From Terracoccus sp. 273MFTsu3.1 (GTDB taxonomy: Bacteria > Actinomycetota > Actinomycetes > Actinomycetales > Dermatophilaceae), in NCBI RefSeq assembly GCF_000383675.1, contig NZ_KB911829.1:1-64000 (forward strand): DNA of 64,000 nt, given 5' to 3'. Of this stretch, positions 1 to 64,000 are shown piece by piece (position 1 is the stretch's first letter; every line of letters begins with the position of its first letter). A program made the translations under genes and the position numbers. The notes beneath the pieces were generated by a model. The model worked only from the letters and a program-made list of their open reading frames with translations. It had not been told where the DNA came from and did not search any database.

Positions 1-200
1 AGATCCTGCAGTTCTGGATCGGCAACGAACTGCTCCGCACCGTGCGACGCGAGAGCACCGGATCCGTCCGCAACAAGCGACCCCTGGGAGGTGCCCTGAC
101 CAAGACCAGAGCAGAATGAACACCAACAACGAGTGTCAAGGATCAACCGACACACAACCGTCAACCATCAACCGAACCCGTACAGGGGCACCACACGTTT
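1..200 (+). mobile_element. Right end of an insertion sequence (partial, IS481-like?)
   Basis: This stretch holds the end of a transposase-like frame (stop at 117-119) and about 80 AT-richer bases after it. Those contain a 9-bp direct repeat, ATCAACCGA, at 142-150 and 167-175, plus related TCAACC/CAACCG copies. Repeated short motifs just past a transposase stop are what the terminal transposase-binding region of an IS481-type element looks like. The IS family is from memory. The other end lies outside the window. Confidence 0.45.
3..119 (+). CDS. Transposase/integrase C-terminal fragment (5' end off the window)
   Basis: The frame is open from the window edge and encodes 38 residues ending LTKTRAE. 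It includes the segment GNELLRTVRRESTGSVRNKR, a basic tail of the kind that follows the DDE core in IS481-type transposases. Only the tail is visible, so no catalytic residue can be checked. The direct repeats just downstream support an IS origin. It could also be the end of an unrelated DNA-binding protein. Confidence 0.45.
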   Translation: MLQFWIGNELLRTVRRESTGSVRNKRPLGGALTKTRAE

Positions 201-230
201 ACGCAGGTCAGGGGCGGTGGCACTCATCCG

Positions 231-902
231 TCACTCCCCCTCGATCAGGCTGACCGGCTCGTTGTGGCACATCTGTGGCACATGGATGTCCAGCGAGAGG
301 GCCACCGCGTCGAGGTCGTCGGGGAACAGGCCGGCGTAGATGTCGAGCGTCATCGCGGCTGACGCGTGCCCGAGCATCTGCTGGATCGCCTTGACGTTCG
401 CGCCACCTCGGACCGCGAGCGAGGCAGCCGTGTGGCGCAGGTCGTGCGGCGTCACGCCATCGAGGCCGGCCGCCCCGGACGAGGTGCCGGACTGACCGGC
501 CTGGCTCGACTGGCCGGGTGCGATCATCGACTCAGCCCGGAAGGACCACGAGATCCGGCCCCGGCCCATTGAGGTCTCCTCGATCCACGGCAGCGCCGTC
601 AGCCCGATGAACTCGACCGGCGTCCACGGGAACGGCGTCTTGTTCTCCGGGGGCACCGGCTGGACCTTTGCGAAGAACTTCACCGACACTGCGGTCTCCC
701 GCTTGCTGGCCTCTTCGTCGGCGTCCAGCACGGTCACCGACCACACGAGCAGGCCCGTCTCCGGGTCGGCCTGCTGCGGCCGCGACCCATCGGCCCGCTT
801 CTCGGCGTTGAAGTCGAGGACCGGCTCGACCGAGCCCTTGAGGAACGCACCGTTCGGGAACACGTCCCCGAATCCGACCTTGAACCGCTTCTGCATTGCC
901 AT
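231..902 (-). CDS. Chimeric protein: Pra-like AICE activator fused to integrase C-terminus
   Basis: The 223-residue frame joins two proteins that are separate genes in pSAM2-like integrative elements. Residues 1 to about 130 match the replication/integration/excision activator family (Pra): an N-terminal RFKVGFGDVFPNG block, VKFFAKVQPVPP near 74-85, and PVEFIGLTALPWI near 95-107. Residues 148 to about 205 are the catalytic C-terminus of a tyrosine integrase, with HDLR (H153, R156), LGH (H179) and nucleophile Y189 in DIYAG. The join falls in a Gly/Ser/Ala/Gln-rich stretch near residues 130-147, where Pra proteins normally end. The first integrase arginine and the core-binding domain are missing, so it cannot be an active recombinase. 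ATG at 902 follows AGGAG at good spacing. The simplest origin is a deletion removing the genes between pra and int. Seen: the fusion. Inferred: the deletion. Confidence 0.8.
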   Translation of the reverse strand: MAMQKRFKVGFGDVFPNGAFLKGSVEPVLDFNAEKRADGSRPQQADPETGLLVWSVTVLDADEEASKRETAVSVKFFAKVQPVPPENKTPFPWTPVEFIGLTALPWIEETSMGRGRISWSFRAESMIAPGQSSQAGQSGTSSGAAGLDGVTPHDLRHTAASLAVRGGANVKAIQQMLGHASAAMTLDIYAGLFPDDLDAVALSLDIHVPQMCHNEPVSLIEGE

Positions 903-921
903 GACGTCTCCTTATTCGGTC

Positions 922-967
922 GTCTAGAGCAGTTGCTCCGTGACAACGGTAGAGCACTCATCTAGAC
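922..967. promoter_or_regulatory. Inverted repeat upstream of the chimeric gene (possible repressor site)
   Basis: GTCTAG at 922-927 is mirrored by CTAGAC at 962-967. Inside lie GAGCA-GT-TGCTC and two copies of the GCTCTA hexamer on the minus strand. A minus-strand TTGTCA could be a -35 element for the gene starting at 902. The GntR regulator gene next door (986-1762) is the obvious candidate to bind here, by analogy with autoregulated KorSA-type repressors that also control pra. Binding is inferred. Confidence 0.35.
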
Positions 968-985
968 AAGCAGCAAGGGATGGCG

Positions 986-1762
986 TCAGTTAGCCGGGAA
1001 CCGGTACTCGAGGACATAGCTCGGGGCCGCCTTCACCGTGTCGGTCAATTCGACCGGCAATCCATTGATGTCAAAAGCGATTCGCCGCACAGTCAGGACT
1101 GGCGTACCTGCCGGCAGACGCAGCCGCCGACGCTCCTCGGGGGACGGCATCCGAGCAGCCACTTCCTCGGAAAACTCAGCCAAGGCGTGGCCGGCCTCCT
1201 CGATGCGAGCATAGATACCGCCCGGCCCGGTGTCTGCCGCCTCGATCGCGGTTCCCTTCGCGATCGACAGCGGCACATAGGAAGTCGCCAGCTCGACCGG
1301 CTGACCATCCATCAGACAGCGACGTCGACGTGCGACCACTCTCGACCGAGCCGGGAGGGCCAGGGCCTCGCGCACATCGCCAGACGCCGCCTCAGTACCG
1401 ACCTCGATCTCATCGACGGACGGTACGCCAACACCCTCGGCCTCAGCGATGAACGCGGCCTGCCCGGCCTCTCGATGCCGCCGAGCGAATCGGTCGGAGG
1501 CAACGCGCCGCACCACCGGACGCTCGCGGACGAACACACCGCGCCCATGCTCGGCAACCAGCAGCCCCTCGGCACTCAACTCCCCCAGGGCCTGGCGCAC
1601 CGTCATGCGTGCAACGCCGAAGTGCTCCCTCAGCTGCGTCTCGGAGGGCACCTTGTCACCGGGGGCAATGCGGCCCGACCCGATGGCGTCGCGCAGCGCG
1701 GTCGCGATCTGCTTAAAGGCAGGAGTGTCCGAGGTCTTGTCGACCTGGCCCAGTTCGAGCAT
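986..1762 (-). CDS. GntR/HutC-family repressor (KorSA-like)
   Basis: This 258-residue protein has an N-terminal winged helix-turn-helix of the GntR type (residues ~12-78; PGDKVPSETQLREHFGVARM, then TVRQALGELSAEGL). A UTRA ligand-binding domain fills the rest (~95-250), ending in the typical FDINGLPVELTDTV strand pair. The length matches HutC-subfamily members. In pSAM2-type actinomycete integrative elements, a GntR repressor of this size (KorSA) silences transfer and the replication activator gene pra. Here it lies between a pra remnant and a Nudix gene, so it is probably that element's repressor. It is divergent from the Nudix gene with 42 bases between the two ATGs, and a perfect palindrome there is a likely operator. 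The transfer genes are gone, so it may now control only the remnant, or the adjoining defence genes. Confidence 0.82.
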   Translation of the reverse strand: MLELGQVDKTSDTPAFKQIATALRDAIGSGRIAPGDKVPSETQLREHFGVARMTVRQALGELSAEGLLVAEHGRGVFVRERPVVRRVASDRFARRHREAGQAAFIAEAEGVGVPSVDEIEVGTEAASGDVREALALPARSRVVARRRRCLMDGQPVELATSYVPLSIAKGTAIEAADTGPGGIYARIEEAGHALAEFSEEVAARMPSPEERRRLRLPAGTPVLTVRRIAFDINGLPVELTDTVKAAPSYVLEYRFPAN

Positions 1763-1782
1763 GGCTCACTCCTCCAGACGTC

Positions 1783-1795
1783 TGTAGTACCTACA
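1783..1795. promoter_or_regulatory. Palindromic operator candidate in the GntR/Nudix divergent promoter
   Basis: TGTAG-TAC-CTACA is a perfect 5-bp inverted repeat with a 3-bp centre, located between the divergent starts at 1762 and 1805. GntR/HutC regulators bind short palindromes built on GT-N-TA-N-AC, which this resembles loosely. The position would allow one protein to repress both genes. Confidence 0.5.
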
Positions 1796-1804
1796 CTTTG
1801 GCAG

Positions 1805-2248
1805 ATGGGCACACACGACGTCACCGAGACACCACGTCACTCGGTCAGCGTTGCCGCCGCGATCTTCGACGAGAGCGGCGAGAACGTCCTTCTCATCAAG
1901 CGACGCGACAACGGCCGCTGGGAACCCCCCGGCGGAGTCCTAGAACTGGACGAGACGATCGAGGACGGCCTCCGCCGGGAGGTCCGCGAGGAAACTGGAG
2001 CCGACGTTGAAATCGGCACCCTGTCTGGGGTGTACAAGAACATGCGACACGGAATCGTCGCACTTGTTTTCAGAGCGCGACTACTTTCTGAGCCGGAAGG
2101 CTCATCCGACGAGGCCATGGAAGTGGCTTGGATTCGGGTATCTGAAGTGCAGAACATCATGGTTCCGGCGTTCGGCGTCCGCATCACAGACGCCGCAGCT
2201 CGGGGTGCGTCGATTAGATCCCACGATGGCCAGACGGAAGTGAAGTGA
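1805..2248 (+). CDS. Nudix hydrolase (Pif-like)
   Basis: This 147-residue protein has a canonical Nudix box at residues 44-66: G44, E50, then R58-E59-V60-R61-E62-E63-T64-G65, matching GX5EX7REUXEEXGU exactly. Such enzymes hydrolyse nucleoside diphosphates linked to another group; the substrate cannot be told from sequence. In pSAM2 a Nudix protein, Pif, blocks redundant conjugal transfer between cells carrying the same element, and its pairing with a GntR repressor is typical of these elements. ATG 1805 starts right at the beginning of the domain; the frame stays open upstream, but that part overlaps the GntR gene and shows no protein-like character. The next gene begins 8 bases after the stop, so the SLATT gene may be co-transcribed from this promoter. 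Confidence 0.85.
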   Translation: MGTHDVTETPRHSVSVAAAIFDESGENVLLIKRRDNGRWEPPGGVLELDETIEDGLRREVREETGADVEIGTLSGVYKNMRHGIVALVFRARLLSEPEGSSDEAMEVAWIRVSEVQNIMVPAFGVRITDAAARGASIRSHDGQTEVK

Positions 2249-2256
2249 AATAGCCG

Positions 2257-3177
2257 ATGTCCCACCATCCTGGCTCAGCCAGCGAGCCCAACGCCGGACA
2301 GCATCTCCAACTCCTGGACGGAGACCTGCCAGACCTCCACGACGGTGCCGATCGGGCCTCAACTGATGGACAGAACCAGTTCATCGGTACAACACGCGCC
2401 AAGTTGACCGCGGCGATCCTCGCGGCGGCGCTATCCGCGGCCATCAGGCCAGGTCCTCTCGAGAAAACTCTTGCGTTCGCGGTGGGCATCGCGTTTCTCA
2501 TAGTGTTCGTACTTGAAGCTTGGATCTGGGCCACCAATCCGGTCAGGGCATGGTACGACGGCCGCGCGTTGGCCGAATCGGCAAAAACCATGGCTTGGCG
2601 ATACGCGGTGGGCGCCGAGCCCTACCCAATTCAAGACGAGACATCGACCACAAGATTGGTCACTGACTTAGGCGCCCTTTTATCGGACGCACCGGAGACA
2701 GAACTTCATCCGTCTTCGAAGGATCCAATTTCAGACGGCATGCGTGCAGTTCGCGCGTCTCCCCTGGACCAACGTCGGACAATCTTCCTGCGCGACCGCA
2801 TCAATCAACAACGATCTTGGTACTCAAACAAAGCATCCATTAGTCGCTCGCGAGCGAGACAATGGCGCTTCGGCCTCCTCGTCACTGAAGCCATCGGGAT
2901 AGCTATCGCCTTCGCACGTGCCTTTGGTGCGACAGACATCGACCTTGCCGGGATCGCGGCGGCCCTTGTAGGCGCCGGCGCGGCGTGGCTGGGCATTCGC
3001 CAGCACGAAACCGTTAGCAGAGCCTACGCATTCGCAAGCCACGAGCTCGCAATCGCCGGGGAGCGCCTTAAGGCCATTGACGAGGAAGAAACATGGGCAA
3101 AGGCGGTGGCAGACGCCGAGGAGGCGATCAGCCGAGAACACACCATGTGGCGCGCCTCGAGGTCGTCAACGGCCTGA
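2257..3177 (+). CDS. Tandem SLATT/DUF4231-type membrane effector candidate
   Basis: The protein has 306 residues. After a polar 40-residue N-terminus come two hydrophobic helices (about 48-62 and 70-91), then WYDGRALAESAKTMAWRYAVG (100-119), a diagnostic block of DUF4231/SLATT proteins. A second module starts near 185 (RSWYSNKASISRSRARQW) with two more helices (about 205-250). SLATT domains are two-helix membrane proteins found with SMODS nucleotidyltransferases, SLOG proteins, TIRs and other nucleotide-signal enzymes. They are proposed to form pores when a second messenger binds. The stop lies 3 bases from the convergent stop of a TIR-like gene, so they form a tail-to-tail pair. The two may act as signal maker and membrane effector; that is inference. 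DNA here is clearly less GC-rich than the host. No strong Shine-Dalgarno precedes ATG 2257, fitting coupling to the Nudix gene. Confidence 0.75.
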   Translation: MSHHPGSASEPNAGQHLQLLDGDLPDLHDGADRASTDGQNQFIGTTRAKLTAAILAAALSAAIRPGPLEKTLAFAVGIAFLIVFVLEAWIWATNPVRAWYDGRALAESAKTMAWRYAVGAEPYPIQDETSTTRLVTDLGALLSDAPETELHPSSKDPISDGMRAVRASPLDQRRTIFLRDRINQQRSWYSNKASISRSRARQWRFGLLVTEAIGIAIAFARAFGATDIDLAGIAAALVGAGAAWLGIRQHETVSRAYAFASHELAIAGERLKAIDEEETWAKAVADAEEAISREHTMWRASRSSTA

Positions 3178-3180
3178 GTC

Positions 3181-3642
3181 TCATCGCCGGCAGGTCGCGA
3201 TCGAGTTCGTAGGCATGTTGGCCCCGCGCGCCGTCCCTCGAATCGCTCGCTCAATCGCAGGCGCAAACTCTTGCACGTCACTGGGCTTGGCCCAATCCAA
3301 GATCTCTGCGCCGGACTCTGTCAGGCCCTCAGGCACGGCAGCACCATCTTCGATGCGAATTCCGACCAGCGCATTACCCTTTTCGCGGCTCCACTCAATC
3401 TCATTTGCTACCCAGTCACTCTTCGCCGTGTCCTTTCCGATAAGAATGATGGTGGCAGAGGTGCCCTTGAGTTGCTCCTTGATTTTCCGCGTAATGTACG
3501 CGGGATCGCTACTGTTCACAGGGTCCAAGAGATGGCGCATTGAGACATCGAGCTTGACATTCTTGTTATAGGTTGCGAGATTCAGACCTTTGGCCTTCAT
3601 CTGGTCACGATGCTGATAGCTAAGAAAAACTCGGCGCGCCAT
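3181..3642 (-). CDS. ThsB-like TIR domain protein (DUF1863/MTH538 type)
   Basis: The protein has 153 residues, essentially a single domain. The N-terminus RRVFLSYQHRDQ is the first TIR strand. ATIILIGKDTAKSDWVANEI (about 63-82) carries the conserved strand and the W-x3-EIEWS helix with E81/E83, the usual site of the catalytic glutamate. ALVGIRIEDG follows. This is the ThsB family: stand-alone TIRs that make cyclic-ADP-ribose-like messengers after phage sensing in Thoeris. No ThsA (SIR2-SLOG) gene is present; instead a SLATT membrane protein faces it. The start lies 6 bases after the stop of the zinc-ribbon gene upstream, so it belongs to the minus-strand operon. Role in immunity is inferred from family and context. 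Confidence 0.78.
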   Translation of the reverse strand: MARRVFLSYQHRDQMKAKGLNLATYNKNVKLDVSMRHLLDPVNSSDPAYITRKIKEQLKGTSATIILIGKDTAKSDWVANEIEWSREKGNALVGIRIEDGAAVPEGLTESGAEILDWAKPSDVQEFAPAIERAIRGTARGANMPTNSIATCRR

Positions 3643-3648
3643 TCCCGC

Positions 3649-4431
3649 TCACGCTCCTTCCGGCCGAAGGGTCGCGAGCTTCCCACACACAGGACACCGC
3701 TTAAGGAGAGCACGATTGCTAATGACGTGATCGCACTCGGAGCATCGCCATTCCCCCGTCGGGCTACTGTTCGGGGCATCCACCGGATCGCCTGGCTGTC
3801 TCAAGTAGTCACCAGCGTCGCTCCACGTAAACCCCTGCTCTCGCCCCCAAGACGGGTACGCATATCCCGACCGGCTCTTCGAGAACTGCTCGATGCGTTG
3901 CAGTTCAGCCAAGTAGTCGGACGTCCTATCGGGCACAGCGTCAAATGTGGCCATGATGCTATCAACAATGGCCGCTCCGATTGGCTTCTGAGTACGAAAC
4001 GGCACCTGCATTACCTCAGAAACGCCTTCAGCAAACTCTGACGGAGGAACCGGGTCGATGAACTTCAGGCGATCGGCTGCTAGAGCGAAATCCCCCTTCT
4101 CCTGACCGCGACTGCCTTCCGCAAACCAGCCGACGTGGTAATAGCCGGCCACCAGCCGGCCAGCACCAGGCCTACTTGTCATAAAGACAATGGTCGCAGC
4201 GCCCGTTGACACAATGATGCGCCGCATGCTGGGTTCGCACGTTGAGAAGAGCCCATACGTTCCGGTTTCGATGTTCGGATCACTCTTGTTGTCACTCGGC
4301 CTCGTAACTTCGCGAATCGGCCACCGTGCCAGGGGCTCATTAAGGTAAACTGAAAGATAGCCAGACCCATGGTCCTTCAGAGGTTGCCACGGAGCCCCCG
4401 GAGGGGCGCTGCTCGAAAGACTTGAACTCAT
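3649..4431 (-). CDS. Unknown protein with C-terminal zinc ribbon (operon member)
   Basis: I do not recognise the body of this 260-residue protein. Residues 30-130 look like a mixed alpha/beta domain (GTYGLFSTCEPSMRRIIVST, then RLVAGYYHVGWF). Its style recalls small PUA/EVE/Nmad-like folds that occur with nucleotide- or base-modification genes, but this is a weak impression. Near residues 228-249 two cysteine pairs, CSEC and CPVC, form a zinc ribbon. The ATG overlaps the stop of the MazG gene in a TAATG junction, so translation is coupled, and the TIR gene follows after 6 bases. Tight coupling to MazG and TIR suggests a shared function. A nucleic-acid- or nucleotide-binding sensor is the most reasonable guess. 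Confidence 0.6.
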   Translation of the reverse strand: MSSSLSSSAPPGAPWQPLKDHGSGYLSVYLNEPLARWPIREVTRPSDNKSDPNIETGTYGLFSTCEPSMRRIIVSTGAATIVFMTSRPGAGRLVAGYYHVGWFAEGSRGQEKGDFALAADRLKFIDPVPPSEFAEGVSEVMQVPFRTQKPIGAAIVDSIMATFDAVPDRTSDYLAELQRIEQFSKSRSGYAYPSWGREQGFTWSDAGDYLRQPGDPVDAPNSSPTGEWRCSECDHVISNRALLKRCPVCGKLATLRPEGA

Positions 4432-5768
4432 TACATCGCTCCTCTGATTTCAACGTCACCCAGGAACCGCGGCGGGACCTTCATATACACCAAGCTGCGT
4501 CGATCTAGGTCTGCCACCACGAAGCCACCCTTGCCTGCCTCCAGCTCACCCATGACACTGAATCCTTGGCTGATCGCTTCACGCCAGAGCCAAGGTGGCA
4601 TCTTGGATACTTCCAGATCCTCCAAAACGGTCGTCATGATCTCGACGAGGTCATCGGGAACAAGCCGCGGATTTGCAAAGCCCTGACTGTCTGGCGCGCG
4701 CTTTGCCAACAATGCCGAAAGGCCCTCTTCGGCGAAGACTGCGCGCGCACCGTCCTCATTTTCATCTACGAGCGGGTCGCTCTTGCGCTTCAAACCCAAC
4801 AGCTGCCTCAGATTTGGGGACCATCCCATCACCGCGACAAACCCAAGGTGAACCGCATCGTGGTACCGATAGGCATCGTTCGCAGACGAATTGTCCGTAA
4901 CCTTGTCACCCAACTGTGCCCGGACGGCAAAACCCTGAGACTTGCCACCGGAGCGCGGGATCGGCCCATCAGGAAACGCGTTTGGATCCGCGGCAATTAG
5001 GGTCAGGGTGACTTCTGGACGTCCTTCCCTCAAGCCCTCTTGGAAGCGCAAGAGCATTCTGCGAGGGAAACGCTCAGCACTAGGATAACCGGCATCCAGA
5101 ACTGGGAGGTCCGCCCGATCAACAGCTTGCCCCAACGCCTGGCGTGATCTCCGAGCACGCTCAAGGTCATCGGCTGCAATCTCAAGGAGATCAAGCGAAG
5201 CATGGGACGCACAGGCGGCCATGTACCACAGTAGGTCGCCTAGCTCAGTCTGGATGAAGCCTCCCCAGTTACCTCCGGGCTCGTCCCCGCGAAACCGCTT
5301 TTTCAGCGCGACCATCAGGCTTCCGGACTCACCGGCAAGACCCAGCATAGGAACGCTCAGTGCTAGCGGGTCGTAGCCATCGGCGGATTCTTGATCCGTG
5401 TGCCTCGCCAATGCCTGGTATCCGCCAATGTCAGCGCCCTCACTGGCGTCAAAAGTCGGCAGACCGGCAAAGCCTAACTGCACAGCCCGATGGTGAACCT
5501 TTTCTAAGTTCGCGAGGGCTATCGAACTGAGCGATAAAGTGTGATGTGACGCCAGCAGAGAAGCCCACCTCAGCAACTCGCCCAAGTGTCGGGCCACCAG
5601 CGTCCGGCTAGCGCCCGCGACCAGCGCGTCACGTAAGTACCTCTGTTGACTGCCTAGAAGGTCTCCGACATGGGCACCCACGCCGAGGAGCGGAATTAGT
5701 TCATGCGCATAGTCAGCGGGATCCGCCAGACCGCGCACTACAGCTTGGTATTCATCGAAGTTCAACAC
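4431..5768 (-). CDS. MazG-like nucleotide pyrophosphohydrolase with MazG_C domain
   Basis: The protein has 445 residues. The MazG-like four-helix region lies at about 135-205: GLAGESGS (E147), then ELGDLLWYM (E175, D178), the metal-binding ExxD helix. S150 stands where MazG proteins often have a second glutamate. Residues 60-96 (HLGELLRWASLL to NLEKVHHR) repeat the second half of this pattern without the acidic residues, so a degenerate first copy seems to precede the active one. Residues ~225-440 (RYHDAVHLGFVAVMGW, LKRKSDPL, DENEDGARA) match the MazG C-terminal partner domain. MazG enzymes hydrolyse NTPs or dNTPs to NMP and PPi. This longer type is known near base-modification genes and in phage-defence settings. 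It sits between a hypermodification-family gene (47 bases upstream) and a translationally coupled zinc-ribbon gene. Substrate unknown. Confidence 0.75.
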   Translation of the reverse strand: MLNFDEYQAVVRGLADPADYAHELIPLLGVGAHVGDLLGSQQRYLRDALVAGASRTLVARHLGELLRWASLLASHHTLSLSSIALANLEKVHHRAVQLGFAGLPTFDASEGADIGGYQALARHTDQESADGYDPLALSVPMLGLAGESGSLMVALKKRFRGDEPGGNWGGFIQTELGDLLWYMAACASHASLDLLEIAADDLERARRSRQALGQAVDRADLPVLDAGYPSAERFPRRMLLRFQEGLREGRPEVTLTLIAADPNAFPDGPIPRSGGKSQGFAVRAQLGDKVTDNSSANDAYRYHDAVHLGFVAVMGWSPNLRQLLGLKRKSDPLVDENEDGARAVFAEEGLSALLAKRAPDSQGFANPRLVPDDLVEIMTTVLEDLEVSKMPPWLWREAISQGFSVMGELEAGKGGFVVADLDRRSLVYMKVPPRFLGDVEIRGAM

Positions 5769-5815
5769 TCACCCCTGTGATTCCCCTAGGTTCACGATGT
5801 TAAAGCTCAGACCGA

Positions 5816-6877
5816 CTATCTCGGATTGATCCCCCACTTCGGGGGAAACCAAGGCGTCTCTAGCGCGCCCTTGGGGCGGAAGACTTGCTTAATTCTCTTA
5901 CGTCGCGTGAGCCCTAAGATCTCTGGATGCGCAACGCGCGCATACTTGTCGGTTTCACAGAACAAGTTTTGGCAATCAATGAGAGTCAACTTCCGCTTCC
6001 CCATTAGCCCACCAAACTGCAAGCCGAGTCGCTCAAAGTGCTCATCCTGCGAGTCCGCCATGTATCGGATTATCGATGCCTCACGTCCTGCGGACGCCGC
6101 CCCGAAACACTTGCGGATTCCATCTCGCGCCCCGGGGCCAGGAACGACGAACTCCATCTCGTCGAAGTTGAGCGCGTTCGAATAGTTGATGTCGATAACG
6201 AATTGATAGGCTAAGAAGTCGCCAATGCCAGGATAGGCGCGTATTGCAAGGAAGGCTTCCTCCATAGAACCGCTGGAGTGGATGCGCTCCGGGAGGCCCT
6301 CTTCCAACATCTTCCTTAATAGGAGAAGATGGTTCGTCGCCTTTCGCGGTGCCCCCATCCCTGGCTGGGGGATCACATATGCTGCGGAGTAAATCGGGCC
6401 AGAACGCGAGAGCGCGAGGAGGAAATCCGACATTTCGTCAACATCAAAACGCGAGATCTGTAGCGGCCCAAACTCTTTCGACAAGGCTAGCCATGTTTCT
6501 ATTTTGTTAAAGAACTTGAACAACAACGTGCGAAAGATGACTTCTTCAGGTTTCTGCGATCCCTCATAAGCGACGTTCTTTATCACAAACTGGCTCACGC
6601 GGTCAGAGGCCCTGTAGCAGTTGGTGAAACGGTGTCGAGCAAGAATCGGATCAGTGCTCCATGGCCCCACCGCACCCCTTGTACGCGCCTCGTACAGCGC
6701 TTGCCGTCGGGCTGCAAACCTCCAGTACGTGTCGAAAACTTCTGTCGTTTGCAACGATCGCTGGCCGACTTTGATCTGCCGTGAGCGCCACCTCAACTCA
6801 TTTGGGGGGCGATGGACCTGCCAGAGGACTTCCTGCTCATACGCATAGCTGGCATCCTCAGCGTGAACGACCCTCAT
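5816..6877 (-). CDS. DNA base-hypermodification family protein (hmdU kinase helical / AGPT type)
   Basis: The protein has 353 residues and is helical throughout. Conserved blocks are DTYWRFAARRQALYEAR (49-65), PWSTDPILARHRFTNCYRAS (72-91), FKFFNKIETW (120-129), a helix-hairpin-helix-like AYPGIGDFLAYQF (214-226), NYSNALNF then EMEFVVPGPGARDG (231-253), and LIDCQNLFCETDKYARVAHP (299-318). This pattern is the family labelled 5-hmdU DNA kinase helical domain or alpha-glutamyl/putrescinyl-thymine pyrophosphorylase, described from phages that hypermodify thymine and also found in bacterial islands. It is related in fold to HhH DNA glycosylases. In a bacterium without an obvious thymine-hydroxylating partner it may instead recognise or cut modified bases. 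It is 76 bases downstream of the deoxyribosyltransferase-like gene and 47 upstream of MazG, same strand. Family call fairly sure; activity unknown. Confidence 0.7.
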   Translation of the reverse strand: MRVVHAEDASYAYEQEVLWQVHRPPNELRWRSRQIKVGQRSLQTTEVFDTYWRFAARRQALYEARTRGAVGPWSTDPILARHRFTNCYRASDRVSQFVIKNVAYEGSQKPEEVIFRTLLFKFFNKIETWLALSKEFGPLQISRFDVDEMSDFLLALSRSGPIYSAAYVIPQPGMGAPRKATNHLLLLRKMLEEGLPERIHSSGSMEEAFLAIRAYPGIGDFLAYQFVIDINYSNALNFDEMEFVVPGPGARDGIRKCFGAASAGREASIIRYMADSQDEHFERLGLQFGGLMGKRKLTLIDCQNLFCETDKYARVAHPEILGLTRRKRIKQVFRPKGALETPWFPPKWGINPR

Positions 6878-6953
6878 GAGATTCGGCTTAGACGCGAGCC
6901 GAGGTTAGCCACGAAGGTTGGGCAGGCTGGCAACGGTCCGCTTGTGCTGCGAC

Positions 6954-7343
6954 TCATACTGCTCCCCCCTCACGGCCTGCAACGATAGACAGCATCAGGT
7001 GCGCATAGTCGTCTAGATCCACATAAAATTGAGTTTGACTTCGGCCAAAGACCTGATGCAATGCCGTACCCCGTTTGGCGACGAGCACACATGGCTTCTC
7101 GAGCGCTTGGGCTAGCCCTAATTCGAAATAGCAACTTGGGCGTTCAAGCGAAAGGTCAGCGACAACCAACTCAGCCCGTTTAAGGTCGCCCAGGACATCG
7201 GAAGGCTGTATCGCATGCAGGTCTGTTCTCTCAAAGGGAAGGTGCAACTGCACGCGATTCGTACTCTCCAGGCTCTGCAAAACTTCACGTTTCGCAGCAT
7301 ATTCCGGATCGGACCCTACAGGCATAATCATGTAGATATACAT
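6954..7343 (-). CDS. Nucleoside 2-deoxyribosyltransferase-fold protein
   Basis: I start the 129-residue protein at ATG 7343 (MYIYMIMPVGSD). The frame continues upstream, but that part overlaps the preceding gene and looks like noise. The opening strand MIMPVG, then ELVVADLSLERPSCYFELGL (58-77, with D63 and E74) and KPCVLVAKRG, is the classic deoxyribosyltransferase/TIR-like Rossmann pattern, where the YFELG glutamate is usually catalytic. Families with this fold cleave nucleosides or make and sense nucleotide signals, and occur as small proteins in anti-phage islands. The start lies 4 bases after the stop of the RipA-like membrane gene, so the two are almost certainly co-expressed. The pair mirrors the TIR/SLATT pair at the other end of the cluster: a nucleotide enzyme next to a membrane protein. 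Confidence 0.68.
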   Translation of the reverse strand: MYIYMIMPVGSDPEYAAKREVLQSLESTNRVQLHLPFERTDLHAIQPSDVLGDLKRAELVVADLSLERPSCYFELGLAQALEKPCVLVAKRGTALHQVFGRSQTQFYVDLDDYAHLMLSIVAGREGGAV

Positions 7344-7347
7344 AGAT

Positions 7348-8127
7348 CTAACTCGTCGGCTTCGCTGAAGTGCGGAGAGACTCGTCGCCGCTGGGCGGGG
7401 GCAGCGACCGCCCGTTGGTCTGCGAGACGACGGAGGTCGGTCTTGTGGAAGGCACACCCGACGAACTCGCCCCCGAGGTCGGCGTAGCCGAGGGCACCTT
7501 CGAGAACGGCGAGGGATACTTGGTCACTTCCCCGAAGTTCGCCAGTGTTACGAAGATAGTGCCAATCAAGAAGCACGCGAACAGCACACGAAAACTCTTG
7601 GGAACGAAGTACTCTGCGGTTCCACCCTTCAGGACAAGAAGCCGCTTACCGGCACCGCTGGAAACTTTGACGAGCGCCTGCCCTTCGAGGAGTACCTGCC
7701 ACTCCCGATCAAACGGAGAAAAAGACTTCGCCAACGAGGCCCCTCCCGACGATTCAAAGATGACTAGTGGTGCCATCTCGTTCAGCACTTTGAACTTAGC
7801 ATTGTTCAATTGCTTCGCATCATCGATCTGCGCGACCCAGTAAAAGCAGAAAACGATACCTAGCAAGCATAGCGCGATGATCAGGAGAACGGTTGAGAGC
7901 CGCAACGTCTCTCTTTCGACCGACAGATTCGCGAGAACCGCGATCGCCAGCACGATAGCGGCGCAGACAGAGTAGTTGAAGCGGTTCATCGCAACGCGAC
8001 GCTCGGTTACTCGCTCCGAAGACTCGAATAGGAGCTTGTACTCCTCGAAAGACACGTGTGCGGGCGCCGGCGGTACGGTTGCCGGCGCGCTCGGGTCCGC
8101 CGCTGACGACAGCCCGCTCTTTGCCAT
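7348..8127 (-). CDS. RipA-like / SLATT-like membrane protein
   Basis: The protein has 259 residues counted from MAKSGLSS at 8127; a longer frame to 8172 exists but adds nothing recognisable. Residues ~26-47 (VSFEEYKLLFESSERVTERR) form an amphipathic helix, followed by two membrane helices (about 48-70 and 76-97), a cytoplasmic or beta-rich middle, a third hydrophobic stretch (FRVLFACFLIGTIFVTLANF), and a Ser/Thr/Pro-rich tail. The F-x-x-YK-x5-E-x5-RR then membrane-helix pattern resembles RipA-family octameric membrane proteins and, more loosely, SLATT effectors. Its tight linkage to the deoxyribosyltransferase-fold gene suggests a sensor-effector pair. Function is inferred, not known. Confidence 0.55.
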   Translation of the reverse strand: MAKSGLSSAADPSAPATVPPAPAHVSFEEYKLLFESSERVTERRVAMNRFNYSVCAAIVLAIAVLANLSVERETLRLSTVLLIIALCLLGIVFCFYWVAQIDDAKQLNNAKFKVLNEMAPLVIFESSGGASLAKSFSPFDREWQVLLEGQALVKVSSGAGKRLLVLKGGTAEYFVPKSFRVLFACFLIGTIFVTLANFGEVTKYPSPFSKVPSATPTSGASSSGVPSTRPTSVVSQTNGRSLPPPSGDESLRTSAKPTS

Positions 8128-8238
8128 GCCGCAAGGGTAGGGCACCGACCGCCCGCAAGTGCGGAGCGCCATCCGCCTGGCGACGCACAGACGGCTGCAG
8201 CTCTGCGTCCGCGTGAGTAGTTTCTGTACTGGCTCAAG

Positions 8239-8253
8239 CGCGCCTTCGGCGCG
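8239..8253 (-). terminator. Hairpin between the RipA-like operon and the broken gene
   Basis: CGCGCC-TTC-GGCGCG is a perfect 6-bp stem with a tight triloop, placed about 80 bases after the end of the minus-strand gene at 8331. It has no T-run, as is usual in this kind of genome. It could end that transcript before the defence operon. The region 8128-8330 otherwise shows only GC-rich partial repeats and must contain the promoter of the 8127 gene. Confidence 0.45.
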
Positions 8254-8330
8254 AAGAAGCGCGGGACCCCGCGATGGGGACCCCGCGCTCCGGCGCTGGC
8301 GCGCCTACGCGCACCCCACCGCACCCCGCG

Positions 8331-8833
8331 CTATGTGCTCGATGCCTCTCGGACCCGTCGGTACAGCACGGCTCGCGCTGCCCGACGTCGCAGCGTCTTA
8401 GGGCCCGCCCGCGTGTAGCTTGACCACCACGAAGCAGCACCTAGCAGCACTGCGCAGACCACCAAATGCGCAGGCCAAGGAATCTGCGACCCCATGAGCC
8501 AGCTCCCGAGGATGCTGACGAAGTAGCCACTGGCGAGGACGAGGTAGATCCATCCCACGACCCTGAACATCGTTCGGTGGCGTGCGATCAGTGAGTCTGC
8601 GATCTCGTCGGCCACCAAGCGACTCGCGAGGTCCCGATCCGCTGATCGCGCTCGGCACGAGCGCGGTCGGCTTCCCCAACAGCGTCCAGCCGCTGCGCAG
8701 CGGCCAATCGCTCGGCGTGATTGGCCAGCCAAACATCAACGCCGTGTCGGCCCCACCAGGTGCGCAGCCGGTCCGCCACCAGCAGGCCGACGGGAACGAG
8801 GGCGAACGCAGCGATCCAATCCGATAGAGACAT
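8331..8833 (-). pseudogene. Two-helix membrane protein gene with a frameshift
   Basis: Two frames together make one plausible protein. ATG 8833 begins MSLSDWIAAFALVPVGLLVA (a membrane helix), then a charged coiled-coil-like stretch (HAERLAAAQRL to RARAERDQR). Near 8640-8655 the sensible sequence moves to the other frame (DRDLASRLVADEIADSLIAR), continues through two membrane helices (VVGWIYLVLASGYFVSILG and PAHLVVCAVLLGAASWW) and stops at 8331. Neither frame alone gives a sensible domain. I see no known family. Either the gene is broken by one base or there is a sequencing error. As a small membrane protein at the island edge it may be another effector remnant. Confidence 0.5.
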
Positions 8834-9195
8834 GGCAGAAAGGTAGGCGCCACCACCGACAAACGACATACAACGGCAATAGACCACGGCCTTGGCGTCC
8901 AATTCAGGCGCTGGGGACGAGGGAGGCCCCAGCCGTCGTGCGCCGGGCCGGTTTCCAGGGAGGACCACTGCCCACCTCGAGCGCGTGGCGACGGCGACGA
9001 CCCGCTCGGCCTGATTCCACAAGCGCCTTCTGCGCGGCACCACCCAGCCCAGATCGTCGGGGTCACTGCACAGACCCGTGTGGCGCATCTGTGGCACACG
9101 GCGTCCGAGTCGGTCGACCGTAAGAGCCCATTAACGGCAGATGAGCAAGCACATCACCAGCCACCCCAATACCCATGAAAATAGGGCATATTCGG
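8834..9195. other. Non-coding island edge with integrase-end similarity
   Basis: No convincing gene. GTGGCGCATCTGTGGCACA at 9080-9098 matches 18 of 19 bases of 264-282, which lies inside the integrase 3' end of the chimeric gene. Such TGTGGCACA direct repeats beside an integrase stop and near a tRNA scar look like arm-type integrase-binding sites or the last bases of a lost integrase gene. Confidence 0.4.
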
Positions 9196-9237
9196 CTCCT
9201 AAAGCGGGTGTCGCAGGTTCGAATCCTGCCGGGGGCA
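9196..9237 (+). mobile_element. Attachment site: 3' half of tRNA-Arg(CCT)
   Basis: From the anticodon loop CTCCTAA (9196-9202) through the T-arm GCAGGTTCGAATCCTGC to the acceptor strand CGGGGGC and discriminator A (9237) this is the 3' half of a tRNA-Arg with anticodon CCT. The 5' half is missing: the five bases before the loop do not pair with AGCGG, and no GCCCCCG acceptor start lies upstream. Similarity beginning at the anticodon loop is the signature of tyrosine-integrase insertion. I take this as the right junction of the island; the intact tRNA should be at the other end, outside the window. Confidence 0.8.
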
Positions 9238-9239
9238 CG

Positions 9240-9796
9240 AGCGGGATATCCGCAGATCATCCGGGCGCCAACCGCGCCTCGGCGTCGACCGCCGCCTGCC
9301 CGGATGGGCACGTCACGGTGCCCCACGAAGGCCAGGGCCGAGCGCAGCACTTCTCGCGACAGTCCAGTTCGGCACCGGTCGACGCAGAGCAGCCGCGCAT
9401 GAAGACAGCACGCGCCCCGCGACCGGGACCAACGGGGCAGGTCGGGCACCGGTGACGATCCCCCTGCGAGACCGTCCGTGCAGGCGTATACCGGAGGATG
9501 GGCCGTTCGCCGACTGGCCCAGAACCGCTCGACGAGGTGGGCTGACCCGATGACCGAGCACGACCGTGGCACGGGCACACCACTCCGGATTCGGCGATGT
9601 TCCGCGACCAGGAACCGTCAGGACCGATGGACAGTCATGAGACGTCCCGCCGGTCCACACTGCCGAGACGCACGAGCGACTTCCGAGTCTGCGCGACCCA
9701 CGGCGACCACCTCACCTGTGCCCGAGGCGGAGTCCTGCCACCAGGCCGGCTCGCGCGCCTCCTGCCGGACGTCTCCACAACGATAGGAAGACCGTC
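9240..9796. other. Gene-free stretch after the island junction
   Basis: About 550 bases between the tRNA scar and the secreted-protein gene. I see no reading frame with protein-like composition on either strand, no RNA gene and no clear terminator. The last bases hold the Shine-Dalgarno (AGGAAG) of the gene at 9797. Confidence 0.5.
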
Positions 9797-10186
9797 ATGG
9801 TCAAGCGCCTCTGCGCCTCGCTCATCTCGGCGGCCATCGCATCCACAGCCTTCGCTGCGGCTGCCTCCGCCGACCCCAAGAACACCACGATCCCCTTGAC
9901 CTGCGACAACGGGCAGTCCATCCAGGCTGCGTTCAACGGCAACGGGGACTTCACTCCGGGACACGACGTCGCCAGCACGGCGACCTTCGTGCTCCAGTCC
10001 CTGCGGGCAACCCTGACGTTCACCCCCACCGGGGGCGAAACTGTCGTCGTCAGCCAGATCGACACGACCAAGCCGCACGTCGTCGGTGACCTCGTCACCT
10101 GTCACTTCGACTTCGAGCGCGTCACCCCCACGGGGACCTTCCACGGCGTCGGGACGTCGGTCGGCTTCATCACCCCGGCCTCGTGA
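9797..10186 (+). CDS. Small secreted protein of unknown function
   Basis: The protein has 129 residues. A signal peptide (MVKRLCASLISAAIASTAFA, cleavage near ASA-D) is followed by about 100 residues that look like one beta-sandwich (TIPLTCDNGQSIQAAFNGNG, alternating T/V strands). C36 and the Cys in VTCHFDF could form a disulfide. AGGAAG lies 7 bases before the ATG. It is the first host gene right of the island. No family recognised. Confidence 0.7.
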   Translation: MVKRLCASLISAAIASTAFAAAASADPKNTTIPLTCDNGQSIQAAFNGNGDFTPGHDVASTATFVLQSLRATLTFTPTGGETVVVSQIDTTKPHVVGDLVTCHFDFERVTPTGTFHGVGTSVGFITPAS

Positions 10187-10402
10187 GCGCAACCAGCTGC
10201 CGCGGACACGCTCACTTCGCCCGGGGGCCCGTGGGCACCGTCGACTGACGACCGCAGCAAGCGGCCACCACAGCCAGCCGCCACCGCCCCACGCCGACGC
10301 AGAGACTCCCCGACGAGGTGCACGAAACGCTCGTCACACGACACTCGGTGCTCCTAGAGTCACTGCCATGGCGGGGCGTGGGCGGCTGGACTGCTCCCGA
10401 CG

Positions 10403-12625
10403 ATGACGACAGGCGTGGGGGCGGTGGAGACCTCGGGCCCTGCTCCCCTGCCCTCCAGCGGCACCCAGGACCCGGACGGCAGGGACACACCGGACATCTC
10501 CCCCGCCGCCACCCCGACGCGACGCCTCGTCCGCCTCGCTGCCATCGCCGTCGCCTACTACCTCGGCGCCCGCCTCGGCCTCAGCCTCTCGCTCGTCGGG
10601 AACGACGTGACCCCGCTCTGGCCGCCGACCGGTGTCGCCGTCGCCGCGCTCATCGTCTTCGGGCGGTCGTACTGGCCGGCCGTTGCCGTCGCGGCCCTCG
10701 CGGTCAACCTGCCGATCAGCGCCAACCCTCTGGCCGCAGTCGTCACGGCCGTCGGCAACACCCTCGCGCCCGTCGTCGCGGTCACCTTCCTCCGGCGGGT
10801 CGGCTTCCGCCGCGAGCTCGACCGTCAGAGCGACGCCATCGCGATCGTCTTCCTCGGCGCCCTTGCGAGCATGCTCGTCAGCGCGACGATCGGCGCGGTC
10901 ACCCTGCTCGCGTCGGGCTCGATCACGACCGGACAGCTACCCGCCGCGTGGGCGGTGTGGTGGACGGGTGACGCGATGGGCGTCCTCACCGTCGCACCCT
11001 TCCTGCTCTGCCTGCCCCTCTTCTGGGAGCAGCGTCGCTGGCCGCTGCGGCTGTGGCTCGAGGCGCTGGCGATCCTCGTGGTGGCAAGCCTCGTCGTGGC
11101 GGCCGCCGTCACCACGGGGCTGCACATCTTCTTCCTCACCCTCCCGCTGCTGGGCTGGGCCGCCTGGCGCCTCCAGCTGCGGGGAGCCGCCCCTGCTGCG
11201 CTGATCGCGACGCTCCTCGCCACGGCGGCGGCCGCGCGGCAGCGAGGTCCCTTTGAGGGCAAGACGCTGCTCGAGCAGATGGTGACGCTCCAGGCCTTCA
11301 ACGCCTGCGTCGCCCTCACCTCCTTCTTCCTCGCCGCGCTCGTCAGCGAGCGCATGCAGACCGCCGCCGCCCTCACGGCGGCCGCGTCCGAGCTCGAACG
11401 ACGGGTCGAGCAGCGCACCGCCCAGCTGTCGGCGGCCAACACCCGGCTCGTCCAGGAGATCCAGGAGCGCTCCGAGGCCCAGGAGCAGCTGAGCCACGAG
11501 GAGGCCCGCGCGCAGCGCGAGCACCAGATCGCCGAGACCCTGCAGCGCAGCCTCCTGCCCGACCGTCTTCCCGACGTGCCGGGCGTCGCGCTCGCCGCGC
11601 GCTACGTGCCCGCGACGGCCGACGTCCAGGTCGGCGGCGACTGGTACGACGTCGTCCAGCTCCCCGGCGGCCTCATCGGGCTCGCCATCGGCGACGTCGC
11701 CGGGCACGGCCTCAACGCCGCCGCGACGATGGTCCAGGTCCGGATGGCCCTGCGCGCGTACGCCCTCCAGGACCCCTCGCCGCCCGCCGTCATGCGTGGC
11801 GTCCACCAGCTCGTCGCCCAGCTGCCGGTCCCCGAGATGGTCACGCTCATCTATCTCGTCTTCGACCCGGCCACGCGCCGCATCCGCTGGACCAACGCGG
11901 GCCACCCACCGGCGCTCGCCTTCGCTGACGGCCAGGGCGCCTTCCTCGAGGGCGCGCTCTCCCCGCCCGTCGGCGTCACCGTCGACGGCTCGTTCACCGA
12001 GGCCAGCGAGGTCCTGCCTCCGGGGGTGACCCTCCTGCTCTACACCGACGGCCTCGTCGAGCGCCGCGGCGTCTCCCTCACCGCTGGCCTCGCCCGCCTC
12101 GACCGCGAGGCCTGCGCCGTCCCCGACGACGACGTCGAGGCCCTCTGCGAGCGTCTCCTCGACACCTTCCTCGACGAGGAGCACATCGAGGACGACGTCG
12201 CGATCCTCGCCATGCGACCCGTGCCGTCGGTCGACGGCGAGCTCGACGTCCGGCTGCCCGCCGAGGCCCGCAACCTCGTGCAGGTCCGCAGCGCCCTGCG
12301 CCGCTGGCTCAAGGAGGCCGCCGTCTCCGAGCCAGACGTCAACGAGGTCCTCGTCGCCTGCGGGGAGGCCTGCGCCAACGTCGTCCAGCACGCCTACAGC
12401 GACCAGGAGTCAGTGGGCGAGCTCGTCGTCGAGGCCCGGCTCGACGGCGACGACCTCGTGGTGCGCGTCCGCGACCACGGCCACTGGCGCCCGGCAGCGG
12501 ACCGCGGCGGCGGCTGGGGACTCCACCTCATGCGCGCCCTCATGGACGACGTCGACGTCGAGCACACCCCCGCCGGCACCGACGTCCGCCTGCACCGTCG
12601 CGTCCACGTGGGGGTCGAGGCATGA
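10403..12625 (+). CDS. MASE1 sensor – PP2C phosphatase – anti-sigma kinase fusion
   Basis: The protein has 740 residues. A MASE1 membrane sensor with about eight helices fills residues ~45-310 (LWPPTGVAVAAL and WWTGDAMGVLTVAPFLL are typical). A coiled coil (~320-375) leads into a SpoIIE-type PP2C domain (~380-595) with VGGDWYDV and GDVAGHGLNAA carrying the metal-binding aspartates. A GHKL kinase domain (~610-735) has the N-box EACANVV and GGGWGLHLMRAL. The phosphatase would dephosphorylate a STAS antagonist and the RsbW-like kinase would rephosphorylate it, so both arms of a partner switch share one chain. The STAS gene follows with an ATGA overlap. The signal sensed by MASE1 is unknown. The nearby ECF gene is convergent; a link to it is only inference. 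Confidence 0.88.
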   Translation: MTTGVGAVETSGPAPLPSSGTQDPDGRDTPDISPAATPTRRLVRLAAIAVAYYLGARLGLSLSLVGNDVTPLWPPTGVAVAALIVFGRSYWPAVAVAALAVNLPISANPLAAVVTAVGNTLAPVVAVTFLRRVGFRRELDRQSDAIAIVFLGALASMLVSATIGAVTLLASGSITTGQLPAAWAVWWTGDAMGVLTVAPFLLCLPLFWEQRRWPLRLWLEALAILVVASLVVAAAVTTGLHIFFLTLPLLGWAAWRLQLRGAAPAALIATLLATAAAARQRGPFEGKTLLEQMVTLQAFNACVALTSFFLAALVSERMQTAAALTAAASELERRVEQRTAQLSAANTRLVQEIQERSEAQEQLSHEEARAQREHQIAETLQRSLLPDRLPDVPGVALAARYVPATADVQVGGDWYDVVQLPGGLIGLAIGDVAGHGLNAAATMVQVRMALRAYALQDPSPPAVMRGVHQLVAQLPVPEMVTLIYLVFDPATRRIRWTNAGHPPALAFADGQGAFLEGALSPPVGVTVDGSFTEASEVLPPGVTLLLYTDGLVERRGVSLTAGLARLDREACAVPDDDVEALCERLLDTFLDEEHIEDDVAILAMRPVPSVDGELDVRLPAEARNLVQVRSALRRWLKEAAVSEPDVNEVLVACGEACANVVQHAYSDQESVGELVVEARLDGDDLVVRVRDHGHWRPAADRGGGWGLHLMRALMDDVDVEHTPAGTDVRLHRRVHVGVEA

Positions 12626-13089
12626 GCGACCTCGCCCGCGTCGACACCCGCCGTGCCGGCACCACCCAGCTCGTCCGCATCACCGGCGAGCTCGACCTGT
12701 CCAACGCGCGCGAGCTCACCGACGCCGTGGGACACGCGGTCCCCGACGACGTCACGCTCGTCGTCGTCGACCTCAGCGGCACGACGTACCTCGACAGCGG
12801 CGGCATCGCCGCGTTCTTCCGCCTCTCCCAGCGGCTGCGGGACCGCCGCCAGGACCTCCGCCTCGTCGTCCCCGACGCCTCACCCATCCGCGCCGTCGTG
12901 GAGCTGACGCGGCTGAGCCAGGTGATCCCGGTCGACCAGAGTGCCCCCGACCTCTCCGGCCAGATGGCGTATGCCGCCCTCCCGCCCGACAGCGCGCCCG
13001 ACCGGTCCCAGCCCCCAGCCACGACAGACGCGCCCGACCCAGGTGCCCCTGACATGTCCGACCCCGAGGGCGATCAGCGCAACGGGTAG
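12622..13089 (+). CDS. STAS-domain anti-sigma factor antagonist
   Basis: The protein has 155 residues. The STAS domain spans about 8-110, with TGELDLSNA and the phosphorylation loop YLDSGGIAAFF (S59 is the expected phospho-site; the usual DSSG is DSGG here). A Pro/Asp-rich tail follows. The ATG overlaps the stop of the phosphatase/kinase gene by four bases, so the pair is translated together and S59 is the natural substrate of both enzymatic domains. The unphosphorylated form should bind and sequester an anti-sigma kinase. Confidence 0.87.
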   Translation: MSDLARVDTRRAGTTQLVRITGELDLSNARELTDAVGHAVPDDVTLVVVDLSGTTYLDSGGIAAFFRLSQRLRDRRQDLRLVVPDASPIRAVVELTRLSQVIPVDQSAPDLSGQMAYAALPPDSAPDRSQPPATTDAPDPGAPDMSDPEGDQRNG

Positions 13090-14894
13090 CTGCCCGATCC
13101 GGGCAGAGTCGCTCCGGAGCGCCCGGTGAAGAGGGCCACGAGGTCCCCCGAGAGACGGGGCTGCACGCGGGTGACCTCCACGACGAGCTCCCCGGCCCGC
13201 AGCCGTCCGTCGAACTGCGAGGTCGGCTGGCTCACGTGCTCGACGACCCGGGCGCCGTGCACGTCGCGCACCGACGTGACGAGCCATCCGGCCGGTGCCG
13301 TCAGGTGCGCGAGGTAGCCGCGGTCGCTCGGCGTGAACGTCAGCCTCGTCACCGTGCCGACCGGAGCGGGAGGCGGCACGACACTCGGCGTCGTCGTCGG
13401 CCGCGTGGACGTTGGCGTGGAGGTGGCGCTCGCGCTCGGGCTCGGGCTCCGGCTCGGGCGGCTCGTCGCGCTGGCACTCGTGCCGGTCGAGGTCGGCGCG
13501 GGGCTCGCCGGCGACCTCGTCTGCTGGTCGGCGCTCCCGGTGCGCCCGCCCGACGACCGGAAACGCGAGACACCCTCGGCCGTCGCGACGCCGATCACGG
13601 GTCGCGGCGCGGTCGACGTCGGCGCCGACGAGCGCGTCGTCTCGGCAGGGTTGGCCGACTCCGTCCCGTCCACCGGCCCGGCCGACGAGTCCCGACCCAC
13701 CGGCGCGTCGGCCGAGACCCGTCCGGTCGGCTGGAGCTGGAGCAGGAAGAGCGCGGCCGCGACGACGAGTGCGGCTGCGGCCACCACCGCGGCCGCCGAG
13801 CGACCCGGCACCGAGAGCACGCGACCGGCGACCCCGCCCGAGCCGTCTCCGGGACCGCCGTCGCCGACGTCGGCGGCGAACTCCGACAGGTCGTCGGCCC
13901 CGTCCATGAGCGAGGCCACTCCGACGGCGACCGGAATCGTGGCACCGCCGGTCGCTGCGACCCCACCCGCGCCCGCAGCGCCGGCACCATCAGCGCCGCC
14001 GCCCGCAGCGCCGGCACCCACCCTGCCGGCACCCACCGCGTCGGCGGCACCGACTCCCGACGCCAACGCGAACGCTCCCGGCAGCAGCACCGGCGCGACA
14101 CGCAGGCGGATGGCTGCGTCGACGTCGAAAACGTCGAGCACCGCGGCCCGGCACCGGGCGCAGCCGTCGAGGTGCGCGTCGACGCGCTCGCGGGCCTTGA
14201 CCGGGAGCGAGTCGCGCACGTAGCCACCGAGCTGGCGTCGCACCGCTCGACAGTCCGCGTCGCCGGCGTTCGAGACGAGCTCGGACAGGAAGGTCTGGCG
14301 CAGCCGCTCGCGCGCCCGCTTGCTCCGGCTCGCGATGCCGTTCGGCGTCGTGCCCAACCCGGGAGCGATCTGGTGCGGCTTCTCCTCGTGCACGACCAGG
14401 CGCCAGAGCAGCGACCGGGACTCGTCGGGCAGCGAACGCCAGGCCGCCCAGACGGCGTCACGCTCCTCGGCGTCGACGGCCTCGTCCTCCGCCGAGGCGG
14501 CGGTGCGGGTGTCGACGGTCGCCTCGTCGTCCGTCAGCACGACCCGGTTGGTGTAGCGCCTCGCGACGTCGATGTTGGCTCGGCGCAGCGTGCTGAGCAG
14601 GTAGGGCCGGAAGGCGGTGTCCGGGCCGCCTCCACCGCGGAGGGCATCGAGGGTACGGGTGAAGCTCTCGCTGACGAGGTCGTCGACGTCGCTCGGCGAC
14701 GCGACCCGGGAGGCGAGCCGTCGGGCCGCCGGCTCGTGCCTCGACCACAGCACCGAGTACGCGGTGTCGTCGCCCGACCGCACCCGCTCGACGAGCTCCG
14801 CGTCGCTCTCGGGCCCGTCGACGCGTACGCCCTCGTCCGCCCCCGCCGCGGACTCGCCTGCCACGCCGCCATGCTCGTCGTGCGCCCGCTCCAC
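13074..14894 (-). CDS. Membrane-anchored ECF sigma factor with built-in zinc anti-sigma domain
   Basis: The protein has 606 residues. Sigma region 2 is at ~32-118 (DVDDLVSESFTRTLDAL) and region 4 at ~142-205 (LPDESRSLLWRL then the helix-turn-helix). A zinc-finger motif H241-x3-C245-x2-C248 follows, as in ZAS anti-sigma factors. Then come an Ala/Gly-rich linker, one membrane helix (367-387), a long Ser/Thr/Pro-rich external segment, and a small C-terminal domain (~525-606). Sigma, anti-sigma, anchor and sensor are thus one polypeptide, as in ECF52/53-type factors of actinobacteria; release probably needs proteolysis. The 3' end overlaps the convergent STAS gene by 16 bases. ATG 14894 is the only start that keeps region 2 complete. 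The extreme GC of the linker makes the opposite strand open for 576 codons; that frame is not protein-like. Confidence 0.83.
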   Translation of the reverse strand: MERAHDEHGGVAGESAAGADEGVRVDGPESDAELVERVRSGDDTAYSVLWSRHEPAARRLASRVASPSDVDDLVSESFTRTLDALRGGGGPDTAFRPYLLSTLRRANIDVARRYTNRVVLTDDEATVDTRTAASAEDEAVDAEERDAVWAAWRSLPDESRSLLWRLVVHEEKPHQIAPGLGTTPNGIASRSKRARERLRQTFLSELVSNAGDADCRAVRRQLGGYVRDSLPVKARERVDAHLDGCARCRAAVLDVFDVDAAIRLRVAPVLLPGAFALASGVGAADAVGAGRVGAGAAGGGADGAGAAGAGGVAATGGATIPVAVGVASLMDGADDLSEFAADVGDGGPGDGSGGVAGRVLSVPGRSAAAVVAAAALVVAAALFLLQLQPTGRVSADAPVGRDSSAGPVDGTESANPAETTRSSAPTSTAPRPVIGVATAEGVSRFRSSGGRTGSADQQTRSPASPAPTSTGTSASATSRPSRSPSPSASATSTPTSTRPTTTPSVVPPPAPVGTVTRLTFTPSDRGYLAHLTAPAGWLVTSVRDVHGARVVEHVSQPTSQFDGRLRAGELVVEVTRVQPRLSGDLVALFTGRSGATLPGSGSYPLR

Positions 14895-15389
14895 GATCCT
14901 CTGTCCCCCACCCGTACGCCGACGTCCCGTCGGCTGTCTCGACCCACGCTCCAGCAGGGTGCGTGACCGGGCGCCGGGTCCCGTCCCCGACCCGTCGGCG
15001 CGTCAGCAACGCACCTCACGCATCCTCCCCCTGAAGACGCGCGAGAGACCGAATCATGGCGCGACATGCCCGCGGATGTACAGGGTTGGCGGCATGCCGG
15101 GTGATTTGCGTGCGTTTGCGACACACCTCGCGGGCCTGGACGTCTTCCCCTGTGATGCGCCGCGCCGGCCACGGGGGGCGGCGCCCCGTGCGAGCCGTGG
15201 GGGCCACGGTCGGCGCATCACGGACGGCGGCGACGGGGCTGCCGTCCGACGGGTGGTGGGTGCTCCCGAGGAGGGGACGGGAGCACCCACCAGAGGCCGG
15301 GCCGGCTTGCCCAAGAGCCGGATCCGGCCCGGACCTGCGTGCGACGATGGAGGCTCCACGACCCACGACCGTCACCCCGGGAGCAGCAC
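14895..15389. other. Gene-free stretch with a long hairpin
   Basis: Between the divergent ECF and AhpD-like starts. It includes a perfect 15-bp stem (TGGTGGGTGCTCCCG at 15254-15268, complement at 15278-15292, 9-base loop). No convincing gene; a short frame from 15093 has an arginine-rich, random-looking composition. The hairpin may be a transcript-end structure or leader element of the gene at 15390. Confidence 0.45.
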
Positions 15390-16001
15390 ATGACGGCGAC
15401 CGACCCGAGCCACGGCTTCCTCACCGAGCCGGCTCTGACGCCCGAGCTCGAGGCCTACTTCGCGAGCGACGTCACCGACCACCCTTACGTCATGAACCTC
15501 AGCCGCGTCTGGGCCCAGTGGCCCGCCGCCCACGACACGCTCTTCGGGCTCCTGGCCGACATGGTCTCCGTCGCCGGCCTGAGCTTCCGGCAGCGCGGCA
15601 TCCTCATCGCCGCGACCGCCTCGACCATCGGCGACTCCTACTGCGCACTGGCCTGGGGTGGCCGCCTCGCCACCGCTGCCGGGGAGGAGGTCGCGGGCGC
15701 CGTGCTCCGCGGCGACGACGACTCCCTCGACGCTACCGACGCCGCTCTGGCGACGTGGGCCAGGACCGTGGCCAGCACCCCGAACGCCACCACCCCCGCC
15801 GACCTCGAGCCGCTGCGCTCCGCGGGCTTCGACGACCGGCAGATCTTCGCGATCACCGTCTTCGTCGCGCTGCGCCGGGCGTTCTCGACCGTCAACGACG
15901 CCCTCGGCCCGCTCCCCGACCACCAGCTGCGCGCCGATGCCCCGCCGGCCGTCGACGACGCGGTCTCCTTCGGTCGCCCGGCCGCGGACCAGCCCTCCTG
16001 A
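15390..16001 (+). CDS. AhpD/carboxymuconolactone decarboxylase-like protein
   Basis: The protein has 203 residues from ATG 15390. The AhpD-like helical fold is visible (MNLSRVWAQWP, LSFRQRGILIAATAS, GDSYCALAWGGRLA). In alkylhydroperoxidase relatives the active-site helix carries CxxC or C-x3-H. Here the single cysteine is in YCALAW, with Gly where the histidine is expected, so classic peroxidase chemistry is doubtful. It stands alone, convergent with the DsbA-like gene. Confidence 0.65.
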   Translation: MTATDPSHGFLTEPALTPELEAYFASDVTDHPYVMNLSRVWAQWPAAHDTLFGLLADMVSVAGLSFRQRGILIAATASTIGDSYCALAWGGRLATAAGEEVAGAVLRGDDDSLDATDAALATWARTVASTPNATTPADLEPLRSAGFDDRQIFAITVFVALRRAFSTVNDALGPLPDHQLRADAPPAVDDAVSFGRPAADQPS

Positions 16002-16061
16002 CCGAGGGCGTATGCCGTCCGCCCGGCTCCCGGCCCGGGGCCTCTGCTCGTGCGGCCGCGC

Positions 16062-16745
16062 TCAGACGCTCTGCGTGGCCACCCCACGCAGCAGCGCGAG
16101 GTAGTCCTCGACGGGCCGGGCCCCGGTCACGGCGGCATACCCGTTGGCGACGACGAACGGCGTCGACGTGACACCCATCGACCGCGCCTGCTGCTCGTCC
16201 TCACGCACCTGCTCGGCGTACTCGTCGGACGCGAGCACGGCCGACACCCGACGCTCGTCGAGGCCGCACTCGGCGGCGAGGCGCTGCAGGACCTCGTGGT
16301 CGTCGATGGCGAGGCCCTCGCCGAAGTGGGCGGTGTGGAAGCGCTCGACCGCCGCGGAGCGCAGCGCCGGGCCACCCATCTCTCCGGCGAGGGCGCAGAG
16401 CCGGTGGGCGTCGAACGTGTTGGCGCGCACGGCGCGGTCCCAGTCGAAGACGAGGTCGTCGGCCTCGGCCACCTCGCTGGCCTTGGCGTTCATGAGCCGG
16501 CCGGTCCCCGCGTCGCCGCCGTGGCGCACCGAGAGGTGGTCGCTGACGGGCACGGAGCCGCCGACCGGGACGTCCGGGTCGAGCTCGAAGGAACGCAGGC
16601 GCACGGTGACGTCGTGCGGCCGCTCGAAGGCGGCGATGGCAGCCTCGACACGACGCTTGGCGACCCACGAGTACGGGCAGACCAGGTCGCTCCAGAGCTC
16701 GAGCTCGATGACGGTCGTGGACTCGGCAGCAGGCTGGTCGGTCAT
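16062..16745 (-). CDS. FrnE-like DsbA-family oxidoreductase
   Basis: The protein has 227 residues from ATG 16745 (MTDQPAAES). The thioredoxin-fold start ELELWSDLVCPYSWVAKR carries C23-P-Y-S26: a single-cysteine version of the DsbA CxxC. A helical insertion (~60-170) and the cis-Pro loop GVTSTPFVVANGYA follow, as in the FrnE/2-hydroxychromene isomerase-like group. There is no signal peptide, so it is cytoplasmic. A 36-bp palindrome upstream separates it from the NlpC/P60 gene on the same strand. Confidence 0.82.
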   Translation of the reverse strand: MTDQPAAESTTVIELELWSDLVCPYSWVAKRRVEAAIAAFERPHDVTVRLRSFELDPDVPVGGSVPVSDHLSVRHGGDAGTGRLMNAKASEVAEADDLVFDWDRAVRANTFDAHRLCALAGEMGGPALRSAAVERFHTAHFGEGLAIDDHEVLQRLAAECGLDERRVSAVLASDEYAEQVREDEQQARSMGVTSTPFVVANGYAAVTGARPVEDYLALLRGVATQSV

Positions 16746-16784
16746 CGACTCAGTCAACCACGGAGGTCGACGGGGCCGGAAAAG

Positions 16785-16820
16785 CACTGCGCCCCCACCG
16801 GATCCGGTGGGGGCGCAGTG
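16785..16820 (-). terminator. Perfect 16-bp-stem terminator after the NlpC/P60 gene
   Basis: CACTGCGCCCCCACCG-GATC-CGGTGGGGGCGCAGTG is a perfect inverted repeat with a 4-base loop, 21 bases past the stop of the gene at 16842. No U-tract follows, as is common in high-GC actinobacteria. It separates the cell-wall hydrolase transcript from the FrnE-like gene. Confidence 0.75.
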
Positions 16821-16841
16821 TGTGGCGTGAGAGGTGACGGC

Positions 16842-17612
16842 TCAGATGCGGCCGTACATCGACGGCGTCGTCCAGATGGAGTGGTTGCCGATGACGGTGC
16901 CGGGGCGCTGGGCGTCGATCATGCGGCCCGGGCTGACGTAGATGCCCACGTGGTAGATCGGCGAGCCGAAGAAGACGAGGTCGCCGGGACGCGGGTTGCT
17001 GACCGGGGTCGAGGCCGCGGCCTGCGCGGACGCGGTGCGCGGGATCGAGATGCCGGCCTGGCGGTAGACGTAGGACGTGAAGCCCGAGCAGTCGAAGCCG
17101 GAGGGCGTCGTGCCGCCGTAGACGTAGGGAACGCCGAAGAACGACTGGGCGATGCCGATGATGCCGGTGGCGCTCGGGTCGGGCGCGACGTTGAGGGCGG
17201 CGCGGCTCGCGGAGCGCGACGCGCGCTGCTGCGTGGCCTCACGATCGGCGGCGGCCTTCTCGGCGGCCTTCTTCGCGGCGCGCTCGGACTTGACCTGCAC
17301 GTCCTCGATGACGACGGGCTTGACCGAGGCCTGCTTGAGGGCGGGCTTGGCGAAACCGATCGCCGACAGGGCGTTGCCGGCCTTGAGCGTGCCGACGGCG
17401 GGGCCGACGGCCGCGGGACCGGCGACCGTGCTGGCGGAGCCGTCAGCGGCGTTCGCGGTGCCGGCGAACGAGGCGACGAGACCACCCGAGGCCGCGACGA
17501 TGGCGGCACCCTTCACGGCGGGCTGGGCCGACTCCTTGGCGATCGTCTTGAGCTCCGAGATCGCGTTGAAGCGACCGGGGGCGCGGTGGCGCCCGGGAAC
17601 GTTCTGAGCCAC
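16842..17612 (-). CDS. Secreted NlpC/P60 cell-wall endopeptidase
   Basis: I start the 256-residue protein at GTG 17612, which follows GAGAGG by 6 bases; the frame extends further upstream, but that DNA is the riboswitch leader. An N-terminal targeting region ends in GLVASFAGTANAADG, then a low-complexity linker with a coiled stretch (ERAAKKAAEKAAADREATQQ), then the NlpC/P60 domain over the last ~115 residues: GVPYVYGGTTPSGFDCSGF (nucleophile Cys), YHVGIYVSPGRMIDA (His) and GNHSI (third residue). It should cut stem peptides in peptidoglycan, in growth or resuscitation. A c-di-AMP riboswitch in the leader ties expression to c-di-AMP, as for Rpf/NlpC genes in other actinobacteria. Confidence 0.9.
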   Translation of the reverse strand: MAQNVPGRHRAPGRFNAISELKTIAKESAQPAVKGAAIVAASGGLVASFAGTANAADGSASTVAGPAAVGPAVGTLKAGNALSAIGFAKPALKQASVKPVVIEDVQVKSERAAKKAAEKAAADREATQQRASRSASRAALNVAPDPSATGIIGIAQSFFGVPYVYGGTTPSGFDCSGFTSYVYRQAGISIPRTASAQAAASTPVSNPRPGDLVFFGSPIYHVGIYVSPGRMIDAQRPGTVIGNHSIWTTPSMYGRI

Positions 17613-17631
17613 GTTTGACCTCTCGACGCCT

Positions 17632-17820
17632 ACGAGGTGAGCTGTCGGGTTCGGGCTGGAGGTACTGCCCGGCCTTCGCTCGGACCGGTCTCGGTCCACG
17701 GAGGGCTTCACCCCGAGGGCGTCTCTCGACGCCCGGAGAAAGTGGTTCCCCCGCTCCTGCCATGCGGTTCGTACTGAGCCTCAGGTCGATGGCAGGACTC
17801 GGCGGTCCGACCCGGGGCAC
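17632..17820 (-). ncRNA. c-di-AMP riboswitch (ydaO/yuaA type)
   Basis: On the minus strand the leader of the NlpC/P60 gene contains the ydaO-type blocks in order: GGTCGGACCGCCGAGTCCTG, then GGGGGAACCA, then GGGGTGAAGCCC, and at the 3' side CCGAACCCGACAGCTCACC, ending about 20 bases before the GTG start. The early stem pairs GGCAGGA with TCCTGCC (around 17760-17797). This class normally lowers wall-hydrolase expression when c-di-AMP is high. Boundaries are approximate. Confidence 0.88.
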
Positions 17821-17848
17821 TCACTCGACGGGGAGAGCAAGTTCGCCC

Positions 17849-17877
17849 ACCGTACCCAAGTAGGGGTGCCTTGTCAC
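17849..17877 (-). promoter_or_regulatory. Promoter of the riboswitch / NlpC transcript
   Basis: Minus-strand GTGACA (-35, complement of 17872-17877) and TACGGT (-10, complement of 17849-17854) are 17 bases apart. Transcription would begin about 7 bases further on, directly before the riboswitch. A second TTGACT lies about 20 bases upstream. Confidence 0.6.
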
Positions 17878-17997
17878 CTTCGAGTTCCCGGAAGTCAAAG
17901 AATTTTCATTGACCTCCGAACCGGGCCGGACGAGGTGTGGCAAGGCATGCCAAAACGACCCCGCAGAACGGGGCAAACCCTGCCGGATACGGCGTGT

Positions 17998-18699
17998 TCA
18001 GGCCGCCTGGCAGAAGACGTGGACGGCCACGTCGTCGGGCAGGGAGACGCCGGTCGACGGCTCGCTGCCCTCACGGACGGCCAGGACCCGGCCGCCGTCA
18101 CGGACGACCTCGACCCGGGCGCCGGGCACGACGCCGGCACTCGTCAGCAGCGCGAGCGCCTCCGGGTCGACCTGGACGGGCTCACCGATGCGACGGATCG
18201 TCACGACCGTCGGCGCGGCCCCCACGGCGGCGGTCAGGGTGCTGAGGCCGGTGAGGAAGTCCTCGTCCTGGCGCACCCCGAGCTCCTCGAGACCGGGAAT
18301 GGGGTTGCCGTAGGGCGACTCGAGCCCCTCGCCGATGAGGCCGAGGATCTTGCGCTCGACCTTCTCGGACATGACGTGCTCCCACCGGCAGGCCTCGTCG
18401 TGGGCGTACTCCCACTCGAGGCCGATGACGTCGACGAGCAGCCGCTCGGCGAGGCGGTGCTTGCGCATGACGCGGGTCGCGAGCAGCCGGCCGTGGTCGG
18501 ACAGCTCGAGGTGCCGGTCGCCCGAGACGGCGACGAGACCGTCGCGCTCCATCCGGGCGACGGTCTGCGACACGGTGGGACCCGAGTGGCCGAGACGCTC
18601 GGCGATGCGCGCGCGGAGGGGCACGATGCCCTCCTCCTCGAGCTCGAAGATCGTGCGCAGGTACATCTCGGTGGTGTCGATCAGGTCCGTCACGGTCAT
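17998..18699 (-). CDS. ideR: Iron-dependent repressor, DtxR/IdeR family
   Basis: The protein has 233 residues, the usual IdeR length. The winged helix is residues ~1-70 (LIDTTEMYLRTIFELEEEG, SGPTVSQTVARMERDGLV). The metal-binding and dimerisation region includes HRLAERLLVDVIGLEW and HDEACRWEHVMS, whose Cys, Glu and His are primary-site ligands. An SH3-like domain lies at ~150-230. With Fe2+ it should bind TTAGG-type boxes; one such box sits at 43680 in this window. The gene follows the MFS gene by 23 bases on the same strand and is probably co-transcribed with it. Confidence 0.9.
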   Translation of the reverse strand: MTVTDLIDTTEMYLRTIFELEEEGIVPLRARIAERLGHSGPTVSQTVARMERDGLVAVSGDRHLELSDHGRLLATRVMRKHRLAERLLVDVIGLEWEYAHDEACRWEHVMSEKVERKILGLIGEGLESPYGNPIPGLEELGVRQDEDFLTGLSTLTAAVGAAPTVVTIRRIGEPVQVDPEALALLTSAGVVPGARVEVVRDGGRVLAVREGSEPSTGVSLPDDVAVHVFCQAA

Positions 18700-18722
18700 A
18701 CCTTCTCAGAATCGGAGAGCGG

Positions 18723-19976
18723 TCAGGGACCGCCCGTCAGTGGCCCCGGCGTCGGGCCGGTCCTCGCGCGTCGGGTCGGGTCGTGCCGTGGCACCCAGAC
18801 GCGCAGCCAGCCCGCCCCGACCACGGCCCCCACGCCGAGCACGACGGCGGAGGCGCCGAGCGACATGATGGCGCTCAGCCCTGACAACGCCAGCGGGCCC
18901 GCCGCCCTTCCCACGTCCGCACAGAGGCGCCACCCGCCGAGGAACTGCGCGCGTCCGTCCGCGGGCGAGGCGTCGGCACCCAGGGTCATGATGAGCCCCG
19001 CCCCGAGGCCGTTGCCGAGACCGAGCACGGTCGCCGCGGCCGTGACGGCGGCGAGGCTGGTGGCGAGCGGGAGCAGCATCATGCCGAGGCCGAGCACGAG
19101 CATGCTGGGCACGGCGGCCGCGACCCGGCCGTAGCGGTCCATGAGCCAGCCCGAGGGGTAGAAGAGCGCCATGTCGAGCGCCCCGGCCACACCGAAGACG
19201 AGCGACGTCTGCGCCGGTGTGAATCCGACCGACTCGGCCCACAGCGGCACGAGGGCCTCGCGGATGGCGCGCGCCCCGGCCACGCACATCGCCCCGGTGC
19301 CAAGCGTCAGCAGGACGTGACGGTGCTGCAGGAGCACGGACGCCACGCTGCGCGGCGGTCCGCCGCCCGCGACCCGGTGCGCCGAGCCGGTGATGTCCGG
19401 CGCGAGGAGGACGAGGACGAACGCGGCGAGGCTCGCGACGCCGCCGACGGCATACGCCGCCTCGGTGCCCCACCTGACGATGACGAGCGACCCGATGAAC
19501 GGGCCGACGAAGTAGCCGATGCGGTGCACGCCACCCAACGTCGACAGGGCCCGCGCCCGCATCGCCACCGGTACGGCCTCGGTGAGGTAGGCCTGCCGGG
19601 CCAGGCCGAAGAGCGAGCCGGCGAGCCCGATGACGAGCACGCCGACGAACAACATGACGAGGCCGCCGGCCAGGGCCGCGACGAGCATGCCCACCGCCTC
19701 GATCACGGCCGCGACGAGCAGCGCACGGCGCTCACCGATGCGGGCCGCGAGAGCCCCGGACGGCAGGTCCCCGAGCAGCTGGCCGACGCCCAGCATCGCG
19801 ACGAGCAGCGCCGCGACGCCGACCGAGGCGCCGAGCTCGCGCGCCGACACGGCGATGATCGGGGACACCGCGCCCGCGCCCGTCGAGCCCAGGAGGGTGG
19901 GCCCGTAGGCAGACAGCGCGATGGCACGCAGGCTGCCGCTGCGTCCGTCCGCGCCGTCCCCCCGAATCTCGGTCAC
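18723..19976 (-). CDS. MFS transporter
   Basis: The protein has 417 residues with 12 predicted helices. The A-like motif LLGDLPSGALAARIGERRA follows helix 2, and GWLMDRYGRVAA is the matching loop in the second half. Helices are Gly/Ala-rich, as in DHA1-type drug or metabolite exporters; the substrate cannot be told. The ideR gene begins 23 bases downstream. A metabolite or siderophore link is possible but rests only on that neighbour. Confidence 0.82.
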   Translation of the reverse strand: MTEIRGDGADGRSGSLRAIALSAYGPTLLGSTGAGAVSPIIAVSARELGASVGVAALLVAMLGVGQLLGDLPSGALAARIGERRALLVAAVIEAVGMLVAALAGGLVMLFVGVLVIGLAGSLFGLARQAYLTEAVPVAMRARALSTLGGVHRIGYFVGPFIGSLVIVRWGTEAAYAVGGVASLAAFVLVLLAPDITGSAHRVAGGGPPRSVASVLLQHRHVLLTLGTGAMCVAGARAIREALVPLWAESVGFTPAQTSLVFGVAGALDMALFYPSGWLMDRYGRVAAAVPSMLVLGLGMMLLPLATSLAAVTAAATVLGLGNGLGAGLIMTLGADASPADGRAQFLGGWRLCADVGRAAGPLALSGLSAIMSLGASAVVLGVGAVVGAGWLRVWVPRHDPTRRARTGPTPGPLTGGP

Positions 19977-20054
19977 GCCACAGGACCCTAACGATCGGGT
20001 TACTCGGGTGGCCGGGCCGACCAGCCGACGAAAGCATTGGCCCGTGGCCAGGAG

Positions 20055-20393
20055 TCAGAGGACGAGCAGACCGAGGGCGGTGGAGGCGGCGTTGGCGGCG
20101 ACGACCGTCAGCGCCACCGTCACCGCGTCCTCGCGCGACCTCACCCGCCACCCCGCGACGAGCAGCGCCGTCTCCACGGCGGCGACGGCGACCTCCGCCC
20201 CCACGAGCTGCCACGGTGACCCGAAGCCCGTCGACACGGCATACAGCACGGGGTGGGTCACGACGTTGACGCCGACCGCGCCGACTAGCGCGCGGCCCCA
20301 CCCGGTCCACCCCGCTGCGCGCGCGAACGCCACGAGCACGGGCACCTCGACGGCGAGGGTCAGCGCGAGCGCCCACAGCGCAGCGGGGCTCAC
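20055..20393 (-). CDS. Small four-helix membrane protein, unknown
   Basis: The protein has 112 residues from GTG 20393 (MSPAALWALALTLAVEVP). It is almost entirely hydrophobic with about four helices and a conserved-looking NVVTHPVLYAV segment, typical of small actinobacterial membrane proteins of unknown role. Its start is only 3 bases from the start of the divergent gene at 20397, so each gene's ribosome-binding site lies inside the other's coding region if both starts are right. Confidence 0.55.
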   Translation of the reverse strand: MSPAALWALALTLAVEVPVLVAFARAAGWTGWGRALVGAVGVNVVTHPVLYAVSTGFGSPWQLVGAEVAVAAVETALLVAGWRVRSREDAVTVALTVVAANAASTALGLLVL

Positions 20394-20396
20394 CTC

Positions 20397-21572
20397 GTGA
20401 CCGCGCAGCCCCGACCGAGAGACTCCGTGACCGACGCGCCTGACCCGGCCGTCGCCGTCCATCGGTCGAGCACCATCACGCTCCTCGTGCTCGCGGCGGT
20501 CTGCCTCTCGCTCGCGATCGCGCTCGGGGCACCGATCGCGACCGCCGTCATCGGTCTCATCCTCTTCGGCATCCTGCACAACCTCCTCGAGATCCGCTAC
20601 GTCGCGGGGCGCTTCTCCGGCCTCCTCGGGCGCCCCTTCCTCGAGCTGCTCGCCGCCCTCGTCACGGGCATCGTCGTCTGTCGGCTCCTCGCCGGGGTGG
20701 TCGGGCGGCCCGCGCAGCTGGCCGAGATCGTGCTCGGCTACGTCATCCTCGCGGCTGCCGCCCGCCACGGGCTCGACGGCCGGCGTCGGGTCGCCGCGTG
20801 GGTGCTCATCGGTGCCGCGGCCGCCGTCTCGCTGACCTTCCCGACGTACCACTTCGTCGTGCTGACCCACCTGCACAACGTCGTGCCGCTCTTCTTCCTC
20901 TGGGAGTGGTCGCGCCGGATCACGTCGCGTCGCGGGAGGCAGGCGTTCCGGGCCGTGCAGCTGCTGTGGGTCGTCGCCATCCCGGCGGTGGTCCTGCTCG
21001 GGTTCCTCGACGGGTCCCTCAGCGCCGACCCCGGCATCGTGCGCAGCGTCGTCGGCGACGGCCAGACCGTCCTCGCGGCGAGCGCCCCGCCGAGCGCCAC
21101 GGCGACCGTGCTCGGGATGCGCTTCCTCACCGTCTTCGCGTTCATGCAGACGATGCACTACGTCGTGTGGGTGGCCCTGCTCCCCCGCGTCGCACCGGAT
21201 GCCTCGGCCGCCTTCGAGGCACGCGTGCCGTGGATGACCGGTCCGCGGCTGTGGGCCATGGGCTTCCTCGCCGCCTCACTCTTCGCCGTCCTCTTCGGTC
21301 TCGACTTCGCCCAGGGCAAGACGTTGTATGCCGCCCTGGCGAGCTATCACGCCTACCTCGAGCTGCCCGTGCTGCTCGCCCTGCTCGTGGGCGCCCGGAG
21401 CCTCTCCACAGCCACCCGCGCGTCCGACCGTGACGGCTCGGGGACCGGGTCGACCCCGTCGACCCCCGCATCTCCCACGCCACTCCCTCCTGCCGGCGGT
21501 GGGTCACGCGGTGCCGAGCTGAGACCCGAGGCCACCGCGGCGGTCGCCCCGGACACCGAGGTGGCGTCATGA
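20397..21572 (+). CDS. Polytopic membrane protein, unknown (weak Brp/Blh resemblance)
   Basis: The protein has 391 residues and about nine membrane helices, then a Pro/Ser/Gly-rich tail. Conserved-looking histidines sit near helices: ILHNLLEIRY, FPTYHFVVLTHLHNVVP, MQTMHYVVW and SYHAYLELP. Intramembrane His clusters recall Brp/Blh carotene-cleaving enzymes, but I would not assign that. GTG 20397 is the longest start; GTG 20427, after GAGAGACTCC, is equally possible and would separate it from the divergent gene. A 112-residue membrane protein gene follows with an ATGA overlap. Confidence 0.6.
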   Translation: MTAQPRPRDSVTDAPDPAVAVHRSSTITLLVLAAVCLSLAIALGAPIATAVIGLILFGILHNLLEIRYVAGRFSGLLGRPFLELLAALVTGIVVCRLLAGVVGRPAQLAEIVLGYVILAAAARHGLDGRRRVAAWVLIGAAAAVSLTFPTYHFVVLTHLHNVVPLFFLWEWSRRITSRRGRQAFRAVQLLWVVAIPAVVLLGFLDGSLSADPGIVRSVVGDGQTVLAASAPPSATATVLGMRFLTVFAFMQTMHYVVWVALLPRVAPDASAAFEARVPWMTGPRLWAMGFLAASLFAVLFGLDFAQGKTLYAALASYHAYLELPVLLALLVGARSLSTATRASDRDGSGTGSTPSTPASPTPLPPAGGGSRGAELRPEATAAVAPDTEVAS

Positions 21573-21907
21573 CGCTGCCTGGGCCGACCGGGCTGGTCGC
21601 GGCCCTGCCGACCGACGCCACGGCACCGCCGGACGCGGCCTGGGGCCCGATGGTCGTCGTGGCGCTCGTCGTCGTCGCTGTGGTGGCCGCGGTCGTCGCC
21701 TTCGGCCGGATCACCCGGCGCCGACGGGCCGACGACGAGTCGGCTCCCCGCGGCACCGGCCCCGCGACCGGCACGACGGGCGGCAGTGCGGGCGGAACGG
21801 GCAGCACGACGACCGACGACCCGCTGCCGACCGACCCGCAGCAGCACCGGCCACAGCAGCCCGGTGGTCCGGACGGCCCCGACGGGCCCGACGAGCAACC
21901 CTCGTAA
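21569..21907 (+). CDS. Small single-pass membrane protein
   Basis: The protein has 112 residues, with one membrane helix (about 28-47, MVVVALVVVAVVAAVVAF), a basic stop-transfer FGRITRRRRADD, and a Gly/Thr/Pro/Gln-rich tail. The start overlaps the stop of the polytopic protein by four bases, so it may be its small partner. No family recognised. Confidence 0.55.
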   Translation: MTLPGPTGLVAALPTDATAPPDAAWGPMVVVALVVVAVVAAVVAFGRITRRRRADDESAPRGTGPATGTTGGSAGGTGSTTTDDPLPTDPQQHRPQQPGGPDGPDGPDEQPS

Positions 21908-21977
21908 AAGGTCTTGCCGCCGCTCAGGCCCCGACGTACGGTCGTGACATCGAAACCGAAGGGAGGTGATCCGAGAA

Positions 21978-22016
21978 GTGATTTCTTCCGGAGCGTGTGA
22001 GGTGGCCACGCGATAG
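21978..22016 (+). CDS. 12-residue micro-ORF with a full-length Shine-Dalgarno
   Basis: GTG 21978 opens a frame reading MISSGACEVATR and stopping at TAG 22014-22016. GGAGGTGATCC (21962-21972), five bases before the GTG, is complementary to the whole 3' tail of 16S rRNA, far more than an ordinary ribosome-binding site. A 12-bp-stem hairpin follows at 22048. Promoterless chance is unlikely for such a compact SD-ORF-terminator unit. I have the impression that near-identical SD-ORF blocks recur in other actinobacteria, but cannot confirm it here. It may be a micropeptide or a ribosome-titrating regulatory RNA. Confidence 0.55.
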   Translation: MISSGACEVATR

Positions 22017-22047
22017 CCGCGTCCCCATCCACACCCATGGATGAAGC

Positions 22048-22075
22048 AGGGCAGTCCGACTCGTCGGGCTGCCCT
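22048..22075 (+). terminator. Terminator after the micro-ORF
   Basis: AGGGCAGTCCGA-CTCG-TCGGGCTGCCCT forms a 12-bp stem with one G-U pair and a 4-base loop, 31 bases after the micro-ORF stop. GTTCC follows in place of a T-run. Confidence 0.75.
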
Positions 22076-22112
22076 GTTCCATGTCCGTCCTCCCCACCCC
22101 GATCCTTCGTTA

Positions 22113-22177
22113 AACGCGGCGTTCGGTGCCGAACGCAGTGTTCCAACGGCGCGTTCGCGACCGAACGCCGCGTTCGG
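22113..22177. repeat. Nested inverted-repeat array of GCGTTCGG / CCGAACGC half-sites
   Basis: Three overlapping palindromes lie in 65 bases: GCGTTCGG-TG-CCGAACGC (22119-22136), GCGTTCG-CGAC-CGAACGC (22151-22168) and CCGAACG-CCG-CGTTCGG (22161-22177), plus AACG-CGG-CGTT at the left. The array lies between the micro-ORF terminator and the end of pdxH. It can fold in several exclusive ways. It may be a bidirectional terminator or a cluster of sites for a dimeric regulator. Confidence 0.6.
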
Positions 22178-22201
22178 GGTGTCAGGGCGGCTGCAGAGGG
22201 G

Positions 22202-22918
22202 TCAGGGCTGGAGGCGCAGCCGGGTCCACGAGTCGGCGTCGGCGAGGTCGCCGTCGCCCGTGCGGCGGAAGACGATCCGGTCGTGGAGGCGGTTGCGCCG
22301 CCCGGCCCAGAACTCGACCTCGTCGCAGACGATCCGCCACCCACCCCAGAAGTCCGGCACCGGCACGTCGTGGTCCCTGCCGGTGTCGGGGAAGCGCTCG
22401 AGCACCTCCTGCCACTTGTGCTCGAGCTCGGCCCGATCCGCGGCCGGGCGCGACTGGTCCGATGCCCAGGCCGAGAGCCGCGAGCCGTAGGGCCGGGAGT
22501 CGAAGTAGGCCTCGACCTCGTCCCGGTCGACGAGCTCGGCCGTGCCCCGGAAGCGGATCGCGCGGTAGATGGCGGGCCACGTCAGGGCCGCCGCGACCCG
22601 AGGGTTGGCCCGCAGGTGCTCGCTCTTGGCCGAGCCGAGGTTGGTCACGAAGCCCGGACCGCGCTCGTCGAAGAAGCGCATGAGCACGGTGCGCACGTCG
22701 GGCGTGCCCGTCGCGTCGACGGTGGCCACCGAGATGGCGGTCGGCTCGGGCACGTCGTCGCGGTCCTCGGCCGCGGTGAGCGCGGCATCGACCCAGGCCT
22801 TGGCCTGCAGGTAGGGCGACGCGGCCACGTCGGACTCGACGAGGCCGTCGCCGGAGTAGTCGACGCGGCGTACGGCAGCGAGGCCCTCCCGGGCCGGCTC
22901 GCGAGATGAGCTGTCCAT
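22202..22918 (-). CDS. pdxH: Pyridoxamine 5'-phosphate oxidase
   Basis: The protein has 238 residues. The flavin-binding split-barrel carries the family blocks PTAISVATVDATGTPDVRTV, GFVTNLGSAKSEHL, then RFRGTAEL near the middle, and the signature WGGWRIVCDEVEFWAGRRNR near the C-terminus with RLHDR and the final RLRLQP. It oxidises PNP/PMP to pyridoxal 5'-phosphate with FMN. It is near citrate synthase 2 and serC (a PLP enzyme), the usual order in actinobacteria. Confidence 0.93.
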   Translation of the reverse strand: MDSSSREPAREGLAAVRRVDYSGDGLVESDVAASPYLQAKAWVDAALTAAEDRDDVPEPTAISVATVDATGTPDVRTVLMRFFDERGPGFVTNLGSAKSEHLRANPRVAAALTWPAIYRAIRFRGTAELVDRDEVEAYFDSRPYGSRLSAWASDQSRPAADRAELEHKWQEVLERFPDTGRDHDVPVPDFWGGWRIVCDEVEFWAGRRNRLHDRIVFRRTGDGDLADADSWTRLRLQP

Positions 22919-23029
22919 GACCCCACACTAGGGTTGACCCGAGAAGGTCCGCGCGGACGTCAGGCCACGGCGCGCGCGGTCCCGGCGACAGCCCCGGCCC
23001 GTCCGGGGCGCTGTGAGGAGTCACCAACG

Positions 23030-23434
23030 ATGGCAGGCAAGGGCAAGCTCGTCACCCAGACCGTCAAGCTCGGCATCAAGTACGGCCCCCAGATCTGGGT
23101 GGCCACCCAGGCGCTGCGCGAGCCGGCCAAGGAGGCCGCCAACAAGGCGATCTCGAGCGAGCGCGCCCGTCGTCAGGCGATGGCGCACGCGAAGTCGCTC
23201 GCCGACGGCAGCATCCTCAAGGTCTACAAGGGCGACGTGGCCCACTGGGTCGTCTTCAGCGGCGACGAGGCGGTCGGCGTCCATCCCGAGACCGACATGC
23301 TGCTCTCGACCCTCGTCGAACGGGCCGACCTGACGAAGCGCATCCGGCCCGACGACAAGGTCAAGGCCACCGACCGCGCCAAGGACGCCGCCACCGCGGC
23401 GCTGCGTCGGGCCAAGCCCAACCAGATCAACTGA
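23030..23434 (+). CDS. Conserved small protein of unknown function
   Basis: The protein has 134 residues from ATG 23030 (TGAGGAG lies upstream). It is basic and helical, beginning MAGKGKLVTQTVKLGIKYGP. A compact central segment (LKVYKGDVAHWVVFSGDEAVGVHPETD) looks like a small beta domain, and the lysine/arginine-rich C-terminus could contact nucleic acid. Proteins like this are conserved beside pdxH and citrate synthase in actinobacteria, but I know no function. Confidence 0.6.
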   Translation: MAGKGKLVTQTVKLGIKYGPQIWVATQALREPAKEAANKAISSERARRQAMAHAKSLADGSILKVYKGDVAHWVVFSGDEAVGVHPETDMLLSTLVERADLTKRIRPDDKVKATDRAKDAATAALRRAKPNQIN

Positions 23435-23473
23435 CACCCGCGCCGGGCTCAGGGGGCTGACGCCGACCTGCGC

Positions 23474-24100
23474 TCAGTCGGCGACGACGATCCCGAGCTC
23501 GGCCGCGAACGCGTCGGCGAGGTCGATGACCTGCGGGCGGCTCATGGTCGCGCCCTTGAGCCCGGCGAGACCCACCGGTGAACGGAGCGTGGCCCCCGAG
23601 AGGTCGAGGGCGGCATACCTCCCGCGACCGAAGGTCGGCGACACGAGCGTGCACCCCTCGAAGGTCAGGCCGTCGACGGTCGCCTCCTGGAGGTCGAGCT
23701 CGACGACGACGCAGTCGACGAAGGCGACGTCCTTGAGCCGGGCGCCGCGCAGGTTGAGGAAGTCGACCTTGCCGCCGCGCACCGTGACGTCGCGCCACGT
23801 CGAGCCCCAGGCGGAGACCGCGGCCAGCCGGCACCCCTCGATCGTCGTCTCGACGAGGCTCGCCTCGGCCAGCGTCACGCCGACGCCGCCCACCCGCTCC
23901 CACTCGCACTCCGACCATCGCGAGCCCTCGAGGTGCGCCTCGTCGAGCGTGCCGCCGAGCACCGAGCACTCGAGGAACGAGTGGCCCTCGGCGTGGGCCC
24001 TGGTGAAGTCGGTGCCCTCGAACCGGACGGCGTCGTGATGTTGGTCTCGGGTGGCGAACACGGCGTCACGAAACACGGTCTGGTCGGCGGCTGACGGCAT
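23474..24100 (-). CDS. Pentapeptide-repeat protein
   Basis: The protein has 208 residues. From about residue 25 to 190 it follows the A(D/N)LxX five-residue rhythm: GTDFTRAHAEGHSFLECSVL, LEGSRWSECEW, VTLAEASLVETTIEGCRL, LRGARLKDVAFVDC, LDLSGATLRSPVGL. This folds as a right-handed quadrilateral beta-helix. Some such proteins (MfpA, Qnr) mimic DNA and shield gyrase, but most have no known role. It is a lone gene. Confidence 0.82.
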   Translation of the reverse strand: MPSAADQTVFRDAVFATRDQHHDAVRFEGTDFTRAHAEGHSFLECSVLGGTLDEAHLEGSRWSECEWERVGGVGVTLAEASLVETTIEGCRLAAVSAWGSTWRDVTVRGGKVDFLNLRGARLKDVAFVDCVVVELDLQEATVDGLTFEGCTLVSPTFGRGRYAALDLSGATLRSPVGLAGLKGATMSRPQVIDLADAFAAELGIVVAD

Positions 24101-24193
24101 ACGGTGAGTCTGTCAGCCGGGACCGACGCACGGTCCGCATCCCGGCTGCGGCCTCCACACCGCGGTGGTACCGCCTGCACAGCAAGGACGCAC

Positions 24194-25315
24194 ATGGCAG
24201 ACAGCACGCCCGACCCCGACTTCAAGCCAGGACTCGAGGGCGTCATCGCCTTCGAGTCGACCATCGCCGAGCCGGACAAGGAGGGTGGGGCGCTGCGCTA
24301 CCGCGGCGTCGACATCAACGACCTCGTCGGGCACGTCGACTTCGCCCACGTCTGGGGCCTGCTCGTCGACAACGAGTTCGACCCCGGTCTGCCGCCGGCC
24401 GAGCCCTATCCGCTGCCCGTGCACACCGGGGACGTACGCGTCGACGTCCAGTCCGCGCTCGCCATGCTCGCCCCGGTGTGGGGTTTCAAGCCGACGCTCG
24501 ACATCGACGCCGACGAGGTGCGCGACAACCTCGCCCGCGCCGCGGTCATGGCCCTGTCGTTCGTCGGGCAGTCGGCCCGCGGGCTCGACAAGCCGATGGT
24601 CCCGCAGAGCGAGGTCGACAAGGCCCGCACCATCACCGAGCGCTTCATGATCCGCTGGCGCGGCGAGCCCGACCCCAAGCACGTCGAGGCCGTCGACGCC
24701 TACTGGGTCTCCGCCGCCGAGCACGGCATGAACGCCTCGACGTTCACCGCCCGCGTCATCACCTCGACCGGTGCCGACGTCGCCGCCGCGCTCTCGGGCG
24801 CCGTCGGGGCGATGTCCGGTCCGCTCCACGGTGGTGCGCCCTCGCGCGTGCTCCACATGCTCGACGGTGTCGAGCAGCAGGGCGATGCCACGGCCTACGT
24901 CAAGGGCGTCCTCGACAAGGGCGAGCGCCTCATGGGCTTCGGCCACCGCGTCTACCGCGCCGAGGACCCGCGCGCCCGCGTGCTGCGCTCGGCCTGCGAG
25001 CGCCTCGGTGCACCGCGCTACGAGGCAGCCGCCGCCCTCGAGAAGGCCGCCCTCGACGAGCTGCACGCCCGCCGACCCGACCGGGTGCTCGCGACGAACG
25101 TGGAGTTCTGGGCCGCCGTCATCCTCGACTTCGCCGAGGTCCCGCCGTCGATGTTCACGCCGATGTTCACGTGTGCGCGCACGGCCGGCTGGTCCGCGCA
25201 CATCCTCGAGCAGAAGCAGACCGGCCGGCTCATCCGCCCGTCCTCGCGCTACATCGGTGAGGGTCCGCGCAAGCCCGAGGACGTCGCCGGCTGGACGCCC
25301 GACATCTCGCACTGA
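24194..25315 (+). CDS. Citrate synthase 2
   Basis: The protein has 373 residues from ATG 24194, the length of the short type II-like citrate synthase 2 of actinobacteria. The catalytic residues are visible: His in GPLHGGAPSRVL, His in MGFGHRVYRAEDPR, and Asp in the VEFWAAVILDFAEVP helix. It condenses oxaloacetate with acetyl-CoA at the entry of the TCA cycle; a methylcitrate synthase role is an alternative for this subfamily. The N-terminus GLEGVIAFESTIAEPDKEGG is typical. Confidence 0.92.
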   Translation: MADSTPDPDFKPGLEGVIAFESTIAEPDKEGGALRYRGVDINDLVGHVDFAHVWGLLVDNEFDPGLPPAEPYPLPVHTGDVRVDVQSALAMLAPVWGFKPTLDIDADEVRDNLARAAVMALSFVGQSARGLDKPMVPQSEVDKARTITERFMIRWRGEPDPKHVEAVDAYWVSAAEHGMNASTFTARVITSTGADVAAALSGAVGAMSGPLHGGAPSRVLHMLDGVEQQGDATAYVKGVLDKGERLMGFGHRVYRAEDPRARVLRSACERLGAPRYEAAAALEKAALDELHARRPDRVLATNVEFWAAVILDFAEVPPSMFTPMFTCARTAGWSAHILEQKQTGRLIRPSSRYIGEGPRKPEDVAGWTPDISH

Positions 25316-25450
25316 CCGCCCGGCGACACGTCGTCTCCCGGCACCCGACCTGGGCCGTATGCCGGGAAGGTCCCTTTCGACGCGCGTGCCCGCAGGCTCG
25401 CGCGTAGCCTCGCGAGCAGAGCCAGCAGGTCACCGAGTCGGGGAGTCAGC

Positions 25451-27454
25451 ATGGTGCAGCGACTGCGAGTCCGAGGATCGATCGCCCTGGTGGGCGCCCT
25501 GGTCGCGGGAGGTGCGCTCGCCGTCCAGCCCACGCCCACGGCCGAGGCGGCGCCGACGCTCCAGGTGACGACGGTCGTGTCGGGGCTCAGCTACCCGTGG
25601 GACATCACGTGGGTCGGCGACCTCATGCTCTACGACCTGCGCGCCGGCCAGGTCTGGAGCAAGCGAGGGAGCAACGCTCCTCGCCGCGTCGCCATCTCGG
25701 GCTTCCCCTCGCTCTACGTCAACAGCGAGGGTGGCCTGCTCGGCATGGTCTCCGACCCCGCCGCGGCGACGAACAAGCGCTTCTACACCTGCCAGGCCGT
25801 CCGCAACTCGGCGGGCAACCCGCTCGACGTGCGCGTCCTGCGCTGGCGACTGACCGGCGACACCACCGCGGTCTCCGACGGGTCGCCGGTCGTCACCGGG
25901 CTGCCCGTGACGAGCGGTCGCCACTCCGGCTGCCGGCTGCGCTTCGGCAGTGACGGAAAGCTCTACGTCGGCACCGGCGACGCGGCCACGGGCACCAACC
26001 CGCAGAACCTCGGCTCGCTCGGCGGCAAGGTGCTCCGGGTCAACGCCAACGGCACGATCCCGACCGACAACCCCTTCTACTCCCGCGGCGGCAACGCCCG
26101 CTACATCTGGAACTACGGGCACCGCAACATCCAGGGACTCGCCGTGCGGCCCGGCACGACCGAGCTGTGGTCGGCCGAGCACGGCACGAGCCGCGACGAC
26201 GAGATCAACCTCTCGGTCCGCGGCGGCAACTACGGCTGGGACCCCGTGCCCGGCTACGACGAGACGACCCCGATGACCGACCTCGGCAAGTTCCCGAGCG
26301 CCCGCGTCGCCATGTGGTCCTCGGGCGACCCGACCGTGGCGACGAGCGGGGCCACCTTCCTGCGCGGCTCGGCCTGGGGTGAGTGGCAGGGTGCTCTCGC
26401 CGTCGGCCTGCTCAAGGGCCAGGGCATCTACCTCATGCGCTTCAACCCGTCCCCCACGACGACGCGCCCCGCGACGGTGACCCGGATGGCGGTCGCCCAG
26501 GGCTACGGCCGCATCCGTGCCGTGCAGCTCGGCCCGGACGGGGCGCTGTGGTTCACGACCTCAAACGGCACCGACGACAAGATCGTCCGCATCACCCCGA
26601 AGGCCACCGTCCCTCGCCGGTCCGGCGGCAGCCTGATCTCGCCCGTCGGCGTCACCGCCGCGCGCACCGGCTCGCAGGTCACGACCTTCATCCGCGGCAC
26701 CAACGACGCCGTCTCGTTCAAGCGCAGCACCAACGACGGGGCCTCGTGGGGGTCCTGGATCTCGGCCGGCGTCACCTCCACCGATGCACCGTCCGCCACG
26801 AGCTCACGCTCCGGACGCGTCGACCTCTTCACCCGCAACAGCGCGAGGCAGCTCGTCCACACGTGGTACCAGGACGGCATACGCAAGGGGTCGACCAACC
26901 TCGGCGGGACCGTCGTCGCCCAGCACGGGGCCTCGCTCGGCAACGGCACGATGGACGTCTTCGCCGTCGCGACCACCGGATCGGCCTGGCGCAAGCACTT
27001 CGACGGCACGCGGTGGAGCGGCTGGATCTCGACGGGCGGGGTCTTCACGTCGGGCCTGTCCGCGTCGGCGAACCCCGCGAGCGGTGGCCTCCTCGTGACG
27101 GGCCGCGGCACCAACGGCGCGACCTACGAGCGCACCTTCTACCCCACGACGGCGACGAGCAGCTGGGTCCAGCGCGGCGACAACCTCGCAGCGTGGTCCG
27201 ACCGCGCCCTCGGCGACGTCTGGCCCGGGCGGGCGCTCGTCGCCGTCGGCAACGGGGTCGACGGTCGCGCGGTCGTCCAGCGCGGGAGCCTCCTCGTCGG
27301 GACGGCCCAGGCCTTCACGTCCGCGCCCGACGTCGTGACGCGCGCCGATGGGACCTTCCTGCTCTTCGGCCGTGGCTCGGGTGGCGAGCTGCGGGTCTAC
27401 GACGGGCGGGTCGGCGCCTTCACGAGCACGTCGCTCGGCGGCATCGTCCGCTGA
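25451..27454 (+). CDS. Secreted PQQ-type glucose/sorbosone dehydrogenase with C-terminal propeller domain
   Basis: The protein has 667 residues. A signal peptide (to about residue 37, AEA-AP) precedes a GSDH six-bladed propeller (~40-390): VVSGLSYPWDITWVGD, EGGLLGMVSDP, GRHSGCRLRFGSDGKLYVGT, RNIQGLAVRP, SAEHGTSRDDEINLSVRGGN, then the last blade GPDGALWFTTSNGTDDKIVR. It may oxidise sugars or related compounds outside the membrane with PQQ or a similar quinone. Residues ~395-667 hold repeated units of the form FxRGTNDAVSFKRSTND/WxSWIS, a PLL-like or tectonin-like lectin propeller that could bind glycans. No pqq genes are in the window. Confidence 0.82.
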   Translation: MVQRLRVRGSIALVGALVAGGALAVQPTPTAEAAPTLQVTTVVSGLSYPWDITWVGDLMLYDLRAGQVWSKRGSNAPRRVAISGFPSLYVNSEGGLLGMVSDPAAATNKRFYTCQAVRNSAGNPLDVRVLRWRLTGDTTAVSDGSPVVTGLPVTSGRHSGCRLRFGSDGKLYVGTGDAATGTNPQNLGSLGGKVLRVNANGTIPTDNPFYSRGGNARYIWNYGHRNIQGLAVRPGTTELWSAEHGTSRDDEINLSVRGGNYGWDPVPGYDETTPMTDLGKFPSARVAMWSSGDPTVATSGATFLRGSAWGEWQGALAVGLLKGQGIYLMRFNPSPTTTRPATVTRMAVAQGYGRIRAVQLGPDGALWFTTSNGTDDKIVRITPKATVPRRSGGSLISPVGVTAARTGSQVTTFIRGTNDAVSFKRSTNDGASWGSWISAGVTSTDAPSATSSRSGRVDLFTRNSARQLVHTWYQDGIRKGSTNLGGTVVAQHGASLGNGTMDVFAVATTGSAWRKHFDGTRWSGWISTGGVFTSGLSASANPASGGLLVTGRGTNGATYERTFYPTTATSSWVQRGDNLAAWSDRALGDVWPGRALVAVGNGVDGRAVVQRGSLLVGTAQAFTSAPDVVTRADGTFLLFGRGSGGELRVYDGRVGAFTSTSLGGIVR

Positions 27455-27458
27455 CACC

Positions 27459-27471
27459 CACCGGGCCGGTG
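27459..27471 (+). terminator. Short hairpin after the sugar dehydrogenase
   Basis: CACCGG-G-CCGGTG is a 6-bp inverted repeat starting 5 bases after the stop. The rest of the 277-base gap before serC shows only GC-rich short repeats and no gene. Confidence 0.4.
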
Positions 27472-27659
27472 CCCACCACCTTTGCGTGCCGGCCTCCTGG
27501 GTGCACGCTCGCGCCTGGGGTGCGTGTTCCACCGCGCACTCCTGGTGCGGGGGCGCAGCCCCGACGCACCGCGCACCCCGACCGCACGCCGTGTGGGCGT
27601 CCACACATCGAGCAGCGATGTCCAAGGGGTGGGCAGGTGGGGTTGAATGTCAGCGGTGA

Positions 27660-28874
<1,215 letters not shown>

Positions 28875-28893
28875 CCGACCGCACGCGTCCCCC

Positions 28894-28928
28894 GAGGGCC
28901 AGCTCCCGTATGCCGGGTGCTGGCCCTC
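28894..28928 (+). terminator. serC terminator
   Basis: GAGGGCCAGC (28894-28903) and GCTGGCCCTC (28919-28928) form a perfect 10-bp stem. The 15-base loop is built around CCC-GTATGCC-GGG, so the genome-wide word GTATGCCG sits at its tip. Confidence 0.75.
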
Positions 28929-29026
28929 CGCGCGAACGCCGCCGTCCGCGCGTGACCTTTGGGTACGTCCCTCGTTGATCCCAGCAGACCGCCAAAGGGG
29001 GCGGCTGTCGCATCCGAGGAGTCACC

Positions 29027-30370
29027 ATGGTCCGCATCGTCCGCGCAGGCACCACCGCGCGCCGGGTCGCTGCAGCCGTGCCGGTCATCGCCCTGACGAC
29101 CGCCGGCATCGCGTTCGCCGCCACCCGCGGCGGCGACACCGTCGCCCCGACGTCGGCGATCACCGTGCCCGACCAGGCCATCACCCAGGGCAGCCCGCTC
29201 TACCCGGAGGCCGGTCCGGCGCCCGCGCCGATGCAGCTGCCCCCGATCTACCAGACCTTCACCCAGGACTACGCCCGCGTGAACGTGGCCGGGCCGGCCA
29301 AGGGCGCGATCACGGCCATCAACTCGCTCGCGCCGGTCCGCCTGGACGCGAACGGCATACCCGCGGTGGCCGTCACGGCCTACCAGCGCGCAGCCGGCGT
29401 CCTCGGCAGCATCAAGCCCGGCTGCGGCATCGACTGGGCCCTGCTCGGAGCCATCGGACGCGTCGAAAGCAACCACGCCCGCTTCGGTGGCAACGTCCTC
29501 GACGCGAGCGGCATCGCCCGCCCCGGCATCATCGGCATCCCGCTCGACGGGTCACGCGGCACGGCCCGCATCACCGACACCGACGGCGGTGCGCTCGATC
29601 GCGACACCACCTACGACCGCGCCGTCGGCCCGATGCAGTTCATCCCGACGTCGTGGTCCATGGCCGGCCGTGACGGTGACGGCGACGGCGTCGCCAACCC
29701 GCAGAGCCTCACCGACGCGGTCACCGGTGCCGGCGTGCTGCTCTGCTCGGGCGGCACCGACCTGCGCCGGCCCGGTGCGGCCTATGACGCCGTGCTGCGC
29801 TACAACCACTCCGACTCCTACGCGCGCACGGTGCTGTCCATCGCCGACGCCTACCGCCGCGGCGTGACCGTGGTCCCGATGAGCGCGATCCCCGCTGCCC
29901 GCCCCGCTCAAGGGAGTGGCTCGGCCACCCCCGAGGGCTCGGGCTTCGCGTATGCCGGTTCGCCGGCTCCCCGTTCGACGGCTTCGCCGAGCGCACGCCC
30001 CACACCGAGCTCCTCGGCGAAGCCGTCACCCGCACCCTCCAGCACGTCGAAGCCCGCGCCGTCACCGAAGCCGGCGTCGCCCAAGCCGGCCCCGAAGCCG
30101 AAGCCCGGCGCCCCTCACCTGCCGATCCCGCTGCCGTCGGTCCCCGGCGTCCCACTGCCGTCGGTCACGGTGCCGCTGCCGTCCGTGCCGAAGGTGCCCG
30201 TGCCGACGCTGCCGGCAGAGATCGTGCGGCTGCTCGCCCTGCCCCACCTGCCGCTGCTCAGCGGCGACCCCAAGGACCTCGTCCGGGTGCTCGACCCGCT
30301 GACCGCCAAGGTCGTCTGCGTCCTCGACGCCAAGGTCGTGACGTGTCCCGCCGGAGGTCTGCTCGGCTGA
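29027..30370 (+). CDS. Secreted lytic transglycosylase
   Basis: The protein has 447 residues. A signal peptide or anchor (RRVAAAVPVIALTTAGIAFA) precedes an MltB/SLT-like domain (~105-290): CGIDWALLGAIGRVESNHAR with the catalytic Glu, then AVGPMQFIPTSWSMAGRDGD, DAVTGAGVLLCSGG and YNHSDSYARTVL. It should cleave glycan strands of peptidoglycan to anhydro-muropeptides. The rest is an Ala/Pro/Ser/Lys-rich wall-spanning linker, a LPSVPGVPLPSV-type repeat and a short ending with two cysteines. AGGAG lies before the ATG. Confidence 0.87.
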   Translation: MVRIVRAGTTARRVAAAVPVIALTTAGIAFAATRGGDTVAPTSAITVPDQAITQGSPLYPEAGPAPAPMQLPPIYQTFTQDYARVNVAGPAKGAITAINSLAPVRLDANGIPAVAVTAYQRAAGVLGSIKPGCGIDWALLGAIGRVESNHARFGGNVLDASGIARPGIIGIPLDGSRGTARITDTDGGALDRDTTYDRAVGPMQFIPTSWSMAGRDGDGDGVANPQSLTDAVTGAGVLLCSGGTDLRRPGAAYDAVLRYNHSDSYARTVLSIADAYRRGVTVVPMSAIPAARPAQGSGSATPEGSGFAYAGSPAPRSTASPSARPTPSSSAKPSPAPSSTSKPAPSPKPASPKPAPKPKPGAPHLPIPLPSVPGVPLPSVTVPLPSVPKVPVPTLPAEIVRLLALPHLPLLSGDPKDLVRVLDPLTAKVVCVLDAKVVTCPAGGLLG

Positions 30371-30405
30371 TCGACCCCCCGTCGGCCGAGCAGCACCCCT
30401 CACCG

Positions 30406-30438
30406 CGAGAGCGGCCGCCCGTCGGGCGGCCGCTCTCG
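30406..30438. terminator. Bidirectional terminator between transglycosylase and ferritin
   Basis: CGAGAGCGGCCGCCC-GTC-GGGCGGCCGCTCTCG: a perfect 15-bp stem with a 3-base loop, between the convergent ends at 30370 and 30483. Confidence 0.82.
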
Positions 30439-30482
30439 TCGTGTCCGCGGCAGGCGTCAGCCGCGCGCGCCGGGACGACCGG

Positions 30483-31013
30483 TCAGGCGCCGGCGCCCGC
30501 GATGGGCGGGGCGGAGGCGTCGGCCTCCTCGCTGCTGGCCTCGCGGCGGAGGTACTCCTCGATGTTCTCGACGTCGGCCCGGTTGCGCCGGACGACGGTC
30601 AGCAGGTCGGACATCGAGCTGACCTCCTCGACCTGCTCCTTGATGAACCACTGCATGAACTGGTCCGACGCGAAGTCGTGCTCCTCGCGGGCGACGGCGG
30701 TCAGCGCGTTGATCTGGTCGGTGACGCGCTTCTCCTGGGCCAGGGCCAGCTCGACGGGCTCGACGATGTCGGCGAAGGTGTTGGTCGGCGCGGCCACGCC
30801 CGGGATCGCCACGGTCGAGTCGGTGTCCAGGAGGTACTGGACCATCATCATCGCGTGGTCGCGCTCCTCGACCGCCTGGCGGTAGAAGAGCGCTGCCATC
30901 TGAGGCATCGTCAGGTTGTCGTAGTAGACCGCGATCGCGACGTACTGCTGGTGGGCGGCGTACTCGTGGCCGATCTGCTCGTTGAGCAGGTCGACGAACC
31001 TCTGGGCGGCCAT
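30483..31013 (-). CDS. Ferritin
   Basis: The protein has 176 residues from ATG 31013, with GGAGGA upstream. The four-helix bundle carries the ferroxidase ligands: E in LLNEQIGHEYAAHQQYVA, E and H in FYRQAVEERDHAMMMVQYLL, later E and Q in VAREEHDFASDQFMQWFIKE. No haem-ligand Met is evident, so this is ferritin (BfrB/Ftn type) rather than bacterioferritin. It stores iron as a 24-mer. I see no clear iron box in front of it. Confidence 0.9.
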   Translation of the reverse strand: MAAQRFVDLLNEQIGHEYAAHQQYVAIAVYYDNLTMPQMAALFYRQAVEERDHAMMMVQYLLDTDSTVAIPGVAAPTNTFADIVEPVELALAQEKRVTDQINALTAVAREEHDFASDQFMQWFIKEQVEEVSSMSDLLTVVRRNRADVENIEEYLRREASSEEADASAPPIAGAGA

Positions 31014-31151
31014 GGTGGCTCCTCCGCACTGGTCTCGACGGGTGGGGCAGACGCCCATCCTAGGGAGGCGGTCCGGTCCCGACGGCGCCCGCCCACACGT
31101 CGGGCCACACCCCGAGCGGGAGCCGGACCGGGTCGAACCCTGCCCGACGGG

Positions 31152-31241
31152 TCAGCGGTTGACGAACGCGGCGATGACGGCGATCGCGATGAAGAGCACG
31201 AGCGCCGCGACCGTGATCCGGTGGCGGAACTTGAAGTTCAC
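31152..31241 (-). CDS. 29-residue membrane microprotein (MFS partner?)
   Basis: GTG 31241 overlaps the TGA of the MFS gene in a GTGA junction. The product has a short basic start (FKFRHR) followed by one hydrophobic helix (ITVAALVLFIAIAVIAAFV) and ends at 31152. The coupled start, basic-then-hydrophobic layout and position at the end of a transporter operon suggest a real single-pass microprotein that may associate with the transporter. Confidence 0.6.
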   Translation of the reverse strand: MNFKFRHRITVAALVLFIAIAVIAAFVNR

Positions 31242-32524
31242 TTGGTCACCTCGGGGGCCGACGGCACCACCGAGGCGAGCTGGATCCGGAGTCGGGGGCG
31301 CCGCTGGGTCTGGATGGTCACCGCGACATTCTGCCGACGTGCGACCCAGAGTCCAACCGCTGCGAGGCTGAGGCCCACCGCGACGGTGCCGATGGCGATC
31401 GTCCAGCGGGGTCCCCAGACGTCCCCGATCCACCCGATGACGGGCGCACCGATGGGCGTGCCACCCATGAAGATCGCCATGTAGAGGGCCATGACCCGTC
31501 CTCGCATCACGGGATCGACGCTGACCTGGACCATGGCGTTGGCCGTGGTGAGCGCGGTCAGGGCGGCGAGGCCCGTCGGCACGAGGAAGACAGCGAACAT
31601 GACGTAGTTCGGGGCCGTCGAGAGGAAGGCCGTCGACACCGTGAAGCCGGCGAGGGCGACGAGGAGGACCCGCATCCGGGGCCTGGCGCGACGGGCGGAG
31701 AGCAGGGCCGCGGTGAGCGAACCGATGGCCATGATCGAGCCGAGCAGGCCGTACTCCCCCGGCCCCTTGTCGAAGACCTTGGTGGCCATGAGCGCCATCG
31801 TCAGCTGGAAGTTCATCCCGAAGGTCCCGAGGACGAAGACGAGCGCCATGATGAGCACGAGGTCGGGCCGTCCCCTGACGTAGCGCAGTCCCTCACGGAT
31901 CTGCCCCTTGCCTCGGGCCCGGGGCGACGGCGTCAGCAGGCTGGTGTTCATCCGCAGGAGCGCCACGAGCACGAAGACGAAGGTCGCGGCGTTCACGTAG
32001 AGCGCGGGCGCGATGCCGAACCAGGCGATGACGAGCCCGGCGACGGCCGGCCCGACGAGGCGGCCGAGGTTGAACGAGGCGCTGTTGAGCGCGACGGCGT
32101 TGGGCAGGTGCGCGGTGTCGACCATCTCCGAGACGAACGTCTGCCGGGCCGGGTTGTCGACCGCCGTCGCGACTCCCTGGAGGAAGGCGAGGGCGTAGAC
32201 GTGCCACAGCTCGACGACCCCGGCCGCCGTGAGCACGGCGAGCAGCAGGGCGGTGACGAGCAGCGCCGTCTGGGTGAGGAAGAGGATGCGCCGCTTGGGG
32301 AAGCGGTCGACGAGCATCCCCGCGAACGGGGCGAGGATGAGGAAGGGCAGGAACTGCAGTCCCGTGACGATGCCGAGCGCCGTCGACGAGTGGTCGGTGA
32401 GGACCGTGAGGACGAGCCAGTCCTGTGCGACGCGCCCCATCCACGTGCCGACGTTGGAGACGATCGCGCCGGAGGCGTAGATGCGGTAGTTCGGGATGGA
32501 GAGGGAGTGGAAGGTGGGGCTCAT
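31238..32524 (-). CDS. MFS exporter (EntS/MFS_3 type)
   Basis: The protein has 428 residues from ATG 32524. It starts YRIYASGAIVSNVGTWMGRVAQDWLVL, the usual opening of MFS_3/EntS-like exporters, with GMLVDRFPKRRIL in loop 2-3 and NLGRLVGPAVAGLVIAWFG. About 12 helices. Probably exports a siderophore, drug or metabolite. The ATG overlaps the stop of the marR gene by four bases, so MarR very likely controls it. Confidence 0.85.
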   Translation of the reverse strand: MSPTFHSLSIPNYRIYASGAIVSNVGTWMGRVAQDWLVLTVLTDHSSTALGIVTGLQFLPFLILAPFAGMLVDRFPKRRILFLTQTALLVTALLLAVLTAAGVVELWHVYALAFLQGVATAVDNPARQTFVSEMVDTAHLPNAVALNSASFNLGRLVGPAVAGLVIAWFGIAPALYVNAATFVFVLVALLRMNTSLLTPSPRARGKGQIREGLRYVRGRPDLVLIMALVFVLGTFGMNFQLTMALMATKVFDKGPGEYGLLGSIMAIGSLTAALLSARRARPRMRVLLVALAGFTVSTAFLSTAPNYVMFAVFLVPTGLAALTALTTANAMVQVSVDPVMRGRVMALYMAIFMGGTPIGAPVIGWIGDVWGPRWTIAIGTVAVGLSLAAVGLWVARRQNVAVTIQTQRRPRLRIQLASVVPSAPEVTK

Positions 32525-32970
32525 TCGCTGGCCACCTTGGCCAGCACGGCGGCGGCCCGCTGGAGCAGCTCGCGCTCGTCGTCGGTGAGCTGCTCGAAGC
32601 GCGAGAGCATCCACTCGTCGCGGTGCTTCCGGATCCGCTTGAGCGCCTTGCGGCCCTCGGGGGTCAGCGACAGGATCACCTGTCGGCCGTCGGTGGGGTC
32701 GTCAGCCCGGGCGACGTAGCCGCGCTCGACGAGCATGTTGGTCGTGCGCTTCATGCTCGGGGCTGACACGCGCTCGATGTCGGCGAGCTCGCTGTTGGTG
32801 CGAGCCGTGGACTCGAGCCGGCACAGGACGGAGAACTGGTGCGGGGGCAGCTCACGGTCGGACTCGAAACGGACTCGCCGCGAGATGCGCATGCAGGCGA
32901 GTCGGATGTCGTTGGAGAGCGAGACGAGCTCGGCTCTGGAGAGCCGGATGGTCGGAGTCTTGGCAGTCAA
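32521..32970 (-). CDS. MarR-family regulator
   Basis: The protein has 149 residues from TTG 32970. The winged helix is at ~45-110: LPPHQFSVLCRLE, NSELADIERVSAPSMKRTTN for the recognition helix, then the wing ARADDPTDGRQVILSLTPEG. First gene of the marR-MFS-microprotein operon; probably represses it until a small phenolic or similar ligand binds. A TTAGCC/GGCTAA inverted repeat lies 34-59 bases upstream. Confidence 0.87.
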   Translation of the reverse strand: MTAKTPTIRLSRAELVSLSNDIRLACMRISRRVRFESDRELPPHQFSVLCRLESTARTNSELADIERVSAPSMKRTTNMLVERGYVARADDPTDGRQVILSLTPEGRKALKRIRKHRDEWMLSRFEQLTDDERELLQRAAAVLAKVASE

Positions 32971-33003
32971 GGGCGGATCCTCGGAAGTGCAGTCTGGTGA
33001 TAC

Positions 33004-33029
33004 TTAGCCTAACTCATTACCTCGGCTAA
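33004..33029 (-). promoter_or_regulatory. Operator candidate upstream of marR
   Basis: TTAGCC (33004-33009) and GGCTAA (33024-33029) are inverted with 14 bases between. The left half also reads TTAGCCTAA, a 9-base near-palindrome identical to the core of DtxR/IdeR iron boxes. So it could be a MarR operator or an IdeR site; the sequence alone does not decide. Confidence 0.45.
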
Positions 33030-33080
33030 CCATTCCCAAGGTTGGACAGACCGGGCACACCGAGCCCTCCACCTGACGCG

Positions 33081-33114
33081 TGAAGGCCCCCTCCCGAGCG
33101 GGAGGGGGCCTTCA
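33081..33114 (-). terminator. Terminator of the NCS2 permease gene
   Basis: TGAAGGCCCCCTCCC-GAGC-GGGAGGGGGCCTTCA: perfect 15-bp stem, 4-base loop, located about 55 bases after the minus-strand stop at 33170. A GGCATAC word follows immediately at 33116. Confidence 0.8.
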
Positions 33115-33169
33115 CGGCATACGTGCTCTGGTGTTGTTTGGAGCGAACCGCCTTGTACGGCAGCGTCAC

Positions 33170-34663
33170 TCAGGTGAGCATCGACTCCAGCGGCGCCTTG
33201 ATGAAGTAGACGACGAAGAACGCGGCGACGATCCACAGCAGCGGGTGGATCTCGCGGCGCTTGCCTCGCGCGATCTTGACGAGCACCCAGGCGATGAAGC
33301 CGGCGCCGATGCCGACGGTGATGTTGTAGGTGAACGGCATGAGCACGATGGTGAGGAAGGCCGGCAGCGCGATCTCCATGTCGTCCCAGTCGATGTTCTT
33401 GACCTGGGTCATCATGAGGAAGCCGACGATGACGAGCGCCGGGGCCGCCGCCTCGGACGGCACGACCGCGAAGAGCGGAGCGAGGAAGGTCGCGAGCAGG
33501 AAGAGCACGCCCGTCACGACCGAGGCGAGACCGGTGCGGGCCCCCTCCTCCACGCCGGACGCGGACTCGATGTAGGACGTGTTGCTGCTGACGCCGCCGG
33601 CGCCACCGGCGATCGCGGCGACCGAGTCGACGACGAGGATGCGGTCGGTGTGCGGCGGGTTGCCGTCCTCGTCGAGGAGCTTGGCCTCGGTGCCGATCGC
33701 GACGACGGTGCCCATCGTGTCGAAGAAGTCGGCGAGCAGGAGGGAGAACACGAACATGACGGCCGTGACGACGCCGATCTTCTCGAACGAGCCGAGCAGG
33801 TTGAACTGGCCGAGGATCCCGAGGTCGGGCGTCTGGGTGATCGAGTCGGGCAGGCGCGGCGGGGTCAGCGCCCACGCCGACGGGTTGGTGAGGACGCCCT
33901 TGTCGAAGACGCGCGGGCCGATCTGGAAGATCGCCTCGAGGACCATGGCCAGCGCGGTGGCCGCGACGATGCCGATGAGGATGGCGCCCTTGACCTTGCG
34001 GATGAGCAGGACCGCGATGAGGAAGACGCCGAAGACGAAGACGAGGGTCGGCCAGCCGTCGAGGCTGCCGCCGATGCCGAGCTCGCTCGGGACCGAGCCG
34101 GGCGTCGTGGGGCGGCGCGCGAAGCCCGCGTCGATGACGCCGATGTAGGCGATGAACAGGCCGATGCCGACGGAGATCGCCACCTTGAGCGGCCCCGGGA
34201 TCGCCTTGAAGACCGCCTTGCGGAAGCCGGTCAGCACGAGCACGAGGATGATGACGCCCTCGATGACGACGAGGCCCATGAGGTCGGCGAAGGTGATCTT
34301 GTCGGCCGAGTGGGTGATGACCATGCCGGTGATGAGGCCGTTGATGCCGAGACCGGCGGCCAGCGCGATCGGGAAGTTCGCGACGAGCCCCATGAGGATC
34401 GACATGACGCCGGCGATGACCGCCGTGCCGACCGCGACGAGCAGCTTGCTCTGGGTCAGGTCGGTCGTGCCGCCGATCATGGTGCCCGAGCCGTCGACGA
34501 CGCCCGAGAGGATGATGGGGTTGAGGACCACGATGTAGACCATCGTGAAGAAGGTGACGAAGCCGCCCCGGACCTCGCGAGCGACGGTCGACCCGCGCTC
34601 GGTGATCTTGAAGAAGCCGTCGAGCCCGGTCAGTGTGGGCGCTTTGCGTGTATCCGTCGACAT
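33170..34663 (-). CDS. NCS2-family purine permease (AzgA-like)
   Basis: The protein has 497 residues from ATG 34663; a start nine bases earlier is possible. About 12-14 helices. Family blocks include FFKITERGSTVAREVRGGFV, FFTMVYIVVLNPIIL, NFPIALAAGLGINGL, FFDTMGTVVAIG and SNTSYIESASGVEEGARTGL, the last being typical of AzgA-type guanine/hypoxanthine permeases. It should take up purines by proton symport. The divergent DUF2530 gene lies beside it, as usual in actinobacteria. Confidence 0.9.
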   Translation of the reverse strand: MSTDTRKAPTLTGLDGFFKITERGSTVAREVRGGFVTFFTMVYIVVLNPIILSGVVDGSGTMIGGTTDLTQSKLLVAVGTAVIAGVMSILMGLVANFPIALAAGLGINGLITGMVITHSADKITFADLMGLVVIEGVIILVLVLTGFRKAVFKAIPGPLKVAISVGIGLFIAYIGVIDAGFARRPTTPGSVPSELGIGGSLDGWPTLVFVFGVFLIAVLLIRKVKGAILIGIVAATALAMVLEAIFQIGPRVFDKGVLTNPSAWALTPPRLPDSITQTPDLGILGQFNLLGSFEKIGVVTAVMFVFSLLLADFFDTMGTVVAIGTEAKLLDEDGNPPHTDRILVVDSVAAIAGGAGGVSSNTSYIESASGVEEGARTGLASVVTGVLFLLATFLAPLFAVVPSEAAAPALVIVGFLMMTQVKNIDWDDMEIALPAFLTIVLMPFTYNITVGIGAGFIAWVLVKIARGKRREIHPLLWIVAAFFVVYFIKAPLESMLT

Positions 34664-34721
34664 GGCGCACACCCTAGTGGCGGCGCGTTTCCGGTGTGTG
34701 ACGAGACCCTAGGCTGTCCAC

Positions 34722-34994
34722 GTGAGCGACGAAACCACCCCCGACGTGCCGGCCCGCCCGGCCGACCCGACAGCGCCCGAGCAGATCGCGCCGCTGCCCG
34801 TGCCGATGCTGCGGATCATCGAGGTCGGGCTCGCCGTGTGGCTCGTCGCCCTCGTCGTCACCCTCGTCGTGCCCGCGCTCCACGAGGGCGACCGGGACTG
34901 GTGGCCGTGGACGTGCGTGGCCGGCTTCGTGCTCGGCGCCATCGGCTGGGTCTACGTGTGGCGCGGTCGCGGCAACGCGAGCGACGCCGCCTGA
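34722..34994 (+). CDS. DUF2530 membrane protein
   Basis: The protein has 90 residues from GTG 34722. Two membrane helices: IIEVGLAVWLVALVVTLVV and, after HEGDRDWWPW, TCVAGFVLGAIGWVYVW. This is the DUF2530 pattern, conserved next to NCS2 permease and DUF3027 genes. Function unknown. Confidence 0.85.
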   Translation: MSDETTPDVPARPADPTAPEQIAPLPVPMLRIIEVGLAVWLVALVVTLVVPALHEGDRDWWPWTCVAGFVLGAIGWVYVWRGRGNASDAA

Positions 34995-35037
34995 CCCGCT
35001 TCCGCCTCCTCGCCAGCGCCGCACCACCCCGGAACGC

Positions 35038-35068
35038 ACGAACCACCCGGGTGTGCCGGGTGGTTCGT
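35038..35068. terminator. Bidirectional terminator between DUF2530 and DUF3027
   Basis: ACGAACCACCCGG-GTGTG-CCGGGTGGTTCGT: a perfect 13-bp stem between the convergent ends at 34994 and 35085. Confidence 0.82.
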
Positions 35069-35084
35069 CCGTGGTCGGGCGCGG

Positions 35085-36014
35085 TCAGTCGGTGACCGGG
35101 TCGTCCGAGCCGTGCGACTCCTTGACCGGAGCCTGATCGTCGGCAGCCCGTCCGGACTGCGCGGAGCCGCCCTGGCTGGCGTCGTCCCCGGGCTGATCGG
35201 TGCGGTCGTCCTGGTCCTCGTCGTCCCGGTCGTCCCGGTCGTCCCGGTCGTCCCGGCCCGCAGGCTCAGCCGGCTCGAGGTCGACCGCGAACTCGTCGAC
35301 GATCGGCTCCCCGATCGGTGTCGGCTCGGGGTGGTCCATGTCGGTCTCGGAGTGGGCCCCGCAGCCGTGGTCGAGCGATACGACCCGGCCGTCGGACGGG
35401 CTCCACTCGTTGGCGCACACGCCGAACGTCACGCGCAGAGCGCCGGCCATCGGCAGGAAGTAGCCGCACGTCGTGCACTGCGCGGTGGCCTTCGTCGCGA
35501 TCTCGGCCGTCGGGCCGTGGTCGCCGTCGTACCAGCGGCTCGCCGCGACCTCGCGCCCCTCGGCGGACAGCACCCGTGGACGGCCCAGACCCAGCTCGAA
35601 GAAGGCCATCTGGTCGACCTCCTCGTCGCCCGTGGCCTCGAAACCGGGCTCGAGGTTGGGGTCGTAGGGGCGGTAGGGCAGCACGTCGCCGGCGCCGAGG
35701 TCGCCGGGAGCGAGCCGGTCGGCATACGGCAGCCACTCGGGGGCGAGCACGGCGTCGGGACCGGGCAGCAGGTTGGTCTCGCAGACCGTCGCCACCTTGG
35801 CGCGCGGCACCCGCGCGACGCTGACGCCCCAGCGCCACCCGCGGTAGCCGGGCGAGGTGCACTCGAACCAGTGCATGCCGAGGCGCTCCTCGAGCAGGTC
35901 CATGCCGAGGTGCGCGCCGATGGTTCCGGGCTCGGCGACGTCCTCGAGGACGCTGCGGGCGAGATCGGACGCGGCCAGCAGCACCGCATCGGTCTTGGGG
36001 GTGGTGACGGTCAT
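35085..36014 (-). CDS. DUF3027 protein
   Basis: The protein has 309 residues from ATG 36014. Conserved parts: MHWFECTSPGYRGWRWGVSV, VCETNLLPGPDAVLAPEWLP, and a zinc-binding-looking CTTCGYFLPMAGALR with downstream GVCANEWSPSDGRVVSLDHG and CGAH. The acidic tail contains a tandem RDD repeat (9-bp DNA repeat at about 35221-35262), a natural spot for length variation. It starts 4 bases after the cold-shock gene's stop; this pairing is common in actinobacteria, suggesting an RNA- or translation-linked role. Confidence 0.85.
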   Translation of the reverse strand: MTVTTPKTDAVLLAASDLARSVLEDVAEPGTIGAHLGMDLLEERLGMHWFECTSPGYRGWRWGVSVARVPRAKVATVCETNLLPGPDAVLAPEWLPYADRLAPGDLGAGDVLPYRPYDPNLEPGFEATGDEEVDQMAFFELGLGRPRVLSAEGREVAASRWYDGDHGPTAEIATKATAQCTTCGYFLPMAGALRVTFGVCANEWSPSDGRVVSLDHGCGAHSETDMDHPEPTPIGEPIVDEFAVDLEPAEPAGRDDRDDRDDRDDEDQDDRTDQPGDDASQGGSAQSGRAADDQAPVKESHGSDDPVTD

Positions 36015-36018
36015 CAGC

Positions 36019-36414
36019 TCACTTCTCCAGCTCGTCCGCGAGGCCGCGCAGGGCGCGGGCGACGGTGGAGGCGAGCTTGCGGTCGGGACGGCGTCCGGCG
36101 CGGTAGCCGTTGCCGACGCCGTCGAGGAGCTGCACGACGTCCTCGATGATGACGGTGAGCTCCTCCGGCGTGCGGCGGGTCTGTGCGGTCTTGTTGGCGG
36201 CGACGGACTGGACCGGGTCGAGCACCTTGACCGACAGCGCCTGGGCACCCTTGCGGCCCTCGACGATGCCGAACTCGACACGCACGCCCTTCTTCAGGGT
36301 CGTGATGCCCTCAGGGAGCGCGTTCGCGTGCAGGAAGACGTCCGCGCCCGAGTCCTCGGAGATGAATCCGAAGCCCTTGTCCGCGTCGTAGAACCTGACC
36401 TTGCCAGTCGGCAC
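36019..36414 (-). CDS. Cold-shock domain protein with C-terminal extension
   Basis: The protein has 131 residues. The cold-shock domain is residues 1-67 with RNP motifs GKVRFYDADKGFGFI and DVFLHANAL. Instead of ending there, it has about 60 more residues, helical and charged (PEELTVIIEDVVQLLDGVGN), typical of the actinobacterial CspB-like type. It binds single-stranded RNA or DNA. First gene of the operon with DUF3027. Confidence 0.9.
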   Translation of the reverse strand: MPTGKVRFYDADKGFGFISEDSGADVFLHANALPEGITTLKKGVRVEFGIVEGRKGAQALSVKVLDPVQSVAANKTAQTRRTPEELTVIIEDVVQLLDGVGNGYRAGRRPDRKLASTVARALRGLADELEK

Positions 36415-36570
36415 AGTCCACCTCGTTCAGATCTCGGTCGGCGCTCTCGCGGCACGACTCGATGGCGCTCCTTGCGCTCCGCTCCAGCCTAACGGCTCGG
36501 GGCAAGCCGGATTCCGCGCCGCGCAGGCGCCGGGCCCCCGACCGGCCGGCTCGCCGACCTACGCTGGGGC

Positions 36571-37047
36571 ATGCCCACGCCCCTGCACCTCGAGTCGTCC
36601 CGCGCCGTCCCCGTCGAGGTCGCCGACGCGTACGACCGTCTGCTCCCCCACCCGCTCACCGACCTCATGTCGCGTCGCTACGGGCTGCTGCCGCCGATCC
36701 GCGAGGTGCGTGACCAGGCCGGGCCGTGGGGCGAGGTCGGGCAGACCCGGACGATCGCTCTGGCCGACGGCGGGACGATGCGTGAGCGCCTGACCGAGGT
36801 GGTGCGGCCCGAGCGTTTCGACTACGTGCTCACCGACTTCACCGGGGCGTTCAGGCCGCTCGTCTCGCACGTCGACGGCCGCTGGGCCTTCGCGCCGGAG
36901 GGCACGGGCGTGCGGGTCACGTGGAGCTGGACGCTGCACCCGACGAGCACGTATGCCGCCCGCGTCCTGCCGCTCGTCGGCCGGATGTGGCGGGGCTACG
37001 CACGCCAGGCCCTAGAGCAGACGTCGGACGTGCTGCTCGGCCGCTGA
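36571..37047 (+). CDS. SRPBCC/START-like protein
   Basis: The protein has 158 residues. The start HLESSRAVPVEVADAYDRLL, a middle of alternating strands (TRTIALADGGTMRERLTEV, YVLTDFTGAF, VRVTWSWTLHPTS) and a long C-terminal helix (VGRMWRGYARQALEQTSDVL) form a SRPBCC helix-grip fold. Ligand unknown. Stand-alone gene. Confidence 0.7.
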   Translation: MPTPLHLESSRAVPVEVADAYDRLLPHPLTDLMSRRYGLLPPIREVRDQAGPWGEVGQTRTIALADGGTMRERLTEVVRPERFDYVLTDFTGAFRPLVSHVDGRWAFAPEGTGVRVTWSWTLHPTSTYAARVLPLVGRMWRGYARQALEQTSDVLLGR

Positions 37048-37104
37048 GGCGTCACGCGGTCGGTCGGGGCCGCGGGGTCGGGCCGGCGGGATCAGGCCGG
37101 CGGG

Positions 37105-38046
37105 TCAGGCCGGGGAGATCCCCCACGTGCCGGTCCACTCCTCGCCCGGGGCGAGCACGACGAGACCGTCGCCGGAGTTGAAGGCGTCGGCCGGGCAGCT
37201 CATCGGCTCGACGGCGATGCCGACCTCGCCCTTGCGGTCCTCGGCGATCGCGGTGAAGACCTGCAGCCACGAGAAGGCGGCATCGGCCCACAGCGTCGTC
37301 GTGCGGTCGGCGGCAGCCACCGTGGCGCGCCACATGCCGTCGGGGTCGCGCACGACGTCGGTGTAGGCGGTGTCGAGGCGGGTCTCGCCCACCGGGCGAC
37401 GCTCGCGGAAGTCGTAGGGCTCGCCGTCGACCGGACGGTTCGCGGCAGGGAGCAGTCGCTCGTCGACCTCGACCCACGTCGACCCCGGGATGCGCAGCTC
37501 GACGTCGGACAGCTGGGTCTCGCCGATGGCGAGGTAGGGGTGCGCGCCGTAGCCGAAGGGCGCCTCCGACGGTCCGACGTTGCGCGCGGCCGTCGTCACG
37601 ACGAGGCCCGAGTCGTCGAGGAGGTAGGTGGTGCGCAGGTCGAGGAAGTGGTCCCACCCCGGCTGCGGGTGGAGCCGGTAGCCGACGGTGACGCGGTCGT
37701 CCTCGAGCTCGACGAGCTCCCACAGCGCCCAGCGCACGAGGCCGTGGCTCGCGTTGCCGCGGGCGACCTCGGTGACCGACAGCTGGTGCTCGGTGCCCGC
37801 GAACGTGTAGCGCCCGTCGCGGATGCGGTTGGGCCAGGGCATGAGCTGCTGACCACGACCTGACGCGCACGTCTCGTCGGCGGCGTAGCCCGCGACGACG
37901 TCGACGCCGTCTCGGGTGAACGTGCGCAGGCCGCCCCCGACCTCGACGACGGTCGCCTCGAACGGGCCGTGCCCGATGGTCCACTGCTGGCCGGTCGGGT
38001 ACGCCGGGACGGGCTCGGCGGGTGTCGCCGGTGAGAGGGCGCTCAT
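37105..38046 (-). CDS. Aldose 1-epimerase family protein
   Basis: The protein has 313 residues from ATG 38046. Galactose-mutarotase-like blocks: LMPWPNRIRDGRYTFAG, NASHGLVRWALWEL with the catalytic His, PFGYGAHPYLAIG with the second His, and VEPMSCPADAFNSGDGLVVL with the catalytic Glu. It interconverts alpha and beta anomers of an aldose. Upstream in-frame sequence antisense to the helicase-associated gene is a shadow. Confidence 0.87.
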   Translation of the reverse strand: MSALSPATPAEPVPAYPTGQQWTIGHGPFEATVVEVGGGLRTFTRDGVDVVAGYAADETCASGRGQQLMPWPNRIRDGRYTFAGTEHQLSVTEVARGNASHGLVRWALWELVELEDDRVTVGYRLHPQPGWDHFLDLRTTYLLDDSGLVVTTAARNVGPSEAPFGYGAHPYLAIGETQLSDVELRIPGSTWVEVDERLLPAANRPVDGEPYDFRERRPVGETRLDTAYTDVVRDPDGMWRATVAAADRTTTLWADAAFSWLQVFTAIAEDRKGEVGIAVEPMSCPADAFNSGDGLVVLAPGEEWTGTWGISPA

Positions 38047-38116
38047 GGGAGCAACGCTAGCGGGCACGCCCCCGGCGCGAGTCGGAGGCACGGCGTGCGG
38101 GCAGTAGGTTGGGAGG

Positions 38117-40534
38117 ATGGCCACCCCGAGCCGGAGCCTCGCCGACGACATCCGCGGTCGCAGCGACGCAGAGCTCATCGACCTCGTGCTCGCGCGCCCG
38201 GATCTCGCGCGCCCGGCGCCGGCCGACCTGACGAGCCTCGCGGCCCGCGCCGGCACCCGGGCCAGCGTGCAACGCGCCGTCGAGGCGCTCGACCGGGGAC
38301 ACCTCCAGGTGCTCGAGGCCGTCGTCGTCGCCGGCGATGCCGCCGAACGCGGCACGCTCCTGCACCTGCTCGGCACCGACGACGCCAGGACCGTCGACGC
38401 GATCGTGCAGGACCTCTGGCGCGCGGCGCTGCTCTGGCGCGGCGCCGACGGCGACCACGTCGTGCGCACCGTGCCCGAGGTCCTCGGCACGGCGGTCGCC
38501 GGCCTCGGCGCGCCGATGCGTGAGCTGCGTCCCTCGTCGCCTCCCGAGCACGCCGACCCCGACCGCATCCGGGCCGCCGTCGCCGAGGCGCCCGACGACG
38601 CGCGGGCGATGCTCGAGCGGATGACGTGGGGTCCGGCCTTCGGTGTGCTGCCCACCTCCACGCCCGGACGCACGACGGCCCGGTGGCTGCTCGAGCACCA
38701 CCTGCTCGTCCCCGTCTCGACCGACCGCGTCGCGATGCCCCGCGAGGTCGGCCTCGTCCTGCGCGAGGGTCGACTGCACCGGTCGGTGGAGCTCACACCG
38801 CCCGACATCGAGGCCCGACCCGTCGCGCTCGTCGACGCCGCAGCCGGCGGTGCCGCGAGCGAGTGCCTGACCCACCTCGACGAGCTCGCCGCGGAGTGGG
38901 GCGCCGAGCCGCCCCGGGTGCTGCGTGCCGGCGGCCTGTCGGTCCGGGACCTCCGCGTCACGCAGATGACGCTCGACCTCGACCCCGAGCACACCGCCTT
39001 CGTCGTCGAGCTGGCGTATGCCGCCGGGCTCGTCGCCGACGACGGCGAGGTCGTGCCGGTGTGGGCCCCCACCTCGGAGATCGACGAGTGGAGCTCGAGC
39101 GAGGCCGGGCACCGGTGGGCGACGCTGGCCGTGGCCTGGCTCGGTTCGACCCGGGCACCCCATCTCGTCGGTCGGCGCAGCACCGGGACCGGTCCTGCGA
39201 ACGCCCTCGGCCCCGACGTGCAGTGGCCGGCGATCCGCGCGATCCGCCGGGAGGTGCTGCGTGAGCTGGCGTCCCTCGAGCCGGGGCACGCTGCCGACCA
39301 CACCTCGCTGCGCCGGCGCCTGGCATGGCGCCGGCCGAACCGGTCTGCCGCCGTGCTCGACGAGGCCGTCGAGGCGGTGCTGCGCGAGTCCGAGTGGCTA
39401 GGCGTGACCGGTCGCGGGGCCCTGTCCGAGGCCGGCCGTGCGCTCGTCGCCCCGCTCCTCCCCCCGCCCGCCCCCTCGGCTCGAGGTGGTGGCTCGAGCA
39501 CGACGGGTGTCGCGACCACCTCGAACGGCAAGCGCCCCGCCCGGGCTCGGGCTGATCGCGCCGGCGGCGCTGCCGACATCCCCTCGACCGCGCAGCCGCC
39601 ACCGGAGGCGGGAGCCGTGGCCGAGACGGTCGCCGCGGCGATGTCGGCGCACCTGCCGTCGCCGGTCGACCACATCCTCGTCCAGGCCGACCTCACCGCC
39701 GTCGCCCCGGGGCCGCTCGTCGGCGGTCTCGGGTCGTTCATGCGCCTCGCCGCCGACGTCGAGTCCCGCGGCGGCGCCACCGTCTACCGCTTCACCCCCG
39801 AGTCGGTGCGTCGCGCGCTCGACGCCGGGTGGACCGCGGCCGACTTCACCGAGACCGTGCGCCGGTCGAGCCGCACCCCGGTGCCGCAGCCCCTCGAGTA
39901 CCTCGTCGCCGACGTCGCGCGCAAGCACGGCCAGACCCGGATCGGCGGCGCGGCGGCCTACATCCGGTCCGACGACGCGGCGGTGCTCGACACGATGCTC
40001 GCGTCGCGCGACCTGACGCCACTCCGGCTGCGGCGCCTCGCGCCGACGGTGCTCGTGTCCTCGGCGGACCCCCGCGTCCTCGTGGACCTCTTGCGCGACA
40101 ACGGTTTCGCCCCCGTGCACGAGGGGCAGGACGGCGCCGTCGTCCACGCCGAGACGCCGCGCCGCCGTGCTGGTTCACGCCGTCGTGGCCCCGGTCCGAT
40201 GGTCTCGCCGGTCGACCGCCCCTACACCCAGTCCCTCGTCGACGGGCTGCGCGCGGCCGAGGCGACGGCCGACCAGCGCCGGGTCGAGGACGAGACCCGA
40301 CCCGGCCCGCGCATCCAGGCGATGGACCCCGTCGTGACCCTCTCGCTGCTGCGCGACGCGGTCGCCGACCGGCACGGCGTCTGGATCGGCTACTCCGACG
40401 GCCACGGGGCCACGAGTCGCCACCTCATCCACCCGCAGAAGGTCGAGGGCGGCCGGGTCCGGGCCACGGACGAGTCCGGCCACGAGAAGTCGTTCTCGGT
40501 CCACCGCATCACCGGCGCGACGCTCGAGAGCTGA
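38117..40534 (+). CDS. Helicase-associated (XPB/Ssl2-like C-terminal) protein
   Basis: The protein has 805 residues. The N-terminal winged-helix-like region begins LADDIRGRSDAELIDLVLAR. Near 440-480 a disordered segment separates it from the C-terminal part, which starts HLPSPVDHILVQADLTAVAP, the typical signature of the helicase-associated family. It then runs through RVTPESVRRALD-like helices to the WYL-like end WIGYSDGHGATSRHLIHPQK. No helicase motifs of its own. In actinobacteria it is encoded near the XPB-type helicase, here at 41998, and probably acts with it in DNA repair. Confidence 0.85.
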   Translation: MATPSRSLADDIRGRSDAELIDLVLARPDLARPAPADLTSLAARAGTRASVQRAVEALDRGHLQVLEAVVVAGDAAERGTLLHLLGTDDARTVDAIVQDLWRAALLWRGADGDHVVRTVPEVLGTAVAGLGAPMRELRPSSPPEHADPDRIRAAVAEAPDDARAMLERMTWGPAFGVLPTSTPGRTTARWLLEHHLLVPVSTDRVAMPREVGLVLREGRLHRSVELTPPDIEARPVALVDAAAGGAASECLTHLDELAAEWGAEPPRVLRAGGLSVRDLRVTQMTLDLDPEHTAFVVELAYAAGLVADDGEVVPVWAPTSEIDEWSSSEAGHRWATLAVAWLGSTRAPHLVGRRSTGTGPANALGPDVQWPAIRAIRREVLRELASLEPGHAADHTSLRRRLAWRRPNRSAAVLDEAVEAVLRESEWLGVTGRGALSEAGRALVAPLLPPPAPSARGGGSSTTGVATTSNGKRPARARADRAGGAADIPSTAQPPPEAGAVAETVAAAMSAHLPSPVDHILVQADLTAVAPGPLVGGLGSFMRLAADVESRGGATVYRFTPESVRRALDAGWTAADFTETVRRSSRTPVPQPLEYLVADVARKHGQTRIGGAAAYIRSDDAAVLDTMLASRDLTPLRLRRLAPTVLVSSADPRVLVDLLRDNGFAPVHEGQDGAVVHAETPRRRAGSRRRGPGPMVSPVDRPYTQSLVDGLRAAEATADQRRVEDETRPGPRIQAMDPVVTLSLLRDAVADRHGVWIGYSDGHGATSRHLIHPQKVEGGRVRATDESGHEKSFSVHRITGATLES

Positions 40535-40540
40535 GCAGCC

Positions 40541-40915
40541 TTGGCAGGCAACGACATCCGCGGGGGACACCGGCCGGCATACGTGCTCCACGACCACCGG
40601 AAGCCGCGGCCGCACTTCGACCTGCGGCTCGAGGAGCACGGCGTCCTGCGCTCGTGGGCGGTGCCCAAGGGCCTGCCGACGACGAGCCGGCACGACCGCC
40701 TGGCCGTCGCGGTCGACGACCACGACCTGGACCACCTGACGTACACCGACGAGCACAAGTCGGTCGCCGACACCGGATGGTGGGAGGAGGAGTCGCGCGA
40801 CGACCACCGGATCGTCTTCGTGCTGCACGGTCGGGCCGGCTCCCACCGCTACGCCCTGATCCGCACCGACCGCGACTGGCTGCTCCACCTCACCAAGGAC
40901 CAGCCGACGCCCTGA
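40541..40915 (+). CDS. Stand-alone LigD 3'-phosphoesterase domain
   Basis: The protein has 124 residues from TTG 40541, 6 bases after the previous stop. It contains VLHDHRKPRPHFDLRLEEHG then LRSWAVPKGLP, the signature of the LigD phosphoesterase (PE) domain, whose two histidines, Asp and Arg bind Mn2+ and trim 3' ribonucleotides or phosphates during end joining. Here the domain stands alone, without ligase or polymerase domains. Its position between two helicase-related repair genes supports a repair role. The weak TTG start is the only one close to the domain. Confidence 0.78.
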   Translation: MAGNDIRGGHRPAYVLHDHRKPRPHFDLRLEEHGVLRSWAVPKGLPTTSRHDRLAVAVDDHDLDHLTYTDEHKSVADTGWWEEESRDDHRIVFVLHGRAGSHRYALIRTDRDWLLHLTKDQPTP

Positions 40916-40961
40916 CGCACGACCCTCGATGCCACCGTCGCGGTTGGACGGGCGGGGTGGG

Positions 40962-41894
40962 TCAGGCGCCGGCGAGGGCGCGCACGACGTTGCTCGGGCT
41001 GGGGCGGCCGAGCTGCTGCGCCATCCACACCGACGTCTCGACGAGCGCGTCGAGGTCGACCCCGGTCTCGACGCCCGCGCCGTGCAGGGCCCAGACGAGG
41101 TCCTCCGTGGCGAGGTTGCCGGTCGCGGACTTCGCGTACGGGCAGCCACCCAGACCGCCGGCGGCCGCGTCGACGACCGAGACGCCGTCACGCAGGGCGG
41201 CCATCGTGTTGGCGAGCGCCTGTCCGTAGGTGTCGTGGAAGTGCACGGCGATGCGGTCGGTGCCGATGCCTCGCGCGGCGAGCGCCTCGAGCAGCCGGTG
41301 GACGTGCCCCGTCGTGCCGACGCCGATCGTGTCGCCGAGGCTGAGCTCGTGGCAGCCCAGGTCCATGAGCCGCTCCGCCGTGTCGACGACCTGCCCGATC
41401 GGCACCGGGCCCTCCCACGGGTCGCCGAAGCACATCGAGACGTAGGCGCGCACCCACATCCCGTCGGCGAGGGCGCGCTTCACGACCGGCTCGAACATGG
41501 CGTACTGCTCGCTCACCGACCGGTTGAGGTTCTTCTGTGCGAAGGTCTCGGTGGCCGAGCCGAAGATCGCGATCGCACCGAGCCCGAGCTCCTCGGCGCG
41601 GTCGAGGCCCCGCTCGTTGGGCACGAGGGCCGGGCGGCGGCGCCCGAGCCCGTCGGCGCCGAGGCCGGCGAGCACCTCCTCGGCGTCACCCATCTGCGGC
41701 ACCCACCTCGCCGGGACGAACGAGGTCGTCTCGATGGTGCCGAGCCCGGCGGCCTCGAGACGTCGGATGAACTCGACCTTCGTCGCGGCGGGGACGATCG
41801 TCTTCTCGTTCTGCAGGCCGTCGCGTGGACCGACCTCGTAGATCGTCACCTTCGGGGGCAGCCCCGTCGCCGCCTCGACCTGTGGGGATCGCAT
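40962..41894 (-). CDS. Hydroxymethylglutaryl-CoA lyase
   Basis: The protein has 310 residues, a TIM-barrel of the HMGL/DRE-TIM family: VTIYEVGPRDGLQNEK with the metal Asp and catalytic Arg, VHFHDTYGQALAN with the metal histidines, and GLGGCPYAKSATGNLATED with the conserved Cys. It splits HMG-CoA to acetoacetate and acetyl-CoA in leucine breakdown. Divergent from the XPB helicase gene. Confidence 0.92.
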   Translation of the reverse strand: MRSPQVEAATGLPPKVTIYEVGPRDGLQNEKTIVPAATKVEFIRRLEAAGLGTIETTSFVPARWVPQMGDAEEVLAGLGADGLGRRRPALVPNERGLDRAEELGLGAIAIFGSATETFAQKNLNRSVSEQYAMFEPVVKRALADGMWVRAYVSMCFGDPWEGPVPIGQVVDTAERLMDLGCHELSLGDTIGVGTTGHVHRLLEALAARGIGTDRIAVHFHDTYGQALANTMAALRDGVSVVDAAAGGLGGCPYAKSATGNLATEDLVWALHGAGVETGVDLDALVETSVWMAQQLGRPSPSNVVRALAGA

Positions 41895-41931
41895 GCGCCC
41901 ATACTGTCACCAGCACGCCCCACGCCCGGGC

Positions 41932-41970
41932 CGAGGTATCGGCCGGCGAGGGCCCCGACGGAATACCTCG
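41932..41970. repeat. Inverted repeat in the divergent helicase/lyase promoter region
   Basis: CGAGGTAT (41932-41939) and ATACCTCG (41963-41970) are perfect 8-bp inverted arms 23 bases apart, between the divergent starts at 41894 and 41998. It could be a regulator site or mirror-image promoter elements. Confidence 0.45.
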
Positions 41971-41997
41971 ACCCACGCTCGGAGTTGTCCCCACACG

Positions 41998-43650
41998 ATG
42001 AATGACGGACCCCTGATCGTCCAGAGCGACAAGACCCTCCTCCTCGAGGTCGACCACCCGAACGCCGAGGCCGCACGCCGGGCCATCGCTCCGTTCGCCG
42101 AGCTCGAGCGTGCTCCCGAGCACGTGCACACCTACCGCATCACCCCGCTCGGCCTGTGGAACGCCCGGGCGGCCGGCCACGACGCCGAGCAGGTCGTCGA
42201 CGCCCTCATCACCCACAGCCGGTATGCCGTCCCCAACGCGCTGCTCGTCGACGTGGCCGACACGATGGACCGCTACGGCCGGCTCACCCTGACCAAGGAG
42301 GGCCTCGCCGACAGCCCCGAGGGCACCCGGCTCGTGCTGCGCACGACGGACCGCCCGGTGCTCGAGGAGGTCCTGCGGCACAAGAAGATCAAGCCGCTGA
42401 CCGGCGAGCGTCTCGACGACCTGGCCGTCGTCGTGCACCCGAGCGAGCGCGGCACCCTCAAGCAGGAGCTGCTCAAGGTCGGCTGGCCCGCCGAGGACCT
42501 TGCCGGCTACGTCGACGGTGAGGCCCACCCGATCGACCTCGACCAGGCCGACTGGCACCTGCGCCCCTACCAGCAGCACGCCGTCGACGGCTTCTGGCAC
42601 GGCGGGTCCGGCGTCGTCGTCCTCCCCTGCGGGGCGGGCAAGACGCTCGTCGGCGCCGGGGCGATGGCCGCCGCCAAGGCGACGACCCTCATCCTCGTCA
42701 CCAACACGGTGAGCGCGCGGCAGTGGAAGGACGAGCTGATCAGGCGCACGACGCTGACCGAGGACGAGATCGGCGAGTACTCCGGTGCCCGCAAGGAGAT
42801 CCGGCCCGTCACGATCGCGACCTACCAGGTGCTGACGACGAAGCGGAAGGGCGCCTACGCGCACCTCGACCTGCTCGACGCCCGCGACTGGGGTCTCATC
42901 GTCTACGACGAGGTGCACCTGCTGCCGGCACCGATCTTCCGGATGACCGCCGACCTCCAGGCTCGGCGCCGCCTCGGCCTCACCGCGACCCTCGTGCGCG
43001 AGGACGGCCGCGAGGCCGACGTCTTCAGCCTCATCGGCCCGAAGCGGTTCGACGCGCCGTGGAAGGACATCGAGGCCCAGGGCTACATCGCTCCCGCCGA
43101 CTGCGTCGAGGTGCGGGTCACGCTCCCCGAGGGCCAACGCCTCGCGTATGCCGTGAGCGAGCCGGAGGACCGCTACCGCCTCGCGTCGTGCTCCGACGCC
43201 AAGCTGCCCGTCGTCGAGACGCTGGCCAAGCAGCATGCCGGCGAACCGACCCTCGTCATCGGGCAGTACCTCGACCAGCTCCACGAGGTGGCCGAGCGGC
43301 TCGGCGCCGAGGTCATCACCGGCGAGACGACCGTCAAGGAGCGCCAGCGCCTCTACGACGCCTTCCGCACCGGCGAGATCACGACGCTCGTCGTCAGCAA
43401 GGTGGCGAACTTCTCCATCGACCTGCCCGAGGCGAGCGTCGCGATCCAGATCAGCGGCACCTTCGGCTCCCGCCAGGAGGAGGCCCAGCGCCTCGGACGC
43501 GTCCTGCGCCCCAAGGGCGACGGCCGCACCGCGCACTTCTACACGATCGTCAGCCGCGACACCGTCGACGCCGACTTCGCCGCGCACCGCCAGCGCTTCC
43601 TCGCCGAGCAGGGGTACGCGTACCGCATCGTCGACGCCGACGACCTCTGA
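41998..43650 (+). CDS. XPB-type DNA repair helicase
   Basis: The protein has 550 residues from ATG 41998. The N-terminal domain (~1-190) includes GPLIVQSDKTLLLEVDHP. Helicase motifs follow: Q-like WHLRPYQQHAVDGFW, Walker A LPCGAGKT, DEVH box IVYDEVHLLP, motif III GLTATLVREDGRE (also holding the RED motif of XPB), and the second RecA fold with VSKVANFSIDLPEA and QEEAQRLGRVLRPKGDGR. A 3'-5' helicase; the bacterial XPB role is nucleotide-excision-like repair. Its helicase-associated partner is at 38117. Confidence 0.92.
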   Translation: MNDGPLIVQSDKTLLLEVDHPNAEAARRAIAPFAELERAPEHVHTYRITPLGLWNARAAGHDAEQVVDALITHSRYAVPNALLVDVADTMDRYGRLTLTKEGLADSPEGTRLVLRTTDRPVLEEVLRHKKIKPLTGERLDDLAVVVHPSERGTLKQELLKVGWPAEDLAGYVDGEAHPIDLDQADWHLRPYQQHAVDGFWHGGSGVVVLPCGAGKTLVGAGAMAAAKATTLILVTNTVSARQWKDELIRRTTLTEDEIGEYSGARKEIRPVTIATYQVLTTKRKGAYAHLDLLDARDWGLIVYDEVHLLPAPIFRMTADLQARRRLGLTATLVREDGREADVFSLIGPKRFDAPWKDIEAQGYIAPADCVEVRVTLPEGQRLAYAVSEPEDRYRLASCSDAKLPVVETLAKQHAGEPTLVIGQYLDQLHEVAERLGAEVITGETTVKERQRLYDAFRTGEITTLVVSKVANFSIDLPEASVAIQISGTFGSRQEEAQRLGRVLRPKGDGRTAHFYTIVSRDTVDADFAAHRQRFLAEQGYAYRIVDADDL

Positions 43651-43679
43651 GCATCGGGACCGTCTCACCCTGCGACTCA

Positions 43680-43711
43680 ATTAGGTCAGGCAAGGCTTGC
43701 CTATTTAGCAT
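43680..43711 (+). promoter_or_regulatory. IdeR iron box overlapping a leaderless promoter
   Basis: TTAGGTCAGG starts at 43681, and the palindrome AGGCAAG-G-CTTGCCT spans 43688-43702. Together they form a double DtxR/IdeR-type box related to TTAGGTTAGGCTAACCTAA. A -10-like TAGCAT lies at 43706-43711, so transcription should start at about 43718-43719, on the GTG of the next gene. Bound Fe-IdeR would cover the promoter. IdeR itself is at 17998. Confidence 0.72.
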
Positions 43712-43718
43712 CGACGTC

Positions 43719-43895
43719 GTGGGCAAGCTCAAGGCCAAGGACGTGGCGAAGCTCAAGCCGAAGTCCAAGTGCTGCAAGGACAGCCCGCGGTGCACGAGGT
43801 GCCCCGTGGTGATCAAGCGACTGTGCGCGCAGGACTGCGCCTCGATGTGCGGCAAGGACTTCAAGAAGGCCCTCGCCAAGGCCCGCAAGCGCTGA
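43719..43895 (+). CDS. Cysteine-rich 58-residue protein, iron-regulated
   Basis: GTG 43719 opens a 58-residue, very basic protein with seven cysteines: KSKCCKDSPRCTRCPVVIKR then LCAQDCASMCGKD. The spacing could bind an Fe-S cluster or zinc. Similar short KxCC..RCxRCP proteins occur in actinobacteria without known function. There is no Shine-Dalgarno; the predicted transcript start coincides with the GTG, so it is probably leaderless. The double iron box in front predicts expression when iron is scarce. Confidence 0.7.
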   Translation: MGKLKAKDVAKLKPKSKCCKDSPRCTRCPVVIKRLCAQDCASMCGKDFKKALAKARKR

Positions 43896-43905
43896 CCACG
43901 CGAAC

Positions 43906-43933
43906 CGGGGCCCACCCGAGAGGGTGAGCCCCG
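43906..43933. terminator. Bidirectional terminator
   Basis: CGGGGCCCACCC-GAGA-GGGTGAGCCCCG has a 12-bp stem with one mismatch, between the convergent ends at 43895 and 43952. Confidence 0.65.
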
Positions 43934-43951
43934 ATGCTGCACGGGTCGGGG

Positions 43952-44569
43952 TCAGCCGCGCCCGTCGCGCGACCCACTCTCGTGGTCGCCGTCCTCGTGG
44001 TCGCCACCCTGGTGGTCGCCGTCCTCGTGGTCGCCACCCTGGTGGTCGCCGTCCTCGTAGTCCGCATCCTCGTGGTCGGCAGCGTCGTCGTCGCCCGCCT
44101 GGTCCGAGTCCTCCGCCCCCTCGTGATCGGCAGCGTCGTCGGACCCGGGCTTCGCCCCACCACGCACCAGGGCGCCGTCCTTGCGTGCCGAACGCACCGC
44201 CGCGACGACACCCTCCTTCGTGGTCTGGGCCTGCACCGCCTCGCGCAGCTTCGCGAGTGCCGCCTGCCGAGCCGCCAGCCGCTCGGCGATCCGCGCCTTG
44301 GCCTCGGCCGTGAGCCGCTCGCTCGCCGCCACGCGCTGCGACAGCTTGGTCACGAGCGTCGCCTGCCGGTCGATGGCCTCGATGACGCGAGCCTTGAGCT
44401 CCGACAGCGTCACCGTTCCCAGACTCGGTCCATCCGCGCCCGCGCGCACGACGGCTGGAGCGGGGGCCCCCGCGACAGGGGCGGCATACGCACCCGCACC
44501 GAGCCCGCACGCGGCGACGAGGGCGACCGCGGCTGCCGTGGTCCGCACCATGTTCCTGGTCTTCACCAT
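43952..44569 (-). CDS. Secreted helical protein with His/Asp/Gly-rich tail
   Basis: The protein has 205 residues from ATG 44569, 6 bases after AAGGAG. The signal peptide is VRTTAAAVALVAACGLGAGA and YAA. Residues ~45-140 are two or three charged helices (ELKARVIEAIDRQATLVTKL, AKARIAERLAARQAALAKLR), reminiscent in style of periplasmic Spy/CpxP-like proteins. The last 55 residues are repeats of DHEDGDHQGG and AADHEDADYE type, likely to bind divalent cations. It is divergent from a PhoP-like regulator; the shared 131-base gap holds a PhoP-type direct repeat, so it may belong to that regulon. Confidence 0.65.
   Translation of the reverse strand: MVKTRNMVRTTAAAVALVAACGLGAGAYAAPVAGAPAPAVVRAGADGPSLGTVTLSELKARVIEAIDRQATLVTKLSQRVAASERLTAEAKARIAERLAARQAALAKLREAVQAQTTKEGVVAAVRSARKDGALVRGGAKPGSDDAADHEGAEDSDQAGDDDAADHEDADYEDGDHQGGDHEDGDHQGGDHEDGDHESGSRDGRG
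43981..44058. repeat. 30-bp tandem repeat coding the His/Asp/Gly-rich tail
   Basis: A 30-base unit containing CGTGGTCGCC and GTCCTCG is repeated at 43981-44010 and 44011-44040 and partly at 44041-44058, in frame with the gene on the minus strand. It is likely to vary in copy number between strains. Confidence 0.75.
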
Positions 44570-44662
44570 GATCATCTCCTTGAGTGTCGGCCCCCCGTGA
44601 TCCTTCGAACGTCTCCACCCTGCCCGATTTGTCCGTTTTCGCCACTTGAGAGACCGAGGGTT

Positions 44663-44680
44663 CCCAGCGAACTCCCAGCG
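44663..44680 (+). promoter_or_regulatory. PhoP-type direct repeat upstream of the response regulator
   Basis: TCCCAGC-GAAC-TCCCAGC: two 7-base repeats with a 4-base spacer (11-base period), then GAAC again. The mycobacterial PhoP site is TCACAGC-N4-TCACAGC, differing by one base per half. It ends 20 bases before the GTG of the regulator and probably gives autoregulation. Confidence 0.68.
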
Positions 44681-44700
44681 AACACCCTGACACTGGGACG

Positions 44701-45423
44701 GTGGACACCCAGACAGCTGCGGCACCCGAGGCTCGCCTGCTCGTCGTCGAGGACGAGCCGAACATCCGCGAGCTCCTCGCAACCTCACTCCGCTTCGCCG
44801 GCTTCGAGGTCGAGACGGCCGGTGACGGCACGACCGCCCTCGCCATGGCCGCCGAGTCCGAGCCCGACCTCGTCGTGCTCGACGTCATGCTCCCCGACGT
44901 CGACGGCTTCGAGGTGACCCGTCGCCTGCGCGACCGCGGCCGCCAGCAGCCGATCGTCTTCGTCACCGCTCGTGACGCGACGGGCGACAAGATCCAGGGC
45001 CTCACCGTGGGTGGCGACGACTACGTCACCAAGCCGTTCAGCCTCGAGGAGGTCATCGCCCGCATCCGGGCGGTCCTGCGCCGCACCCGCGGACAGGCCG
45101 ACGACGGCGCGACGCTCCGCTTCCACGACCTCGAGCTCAACGAGGACTCCCACGAGGTGCGCCGCGGCGGGCGGATCATCGACCTGTCCCCGACCGAGTT
45201 CAAGCTGCTGCGCTACCTGCTGCTCAACCCCAACCGCGTGCTCTCGAAGCTGCAGATCCTCGACCACGTCTGGGACTACGACTTCCGCGGCGAGTCCGGC
45301 ATCGTCGAGTCCTACATCTCCTACCTCCGGCGCAAGATCGACGCCGACGGCCCCTCGCTCATCCACACCAAGCGCGGCGTGGGTTACGTTCTCCGGGTGC
45401 CCCCAGAGCTGACCGCCCCCTGA
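44701..45423 (+). CDS. PhoP-like response regulator
   Basis: The protein has 240 residues from GTG 44701. The receiver domain (~12-125) has the acidic pocket VVEDE, phospho-acceptor Asp in VVLDVMLPDVDGF, Thr in VFVTARD and Lys in DDYVTKPFSLEEV. The OmpR/PhoB winged helix (~140-235) has LSPTEFKLLRYLLLNPNRVL, then VESYISYLRRKID, LIHTKRGVGYVLR. It is closer to mycobacterial PhoP (GGDDYVTKPFSLEEV, ILDHVW-YDF) than to MprA. The kinase gene follows after 4 bases. Confidence 0.9.
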   Translation: MDTQTAAAPEARLLVVEDEPNIRELLATSLRFAGFEVETAGDGTTALAMAAESEPDLVVLDVMLPDVDGFEVTRRLRDRGRQQPIVFVTARDATGDKIQGLTVGGDDYVTKPFSLEEVIARIRAVLRRTRGQADDGATLRFHDLELNEDSHEVRRGGRIIDLSPTEFKLLRYLLLNPNRVLSKLQILDHVWDYDFRGESGIVESYISYLRRKIDADGPSLIHTKRGVGYVLRVPPELTAP

Positions 45424-45427
45424 CCGG

Positions 45428-46984
45428 ATGGCCGACCTGACCGCCCCGGCGGCCGACCTGCGCGCCACCGCTGACGACGCGAGCGTCCCGCCCGCCGCGG
45501 TGCGTGGACGCTCGCTGACCCGCCGCCTGCGGGCCCTGCCCTTGCGCTGGCGCCTCCTCGCCGTCACCCTCGGTCTCGTCGCAGCAGCCCTCGCCGTCAC
45601 CTCGCTCGCGGTCAGCGCCCTGCTGCGCGGCTACCTCGTCAGCCAGACGGAGCAGGAGCTCGAGGTCTACGCGGCGAGCCTGGCCTCGGTCGAGCTCTCC
45701 GAGCTGCAGGCCACGAGCTCGCAGCTGCCGTCGAACTTCACCGCGAAGGTGCTCGACCTGTCGACCGGCGAGATCACGAACCTCCGCGACGCCGCACTGC
45801 TGGAGCCCACGACCCCTGCCCTGCCCACGCCGAAGCTCACCGACACGAACCTGCTCGAGCCGTCGACGTTCCAGGTCGGCTCCGCCACCGGGGAGGGCCA
45901 GTGGCTGGCTCTCGCCAAGCTCAACGACGAGGGCAGCGGGATCGTCGAGGTCGCGTTGCCCCTGCGGCCGCTCGAGGCCACCGTCAGTCAGTTCCTCCTG
46001 TATGCCGCCGCCATCGGCGGCATCGCCCTGCTCCTGACGGCGCTGCTCGGCTGGTACCTCATCGGGCGCACCTTCCGGCCGCTGACCCGCATCGAGGACA
46101 CCGCGGCCCAGATCGCCGTGGGCGACCTGACCCAGCGCGTCGACGTGCCCGACACCGACGACGAGGTGGCCTCGCTCTCCCGGTCGCTCAACGCGATGCT
46201 CGCCCGGATCGAGCAGAGCTTCGCCGCGCGTGAGGCCAACGAGGAGAAGATGCGCCGCTTCATCGCCGACGCGTCCCACGAGCTGCGCACCCCGCTCGCC
46301 GCGGTCGGCGGCTACGCCGAGCTCTACCGCCAGGGCGCGCTGCCGACGGCCGACGCCGTGACCGGAGCCATGGGGCGCATCGAGTCCGAGGCGCACCGGA
46401 TGAGCGGTCTCGTCGAGGACCTGCTGACCCTCGCCCGCCTCGACGGCGAGCGCCCGCTCGAGCTGCAGACCGTCGACCTCGCCGTCCTCGCGGCGGATGC
46501 GGCCCAGGACGCGCGCACCATCGCGCCGGGCCGCCACATCGTCGCGACCGGCATCAGTGGACCGATCGAGCCGACCGAGCTGCGCGCCGACGAGCAACAG
46601 CTGCGCCAGGTCGTGACCAACCTCGTGACCAACGCGCGCGTGCACACGCCCGACGGCACCCCGATCGAGATCCTCGTCGGACGGGTCGACGCCCGGCACG
46701 TCGCACTCCACGTGCGCGACCACGGACCCGGCATCCCCGCCGACGCCCGGGACGAGGTCTTCGAGCGCTTCTACCGGGCCGACCGCAGCCGCAGCCGTGG
46801 CCAGGGGGGCGGCAACGGGCTCGGGCTGGCCATCGTCCACGCGATCATCGAGGCCCACGACGGCACCGTCCGTGTCGACGAGACGCCCGGCGGTGGGGCC
46901 ACCGTCGTCGTCGAGCTGCCGATCACCCGGACCACGAGTGAGCCACGTCACCATCGCCCGTCCCAAGGCACAGCGGATTCCTAG
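45428..46984 (+). CDS. Sensor histidine kinase (PhoR-like)
   Basis: The protein has 518 residues: a membrane helix at ~40-65, an external sensor region of about 110 residues, a second helix at ~185-207, HAMP (FRPLTRIEDTAAQIAVGDLT), the dimerisation helix with phospho-His in FIADASHELRTPLAAVGGYA, and the ATPase domain with QLRQVVTNLVTNARVHTP (N box), VRDHGPGIP (G1), FERFYRADRSRSR and GNGLGLAIV (G2). It is the partner of the regulator just upstream. The signal is unknown; acidity, Mg2+ or envelope stress are family-based guesses. Confidence 0.9.
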   Translation: MADLTAPAADLRATADDASVPPAAVRGRSLTRRLRALPLRWRLLAVTLGLVAAALAVTSLAVSALLRGYLVSQTEQELEVYAASLASVELSELQATSSQLPSNFTAKVLDLSTGEITNLRDAALLEPTTPALPTPKLTDTNLLEPSTFQVGSATGEGQWLALAKLNDEGSGIVEVALPLRPLEATVSQFLLYAAAIGGIALLLTALLGWYLIGRTFRPLTRIEDTAAQIAVGDLTQRVDVPDTDDEVASLSRSLNAMLARIEQSFAAREANEEKMRRFIADASHELRTPLAAVGGYAELYRQGALPTADAVTGAMGRIESEAHRMSGLVEDLLTLARLDGERPLELQTVDLAVLAADAAQDARTIAPGRHIVATGISGPIEPTELRADEQQLRQVVTNLVTNARVHTPDGTPIEILVGRVDARHVALHVRDHGPGIPADARDEVFERFYRADRSRSRGQGGGNGLGLAIVHAIIEAHDGTVRVDETPGGGATVVVELPITRTTSEPRHHRPSQGTADS

Positions 46985-47052
46985 GAACACCACAACGTCG
47001 TCCAAAGCTGGGTCGATGTCATGGAGACAACAGACCAGAGCGAGGAGGAGCC

Positions 47053-48339
47053 ATGACCCTGGCACCTGAGGACCACACCCAGCAGATCCCGCAGGGCAGC
47101 TACTACAGCCAGTCCGCACCACCCGCGCCGCCGGCCCCGCCGACGCCGCCCCTGGGTGAGGGCAGCCGTCCGGCGCCCAAGCGCGAGAGCCGAATCGGCC
47201 AGACCATCGGCGTCGCGCTGCTCGCAGCCGTCCTCGCGAGCGGTGGCACGTATGCCGCCACGCAGCTCGGCGACCAGGGCACCGCCGCGTCGCCGACGTC
47301 CACCACGTCGACGACGAACCAGAACCAGGGCTCCTCGCCGACTGTCGTGCAGGGCAACGCCACGGCGCCCGACTGGACCGCCGTCTCCGCCGCCGTGACG
47401 CCGAGCGTCGTCAGCATCGACGTCACGACCCAGCAGGGGTCGGGCGCCGGCTCCGGCGTCGTCTTCGACAAGAGCGGACACATCCTCACCAACAACCACG
47501 TCGTCGGTGACGCGACCGGCAACGGCGCCATCACCGTGACGCTGAACGACGGCCGTACCTACGCCGCGACCATCGTCGGCACGGACCCCTCGACCGACCT
47601 TGCCGTCATCAAGCTGACCAACGGACCGAGCGACCTGACCCCGATCACCCTCGGGGACTCCGAGTCCCTCAAGGTCGGCGACCCGGCCATGGCCGTCGGC
47701 AACCCGCTCGGCCTGTCGGGCACCGTCACCACGGGCATCGTGTCGGCGCTCAACCGTCCGGTCAGCACCGGGACGGCGAGCGAGTCGCCCCTCGGTCAGC
47801 AGCAGACGTCCGGCGACGAGGTCGTGACGAACGCCATCCAGACGTCGGCCGCGATCAACCCCGGCAACTCCGGTGGCGCGCTCGTCAACGCCAAGGGCGA
47901 GCTCATCGGCATCAACAGCTCCATCGCGTCGCTGGGCCAGAGCTCGAGCGGCAGCCAGAGCGGCAACATCGGCATCGGCTTCGCGATCCCCGTCAAGGAG
48001 GCCAAGTCGATCGCCGACCAGCTCATCAAGAGCGGCAAGGCCGAGCACGCCTTCCTCGGAGTCAGCACCCGCGACACGGTGGTCTCCGACGGCAGCGCCA
48101 AGCGGGCCGGGGCCCAGGTCGTCGCGGTCAACGGCGGGACGCCCGCCGCGAACGCCGGCATCAAGAACGGCGACGTCATCATCGCCGTCGACGGACAGCG
48201 CATCGACTCCGCGACGGCCCTCGTCGCCCAGATCCGTGAGATGACGGCCGGCGACAAGACCACGCTCACGGTGATCCGGGACGGCGCCCGCCAGGACGTC
48301 CCCGTGACCCTTGCGGTCAAGCCGGCCAGCTCGAACTGA
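47053..48339 (+). CDS. Membrane-anchored HtrA-like serine protease
   Basis: The protein has 428 residues: a Pro-rich cytoplasmic start, one membrane helix (~50-72), a Ser/Thr linker, a trypsin-like domain with H149 (ILTNNHVVG), D182 (DPSTDLAVI) and S273 (NPGNSGGAL), and a PDZ domain (~330-425; AFLGVSTRDTVV, GIKNGDVIIAVDGQRI). GGAGGAG lies before the ATG. It degrades or senses misfolded envelope proteins. A two-component system followed by HtrA parallels mycobacterial mprAB-pepD. Confidence 0.92.
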   Translation: MTLAPEDHTQQIPQGSYYSQSAPPAPPAPPTPPLGEGSRPAPKRESRIGQTIGVALLAAVLASGGTYAATQLGDQGTAASPTSTTSTTNQNQGSSPTVVQGNATAPDWTAVSAAVTPSVVSIDVTTQQGSGAGSGVVFDKSGHILTNNHVVGDATGNGAITVTLNDGRTYAATIVGTDPSTDLAVIKLTNGPSDLTPITLGDSESLKVGDPAMAVGNPLGLSGTVTTGIVSALNRPVSTGTASESPLGQQQTSGDEVVTNAIQTSAAINPGNSGGALVNAKGELIGINSSIASLGQSSSGSQSGNIGIGFAIPVKEAKSIADQLIKSGKAEHAFLGVSTRDTVVSDGSAKRAGAQVVAVNGGTPAANAGIKNGDVIIAVDGQRIDSATALVAQIREMTAGDKTTLTVIRDGARQDVPVTLAVKPASSN

Positions 48340-48557
48340 CCCCTCCACTTCGCACCGGGTCACGGACAGGGTGACGACACGCTGGACGTGACCCGGGCGA
48401 GGCCAACCTCCCCGGTCTCGTATGCCGTCGGGCTCGCGCCTGTCCCCGCCACCACGCTCGTGGTGGCTCGGACGGTCGCCGGCCCGGCGGCATACCTCAT
48501 CTCCGGGCCGGGACCGCGGATTGGGGGCGGAGCGAGTCGCCCGCGTACCCTTGCGCG

Positions 48558-50078
48558 GTGAGTGAGACCGAGATCGAGCTGGACCCCGCTGCCGTCGTGC
48601 ACCTCGACCCCGAGGACGTCGCGACCGCGGTGCGTGTGCTGGCCCTGGCGCCCTCGCTCGAGATCGACGACCCGGACTTCGAGACGCTGAAGCGGGCCGC
48701 GTCGCTGATGTACAAGCGGCTCAAGAAGGACCGGCGCAACGCGAAGACGTGGGCCGAGCGCAAGGCCGACCGGCAGGTCATCGAGTCGACGGCCACCGGA
48801 TCGCCGATGCGGATCGACGACGAGACCAAGGGAATCCCCTTGGTGTCCAACGCAACGGGCGCCTTCGCCGGTGAGCTCATCAACCCGCGCGGGTGCTACA
48901 TCTGCAAGACCGACTACACGCTCGTCGACGCGTTCTACCACTGGCTCTGCCCGGACTGCGCGGCTCGCTCGCACGCGAAGCGTGACCAGCGCACCGACCT
49001 CACGGGGAAGCGGGCCCTGCTCACCGGGGGCCGCGCGAAGATCGGGATGTACATCGCCCTGCGCCTGCTGCGCGACGGCGCCCACACGACGATCACGACG
49101 CGCTTCCCCAAGGACGCGATGCGCCGCTTCTCCGCCATGGAGGACTCGGCGGACTGGATCCACCGGCTCAAGATCGTCGGCATCGACCTGCGCGACCCCA
49201 CCCAGGTCGTCGCCCTGACCGACGAGGTCAGCGCGGCCGGGCCGCTCGACATCCTCATCAACAACGCAGCCCAGACGGTGCGCCGCTCCCCCGGCGCCTA
49301 CAGCAACCTCGTCGAGCTCGAGTCGGCTCCGCTGCCCGACGGCGTCGCCCTGCCCGAGATGGTGACCTTCGACCGGATCAGCGAGGCGCACCCGGCCTCG
49401 ATCGCCGGGGCCCTCGGCACCCATGCCATCGCGCACCACGACGGCGAGTCGGTCGAGCACGCGATCGCGGCCCAGACAGCCGCGTCGATGACCGCCCTGG
49501 CGCTGACCGCCGGGCACGCGAGCCTCGAGGCCCACCGGGCCGGCACGGCCGTCGACGCCGGCGGCCTGCTGCCCGACCTGCAGCGCACCAACTCGTGGAC
49601 GCAGAAGGTCGAGGAGGTCGACCCCCTCGAGCTGCTCGAGGTGCAGCTGTGCAACTCGACGGCGCCGTTCATCCTCGTCTCGCGTCTGCGTCCGGCGATG
49701 CGGGCCGCAGTCGCGGGTGGTGCGCGACGGGCGTACGTCGTCAACGTCTCGGCCATGGAGGGGCAGTTCTCGCGCCGCTACAAGGGGCCCGGGCACCCCC
49801 ACACGAACATGGCCAAGGCCGCCCTCAACATGATGACCCGCACGAGCGCGGGCGAGATGTTCGAGACCGACCGCATCCTCATGACGGCCGTCGACACCGG
49901 CTGGATCACCGACGAGCGCCCGCACGACGAGAAGCTGCGCATCGCCGCGGAGGGCTGGCACGCCCCGCTCGACCTCGTCGACGGCGCCGCCCGCGTCTAC
50001 GACCCGATAGTGCGCGGCGAGGCCGGCGAGGACCTCTACGGCTGCTTCGTCAAGGACTACGAGCCCAGCCCCTGGTGA
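48558..50078 (+). CDS. SDR oxidoreductase fused to an N-terminal zinc-ribbon region
   Basis: The protein has 506 residues from GTG 48558. Residues 1-150 are unlike classical SDRs: helical, then a likely zinc ribbon with CYICKTDYTLVDAFYHWLCP-type spacing. The SDR fold begins near 152: GKRALLTGGRAKIGMYIALR (a TGGxxxIG NAD(P) loop), ILINNAAQTV, and a late YVVNVSAMEGQF...HPHTNMAKAAL region where the catalytic Tyr-x3-Lys is not obvious (TNMAK has the Lys but no Tyr four before). Substrate unknown. Its 3' end overlaps the convergent gene by 29 bases. Confidence 0.75.
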   Translation: MSETEIELDPAAVVHLDPEDVATAVRVLALAPSLEIDDPDFETLKRAASLMYKRLKKDRRNAKTWAERKADRQVIESTATGSPMRIDDETKGIPLVSNATGAFAGELINPRGCYICKTDYTLVDAFYHWLCPDCAARSHAKRDQRTDLTGKRALLTGGRAKIGMYIALRLLRDGAHTTITTRFPKDAMRRFSAMEDSADWIHRLKIVGIDLRDPTQVVALTDEVSAAGPLDILINNAAQTVRRSPGAYSNLVELESAPLPDGVALPEMVTFDRISEAHPASIAGALGTHAIAHHDGESVEHAIAAQTAASMTALALTAGHASLEAHRAGTAVDAGGLLPDLQRTNSWTQKVEEVDPLELLEVQLCNSTAPFILVSRLRPAMRAAVAGGARRAYVVNVSAMEGQFSRRYKGPGHPHTNMAKAALNMMTRTSAGEMFETDRILMTAVDTGWITDERPHDEKLRIAAEGWHAPLDLVDGAARVYDPIVRGEAGEDLYGCFVKDYEPSPW

Positions 50079-50814
50079 CACCGCGGGCCGCCACCCGGCG
50101 AGCGGGGTGAGCCGCCCGGACTAGGTCCCAGTCCGAGTCGGCCATGACGATCGCGAACGTCGCGCCGCGCGGGAACCCGACCCGGGCCACGACACACACG
50201 TCGCCCGCCCCGCGCAGCACCACGAGGTGTCCCGCGGCGGCGTCGGCGACGAGCGTCGACCAGAAGGTGGTCGGGTCGCCGAGCAGGGGCGGGTGGCTTC
50301 GGTTCGGGGTGAGGACCGCGCCCTCGACCTCCACCGTGAACGACCCGGGGCACCAGGGCGGCACCTGGGACACCGGGTCGCGCTCGGGGTCCTTGTACAG
50401 CACGGTGACCGCGACCCGCCCTCCGCGGTGGTGCACGAGGTCCCGCATCTCGGCACCTTCACGGCGCAGGTGACCGCGCCAACGGTAGACGAGGCCGGGA
50501 GCGTCCGGTGTCGACCTCAGCGCGACCTGGGGCATCGTCATGACCAGCCGCAGGATCGCGCGAGACGTCAGGTGCTGTCCCGACCGTCGGAGCTCCTGCA
50601 CGTGGACGAGGACACCGGCGCCTCGGACCGCGACCAGCACGGCCGCGACGACCCCGGCGACCGCCAGGACGGGACCGTAGCCGAAGCGCTCGACCGGCAG
50701 CCGGAGGAACATGCAGACGTAGAGACAGCGGACGAGGAAGGGCGCCCTCTTCGACGGCTTCCGCTTCCCCTGACGACCTCTCGGTACCACCAGCGCATCG
50801 AACCACACGAGCAC
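50050..50814 (-). CDS. Unknown protein with a membrane helix
   Basis: It reads 254 residues if GTG 50814 is the start; ATG 50712 (220 residues) is the alternative, neither with a good Shine-Dalgarno. A membrane helix (GYGPVLAVAGVVAAVLVAVR) is followed by a basic region and a beta-rich C-terminal half (GGRVAVTVLYKDPERDPVSQ, GHLVVLRGAGDVCVVARVGF). No family recognised. It overlaps the SDR gene tail to tail. Confidence 0.5.
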   Translation of the reverse strand: MLVWFDALVVPRGRQGKRKPSKRAPFLVRCLYVCMFLRLPVERFGYGPVLAVAGVVAAVLVAVRGAGVLVHVQELRRSGQHLTSRAILRLVMTMPQVALRSTPDAPGLVYRWRGHLRREGAEMRDLVHHRGGRVAVTVLYKDPERDPVSQVPPWCPGSFTVEVEGAVLTPNRSHPPLLGDPTTFWSTLVADAAAGHLVVLRGAGDVCVVARVGFPRGATFAIVMADSDWDLVRAAHPARRVAARGVTRGWARSP

Positions 50815-50853
50815 ACCTGACACCCGAGCTTCTTCGGGCGTAGCGTCCCGTGC

Positions 50854-51252
50854 ATGATCACAGCCGTCCACAATCTCGTGTACTCCGACGACGCGGCCGC
50901 GACGCGGGCCTTCTTCCGTGACGTGCTGCAGTGGCCATGCGTGACCGACGACGGCTCGGAGGGTGCCGACGACACGAACGCCTGGCTCATCTTCGCGACA
51001 GGGCCCAGCGAGCTCGGGGTGCACCCGACCCGCGGACCGGAGGGGTCGACGTGGTCGGCACCACGGCACCATGCGATCTCGCTCATCTGCGACGACCTGC
51101 GCTCGACGATGGACGAGCTCATCGCCCGCGGAGCGGTGTTCACGACCGAGCCCACCGACCGGGGGTTCGGCGTCGTCGTCATGATGGCGGTCCCGGGAGC
51201 CGACGAGATCCAGCTCTACGAGCCCCACCACACGACGGCCTACGACCGCTGA
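50854..51252 (+). CDS. VOC/glyoxalase-like protein
   Basis: The protein has 132 residues. A beta-alpha-beta-beta-beta repeat: ITAVHNLVYSDDAAATRAFFRDVLQWP, then AWLIFATGPSELGVHP, then HHAISLICDDLRSTMDELIA and VVVMMAVPGADEIQLYEP. The start His and final Glu are usual metal ligands. Substrate unknown. A 37-base hairpin (51284-51320) follows. Confidence 0.82.
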   Translation: MITAVHNLVYSDDAAATRAFFRDVLQWPCVTDDGSEGADDTNAWLIFATGPSELGVHPTRGPEGSTWSAPRHHAISLICDDLRSTMDELIARGAVFTTEPTDRGFGVVVMMAVPGADEIQLYEPHHTTAYDR

Positions 51253-51283
51253 CCTCGACCCCGGCCTTCGGGACACCTCTTCG

Positions 51284-51320
51284 TGGAGATCCTTCGGCAC
51301 CCGGTGCCGGACGATCTCCA
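51284..51320. terminator. Two-part hairpin between VOC and GNAT genes
   Basis: TGGAGATC (51284-51291) pairs with GATCTCCA (51313-51320); inside, CGGCAC pairs with GTGCCG. Placed between convergent genes, so it can serve both. Confidence 0.7.
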
Positions 51321-51331
51321 GGAACGAGCGG

Positions 51332-51859
51332 TCAACGCAGGGTCTTGGCGTACCAGACCTCGGCGTAGTCGCCCTCGTTGAAGGCGGGCACCTCGACGTA
51401 GCCCTGCCGGCGGTAGAGCGCGCGGGCCTCGACGAGGTCGAGACGGGTGTCCAGCCGGACCGTCGTCGCGCCGAGGTCGCGCGCGGCCTCCTCCGCCGCG
51501 GCCAGCAGCGCCGCTGCGATGCCGGACCCGCGCGCCTCGGGTCGTACGAACATCCGCTTCAGCTCCACGACGTCGGGTCGGTCAGGGACGAGGCGGACGC
51601 CGGCGCAGCCGACGAGCCGCGCCCCGGACCGCGCCCCGGACCGCGCCACGACGAACGCGCCCGTGGGTGGTGCGAGGTCGTCGCTCGGCATCTCGGCGAG
51701 GCTCTGCTCGATCTCCTCCGGCGTCGAGTCGCGGCCTTCGCGCAGGCGGAACCACCGGTCGCTGACGTCGACGAGGTAGTCGCGCAGGATCGTGGCGGAC
51801 TCCTCCGACGTGACGTCCCCGCGCTCGACGACCCACCCCGTGGCCCGCGGGCGACTCAC
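51332..51859 (-). CDS. GNAT-family acetyltransferase
   Basis: The protein has 175 residues. The acetyl-CoA loop is MFVRPEARGSGIAAALL (R-x-x-G-x-G/A), preceded by the strand VVELKRMFV and followed by VRLDTRLDLVEARALYRRQG. Substrate unknown. Last gene of the pepN - nucleotidyltransferase - GNAT run, overlapping the previous stop by four bases. Confidence 0.85.
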   Translation of the reverse strand: MSRPRATGWVVERGDVTSEESATILRDYLVDVSDRWFRLREGRDSTPEEIEQSLAEMPSDDLAPPTGAFVVARSGARSGARLVGCAGVRLVPDRPDVVELKRMFVRPEARGSGIAAALLAAAEEAARDLGATTVRLDTRLDLVEARALYRRQGYVEVPAFNEGDYAEVWYAKTLR

Positions 51860-52680
51860 TGCCGTGGCGGGGCCGTCATCGCCACCCCGTCGGCGATCAC
51901 CTCGGTCATCAGGGCCACGAGGTCACGGCGACGACGACCGGGGTCGGTGGCATACGTCGACGGGTCGTCGGGACGCTCCCGCACCCGGAGGCCCTCCTCG
52001 ACGATCTCGCGGTGCTGGGGGTACGCCTCGCGTGCCCATCGACCCGCCCCGGACTTCGACGTGGGCTGTCCGGTCACGAGCAGGTGGACGAGCCGCGGCG
52101 CCCCGAGGGCGCCCCACTCGGCGGCCTGGGGCAAGGACGCCTCCCGCGGGTGGTGCTCCATCGCCTCGAGCTGCGAGCGCCAGAAGGTGTCGAGGTTCTC
52201 GCGCGTGGAGTCGTGCAGCGCGGTGTCGTCGCTCGCGATCGCGATGTCACGGATGTCCTTGCCGCGCACCGTGATCCCGTGGTCCCGCAGCTCACGCCAC
52301 GTGATCTCCTTGAGGTCGCAGTGGGTGCCGACGTCGAACCACTGGTGCAGGACGCCGGGTCCCTCGGGCACGTCGCCCGGAGCACCGGCCAGGTCGCTCT
52401 CGACGACGTAGAAGCCGTCGTAGTCGGGCTCCGGCCAGAGCCGGGCGAGCTCGGCGTGGACCTCCCGGAGCACCTCGACGTCGGCCTCGGTGGGACGGCG
52501 GCTCACGACCGCGACGAAGTCGATGTCACTGCCGCCGTGGAACTCCCCGTCGAAACCGAGCGACCCGTGGAGGTGGAGACCGTCGAGCAACCCCGGCACG
52601 CGCTCGTCGAGGAGGGCGAGATGGGAGCCGCACACGTCGCGGACGACGTCCGGGAGCTCGTCGCGGGTCGGGACGCCCAC
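51856..52680 (-). CDS. Aminoglycoside adenylyltransferase-like nucleotidyltransferase
   Basis: The protein has 274 residues. The Pol-beta nucleotidyltransferase motif is LHLHGSLGFDGEFHGGSDID (GS-x9-12-D-x-D), followed by a helical C-terminal half as in AadA/Ant-type or DUF4111 proteins (TSKSGAGRWAREAYP). It may adenylylate a small molecule; nothing shows resistance. The ATG is 5 bases after the pepN stop. Confidence 0.78.
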   Translation of the reverse strand: MGVPTRDELPDVVRDVCGSHLALLDERVPGLLDGLHLHGSLGFDGEFHGGSDIDFVAVVSRRPTEADVEVLREVHAELARLWPEPDYDGFYVVESDLAGAPGDVPEGPGVLHQWFDVGTHCDLKEITWRELRDHGITVRGKDIRDIAIASDDTALHDSTRENLDTFWRSQLEAMEHHPREASLPQAAEWGALGAPRLVHLLVTGQPTSKSGAGRWAREAYPQHREIVEEGLRVRERPDDPSTYATDPGRRRRDLVALMTEVIADGVAMTAPPRQ

Positions 52681-52685
52681 CGCGG

Positions 52686-55187
52686 TCAGACGGCCGCGCC
52701 GAACGTCGCCCGCGACGCGAGGGCCTCACGCAGCTCGGCGTCGGCGTCGACGAGGGAGCGGTGGACCGCCGGGGTGAGGTCGTCACGCGAGATGGCCGCG
52801 GCGCTGAGACGTGCCGTCTCGTCGTCGAAGACGCGCGGGAAGGCGACGAGGACGACCCGCGACAGGGCGTCCTCCCCGACCCAGTCCGACATCGCCGGGA
52901 CGTCGGTGAAGTAGCGCGGCACGTAGTCGGCGACGAGCGAGTCGTCGGGCGCGACCCAGAAGCCGCGGGCCAGGTGGACCATCTCGTAGTTGGAGCGGCC
53001 CTGGCGGCCGGTCAGCTGCTCCCACGCCCACGCCTTGGCGTCCGCGTCGGGCAGGCTGGCCCGGCACATGAGCGCGTTGAGCCCGCCCTGCAGGGTGTCG
53101 TCCTTGGCGCGGAACGACTCGACCTCTGCGACCCCGATGAGTCCGCGCGCCGAGAGGTTGCGCACGACGATCCAGCGGAAGTCGCCGTCGTCCTCGAGTC
53201 CGGCCGGCAGCCCCTGACCGTCGGCCCAGGCGCGCAGCAGCGCCTCGTCGTCGCTCGTGCCGGCGACGAGGCGGGGCCCGGGGAGCGACTCGGTCGTGCC
53301 GGCCGTGGCCCGCTCGAGCAGCCCCACAGCGGCCCGGTTGAGACGGGCCATGGCCGCCTCCTGCAGCTCGCGCGGCACGAAGTACGGGACGATCCGGTGC
53401 TCGGCGTAGGCCGCGACCCGGGTCAGGATCGAGGAGTTCGTCTCGAGCGGCCATGCGGCGTCGAAGACGTCGAGGAAGGCCTCGGGAGCGACCGTCGCCC
53501 CGTGCACCCCGTCGATGAGCGCGGACCACACGACGGCGCGGGCCTGCGCGTCGGGGATCTGGCCGAGCTGGGACGGCAGCGCAGCGACCGTGGCGTCGGA
53601 CAGGCGTACGCGAGCCCACGTCAGGTCGGACGCGTTGGGCACGACGACGGAGGGCTCCGGGGTCCCCTCGAGCTCGGCGAGGGTGGTCTCGGGTCCGGTG
53701 GCGGTGACCATGACCCGACCGAGCTCGCGCCCGTCGGTCCACCCCGCGACGTCGAAGGCGTGCGGGCGGTCGGCCGGCCGGTCGGCCGGTGCCTCGCGGC
53801 GCACGACCGCCGACTCGACGACGCCCGCCTGCTCCTCGACGTCGACCGAGATCGTGTCGCGGTCTGCCGTCAGCAGCCAGGCGCGCGACCAGGCCTCGAG
53901 GTCCTTGCCGCTCGCCGTCTCGATCGCGCCGAGGAAGTCGGCGAGCGTGCCGTTGCCGTAGGACTTGTCGGTCAGGTAGGCACGGACGCCGGCGATGAAG
54001 TGCTCGTCGCCGACGTACGCGATGAGCTGGCGCAGCGTGGCCGCGCCCTTGGCGTACGAGATGCCGTCGAAGTTCTGCAGCGCGCTCTGCGCGTCGAGCG
54101 CCTCGACGCCCGCGACGGGGTGGGTCGACGGGGAGCGCTCGGCGCCGTAGCCCCAGACCTTGCGCACGATCGAGGAGTCGACCCACGCGTCGGTGTACTC
54201 GGTCGCGTCGACGAGGCACCGGTGCGACATGTACTCCGCGAACGACTCGTTGAGCCAGAGGTCGTCCCACCACTTCATCGTCACGATGTCGCCGAACCAC
54301 ATGTGCGACATCTCGTGGCTGACGGTGTTGGCCCGGGTGAGCAGCTCGTCGCGCGTCGCGGCACCGCGGTAGAGGTACTGGTCTCGGAACGTCACGCAGC
54401 CGGGGTTCTCCATCGCGCCGGCGTTGAACTCCGGCACGAAGACCTGGTGGTACTCGCCGAACGGGTAGCGGATCCCGAAGAGCCCGTGGAAGTAGTCGAA
54501 CGACCGCTTCGTCACGTCGAAGAGCTCGGCCGCGTGACGCTCGAGCGGCTCGCGCAGCGAGGCCCGCGCGTGGAGGCCCAGCGGTATGCCGTCGTGCTCG
54601 TCGTGGACGGAGACGTAGGGTCCCGCGCACACCGTCATGAAGTACGTCGCGAGCGGCTTCGTCGTCGCGAGGGTCCACGTGCCCGCGCCGGCCTTGGAGG
54701 CGGCGCCGTTGCCGATGACCGTCCACTCGAGGGGCGCGTGGACCGTGACGTCGTAGGGCGCCTTGAGGTCGGGCTGGTCGAAGCACGCGTAGGCGCTCGG
54801 AGCCGCGTCGAGGAAGAGGTGCCCGTAGACGTAGTCGAGGTCGTCGGCGGGGTCGGTGGCCCGGTGCAGCCCCTGCCCGTCGTGGCTGTAGGCCATCGTC
54901 GCGGCCACGACGAGCTCGTTGTCGGCGGCCAGCCCCTCCAGCGGGAGTCGGCCGTCGACGACGACGTCGGCCGGGTCGAGGGACTCACCGTTGAGCGAGA
55001 TCGTCTCGACCGAGCGGGCCTTGAGGTCGATCCACGAGCCCGCGCCGGGCTCGGCGCACGTGAACCGGACGCTCGTGCGCGAGCCGAAGACCTCCGTCCC
55101 CTGGTCGAGGTCGAGCTCGACGGCATACGACGTGACGGTGATCAGCGAGGATCGCTCGCGGGCTTCGGCCAGGGTGAGACTGCGCAT
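52686..55187 (-). CDS. pepN: Aminopeptidase N
   Basis: The protein has 833 residues, typical of actinobacterial PepN. The substrate motif is GAMENPGCVTF; the zinc site is HEMSHMWFGD (HExxH) with the third ligand 18 residues on in LNESFAEY; a conserved Tyr lies in SYAKGAATLRQL. An ERAP1-like C-terminal domain fills the rest. It removes N-terminal residues from peptides in the cytoplasm. Confidence 0.94.
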   Translation of the reverse strand: MRSLTLAEARERSSLITVTSYAVELDLDQGTEVFGSRTSVRFTCAEPGAGSWIDLKARSVETISLNGESLDPADVVVDGRLPLEGLAADNELVVAATMAYSHDGQGLHRATDPADDLDYVYGHLFLDAAPSAYACFDQPDLKAPYDVTVHAPLEWTVIGNGAASKAGAGTWTLATTKPLATYFMTVCAGPYVSVHDEHDGIPLGLHARASLREPLERHAAELFDVTKRSFDYFHGLFGIRYPFGEYHQVFVPEFNAGAMENPGCVTFRDQYLYRGAATRDELLTRANTVSHEMSHMWFGDIVTMKWWDDLWLNESFAEYMSHRCLVDATEYTDAWVDSSIVRKVWGYGAERSPSTHPVAGVEALDAQSALQNFDGISYAKGAATLRQLIAYVGDEHFIAGVRAYLTDKSYGNGTLADFLGAIETASGKDLEAWSRAWLLTADRDTISVDVEEQAGVVESAVVRREAPADRPADRPHAFDVAGWTDGRELGRVMVTATGPETTLAELEGTPEPSVVVPNASDLTWARVRLSDATVAALPSQLGQIPDAQARAVVWSALIDGVHGATVAPEAFLDVFDAAWPLETNSSILTRVAAYAEHRIVPYFVPRELQEAAMARLNRAAVGLLERATAGTTESLPGPRLVAGTSDDEALLRAWADGQGLPAGLEDDGDFRWIVVRNLSARGLIGVAEVESFRAKDDTLQGGLNALMCRASLPDADAKAWAWEQLTGRQGRSNYEMVHLARGFWVAPDDSLVADYVPRYFTDVPAMSDWVGEDALSRVVLVAFPRVFDDETARLSAAAISRDDLTPAVHRSLVDADAELREALASRATFGAAV

Positions 55188-55262
55188 AGGGGCGAGCCTG
55201 CCAGATCGACGGGCCCGCCGTCGCCGGGGCCACCCCCCTCGTCGTGGCCGCCTCGTGCTCGG

Positions 55263-56138
55263 TCAGCGGTGGAGCGGACCGCCGGCCATGCTCTCGAGGC
55301 GCGCGATGCGCTGGTCCATCGGCGGGTGCGTCGAGAGGAACCGGGTGACGTCCTGCGCCCGGAAGGGGCTCGCGATCATCATGTGGCTCGCGTTGACGAT
55401 GTCCTGGGAGGGTGCGAGCGGTGCCCGCGCGACGCCGGACTCGAGCTTGCGCAGCGCCGAGGCGAGAGCGAGCGGGTCGCCGGTCAGCTTGGCGCCGTCC
55501 TCGTCGGCGTCGTACTCGCGGGTGCGGCTGATCGCCATCTGGATCATCATCGCGGCCATCGGCGCGAGCAGGCTCATCGCGAGCAGCGCGAGCGGGTTGG
55601 GGCGGTCCTCGTCGGAGCCACCGCCGCCGAAGATGCTCGAGAACATGAGCATCTGGCCGATCGAGGTGATGACGCCGGCGACCGCGGCGGCGACCGAGCT
55701 GGTGAGGATGTCGCGGTTGTAGACGTGCATGAGCTCGTGACCGAGCACGCCGCGCAGCTCGCGCTCGTCGAGGAGGCCGAGGATCCCCTCGGTGCAGCAG
55801 ACCGCGGCGTTCGACGGGTTGCGGCCGGTCGCGAAGGCGTTCGGCGCCTGGGTGGGGCTGATGTAGAGGCGCGGCATCGGCTTGCCGGCGGCCGTGGAGA
55901 GCTCGCGCACGATGCGGTACATCGCCGGCGCCTGCGCCTCGGAGACCGGGTAGGCGTGCATGGCCCGGATCGCGAGCTTGTCGCTGTTCCAGTAGCCGTA
56001 GAACGTCATCGCGACACCGATCAGCGCGAAGAACCAGATGAAGCGGCCGCCACCGACGAGCGCGCCGATCCCGAGCAGCAGGGCCCAGATGCCGCCGAAG
56101 AGGGCGGCCGTCTTGAGCCCGTTGAAGTGGTTGTGCAT
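55263..56138 (-). CDS. htpX: HtpX membrane metalloprotease
   Basis: The protein has 291 residues from ATG 56138. Two N-terminal helices, the zinc motif [16 protein letters not shown] (HExxH), a further helix pair, and the Glu ligand in [13 protein letters not shown]. Family block [20 protein letters not shown]. It degrades damaged membrane proteins. Its upstream region is shared with a divergent membrane protein and carries a palindrome at 56267. Confidence 0.94.
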
Positions 56139-56266
56139 GTCGGGTGAACGAGCGGCTGTGGGGTGGTGTTCCCACTGGGAGTCGGCTGGGAGCCTGCTGG
56201 GGCGCGGGCGGTCCGGACGCGATGTGACACAGCCCTCAGTCGCCACTGGTTGAAAGGGCAACTCGC

Positions 56267-56285
56267 CTACTACGTGCGGTAGTAG
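56267..56285. promoter_or_regulatory. Perfect palindrome in the htpX divergent promoter region
   Basis: CTACTAC-GTGCG-GTAGTAG has 7-bp arms and a 5-bp centre. A TTGAAA at about 56250 on the plus strand lies just upstream, so a bound dimer could block the promoter of the gene at 56331. The regulator is unknown. Confidence 0.55.
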
Positions 56286-56330
56286 TTTGGCGGTGCTGGG
56301 GAACCGACACCCATCCGATGAAAGAAGCCA

Positions 56331-56933
56331 ATGATGCGCAAGACACTCGACACGCTGATCTCGTGGACCGGCCTCGTCATGGCCGCGGTGCTCGTGGCCG
56401 CCGGCGGACTGCTGATGTACGCGAGCAGCTTCGTCGCGAACAACGTCCAGGAGCAGCTGAGCCAGCAGAACATCACGATGCCCGCCGCTGCCGCCCTCGA
56501 GACGCAGGCCCAGAAGGACGCGCTCCTGCAGTACGCCGGACAGAAGATGACGACCGGTGACCAGGCCAAGGCCTTCGCCGACCACTACATCCTCGTCCAC
56601 ATGAACGCCGCGTCGAACAACCGGACGTACGAGGAGGTCTCGGGCGAGTTCCTGACGATGTCGAAGGACCCGAACGCCGACCAGGCCAAGGTCGCCGAGC
56701 TGGGCCAGCTGCGCCAGACGCTCTTCATGGGCAACACCCTCCGGGGCCTGCTGCTCAACGCCTACGCCTTCGGCACCATGGGCGTCATCGCCTTCTACGC
56801 CGCCATCGGCGCCTTCGTGGGGGCTGCCGTCCTGCTCGCCCTCGGCCTGCTGGGTCTGCGCCACGCCAGGACCGCGGAGGACGCAGCCCTCGCCCCCGTC
56901 GTCGGCGCCCGCACGATCCCCCAGACCGCCTGA
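56331..56933 (+). CDS. Two-helix membrane protein, unknown
   Basis: The protein has 200 residues. An N-terminal helix ([17 protein letters not shown]), an external helical segment of about 110 residues ([40 protein letters not shown]), and a hydrophobic C-terminal part with probably two helices ([18 protein letters not shown] and [12 protein letters not shown]). Conserved in actinobacteria as far as I recall, no function known. ATG 56331 and 56334 are equally possible. Confidence 0.65.
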
Positions 56934-56945
56934 CCCGAATCGCGC

Positions 56946-56978
56946 GAGGACCCCGAGGCACTCCGCCTCGGGGTCCTC
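56946..56978. terminator. Bidirectional terminator at the end of the nuo operon
   Basis: GAGGACCCCGAGGC-ACTCC-GCCTCGGGGTCCTC: perfect 14-bp stem, 5-base loop, between the convergent ends at 56933 and 57010. Confidence 0.83.
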
Positions 56979-57009
56979 GCCGCGTGGCGGGACAGGCGAC
57001 GCCCGGCGA

Positions 57010-58596
57010 TCAGCCGAGGAGGCGCAGGAGCAGGTCGGGCTGGACGCTGACGACGACGAGGACCGCCGACGCGAGGACGAGCCCGGCGACCATGACCGGT
57101 CGCCGCCGCGCGACGGCGACCGGTGCGGGGGTCGCACCCTCGGTGCCGGCGGCACCGGCCACCCCGTCGGGGGCCGTGATGACGGCGCGCAACCAGCGCA
57201 GGTAGACCGCGACGCCGATGACGGCGTTGACCGCCGCGACGACAGCGAGCCAGACCCAGCCCTCGGCGACGACCGGCCGCAGGGCCGTGATCTTGCCGAC
57301 GAGGCCGATGATGCCGGGCGGCAGCCCCGCGAGCGAGGTCAGCGCCAGGGCGAGCGCACCGGCCCGCCACGGGCTGCGCTGCCAGAGACCCTCGTAGGCC
57401 GCGATGGACCGTCCCTCCCCCGGTCGGTCGCGCAGGGTGACCGCCACGACGGCGAAGGCGACGAGCGTCGCGACGACGTAGGTGAGCAGGTAGGTGGCAC
57501 TGGCGCCGACACCGAGCGCGGAGATGCTGACGAGCGGCAGCACGACCCACCCGGCCTGCGCGACGGTCGACCACGCGAGCAGGCGCACGACGTCGTCCTG
57601 GCGCAGCGCCATGACGTTGCCGAGCGTCATGCTCAGTGACGCGAGCAGCGCGATCGACACCAGGGCCGGCGTCCCGAGCGCGGCGACCGCGCGGAGCACG
57701 ACGAGCAGGGCCGCGAGCGCCGCGATCTTGGAGACCGTCGCGAGGAAGGTCGCGATGGGAACCGACGAGCCGGCGTATGCCGTGGGCGTCCACGCGTGGA
57801 ACGGCACGAGCGAGAGCTTGAAGCCGACCCCGGCGATGACGAGGACCGTCGCCAGCGCGACGACGCCTGCCGAGACCGACGGGAAGACGACCGAGGTCGG
57901 TGCGCCCGACGCGGCCGAGAACGCGCCACCGGAGGACAGGGCGGCGTCCGGCGTCAGGAACGGGCTCCCCGTCGCGGCGAACCACAGGGCGACGCCGAGC
58001 ACGAGCAGGGCGAAGGACACGAGGGACGTCACGAGCAGCTGGGTGGCGCCGGCCACGGCCGCCCGGCGGCCGGAGAGGGCGACGAGCGCGATGACGGGCA
58101 GGGTCGCGAGCTCGAGGGCGACGAGCCAGGTGCCGACGTCGCGGCTGGCCGCCACGACGATCGTGCCGGCGAGGGCGGCGAGGAGCAGCACGGCCTCGAC
58201 CGGCTCCCGGGTGCTGTCGGTCGGGCGCCGACGGCGGGTGCGGGGCCAGGCCAGGGCGATGCAGACGAAAGCAGCGAAGGCGGCCGCGAGCTGGAGGGTG
58301 CTGCCGAGCGCGTCGGCCTGCCAGAGACACACCTGCGGCAGCCCGTCGACCGTCGGCGCCGTCGCCCACGCGGCGGTCCGGCCGGTCAGGCAGAACGTCT
58401 CCCGTGTCGTACCGCCGCCGAGCGCGAGCCCGGGCACCGTGGCCACGGCGGACCCGAGGGCGGCCAGCGCGGCGACGGCGTAGGGCACCCGGCGCAGGCG
58501 CGGGTTGACGAGGTCGGCGACGAGCACGAGCACGAGTCCGGCGACCGGCAGGAGCGCCGGCAGCACGGTGGTGTAGTCGATGGCGAGGCCCTTCAC
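57010..58596 (-). CDS. nuoN: NADH-quinone oxidoreductase subunit N
   Basis: The protein has 528 residues with about 14 helices, an antiporter-like proton-pumping subunit of complex I. Typical blocks: [20 protein letters not shown], with the conserved Lys, and [18 protein letters not shown]. Last gene of the nuo operon; its start overlaps the nuoM stop by four bases. Confidence 0.92.
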
Positions 58597-60098
58597 GGCG
58601 CGACCCCCAGTCCGGAGAGCAGACCTGACGTCGCCGCGTCGGAGAGTCCGAGCAGCAGGTGCGGGAGCAGGCCGAGCGTGACGATGACGACGACGAGCGT
58701 CATGACGACCGCCCAGCGGGCTCCGCGGGAGTCCGCCACGGGCTCGGCCGCAGGACCCTGGGCCGCGTCGCTGCCCTCACCCGCCCAGACGATGCGGGCG
58801 ACCCGGAGCGCGTACGCCGCCGCGAGCGCGAGCCCCACGGCACCGAGCACGACGCAGACGCGCAGGAGAGCCACGGGCCGGTCGGGTGCGGGCGACCACG
58901 CGGCGTACAACGCGAGGAACTCACCCCAGAAGCTGACGAGGCCGGGGAGCCCGAGCGCGGCCGCGAGGCCGACGACGAGCGCGAGGCCGAAGCGGGGAGC
59001 CTTGTCACGCAGGGCGGCCCGGGCGACCTGGAGGTCGGAGGATCCCCACTGCTCCTTGAGGTCGCCGACGACGAAGAAGAGGAGGGCCGCGACGACGCCG
59101 TGGGCGATGTTGCCGAAGAGCGCCGCCTGCAGACCGGTCTCGCTGCCCGACGCGATGGCGAGGGCGACGAAGCCCATGTGCGCGACCGAGCTGTAGGCGA
59201 TGAGGCGCTTGAGGTCGCGCTCGACGAGGCAGGCGAGCCCTCCCCAGAGGATGCCGACGACGCCGAGGATCGCGAGGACGGGGCTCAGCTGCGCCACTCC
59301 TGCGGGCAAGGTGCCGACCGCGAGCCGGACGATGCCGTAGGTGCCCATCTTGAGCAGGACGGCGGCGAGCAGCACGGACCCGGCCGTGGGGGCGATGGTG
59401 TGCGCCGAGGGCAGCCACGTGTGCAGCGGCCACAGGGGCACCTTGATGCCGAGCCCGAGCAGCAGGATCGCGGCGATCGCGACCTGGAGCGGCCGGGACA
59501 GCCCGGCGCCGTGCCGCTCGGCGAGGACGGTGAGGTCGCTCGTGCCCTGGTGGTGGACGAGGAAGAGGATGCCGACGAGCATCAGCGTGGAGCCGAGCAC
59601 CGTGAAGAGCACGAAGCGGCCCGCGGCGTCGGCGCGCGTCTCGTCGCGCACGTGGTCGTCGCCGAAGCGGCGGACGAGCACCCACATCGGCACGAGGACG
59701 ACCTCGAAGGCGATGAAGAAGAGGATCGCGTCGCGCGCCATGAACGTGGCGAGCGCGCCTGCCTCGACGAGCAGGATGCAGCCGAGGAAGGTCGAGCCGG
59801 TGCCTCCCTTGGGGATCGGCCCGGACAGGGCGTGGGCGACGACCGCGACGGTGAGCAGCGCGGTGAGCAGCACGAGGGCTGCCGAGATGCCGTCGACGCC
59901 GAAGTGCCACCGGACGCCGAGCGAGCGGATCCACGGCACGTCCACCTCGTGGCGGCCCCACACGACGACGACGGCGAGCACCGCTGTGACGACGGTGGAC
60001 CCGAGCGCGATGCCGCGCTCGACGGTGGACTCGCCGGGGATCGCGATGAGCGCGATCGCCGCGAGGAGCGGCACCAGGAGCATGAGGGTCAGCGCCAT
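58593..60098 (-). CDS. nuoM: NADH-quinone oxidoreductase subunit M
   Basis: The protein has 501 residues from ATG 60098. Typical blocks: FFIAFEVVLVPMWVLVRRFG with the conserved Glu, KVPLWPLHTWLPSAHTIAPT and LIAYSSVAHMGFVALAIAS. Proton-pumping antiporter-like subunit. Overlaps the nuoL end by 10 bases. Confidence 0.93.
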   Translation of the reverse strand: MALTLMLLVPLLAAIALIAIPGESTVERGIALGSTVVTAVLAVVVVWGRHEVDVPWIRSLGVRWHFGVDGISAALVLLTALLTVAVVAHALSGPIPKGGTGSTFLGCILLVEAGALATFMARDAILFFIAFEVVLVPMWVLVRRFGDDHVRDETRADAAGRFVLFTVLGSTLMLVGILFLVHHQGTSDLTVLAERHGAGLSRPLQVAIAAILLLGLGIKVPLWPLHTWLPSAHTIAPTAGSVLLAAVLLKMGTYGIVRLAVGTLPAGVAQLSPVLAILGVVGILWGGLACLVERDLKRLIAYSSVAHMGFVALAIASGSETGLQAALFGNIAHGVVAALLFFVVGDLKEQWGSSDLQVARAALRDKAPRFGLALVVGLAAALGLPGLVSFWGEFLALYAAWSPAPDRPVALLRVCVVLGAVGLALAAAYALRVARIVWAGEGSDAAQGPAAEPVADSRGARWAVVMTLVVVIVTLGLLPHLLLGLSDAATSGLLSGLGVAP

Positions 60099-62002
60099 GC
60101 GGCCACCCCCAGGACGGCGACGACCACGACGCCGACGAGCAGGCTGAGCAGCGACAGCGAGGGCACGGCGCGGTGGCTCCGCTCCCCCGCCCGGCCGGCG
60201 GCCCGGGCGACGACGGCGGTCGCCCGCGGGTAGGCGTCGACGACGTCGCGGTCGAGCGTCACGACGAGACGCGCGACGGCCGTGACCGCCCGGCCGATGC
60301 CGACGTATGCCGTGTCGACGCCGAAGCCGCGCACCGCCGGCTCCCGGACGCGGCCGGGGACCCGGTCGGCGACGTCGAGCCGGCCGCGGTCGCTGAGGGA
60401 CCACACGGCATACGCGGCTCCGGCGACGAGCAGGACGGACAGCAGGGCGCTGAGGAGCCCCACGTGCACACCACCGCGGAGGCTGACGAGGAAGAGGGTG
60501 CCGACGACGGTGAGCGCGGCGAGCACGGACACGACGAGTGCGGCCGGGAGCGTGATCGGGGCGTGGCCGTGGGCGTGGACGCGCTCGACCTCGGCGTCGT
60601 CGGCGCTGTCGGTGGAGGTCACGACGGCGACGTCCTCCTCGGCGACGACGGCGGGCTCGACGTCGGGCAGCTCGCCCGTCGCGGCGACGGGGCTGTCGAG
60701 CAGGAGCCACGCGCGGGTGCAGTACGCCGCCGTGAGGACGACCGTGACGAACAGGGCGACGACGACGAGCCAGGCGCGGAACCCGCCACCCCCGGTCGCG
60801 CCCTCGAGCGCGGCGTCGATGACGGTGTCCTTGGTGAAGAAGCCGATGAGCGGCGGCACGCCGGCGAGGGCGGCGAGGCCGATCCCCATCGACCAGCGCA
60901 ACGCGCCGGTCGGACGCAGCCGACCGCGCAGGGCGGCGACGGCGGTCGCGCCGGCGAGGACCGAGAGCCAGCCGGCCCCGAGGAAGAGCAGCGCCTTGAA
61001 GAACGCGTGGCCGACGAGGTGCGCGATGCCGGCTCCGGGCCCGAGCTCGGCCGGTGCCGCGGCGAGCGCCGAGAGCATGATCGCGATCTGGCTCAGGGTC
61101 GAGTAGGCGAGCATCCGCTTGAGGTCGGTCTGCACGAGCGCGAGCAGTGCGGCGTAGACCATGGTCACGGCTGTCAGGACGGCGAGCAGGGTGCGCGCCC
61201 CGTCATGACCGGCGTAGAGCGAGAAGAGGCGGGCGATGACGTACGTGCCGGCCGCGACCATCGTCGCCGCGTGGATGAGCGCCGACGCCGGGGTCGGGCC
61301 CTCCATCGCGTCGGGGAGCCAGTCGTGGAACGGCACGAGACCCGACTTGCCGGCGACACCGATGACGACGCCGACGAGACCGATCGTCAGCAGCGTGCCG
61401 TCCCCGGTGGCCGTGAGGACCGCCATGAGGTCGGTCGACCGGGCCCGCACCGACAGCGCGACGATGCCCACGACCATGGCGATGTCGGCCACGCGGGTGA
61501 CGATGAAGGCCTTGTAGGCCGCCCGTCTCGCCGCCGCCCGCTCGCTGTCGTGGCCGATGAGCAGCCACGAGCACCAACCCATGACCTCCCAGCCGACGAG
61601 CATGAGCACGAGGTCGCCCGCCTGGACGAGGAGCAGCATGCCGGCCGCGAAGAGCGAGACGGTCGCCGCGAACTGGCCGTAGCGGGGGTCGTCGCGGAGG
61701 TACCACGCCGTGAAGACCTGGATGCCGAGCACGACGAGGGCGACGACGAACGCCACGAGGCCCGAGACGCGGTCGGAGAGCAGGTGCAGCGGAACGGAGA
61801 GGTCGCCGAGCGGGAGGCTGCCGATCGACTCGATGTCGGCCGTGCGCGACGGCGCGACCCACTGGATGAGTCCGAGCACGGCGACGTAGGCGGACACCGA
61901 CACGGCGACGGCCGCCGCGAGCCCGCGCTGGCGCCGCGTCACCAGCCCCACGAGGGCGGCCAGCGCCGGGAGCACGACGATCATCCGCACGATCCAGCTC
62001 AT
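60089..62002 (-). CDS. nuoL: NADH-quinone oxidoreductase subunit L
   Basis: The protein has 637 residues, about 16 helices. Typical blocks: WEVMGWCSWLLIGHDSERAA, KSGLVPFHDWLPDAMEGPTP, LAYSTLSQIAIMLSAL, HAFFKALLFLGAGWL, and a long C-terminal lateral helix region. Proton-pumping subunit. Its ATG overlaps the nuoK stop by four bases. Confidence 0.94.
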   Translation of the reverse strand: MSWIVRMIVVLPALAALVGLVTRRQRGLAAAVAVSVSAYVAVLGLIQWVAPSRTADIESIGSLPLGDLSVPLHLLSDRVSGLVAFVVALVVLGIQVFTAWYLRDDPRYGQFAATVSLFAAGMLLLVQAGDLVLMLVGWEVMGWCSWLLIGHDSERAAARRAAYKAFIVTRVADIAMVVGIVALSVRARSTDLMAVLTATGDGTLLTIGLVGVVIGVAGKSGLVPFHDWLPDAMEGPTPASALIHAATMVAAGTYVIARLFSLYAGHDGARTLLAVLTAVTMVYAALLALVQTDLKRMLAYSTLSQIAIMLSALAAAPAELGPGAGIAHLVGHAFFKALLFLGAGWLSVLAGATAVAALRGRLRPTGALRWSMGIGLAALAGVPPLIGFFTKDTVIDAALEGATGGGGFRAWLVVVALFVTVVLTAAYCTRAWLLLDSPVAATGELPDVEPAVVAEEDVAVVTSTDSADDAEVERVHAHGHAPITLPAALVVSVLAALTVVGTLFLVSLRGGVHVGLLSALLSVLLVAGAAYAVWSLSDRGRLDVADRVPGRVREPAVRGFGVDTAYVGIGRAVTAVARLVVTLDRDVVDAYPRATAVVARAAGRAGERSHRAVPSLSLLSLLVGVVVVAVLGVAAWR

Positions 62003-62421
62003 CCGACGCCCTCCCCCGCTGCCGCCGGCTCACGCACCGCGTCACGCGGGTGGCCGTCCCGGTCGTCGGCGCGCGGGGCCTCGGCGTCGACGTCGCCGGC
62101 ATCGTCCGGCTCGTCGTCGGTGAGGTCGGGCACCGCCGTGAGGTCGATGTGCCCCGTGCGACGGAACATCACGAGGATGATCGCGAGCGCCACGGTGATC
62201 TCGGCGGCGGCGATCGTGATGACGAAGAGGGTGAGCACCGGACCGGCCGAGAGCGGCGCGCCGGGGCGGGACCCGGCCGTGACGAGCAACAGGTTCGCCG
62301 CGTTGAGGATGAGCTCGACACCGACGAGGACGAGGACGGCGTTGCGGCGGGCGAGGACGCCGTAGACGCCGATGCCGGCCAGGAGTGCCGACAGGGCGGC
62401 CGGCAGCGAGAGGTGGATCAT
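61999..62421 (-). CDS. nuoK: NADH-quinone oxidoreductase subunit K
   Basis: The protein has 140 residues from ATG 62421. Residues 1-100 are the normal three-helix NuoK (GVYGVLARRNAVLVLVGVEL with a conserved Glu, then AAAEITVALAIILVMFRRTG). The last 40 residues are an acidic tail (LTDDEPDDAGDVDAEAPRAD) not found in classical NuoK. Confidence 0.92.
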   Translation of the reverse strand: MIHLSLPAALSALLAGIGVYGVLARRNAVLVLVGVELILNAANLLLVTAGSRPGAPLSAGPVLTLFVITIAAAEITVALAIILVMFRRTGHIDLTAVPDLTDDEPDDAGDVDAEAPRADDRDGHPRDAVREPAAAGEGVG

Positions 62422-63002
62422 CCGCGACCGTCCGACCGTGCGCCCGACGAGACGGTGCCTGGGTGGCGCGCGCCGTCGGCGCCGTCGGCGCCGTCGCGGT
62501 GCAGGACCAGGCGCGACACGGCGAAGGCGCCGATGAGCGCGACGAGGAGCAGCACGGAGAGCAGCTCGAAGGGCCAGACCCACGTGCCGAAGACCGCCTG
62601 GGCAACCTGCGGCGTGGTCGTCGTCGGGGTGTCGAGGTCGGCCGTCGCGCCGGAGAAGAGCGGGAGCAGGAGCGAGGCGAGCAGTGCCGTCGTCGCGGCG
62701 CCGAGGAGGGCACCGGCGAGGCGCTGCCACCACGGGGTGTCGATCTCGGCGTGGGGACCGATCGGCGCGCGGGTCAGCATGAGAGCGAAGAGGACGAGCA
62801 CGACGATGGCGCCGACGTAGACGAGGAGCTGGACCAGTCCGACGAGCTCCTGCCCGAGCACGAGGTAGGCGCCCGCCAGCGAACCGAGGCAGACGAGCAG
62901 CCACAGGGCCGCGTGGACGACCTGCTTCGTCGTGACCGACAGCAGCGCCGACAGGGCCGTCACTGCGCCGACCGCGGTGAAGACGATGTCACGGGTCGTC
63001 AC
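62418..63002 (-). CDS. nuoJ: NADH-quinone oxidoreductase subunit J
   Basis: The protein has 194 residues from GTG 63002. Five helices; the conserved segment [20 protein letters not shown] is clear. Part of the membrane arm. Overlaps nuoI and nuoK by four bases each. Confidence 0.92.
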
Positions 63003-63916
63003 TCGCTCCCCTCCTCGTCGGTCGACACCGTCGGCAGGACCTGGGTCGAGTCTCCTTGTGCCGCGGCCTGGTCCGCGGCCCGCTCGGCCTCGGCGCCGTC
63101 GGCCGGCGGAAGGGCCGAGGTCTGCTCGGCGGCCGGCAGGCTCTCGGTGCGCTCAGCGGCGGGCAGCGCCGCCGTGCGCTCGACCGCCGGCATGACCCGG
63201 GTCTGCTCGGCCGCTGGTGGCGTCGTCGGGTCGGGGGTCGCGGCCGGCATGACCGTGGTCTGCTCGGCCAGGGACTGGGCGGCCGGGGACTGGGCGGCCG
63301 GGGCCGCCGACGGCGGGGTCGTGGTCTCCCGGCGCACCCGCGTCGGCCGGGCTGCGGCCCCGGCCCCACGCGTACCACCAGGCGTGGCGGCGGCTGCTCC
63401 GGCGGACCCGCGGGCCGGCTTCGCTGCCGCCGTGACCTCGGCGGGGTCGGCGCTGCCCGGGTCGAGGGCAGGGGGCGCCGGGACGGTGGCCATCCACGCG
63501 CCGAGGCGGTCCTTCTCGTGGAGCAGGTCGCGGATGTCGGTCTCGGCGTACTCGAACTCCGGGCTCCAGTGCAGCGCGTCGAACGGGCAGACCTCGATGC
63601 AGATGCCGCAGTACATGCAGAGCGAGAAGTCGATGGCGAAGCGGTCGAGGACGTTGCGCTGGCGGGCACGGCCGCCCGGGGTCGTCGGCGGCAGCTCCTC
63701 CTTGTGGGAGTCGATGTAGATGCACCAGTCGGGGCACTCGCGCGCACAGAGCATGCACGAGGTGCAGTTCTCCTCGGTCAGCGCGATGACGCCGCGTGAC
63801 CGAGGCGGGAGCGCGGGTGAGACGTCGGGGTACTCGGCCGTGTGCGTGTGCCGGGTCAGCGACTTCGCCGTCGTCGCGAGTCCCTTGACGAGCCCGGGAA
63901 TGATGCCGTCAGCCAT
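62999..63916 (-). CDS. nuoI: NADH-quinone oxidoreductase subunit I with repeat tail
   Basis: The protein has 305 residues. The ferredoxin-like core (~1-185) has two 4Fe-4S motifs, [12 protein letters not shown] and [16 protein letters not shown]. The remaining ~120 residues are Ala/Pro/Thr-rich, with repeats of the form [19 protein letters not shown]. This tail is unusual for a subunit buried at the arm junction; it must extend into the cytoplasm. GGAGGAGGAGGTGA precedes the ATG. Confidence 0.9.
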
Positions 63917-64000
63917 TCGCGCTCACCTCCTCCTCCACCGTTGACACCGTCGAAAGGCCACCGTCAGCGCCCGTTGGACCGTCCCCCCTGCCCCACCCTC
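63909..64000 (-). CDS. nuoH: End of the upstream nuo gene (probably nuoH)
   Basis: A frame open from the window edge ends with [11 protein letters not shown] and TGA at 63909-63911, overlapping the nuoI ATG by 8 bases. In the standard nuo order nuoH precedes nuoI, so this is likely its C-terminal extension. The visible 30 residues show no conserved NuoH motif. Confidence 0.5.

What the first reader, a model, noticed from the sequence alone, without database searches (positions are those of the whole stretch)
2257..8127. Candidate composite defence system: two nucleotide-enzyme/membrane-protein pairs around a base-hypermodification and MazG core
The sequence shows six tightly spaced minus-strand genes (RipA-like membrane protein, deoxyribosyltransferase fold, hmdU-kinase/AGPT family, MazG plus MazG_C, zinc-ribbon unknown, ThsB-like TIR) and a convergent SLATT protein 3 bases from the TIR stop. 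Known: ThsB TIRs make NAD-derived messengers; SLATT proteins are proposed messenger-gated pores; MazG hydrolyses (d)NTPs; the AGPT/hmdU family handles modified thymine. Inference: a locus that senses altered nucleotides or phage modified bases and triggers membrane damage, with the central enzymes making or removing the trigger. I know of no described system with this gene set.
Basis: partly seen in the sequence, partly recalled or inferred. Interest (0 to 1): 0.87.

Follow-up and report, generated by a model that had tools for sequence, protein, structure and literature searches.

The report
TIR–SLATT gene unit with base-modification enzymes
Five of the seven genes form a recurring unit, found in several actinobacteria and one haloarchaeon, that pairs enzymes of the phage DNA-base-modification type with a predicted signal maker and a predicted membrane pore, and so looks like an undescribed variant of an emerging class of virus-defence systems.

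Summary
The gene list is confirmed: a low-GC island (57.8% against 72.3%) carries 8xMP, a nucleoside-deoxyribosyltransferase-like gene (NDT), HMUDK_hel, MazG+MazG_C, a zinc-ribbon protein (ZnR) and a ThsB-type TIR, plus a convergent SLATT gene. It is two things. (1) HMUDK–MazG_C–ZnR–TIR–SLATT is a conserved unit: all 8 ZnR loci found (7 actinobacterial, 1 on a haloarchaeal plasmid) carry HMUDK and the TIR, 6 of 8 SLATT/DUF4231; L107 has the same five genes, collinear. In five relatives thymidylate synthase + kinase stands in for MazG_C. (2) NDT–8xMP is probably a separate pair: no NDT and no independently found 8xMP in 88 other HMUDK loci. The wider class is in print as predicted and partly validated defence (DefensePredictor 2026); I found no description of this variant. 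Marker: all 26 TIRs adjacent to ZnR or Nmad2 have a cysteine in their last six residues, against 4 of 17 other TIRs in the same loci and 1 of 16 other ThsB-family ORFs. Likely mechanism: HMUDK/MazG handle a modified pyrimidine, ZnR gates the TIR, an ADP-ribose-type signal opens SLATT. The chemistry is inferred; nothing was assayed. The island lies in a decayed integrative element at tRNA-Arg.

The parts
2257..3177 (+). SLATT protein, 306 aa, two SLATT domains (SLATT_3 + SLATT_1): predicted nucleotide-signal-gated membrane effector; convergent here, co-directional downstream of the TIR in L085, L094, L106 and L107
3181..3642 (-). ThsB-type TIR, 153 aa, with the glutamate at the usual TIR catalytic position (E81; position recalled, conservation) and a C-terminal cysteine tail (ATCRR)
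   Evidence: best solved relatives 8fz9 (TIR, 7e-12), 9b7d and 6lhy (ThsB/DUF1863, 6e-7)
3649..4431 (-). ZnR: 260-aa protein with an unnamed N-terminal domain (invariant DNKSDPN, YGL.STC) and a C-terminal Cys4 zinc ribbon; partner of the TIR, in the place that Nmad2 takes in sister systems
4431..5768 (-). MazG + MazG_C nucleotide enzyme, 445 aa; HDxxH and DxxED of MazG_C, invariant in 8 aligned proteins, are intact; an extra degenerate MazG-like repeat at the N terminus
5816..6877 (-). HMUDK_hel / AGPT-pyrophosphorylase-family protein, 353 aa, without a P-loop kinase partner in the island
6954..7343 (-). Nucleoside-deoxyribosyltransferase-like enzyme, 129 aa: first half of a probably separate two-gene module
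   Evidence: no match in 88 HMUDK loci
7348..8127 (-). 8xMP (octameric membrane protein family): second half of that module
9196..9238 (+). attR: 43-bp exact copy of the 3' end of tRNA-Arg(CCT) at G000:C6
231..902 (-). Tyrosine-integrase C-terminal remnant fused to an unrelated N-terminal reading frame (decayed integrative element)

Best explanation
The island holds a five-gene abortive-infection-type defence unit, HMUDK–MazG/MazG_C–ZnR–TIR–SLATT, with an independent NDT–8xMP pair beside it. Proposed working: the HMUDK-family protein and MazG/MazG_C act on a modified pyrimidine (5-hydroxymethyl-type deoxyuridine in phage DNA, or its nucleotide) and so make, or normally keep low, a trigger; ZnR, which takes the place of the Nmad2 protein of sister systems, senses that state and gates the TIR; the TIR turns NAD+ into an ADP-ribose-type signal; SLATT binds it and breaks the membrane. 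Shown here: gene content, its recurrence, the fixed TIR partner, conserved active-site positions. Inferred: substrate, trigger, messenger, the gating role of ZnR, and the pore.
For: ZnR was sought independently of HMUDK position (though with a model made from HMUDK-linked ZnR proteins): it is in 4 of 394 class genomes and 1 of 72,556 plasmid records. The 3 genomes other than the window's all hold HMUDK within about 3 kb (chance about 2e-6), and the plasmid (Natronomonas, an archaeon) carries HMUDK, ZnR, a 191-aa HMUDK-associated protein, DUF4231/SLATT and ThsB_TIR. L107 carries the same five genes collinearly with 4-base overlaps at MazG/ZnR and ZnR/TIR. Of 27 loci with a TIR within 7 kb of HMUDK, 18 carry Nmad2, 8 ZnR, 1 (L067, cut by a contig end) neither, none both. 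MazG_C or a thymidylate kinase is present in 80 of 89 loci. Every TIR adjacent to ZnR or Nmad2 (26 of 26) has Cys in its last six residues, against 1 of 16 other ThsB-family ORFs. TIR–SLATT pairing and SLATT as an ADPr-regulated membrane effector are published predictions (PMC9503650, passages; PMC7159879, passages).
Against: No activity, phage phenotype or metabolite was tested. The ZnR N-terminal domain matches no family, its model is mediocre (pLDDT 62, pTM 0.64) with no structural match at E<=0.001, and profile comparison with Nmad2 is not significant, so 'ZnR takes the place of Nmad2' is positional only. The window lacks the kinase and thymidylate synthase of sister loci, so HMUDK may lack its usual substrate route. 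The MazG motif departs from the canonical form as I recall it (GESGS). SLATT is inverted here, so it is not in the TIR transcript. 2 of 8 ZnR loci (L087, L089) lack SLATT. The cysteine tail is not exclusive: 4 of the 17 other TIRs in the same loci also have it (L087, L089, L107 second TIRs, and L099, whose TIR is two genes from ZnR).
Confidence: 0.5

Rival explanations
1. A plain TIR–SLATT (Thoeris-like) module, with HMUDK, MazG and ZnR a neighbouring, functionally unrelated nucleotide operon in the same defence island.
For: TIR–SLATT pairs occur in phages with other partners (PMC9503650, passages), and SLATT is on the opposite strand here, outside the HMUDK operon.
Against: ZnR and TIR are adjacent in 7 of 8 ZnR loci, overlapping by 4 bases in L107; all ZnR loci found carry HMUDK, including an archaeal plasmid; Nmad2–TIR recurs beside HMUDK in the same way (a set chosen by HMUDK).
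Confidence: 0.2
2. A self-marking system: HMUDK-family enzymes put a rare modified base into host DNA and the TIR–SLATT arm punishes unmarked or wrongly marked invading DNA, like a lethal restriction-modification system.
For: An HMUDK relative sits in what looks like a phage base-modification cluster (Brevibacterium phage LuckyBarnes: thymidylate synthase and two glycosyltransferases beside it); sister loci carry thymidylate synthase and kinase genes.
Against: No thymidylate synthase or kinase was found within 7 kb of the window's HMUDK, so no route to make the base is visible in the island.
Confidence: 0.15
3. One seven-gene system: NDT–8xMP is a second output of the same operon.
For: Same strand, gaps of 4 and 76 bases, same low-GC island; in one other genome (G182) an 8xMP gene lies on the HMUDK contig, about 18 kb away; L025 has an 8xMP-like protein next to HMUDK–MazG (recognised by eye).
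Against: NDT has no match in 88 other HMUDK loci, and the only 8xMP match there (L025) had been put into the model; 8xMP lies beside a TIR in 3 of 7 other loci looked at.
Confidence: 0.12
4. Chance collection of genes in a mobile element.
For: The island sits in a decayed tRNA-Arg integrative element, and ZnR is missing from the other 185 of 186 family genomes searched, including the 8 of the same genus.
Against: The five genes recur with conserved partners, in L107 collinearly.
Confidence: 0.03

Closest known systems
DefensePredictor (PMC13092281; I saw the abstract, sections 5, 7 and 8, the figure legends and passages; not the figures or supplements): validated E. coli systems with 5-hmdU kinase and thymidylate synthase domains, and predicted aGPT-Pplase, MazG, MazG-C and NMAD systems
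   Same: Same nucleotide-enzyme domains; the wider class found here (HMUDK with MazG_C, TS, TMK, Nmad2) overlaps it. The legend of Fig. 3C also names dNMP kinase and NMAD.
   Different: Whether these domains share one system there could not be seen. The words SLATT, 8xMP and zinc ribbon do not occur in the main text; MazG and MazG-C had not been validated there.
Thoeris (types I, II, IV)
   Same: ThsB-type TIR paired with a second gene that would respond to an ADP-ribose signal; PADLOC calls the TIR ThsB.
   Different: No ThsA (SIR2-SLOG, TM-macro or caspase-like); SLATT instead, plus HMUDK, MazG and ZnR. Types as described in PMC12847820 (passages).
TIR–SLATT neighbourhoods of firmicute phages (PMC9503650, passages)
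   Same: TIR next to a 2TM SLATT effector.
   Different: Those sometimes come with an HTH or a metallopeptidase; no HMUDK or MazG with them in the passages read.
HMUDK–Nmad2–TIR–(TIR-SLOG)–MazG_C loci of other bacteria (sister systems found here)
   Same: HMUDK core, MazG_C or TS+TMK, C-terminal-cysteine TIR.
   Different: Nmad2 in place of ZnR; TIR–SLOG or TM18 proteins in place of SLATT. Probably within the network of Burroughs et al. 2015 (recalled; not held).
Phage 5-hmdU kinase / AGPT-PPlase base-hypermodification clusters
   Same: HMUDK_hel-family protein (38% identity in Brevibacterium phage LuckyBarnes).
   Different: No thymidylate synthase, kinase or glycosyltransferase beside HMUDK in the window; TIR and SLATT instead.

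Membership tests
Thoeris | ThsB TIR-domain protein | tested here: met
   PADLOC ThsB 3.8e-19; PF08937 3.9e-19; E81 invariant in 11 aligned TIRs
Thoeris | ThsA effector (SIR2-SLOG, TM-macro or caspase-like) in the operon | tested here: not met
   No ThsA-type match among the seven island proteins in Pfam, PADLOC or NCBIfam; SLATT instead
TIR–SLATT conflict module | TIR gene adjacent to a SLATT gene | tested here: met
   Adjacent in the window, 3 bases between stop codons, and in L085, L094, L106, L107 and (as DUF4231) L099
HMUDK / 5-hmdU DNA kinase | HMUDK_hel domain | tested here: met
   PF18723 3.8e-106, residues 45-320
HMUDK / 5-hmdU DNA kinase | P-loop kinase domain, fused or as a separate TMK-like gene (the rule is recalled; fused forms appear in L092 and L095) | tested here: not met
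   The window HMUDK matches only PF18723; no TMK gene within 7 kb of it
HMUDK / 5-hmdU DNA kinase | Kinase activity on 5-hmdU in DNA | not testable with these tools
   Needs an assay
MazG NTP pyrophosphatase | Canonical metal motif EExxE...ExxD (recalled) | tested here: inconclusive
   ELGD kept, first half reads GESGS; PF03819 0.013; aligned family matches solved MazG-type/DCTPP1 chains at about 1e-5 to 5e-4
Nmad2 | ZnR homologous to Nmad2 | tested here: not met
   hhalign probability 0.3% and 1.1%; no Pfam hit; shared position next to the TIR and a shared TC.P..R string only
Anti-phage defence system | Protection against phage | not testable with these tools
   Needs plaque assays

The most novel reading that the evidence does not exclude
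A previously undescribed immune type, spread over two domains of life, in which enzymes of the thymine-hypermodification family couple a modified-pyrimidine trigger to a TIR that carries an obligatory C-terminal cysteine. That tail would be a working part (for example the acceptor or release switch for an ADP-ribose-type product, or the contact to ZnR/Nmad2), and the signal would open a SLATT pore.
Probability: 0.25. Interest if true: 0.88.

Novelty: new variant of a known kind. Interest (0 to 1): 0.64.

Why it matters
It ties base-hypermodification enzymes, best known from phages, to TIR–pore immunity in one conserved unit, and suggests that bacteria and archaea may read or make modified pyrimidines as an infection signal. 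It gives concrete, testable parts: ZnR as a TIR partner, interchangeable MazG_C and TS+TMK arms, and a C-terminal cysteine that marks the TIR class.

Tried and rejected
Seven-gene single system: rejected as the main reading, since NDT has no match and 8xMP no independent match in 88 other HMUDK loci. One 8xMP-like protein (L025) was seen, but I had put it into that model because it resembled L130, so it does not count as found; the Pfam 8xMP profile itself was not run on those 88 loci.

ZnR as a divergent Nmad2: attractive by eye (TC.P..R motif, similar place), but hhalign, Pfam and Foldseek gave no support. A model of Nmad2 for comparison was queued and had not finished.

Module swapping between HMUDK lineages: the free tree needs 4 changes for ZnR, though its well-supported branches force only 1; on a 43-row tree that left out L087 and L099 one ZnR clade is not rejected (AU p 0.70). 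Swapping is unproven.

Cysteine tail as a private mark of ZnR/Nmad2-adjacent TIRs: not private. Of 43 TIR reading frames, 26 are adjacent (26 with Cys in the last six) and 17 are not (4 with it: second TIRs of L087, L089, L107, and L099).

Finding the validated E. coli system by DNA: no match with a Pseudomonas HMUDK gene. ZnR in viral contigs: 29 pattern matches, none a relative.

Literature: ten searches. 'SLATT + MazG + AGPT' gave 0 papers and 'HMUDK_hel' 0. In the listings shown (only 20 of 60 papers and 20 of 128) PMC13092281 was the only one that bore on this core. Burroughs et al. 2015 is not held, so its figures may already show part of the sister systems.

Gene calling was my own simple script; counts use a 7-kb reach and E 1e-4. 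Of the 16 control TIR ORFs, L137, L142 and L144 may not be the right reading frame (without them 1 of 13), and some are long multi-domain proteins in which the TIR is not at the C-terminal end.
Full report
Observation. The membrane protein at 7348-8127 belongs to the 8xMP family (PF24838, 4.6e-21). The minus-strand genes are packed with gaps of 4, 76, 47, -1 and 6 bases; SLATT is convergent, three bases from the TIR stop codon.

The mobile element. A 43-bp exact copy of the 3' end of tRNA-Arg(CCT) lies at 9196-9238; the intact tRNA is near the end of contig C6. C6 ends in an IS481-like reading frame (identified by eye), and a 16-bp string that spans the 3' end of the intact tRNA recurs at window 185-200. 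The island thus looks like the cargo of a small integrative element whose left end was split by an insertion sequence and whose integrase is a remnant (231-902). ZnR is found in 1 of 186 genomes of the own family, the window's, and in none of the 8 others of the genus among them, which fits recent acquisition.

Co-occurrence. HMUDK_hel is found in 6 of 396 phylum genomes and MazG_C in 5 of 396, all among those 6 and on the same contig within about 6 kb (p about 5e-9). With five loci, three further ZnR loci and the window I classified 89 loci. MazG_C is present in 68, thymidylate kinase in 20, either in 80, both in 8; TS-like proteins of either kind in 70. Output genes fall into classes: an Xre–M78–TS-like cassette (M78 in 60 loci); TIR with Nmad2 (18); TIR with ZnR (8). 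No locus has both Nmad2 and ZnR; one TIR locus (L067, cut by a contig end) has neither.

The window's class. ZnR was then sought without reference to HMUDK position (with a model made from HMUDK-linked ZnR proteins): 4 of 394 class genomes and 1 plasmid record of 72,556; no viral contig. The three genomes other than the window's all hold HMUDK within about 3 kb. Together with the HMUDK scan there are 8 distinct ZnR loci: the window, L085 Micropruina, L087 (= G886), L089 Agromyces, L094 Kocuria, L106, L107, and L099, a plasmid of the haloarchaeon Natronomonas gomsonensis. All 8 have HMUDK and a ThsB-type TIR; SLATT is found in five by my model and DUF4231/SLATT in L099 by Pfam, so 6 of 8. L087 has a TPR-S protein (Pfam) and a second TIR instead, L089 likewise (TPR-S by eye), and L107 has SLATT and these two. 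The nucleotide arm is MazG_C in the window and L107, thymidylate synthase + thymidylate kinase in L085, L087, L089, L094 and L106 (Pfam on L085), and in L099 a 191-aa protein whose relatives lie next to HMUDK on a Haloarcula plasmid and one gene from it on a Rhizobium plasmid; it resembles a nucleotide pyrophosphohydrolase only weakly (E 0.86). Identities to L107: HMUDK 56%, MazG 38%, ZnR 52%, TIR 59%, SLATT 42%; to L099: HMUDK 31%, ZnR 36%, TIR 50%, SLATT 24% over 75 columns. These are distant relatives, not copies.

Residues. The TIR glutamate position (E81, SDWVxxEIEW) is invariant in 11 aligned TIRs. MazG_C keeps HDxxH and DxxED in all 8 aligned. ZnR keeps its four ribbon cysteines and DNKSDPN in all 8. 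The C-terminal cysteine of the TIR was not expected: 26 of 26 TIRs adjacent to ZnR (7) or Nmad2 (19, one of them beyond the 7-kb reach) have Cys in their last six residues. Of the 17 other TIRs in these loci 4 have it: L099, whose TIR is two genes from ZnR, and the second TIRs of L087, L089 and L107; the second TIRs next to HMUDK in the Nmad2 loci end in WTD or similar and lack it. Among 16 other ThsB-family ORFs of the phylum only L134 has it. The tail was noticed in the data before it was counted, so the p value (2e-10) is only a guide, and related rows count more than once.

Trees. On an 89-row HMUDK tree the ZnR label needs four changes, its well-supported branches forcing one; one ZnR clade is not rejected (p 0.70, 6 ZnR rows). 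Whether the effector half jumped between HMUDK cores is open.

NDT–8xMP. NDT has no match in 88 other HMUDK loci. 8xMP is found in 8 of 246 phylum genomes, 6 over the cut-off; one of them (G182) has it on its HMUDK contig, about 18 kb away. Of seven 8xMP loci looked at (L126-L130, L148, L149), three have a TIR gene directly beside it (L127, L128, L149). The pair is best read as its own enzyme + membrane module.

Mechanism. What is shown is architecture. The chemistry is inferred from families: an HMUDK relative lies in what looks like a phage base-modification cluster; MazG-type enzymes hydrolyse (d)NTPs (general knowledge), and the nearest solved structures include dCTP pyrophosphatase 1; TIRs make ADP-ribose signals that open effectors, including membrane ones in type II Thoeris (PMC12847820, passages); SLATT is predicted to be a nucleotide- or ADPr-gated membrane effector (PMC9503650; PMC7159879). 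I give the full chain 0.5, and the weaker claim that the five genes are one functional unit about 0.85.

Prior work. DefensePredictor (PMC13092281) reports E. coli systems with 5-hmdU kinase and thymidylate synthase domains that protect against phage, and names aGPT-Pplase, MazG and MazG-C as predicted but unvalidated. The class is therefore known; the ZnR–TIR–SLATT variant, its presence in an archaeon and the cysteine tail I did not find in print (long listings seen in part), with the caveat that Burroughs et al. 2015 could not be read.

Noticed in passing
L018-L097: Most HMUDK loci (M78 in 60 of 89) carry an Xre regulator, an ImmA-like protease and a thymidylate-synthase-like protein, usually without a TIR and often with a small acyl-carrier-like protein; an L096 neighbour matches phosphopantetheinyl transferase (PF01648, 2.1e-11), and Haloarcula (L151) and Rhizobium (L152) loci add a PPTase/acpS and a C1 peptidase.
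   Followed up: partly
window 5439-5768 (N terminus of the MazG protein): Residues 1-110 look like a second, degenerate MazG repeat that is absent from L107 and the other 6 aligned relatives.
   Followed up: partly
window 1805-2248: A NUDIX hydrolase gene ends 8 bases before SLATT on the same strand; no NUDIX relative in 85 HMUDK loci. It may belong to the element's backbone or to an ADP-ribose control.
   Followed up: partly
window 1-200 and L125 7099-7487: An IS481-like element appears to split the left attachment site and to cause the contig break; a 16-bp string is present on both sides.
   Followed up: partly
L087 14023-15966, L089 13998-15941, L107 5371-7320: The TPR-S proteins that replace or join SLATT carry an NDT-like stretch by eye (L087: FIVMPYG...ALVDLTTTNFNVAYELG); Pfam sees TPR-S and a weaker TPR-type match in L087 and L107 (L089 not scanned).
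   Followed up: no
L127, L128, L149: 8xMP membrane genes directly beside TIR genes: a likely separate two-gene module; PADLOC 2023 gave no match for the 8xMP half of L127.
   Followed up: partly
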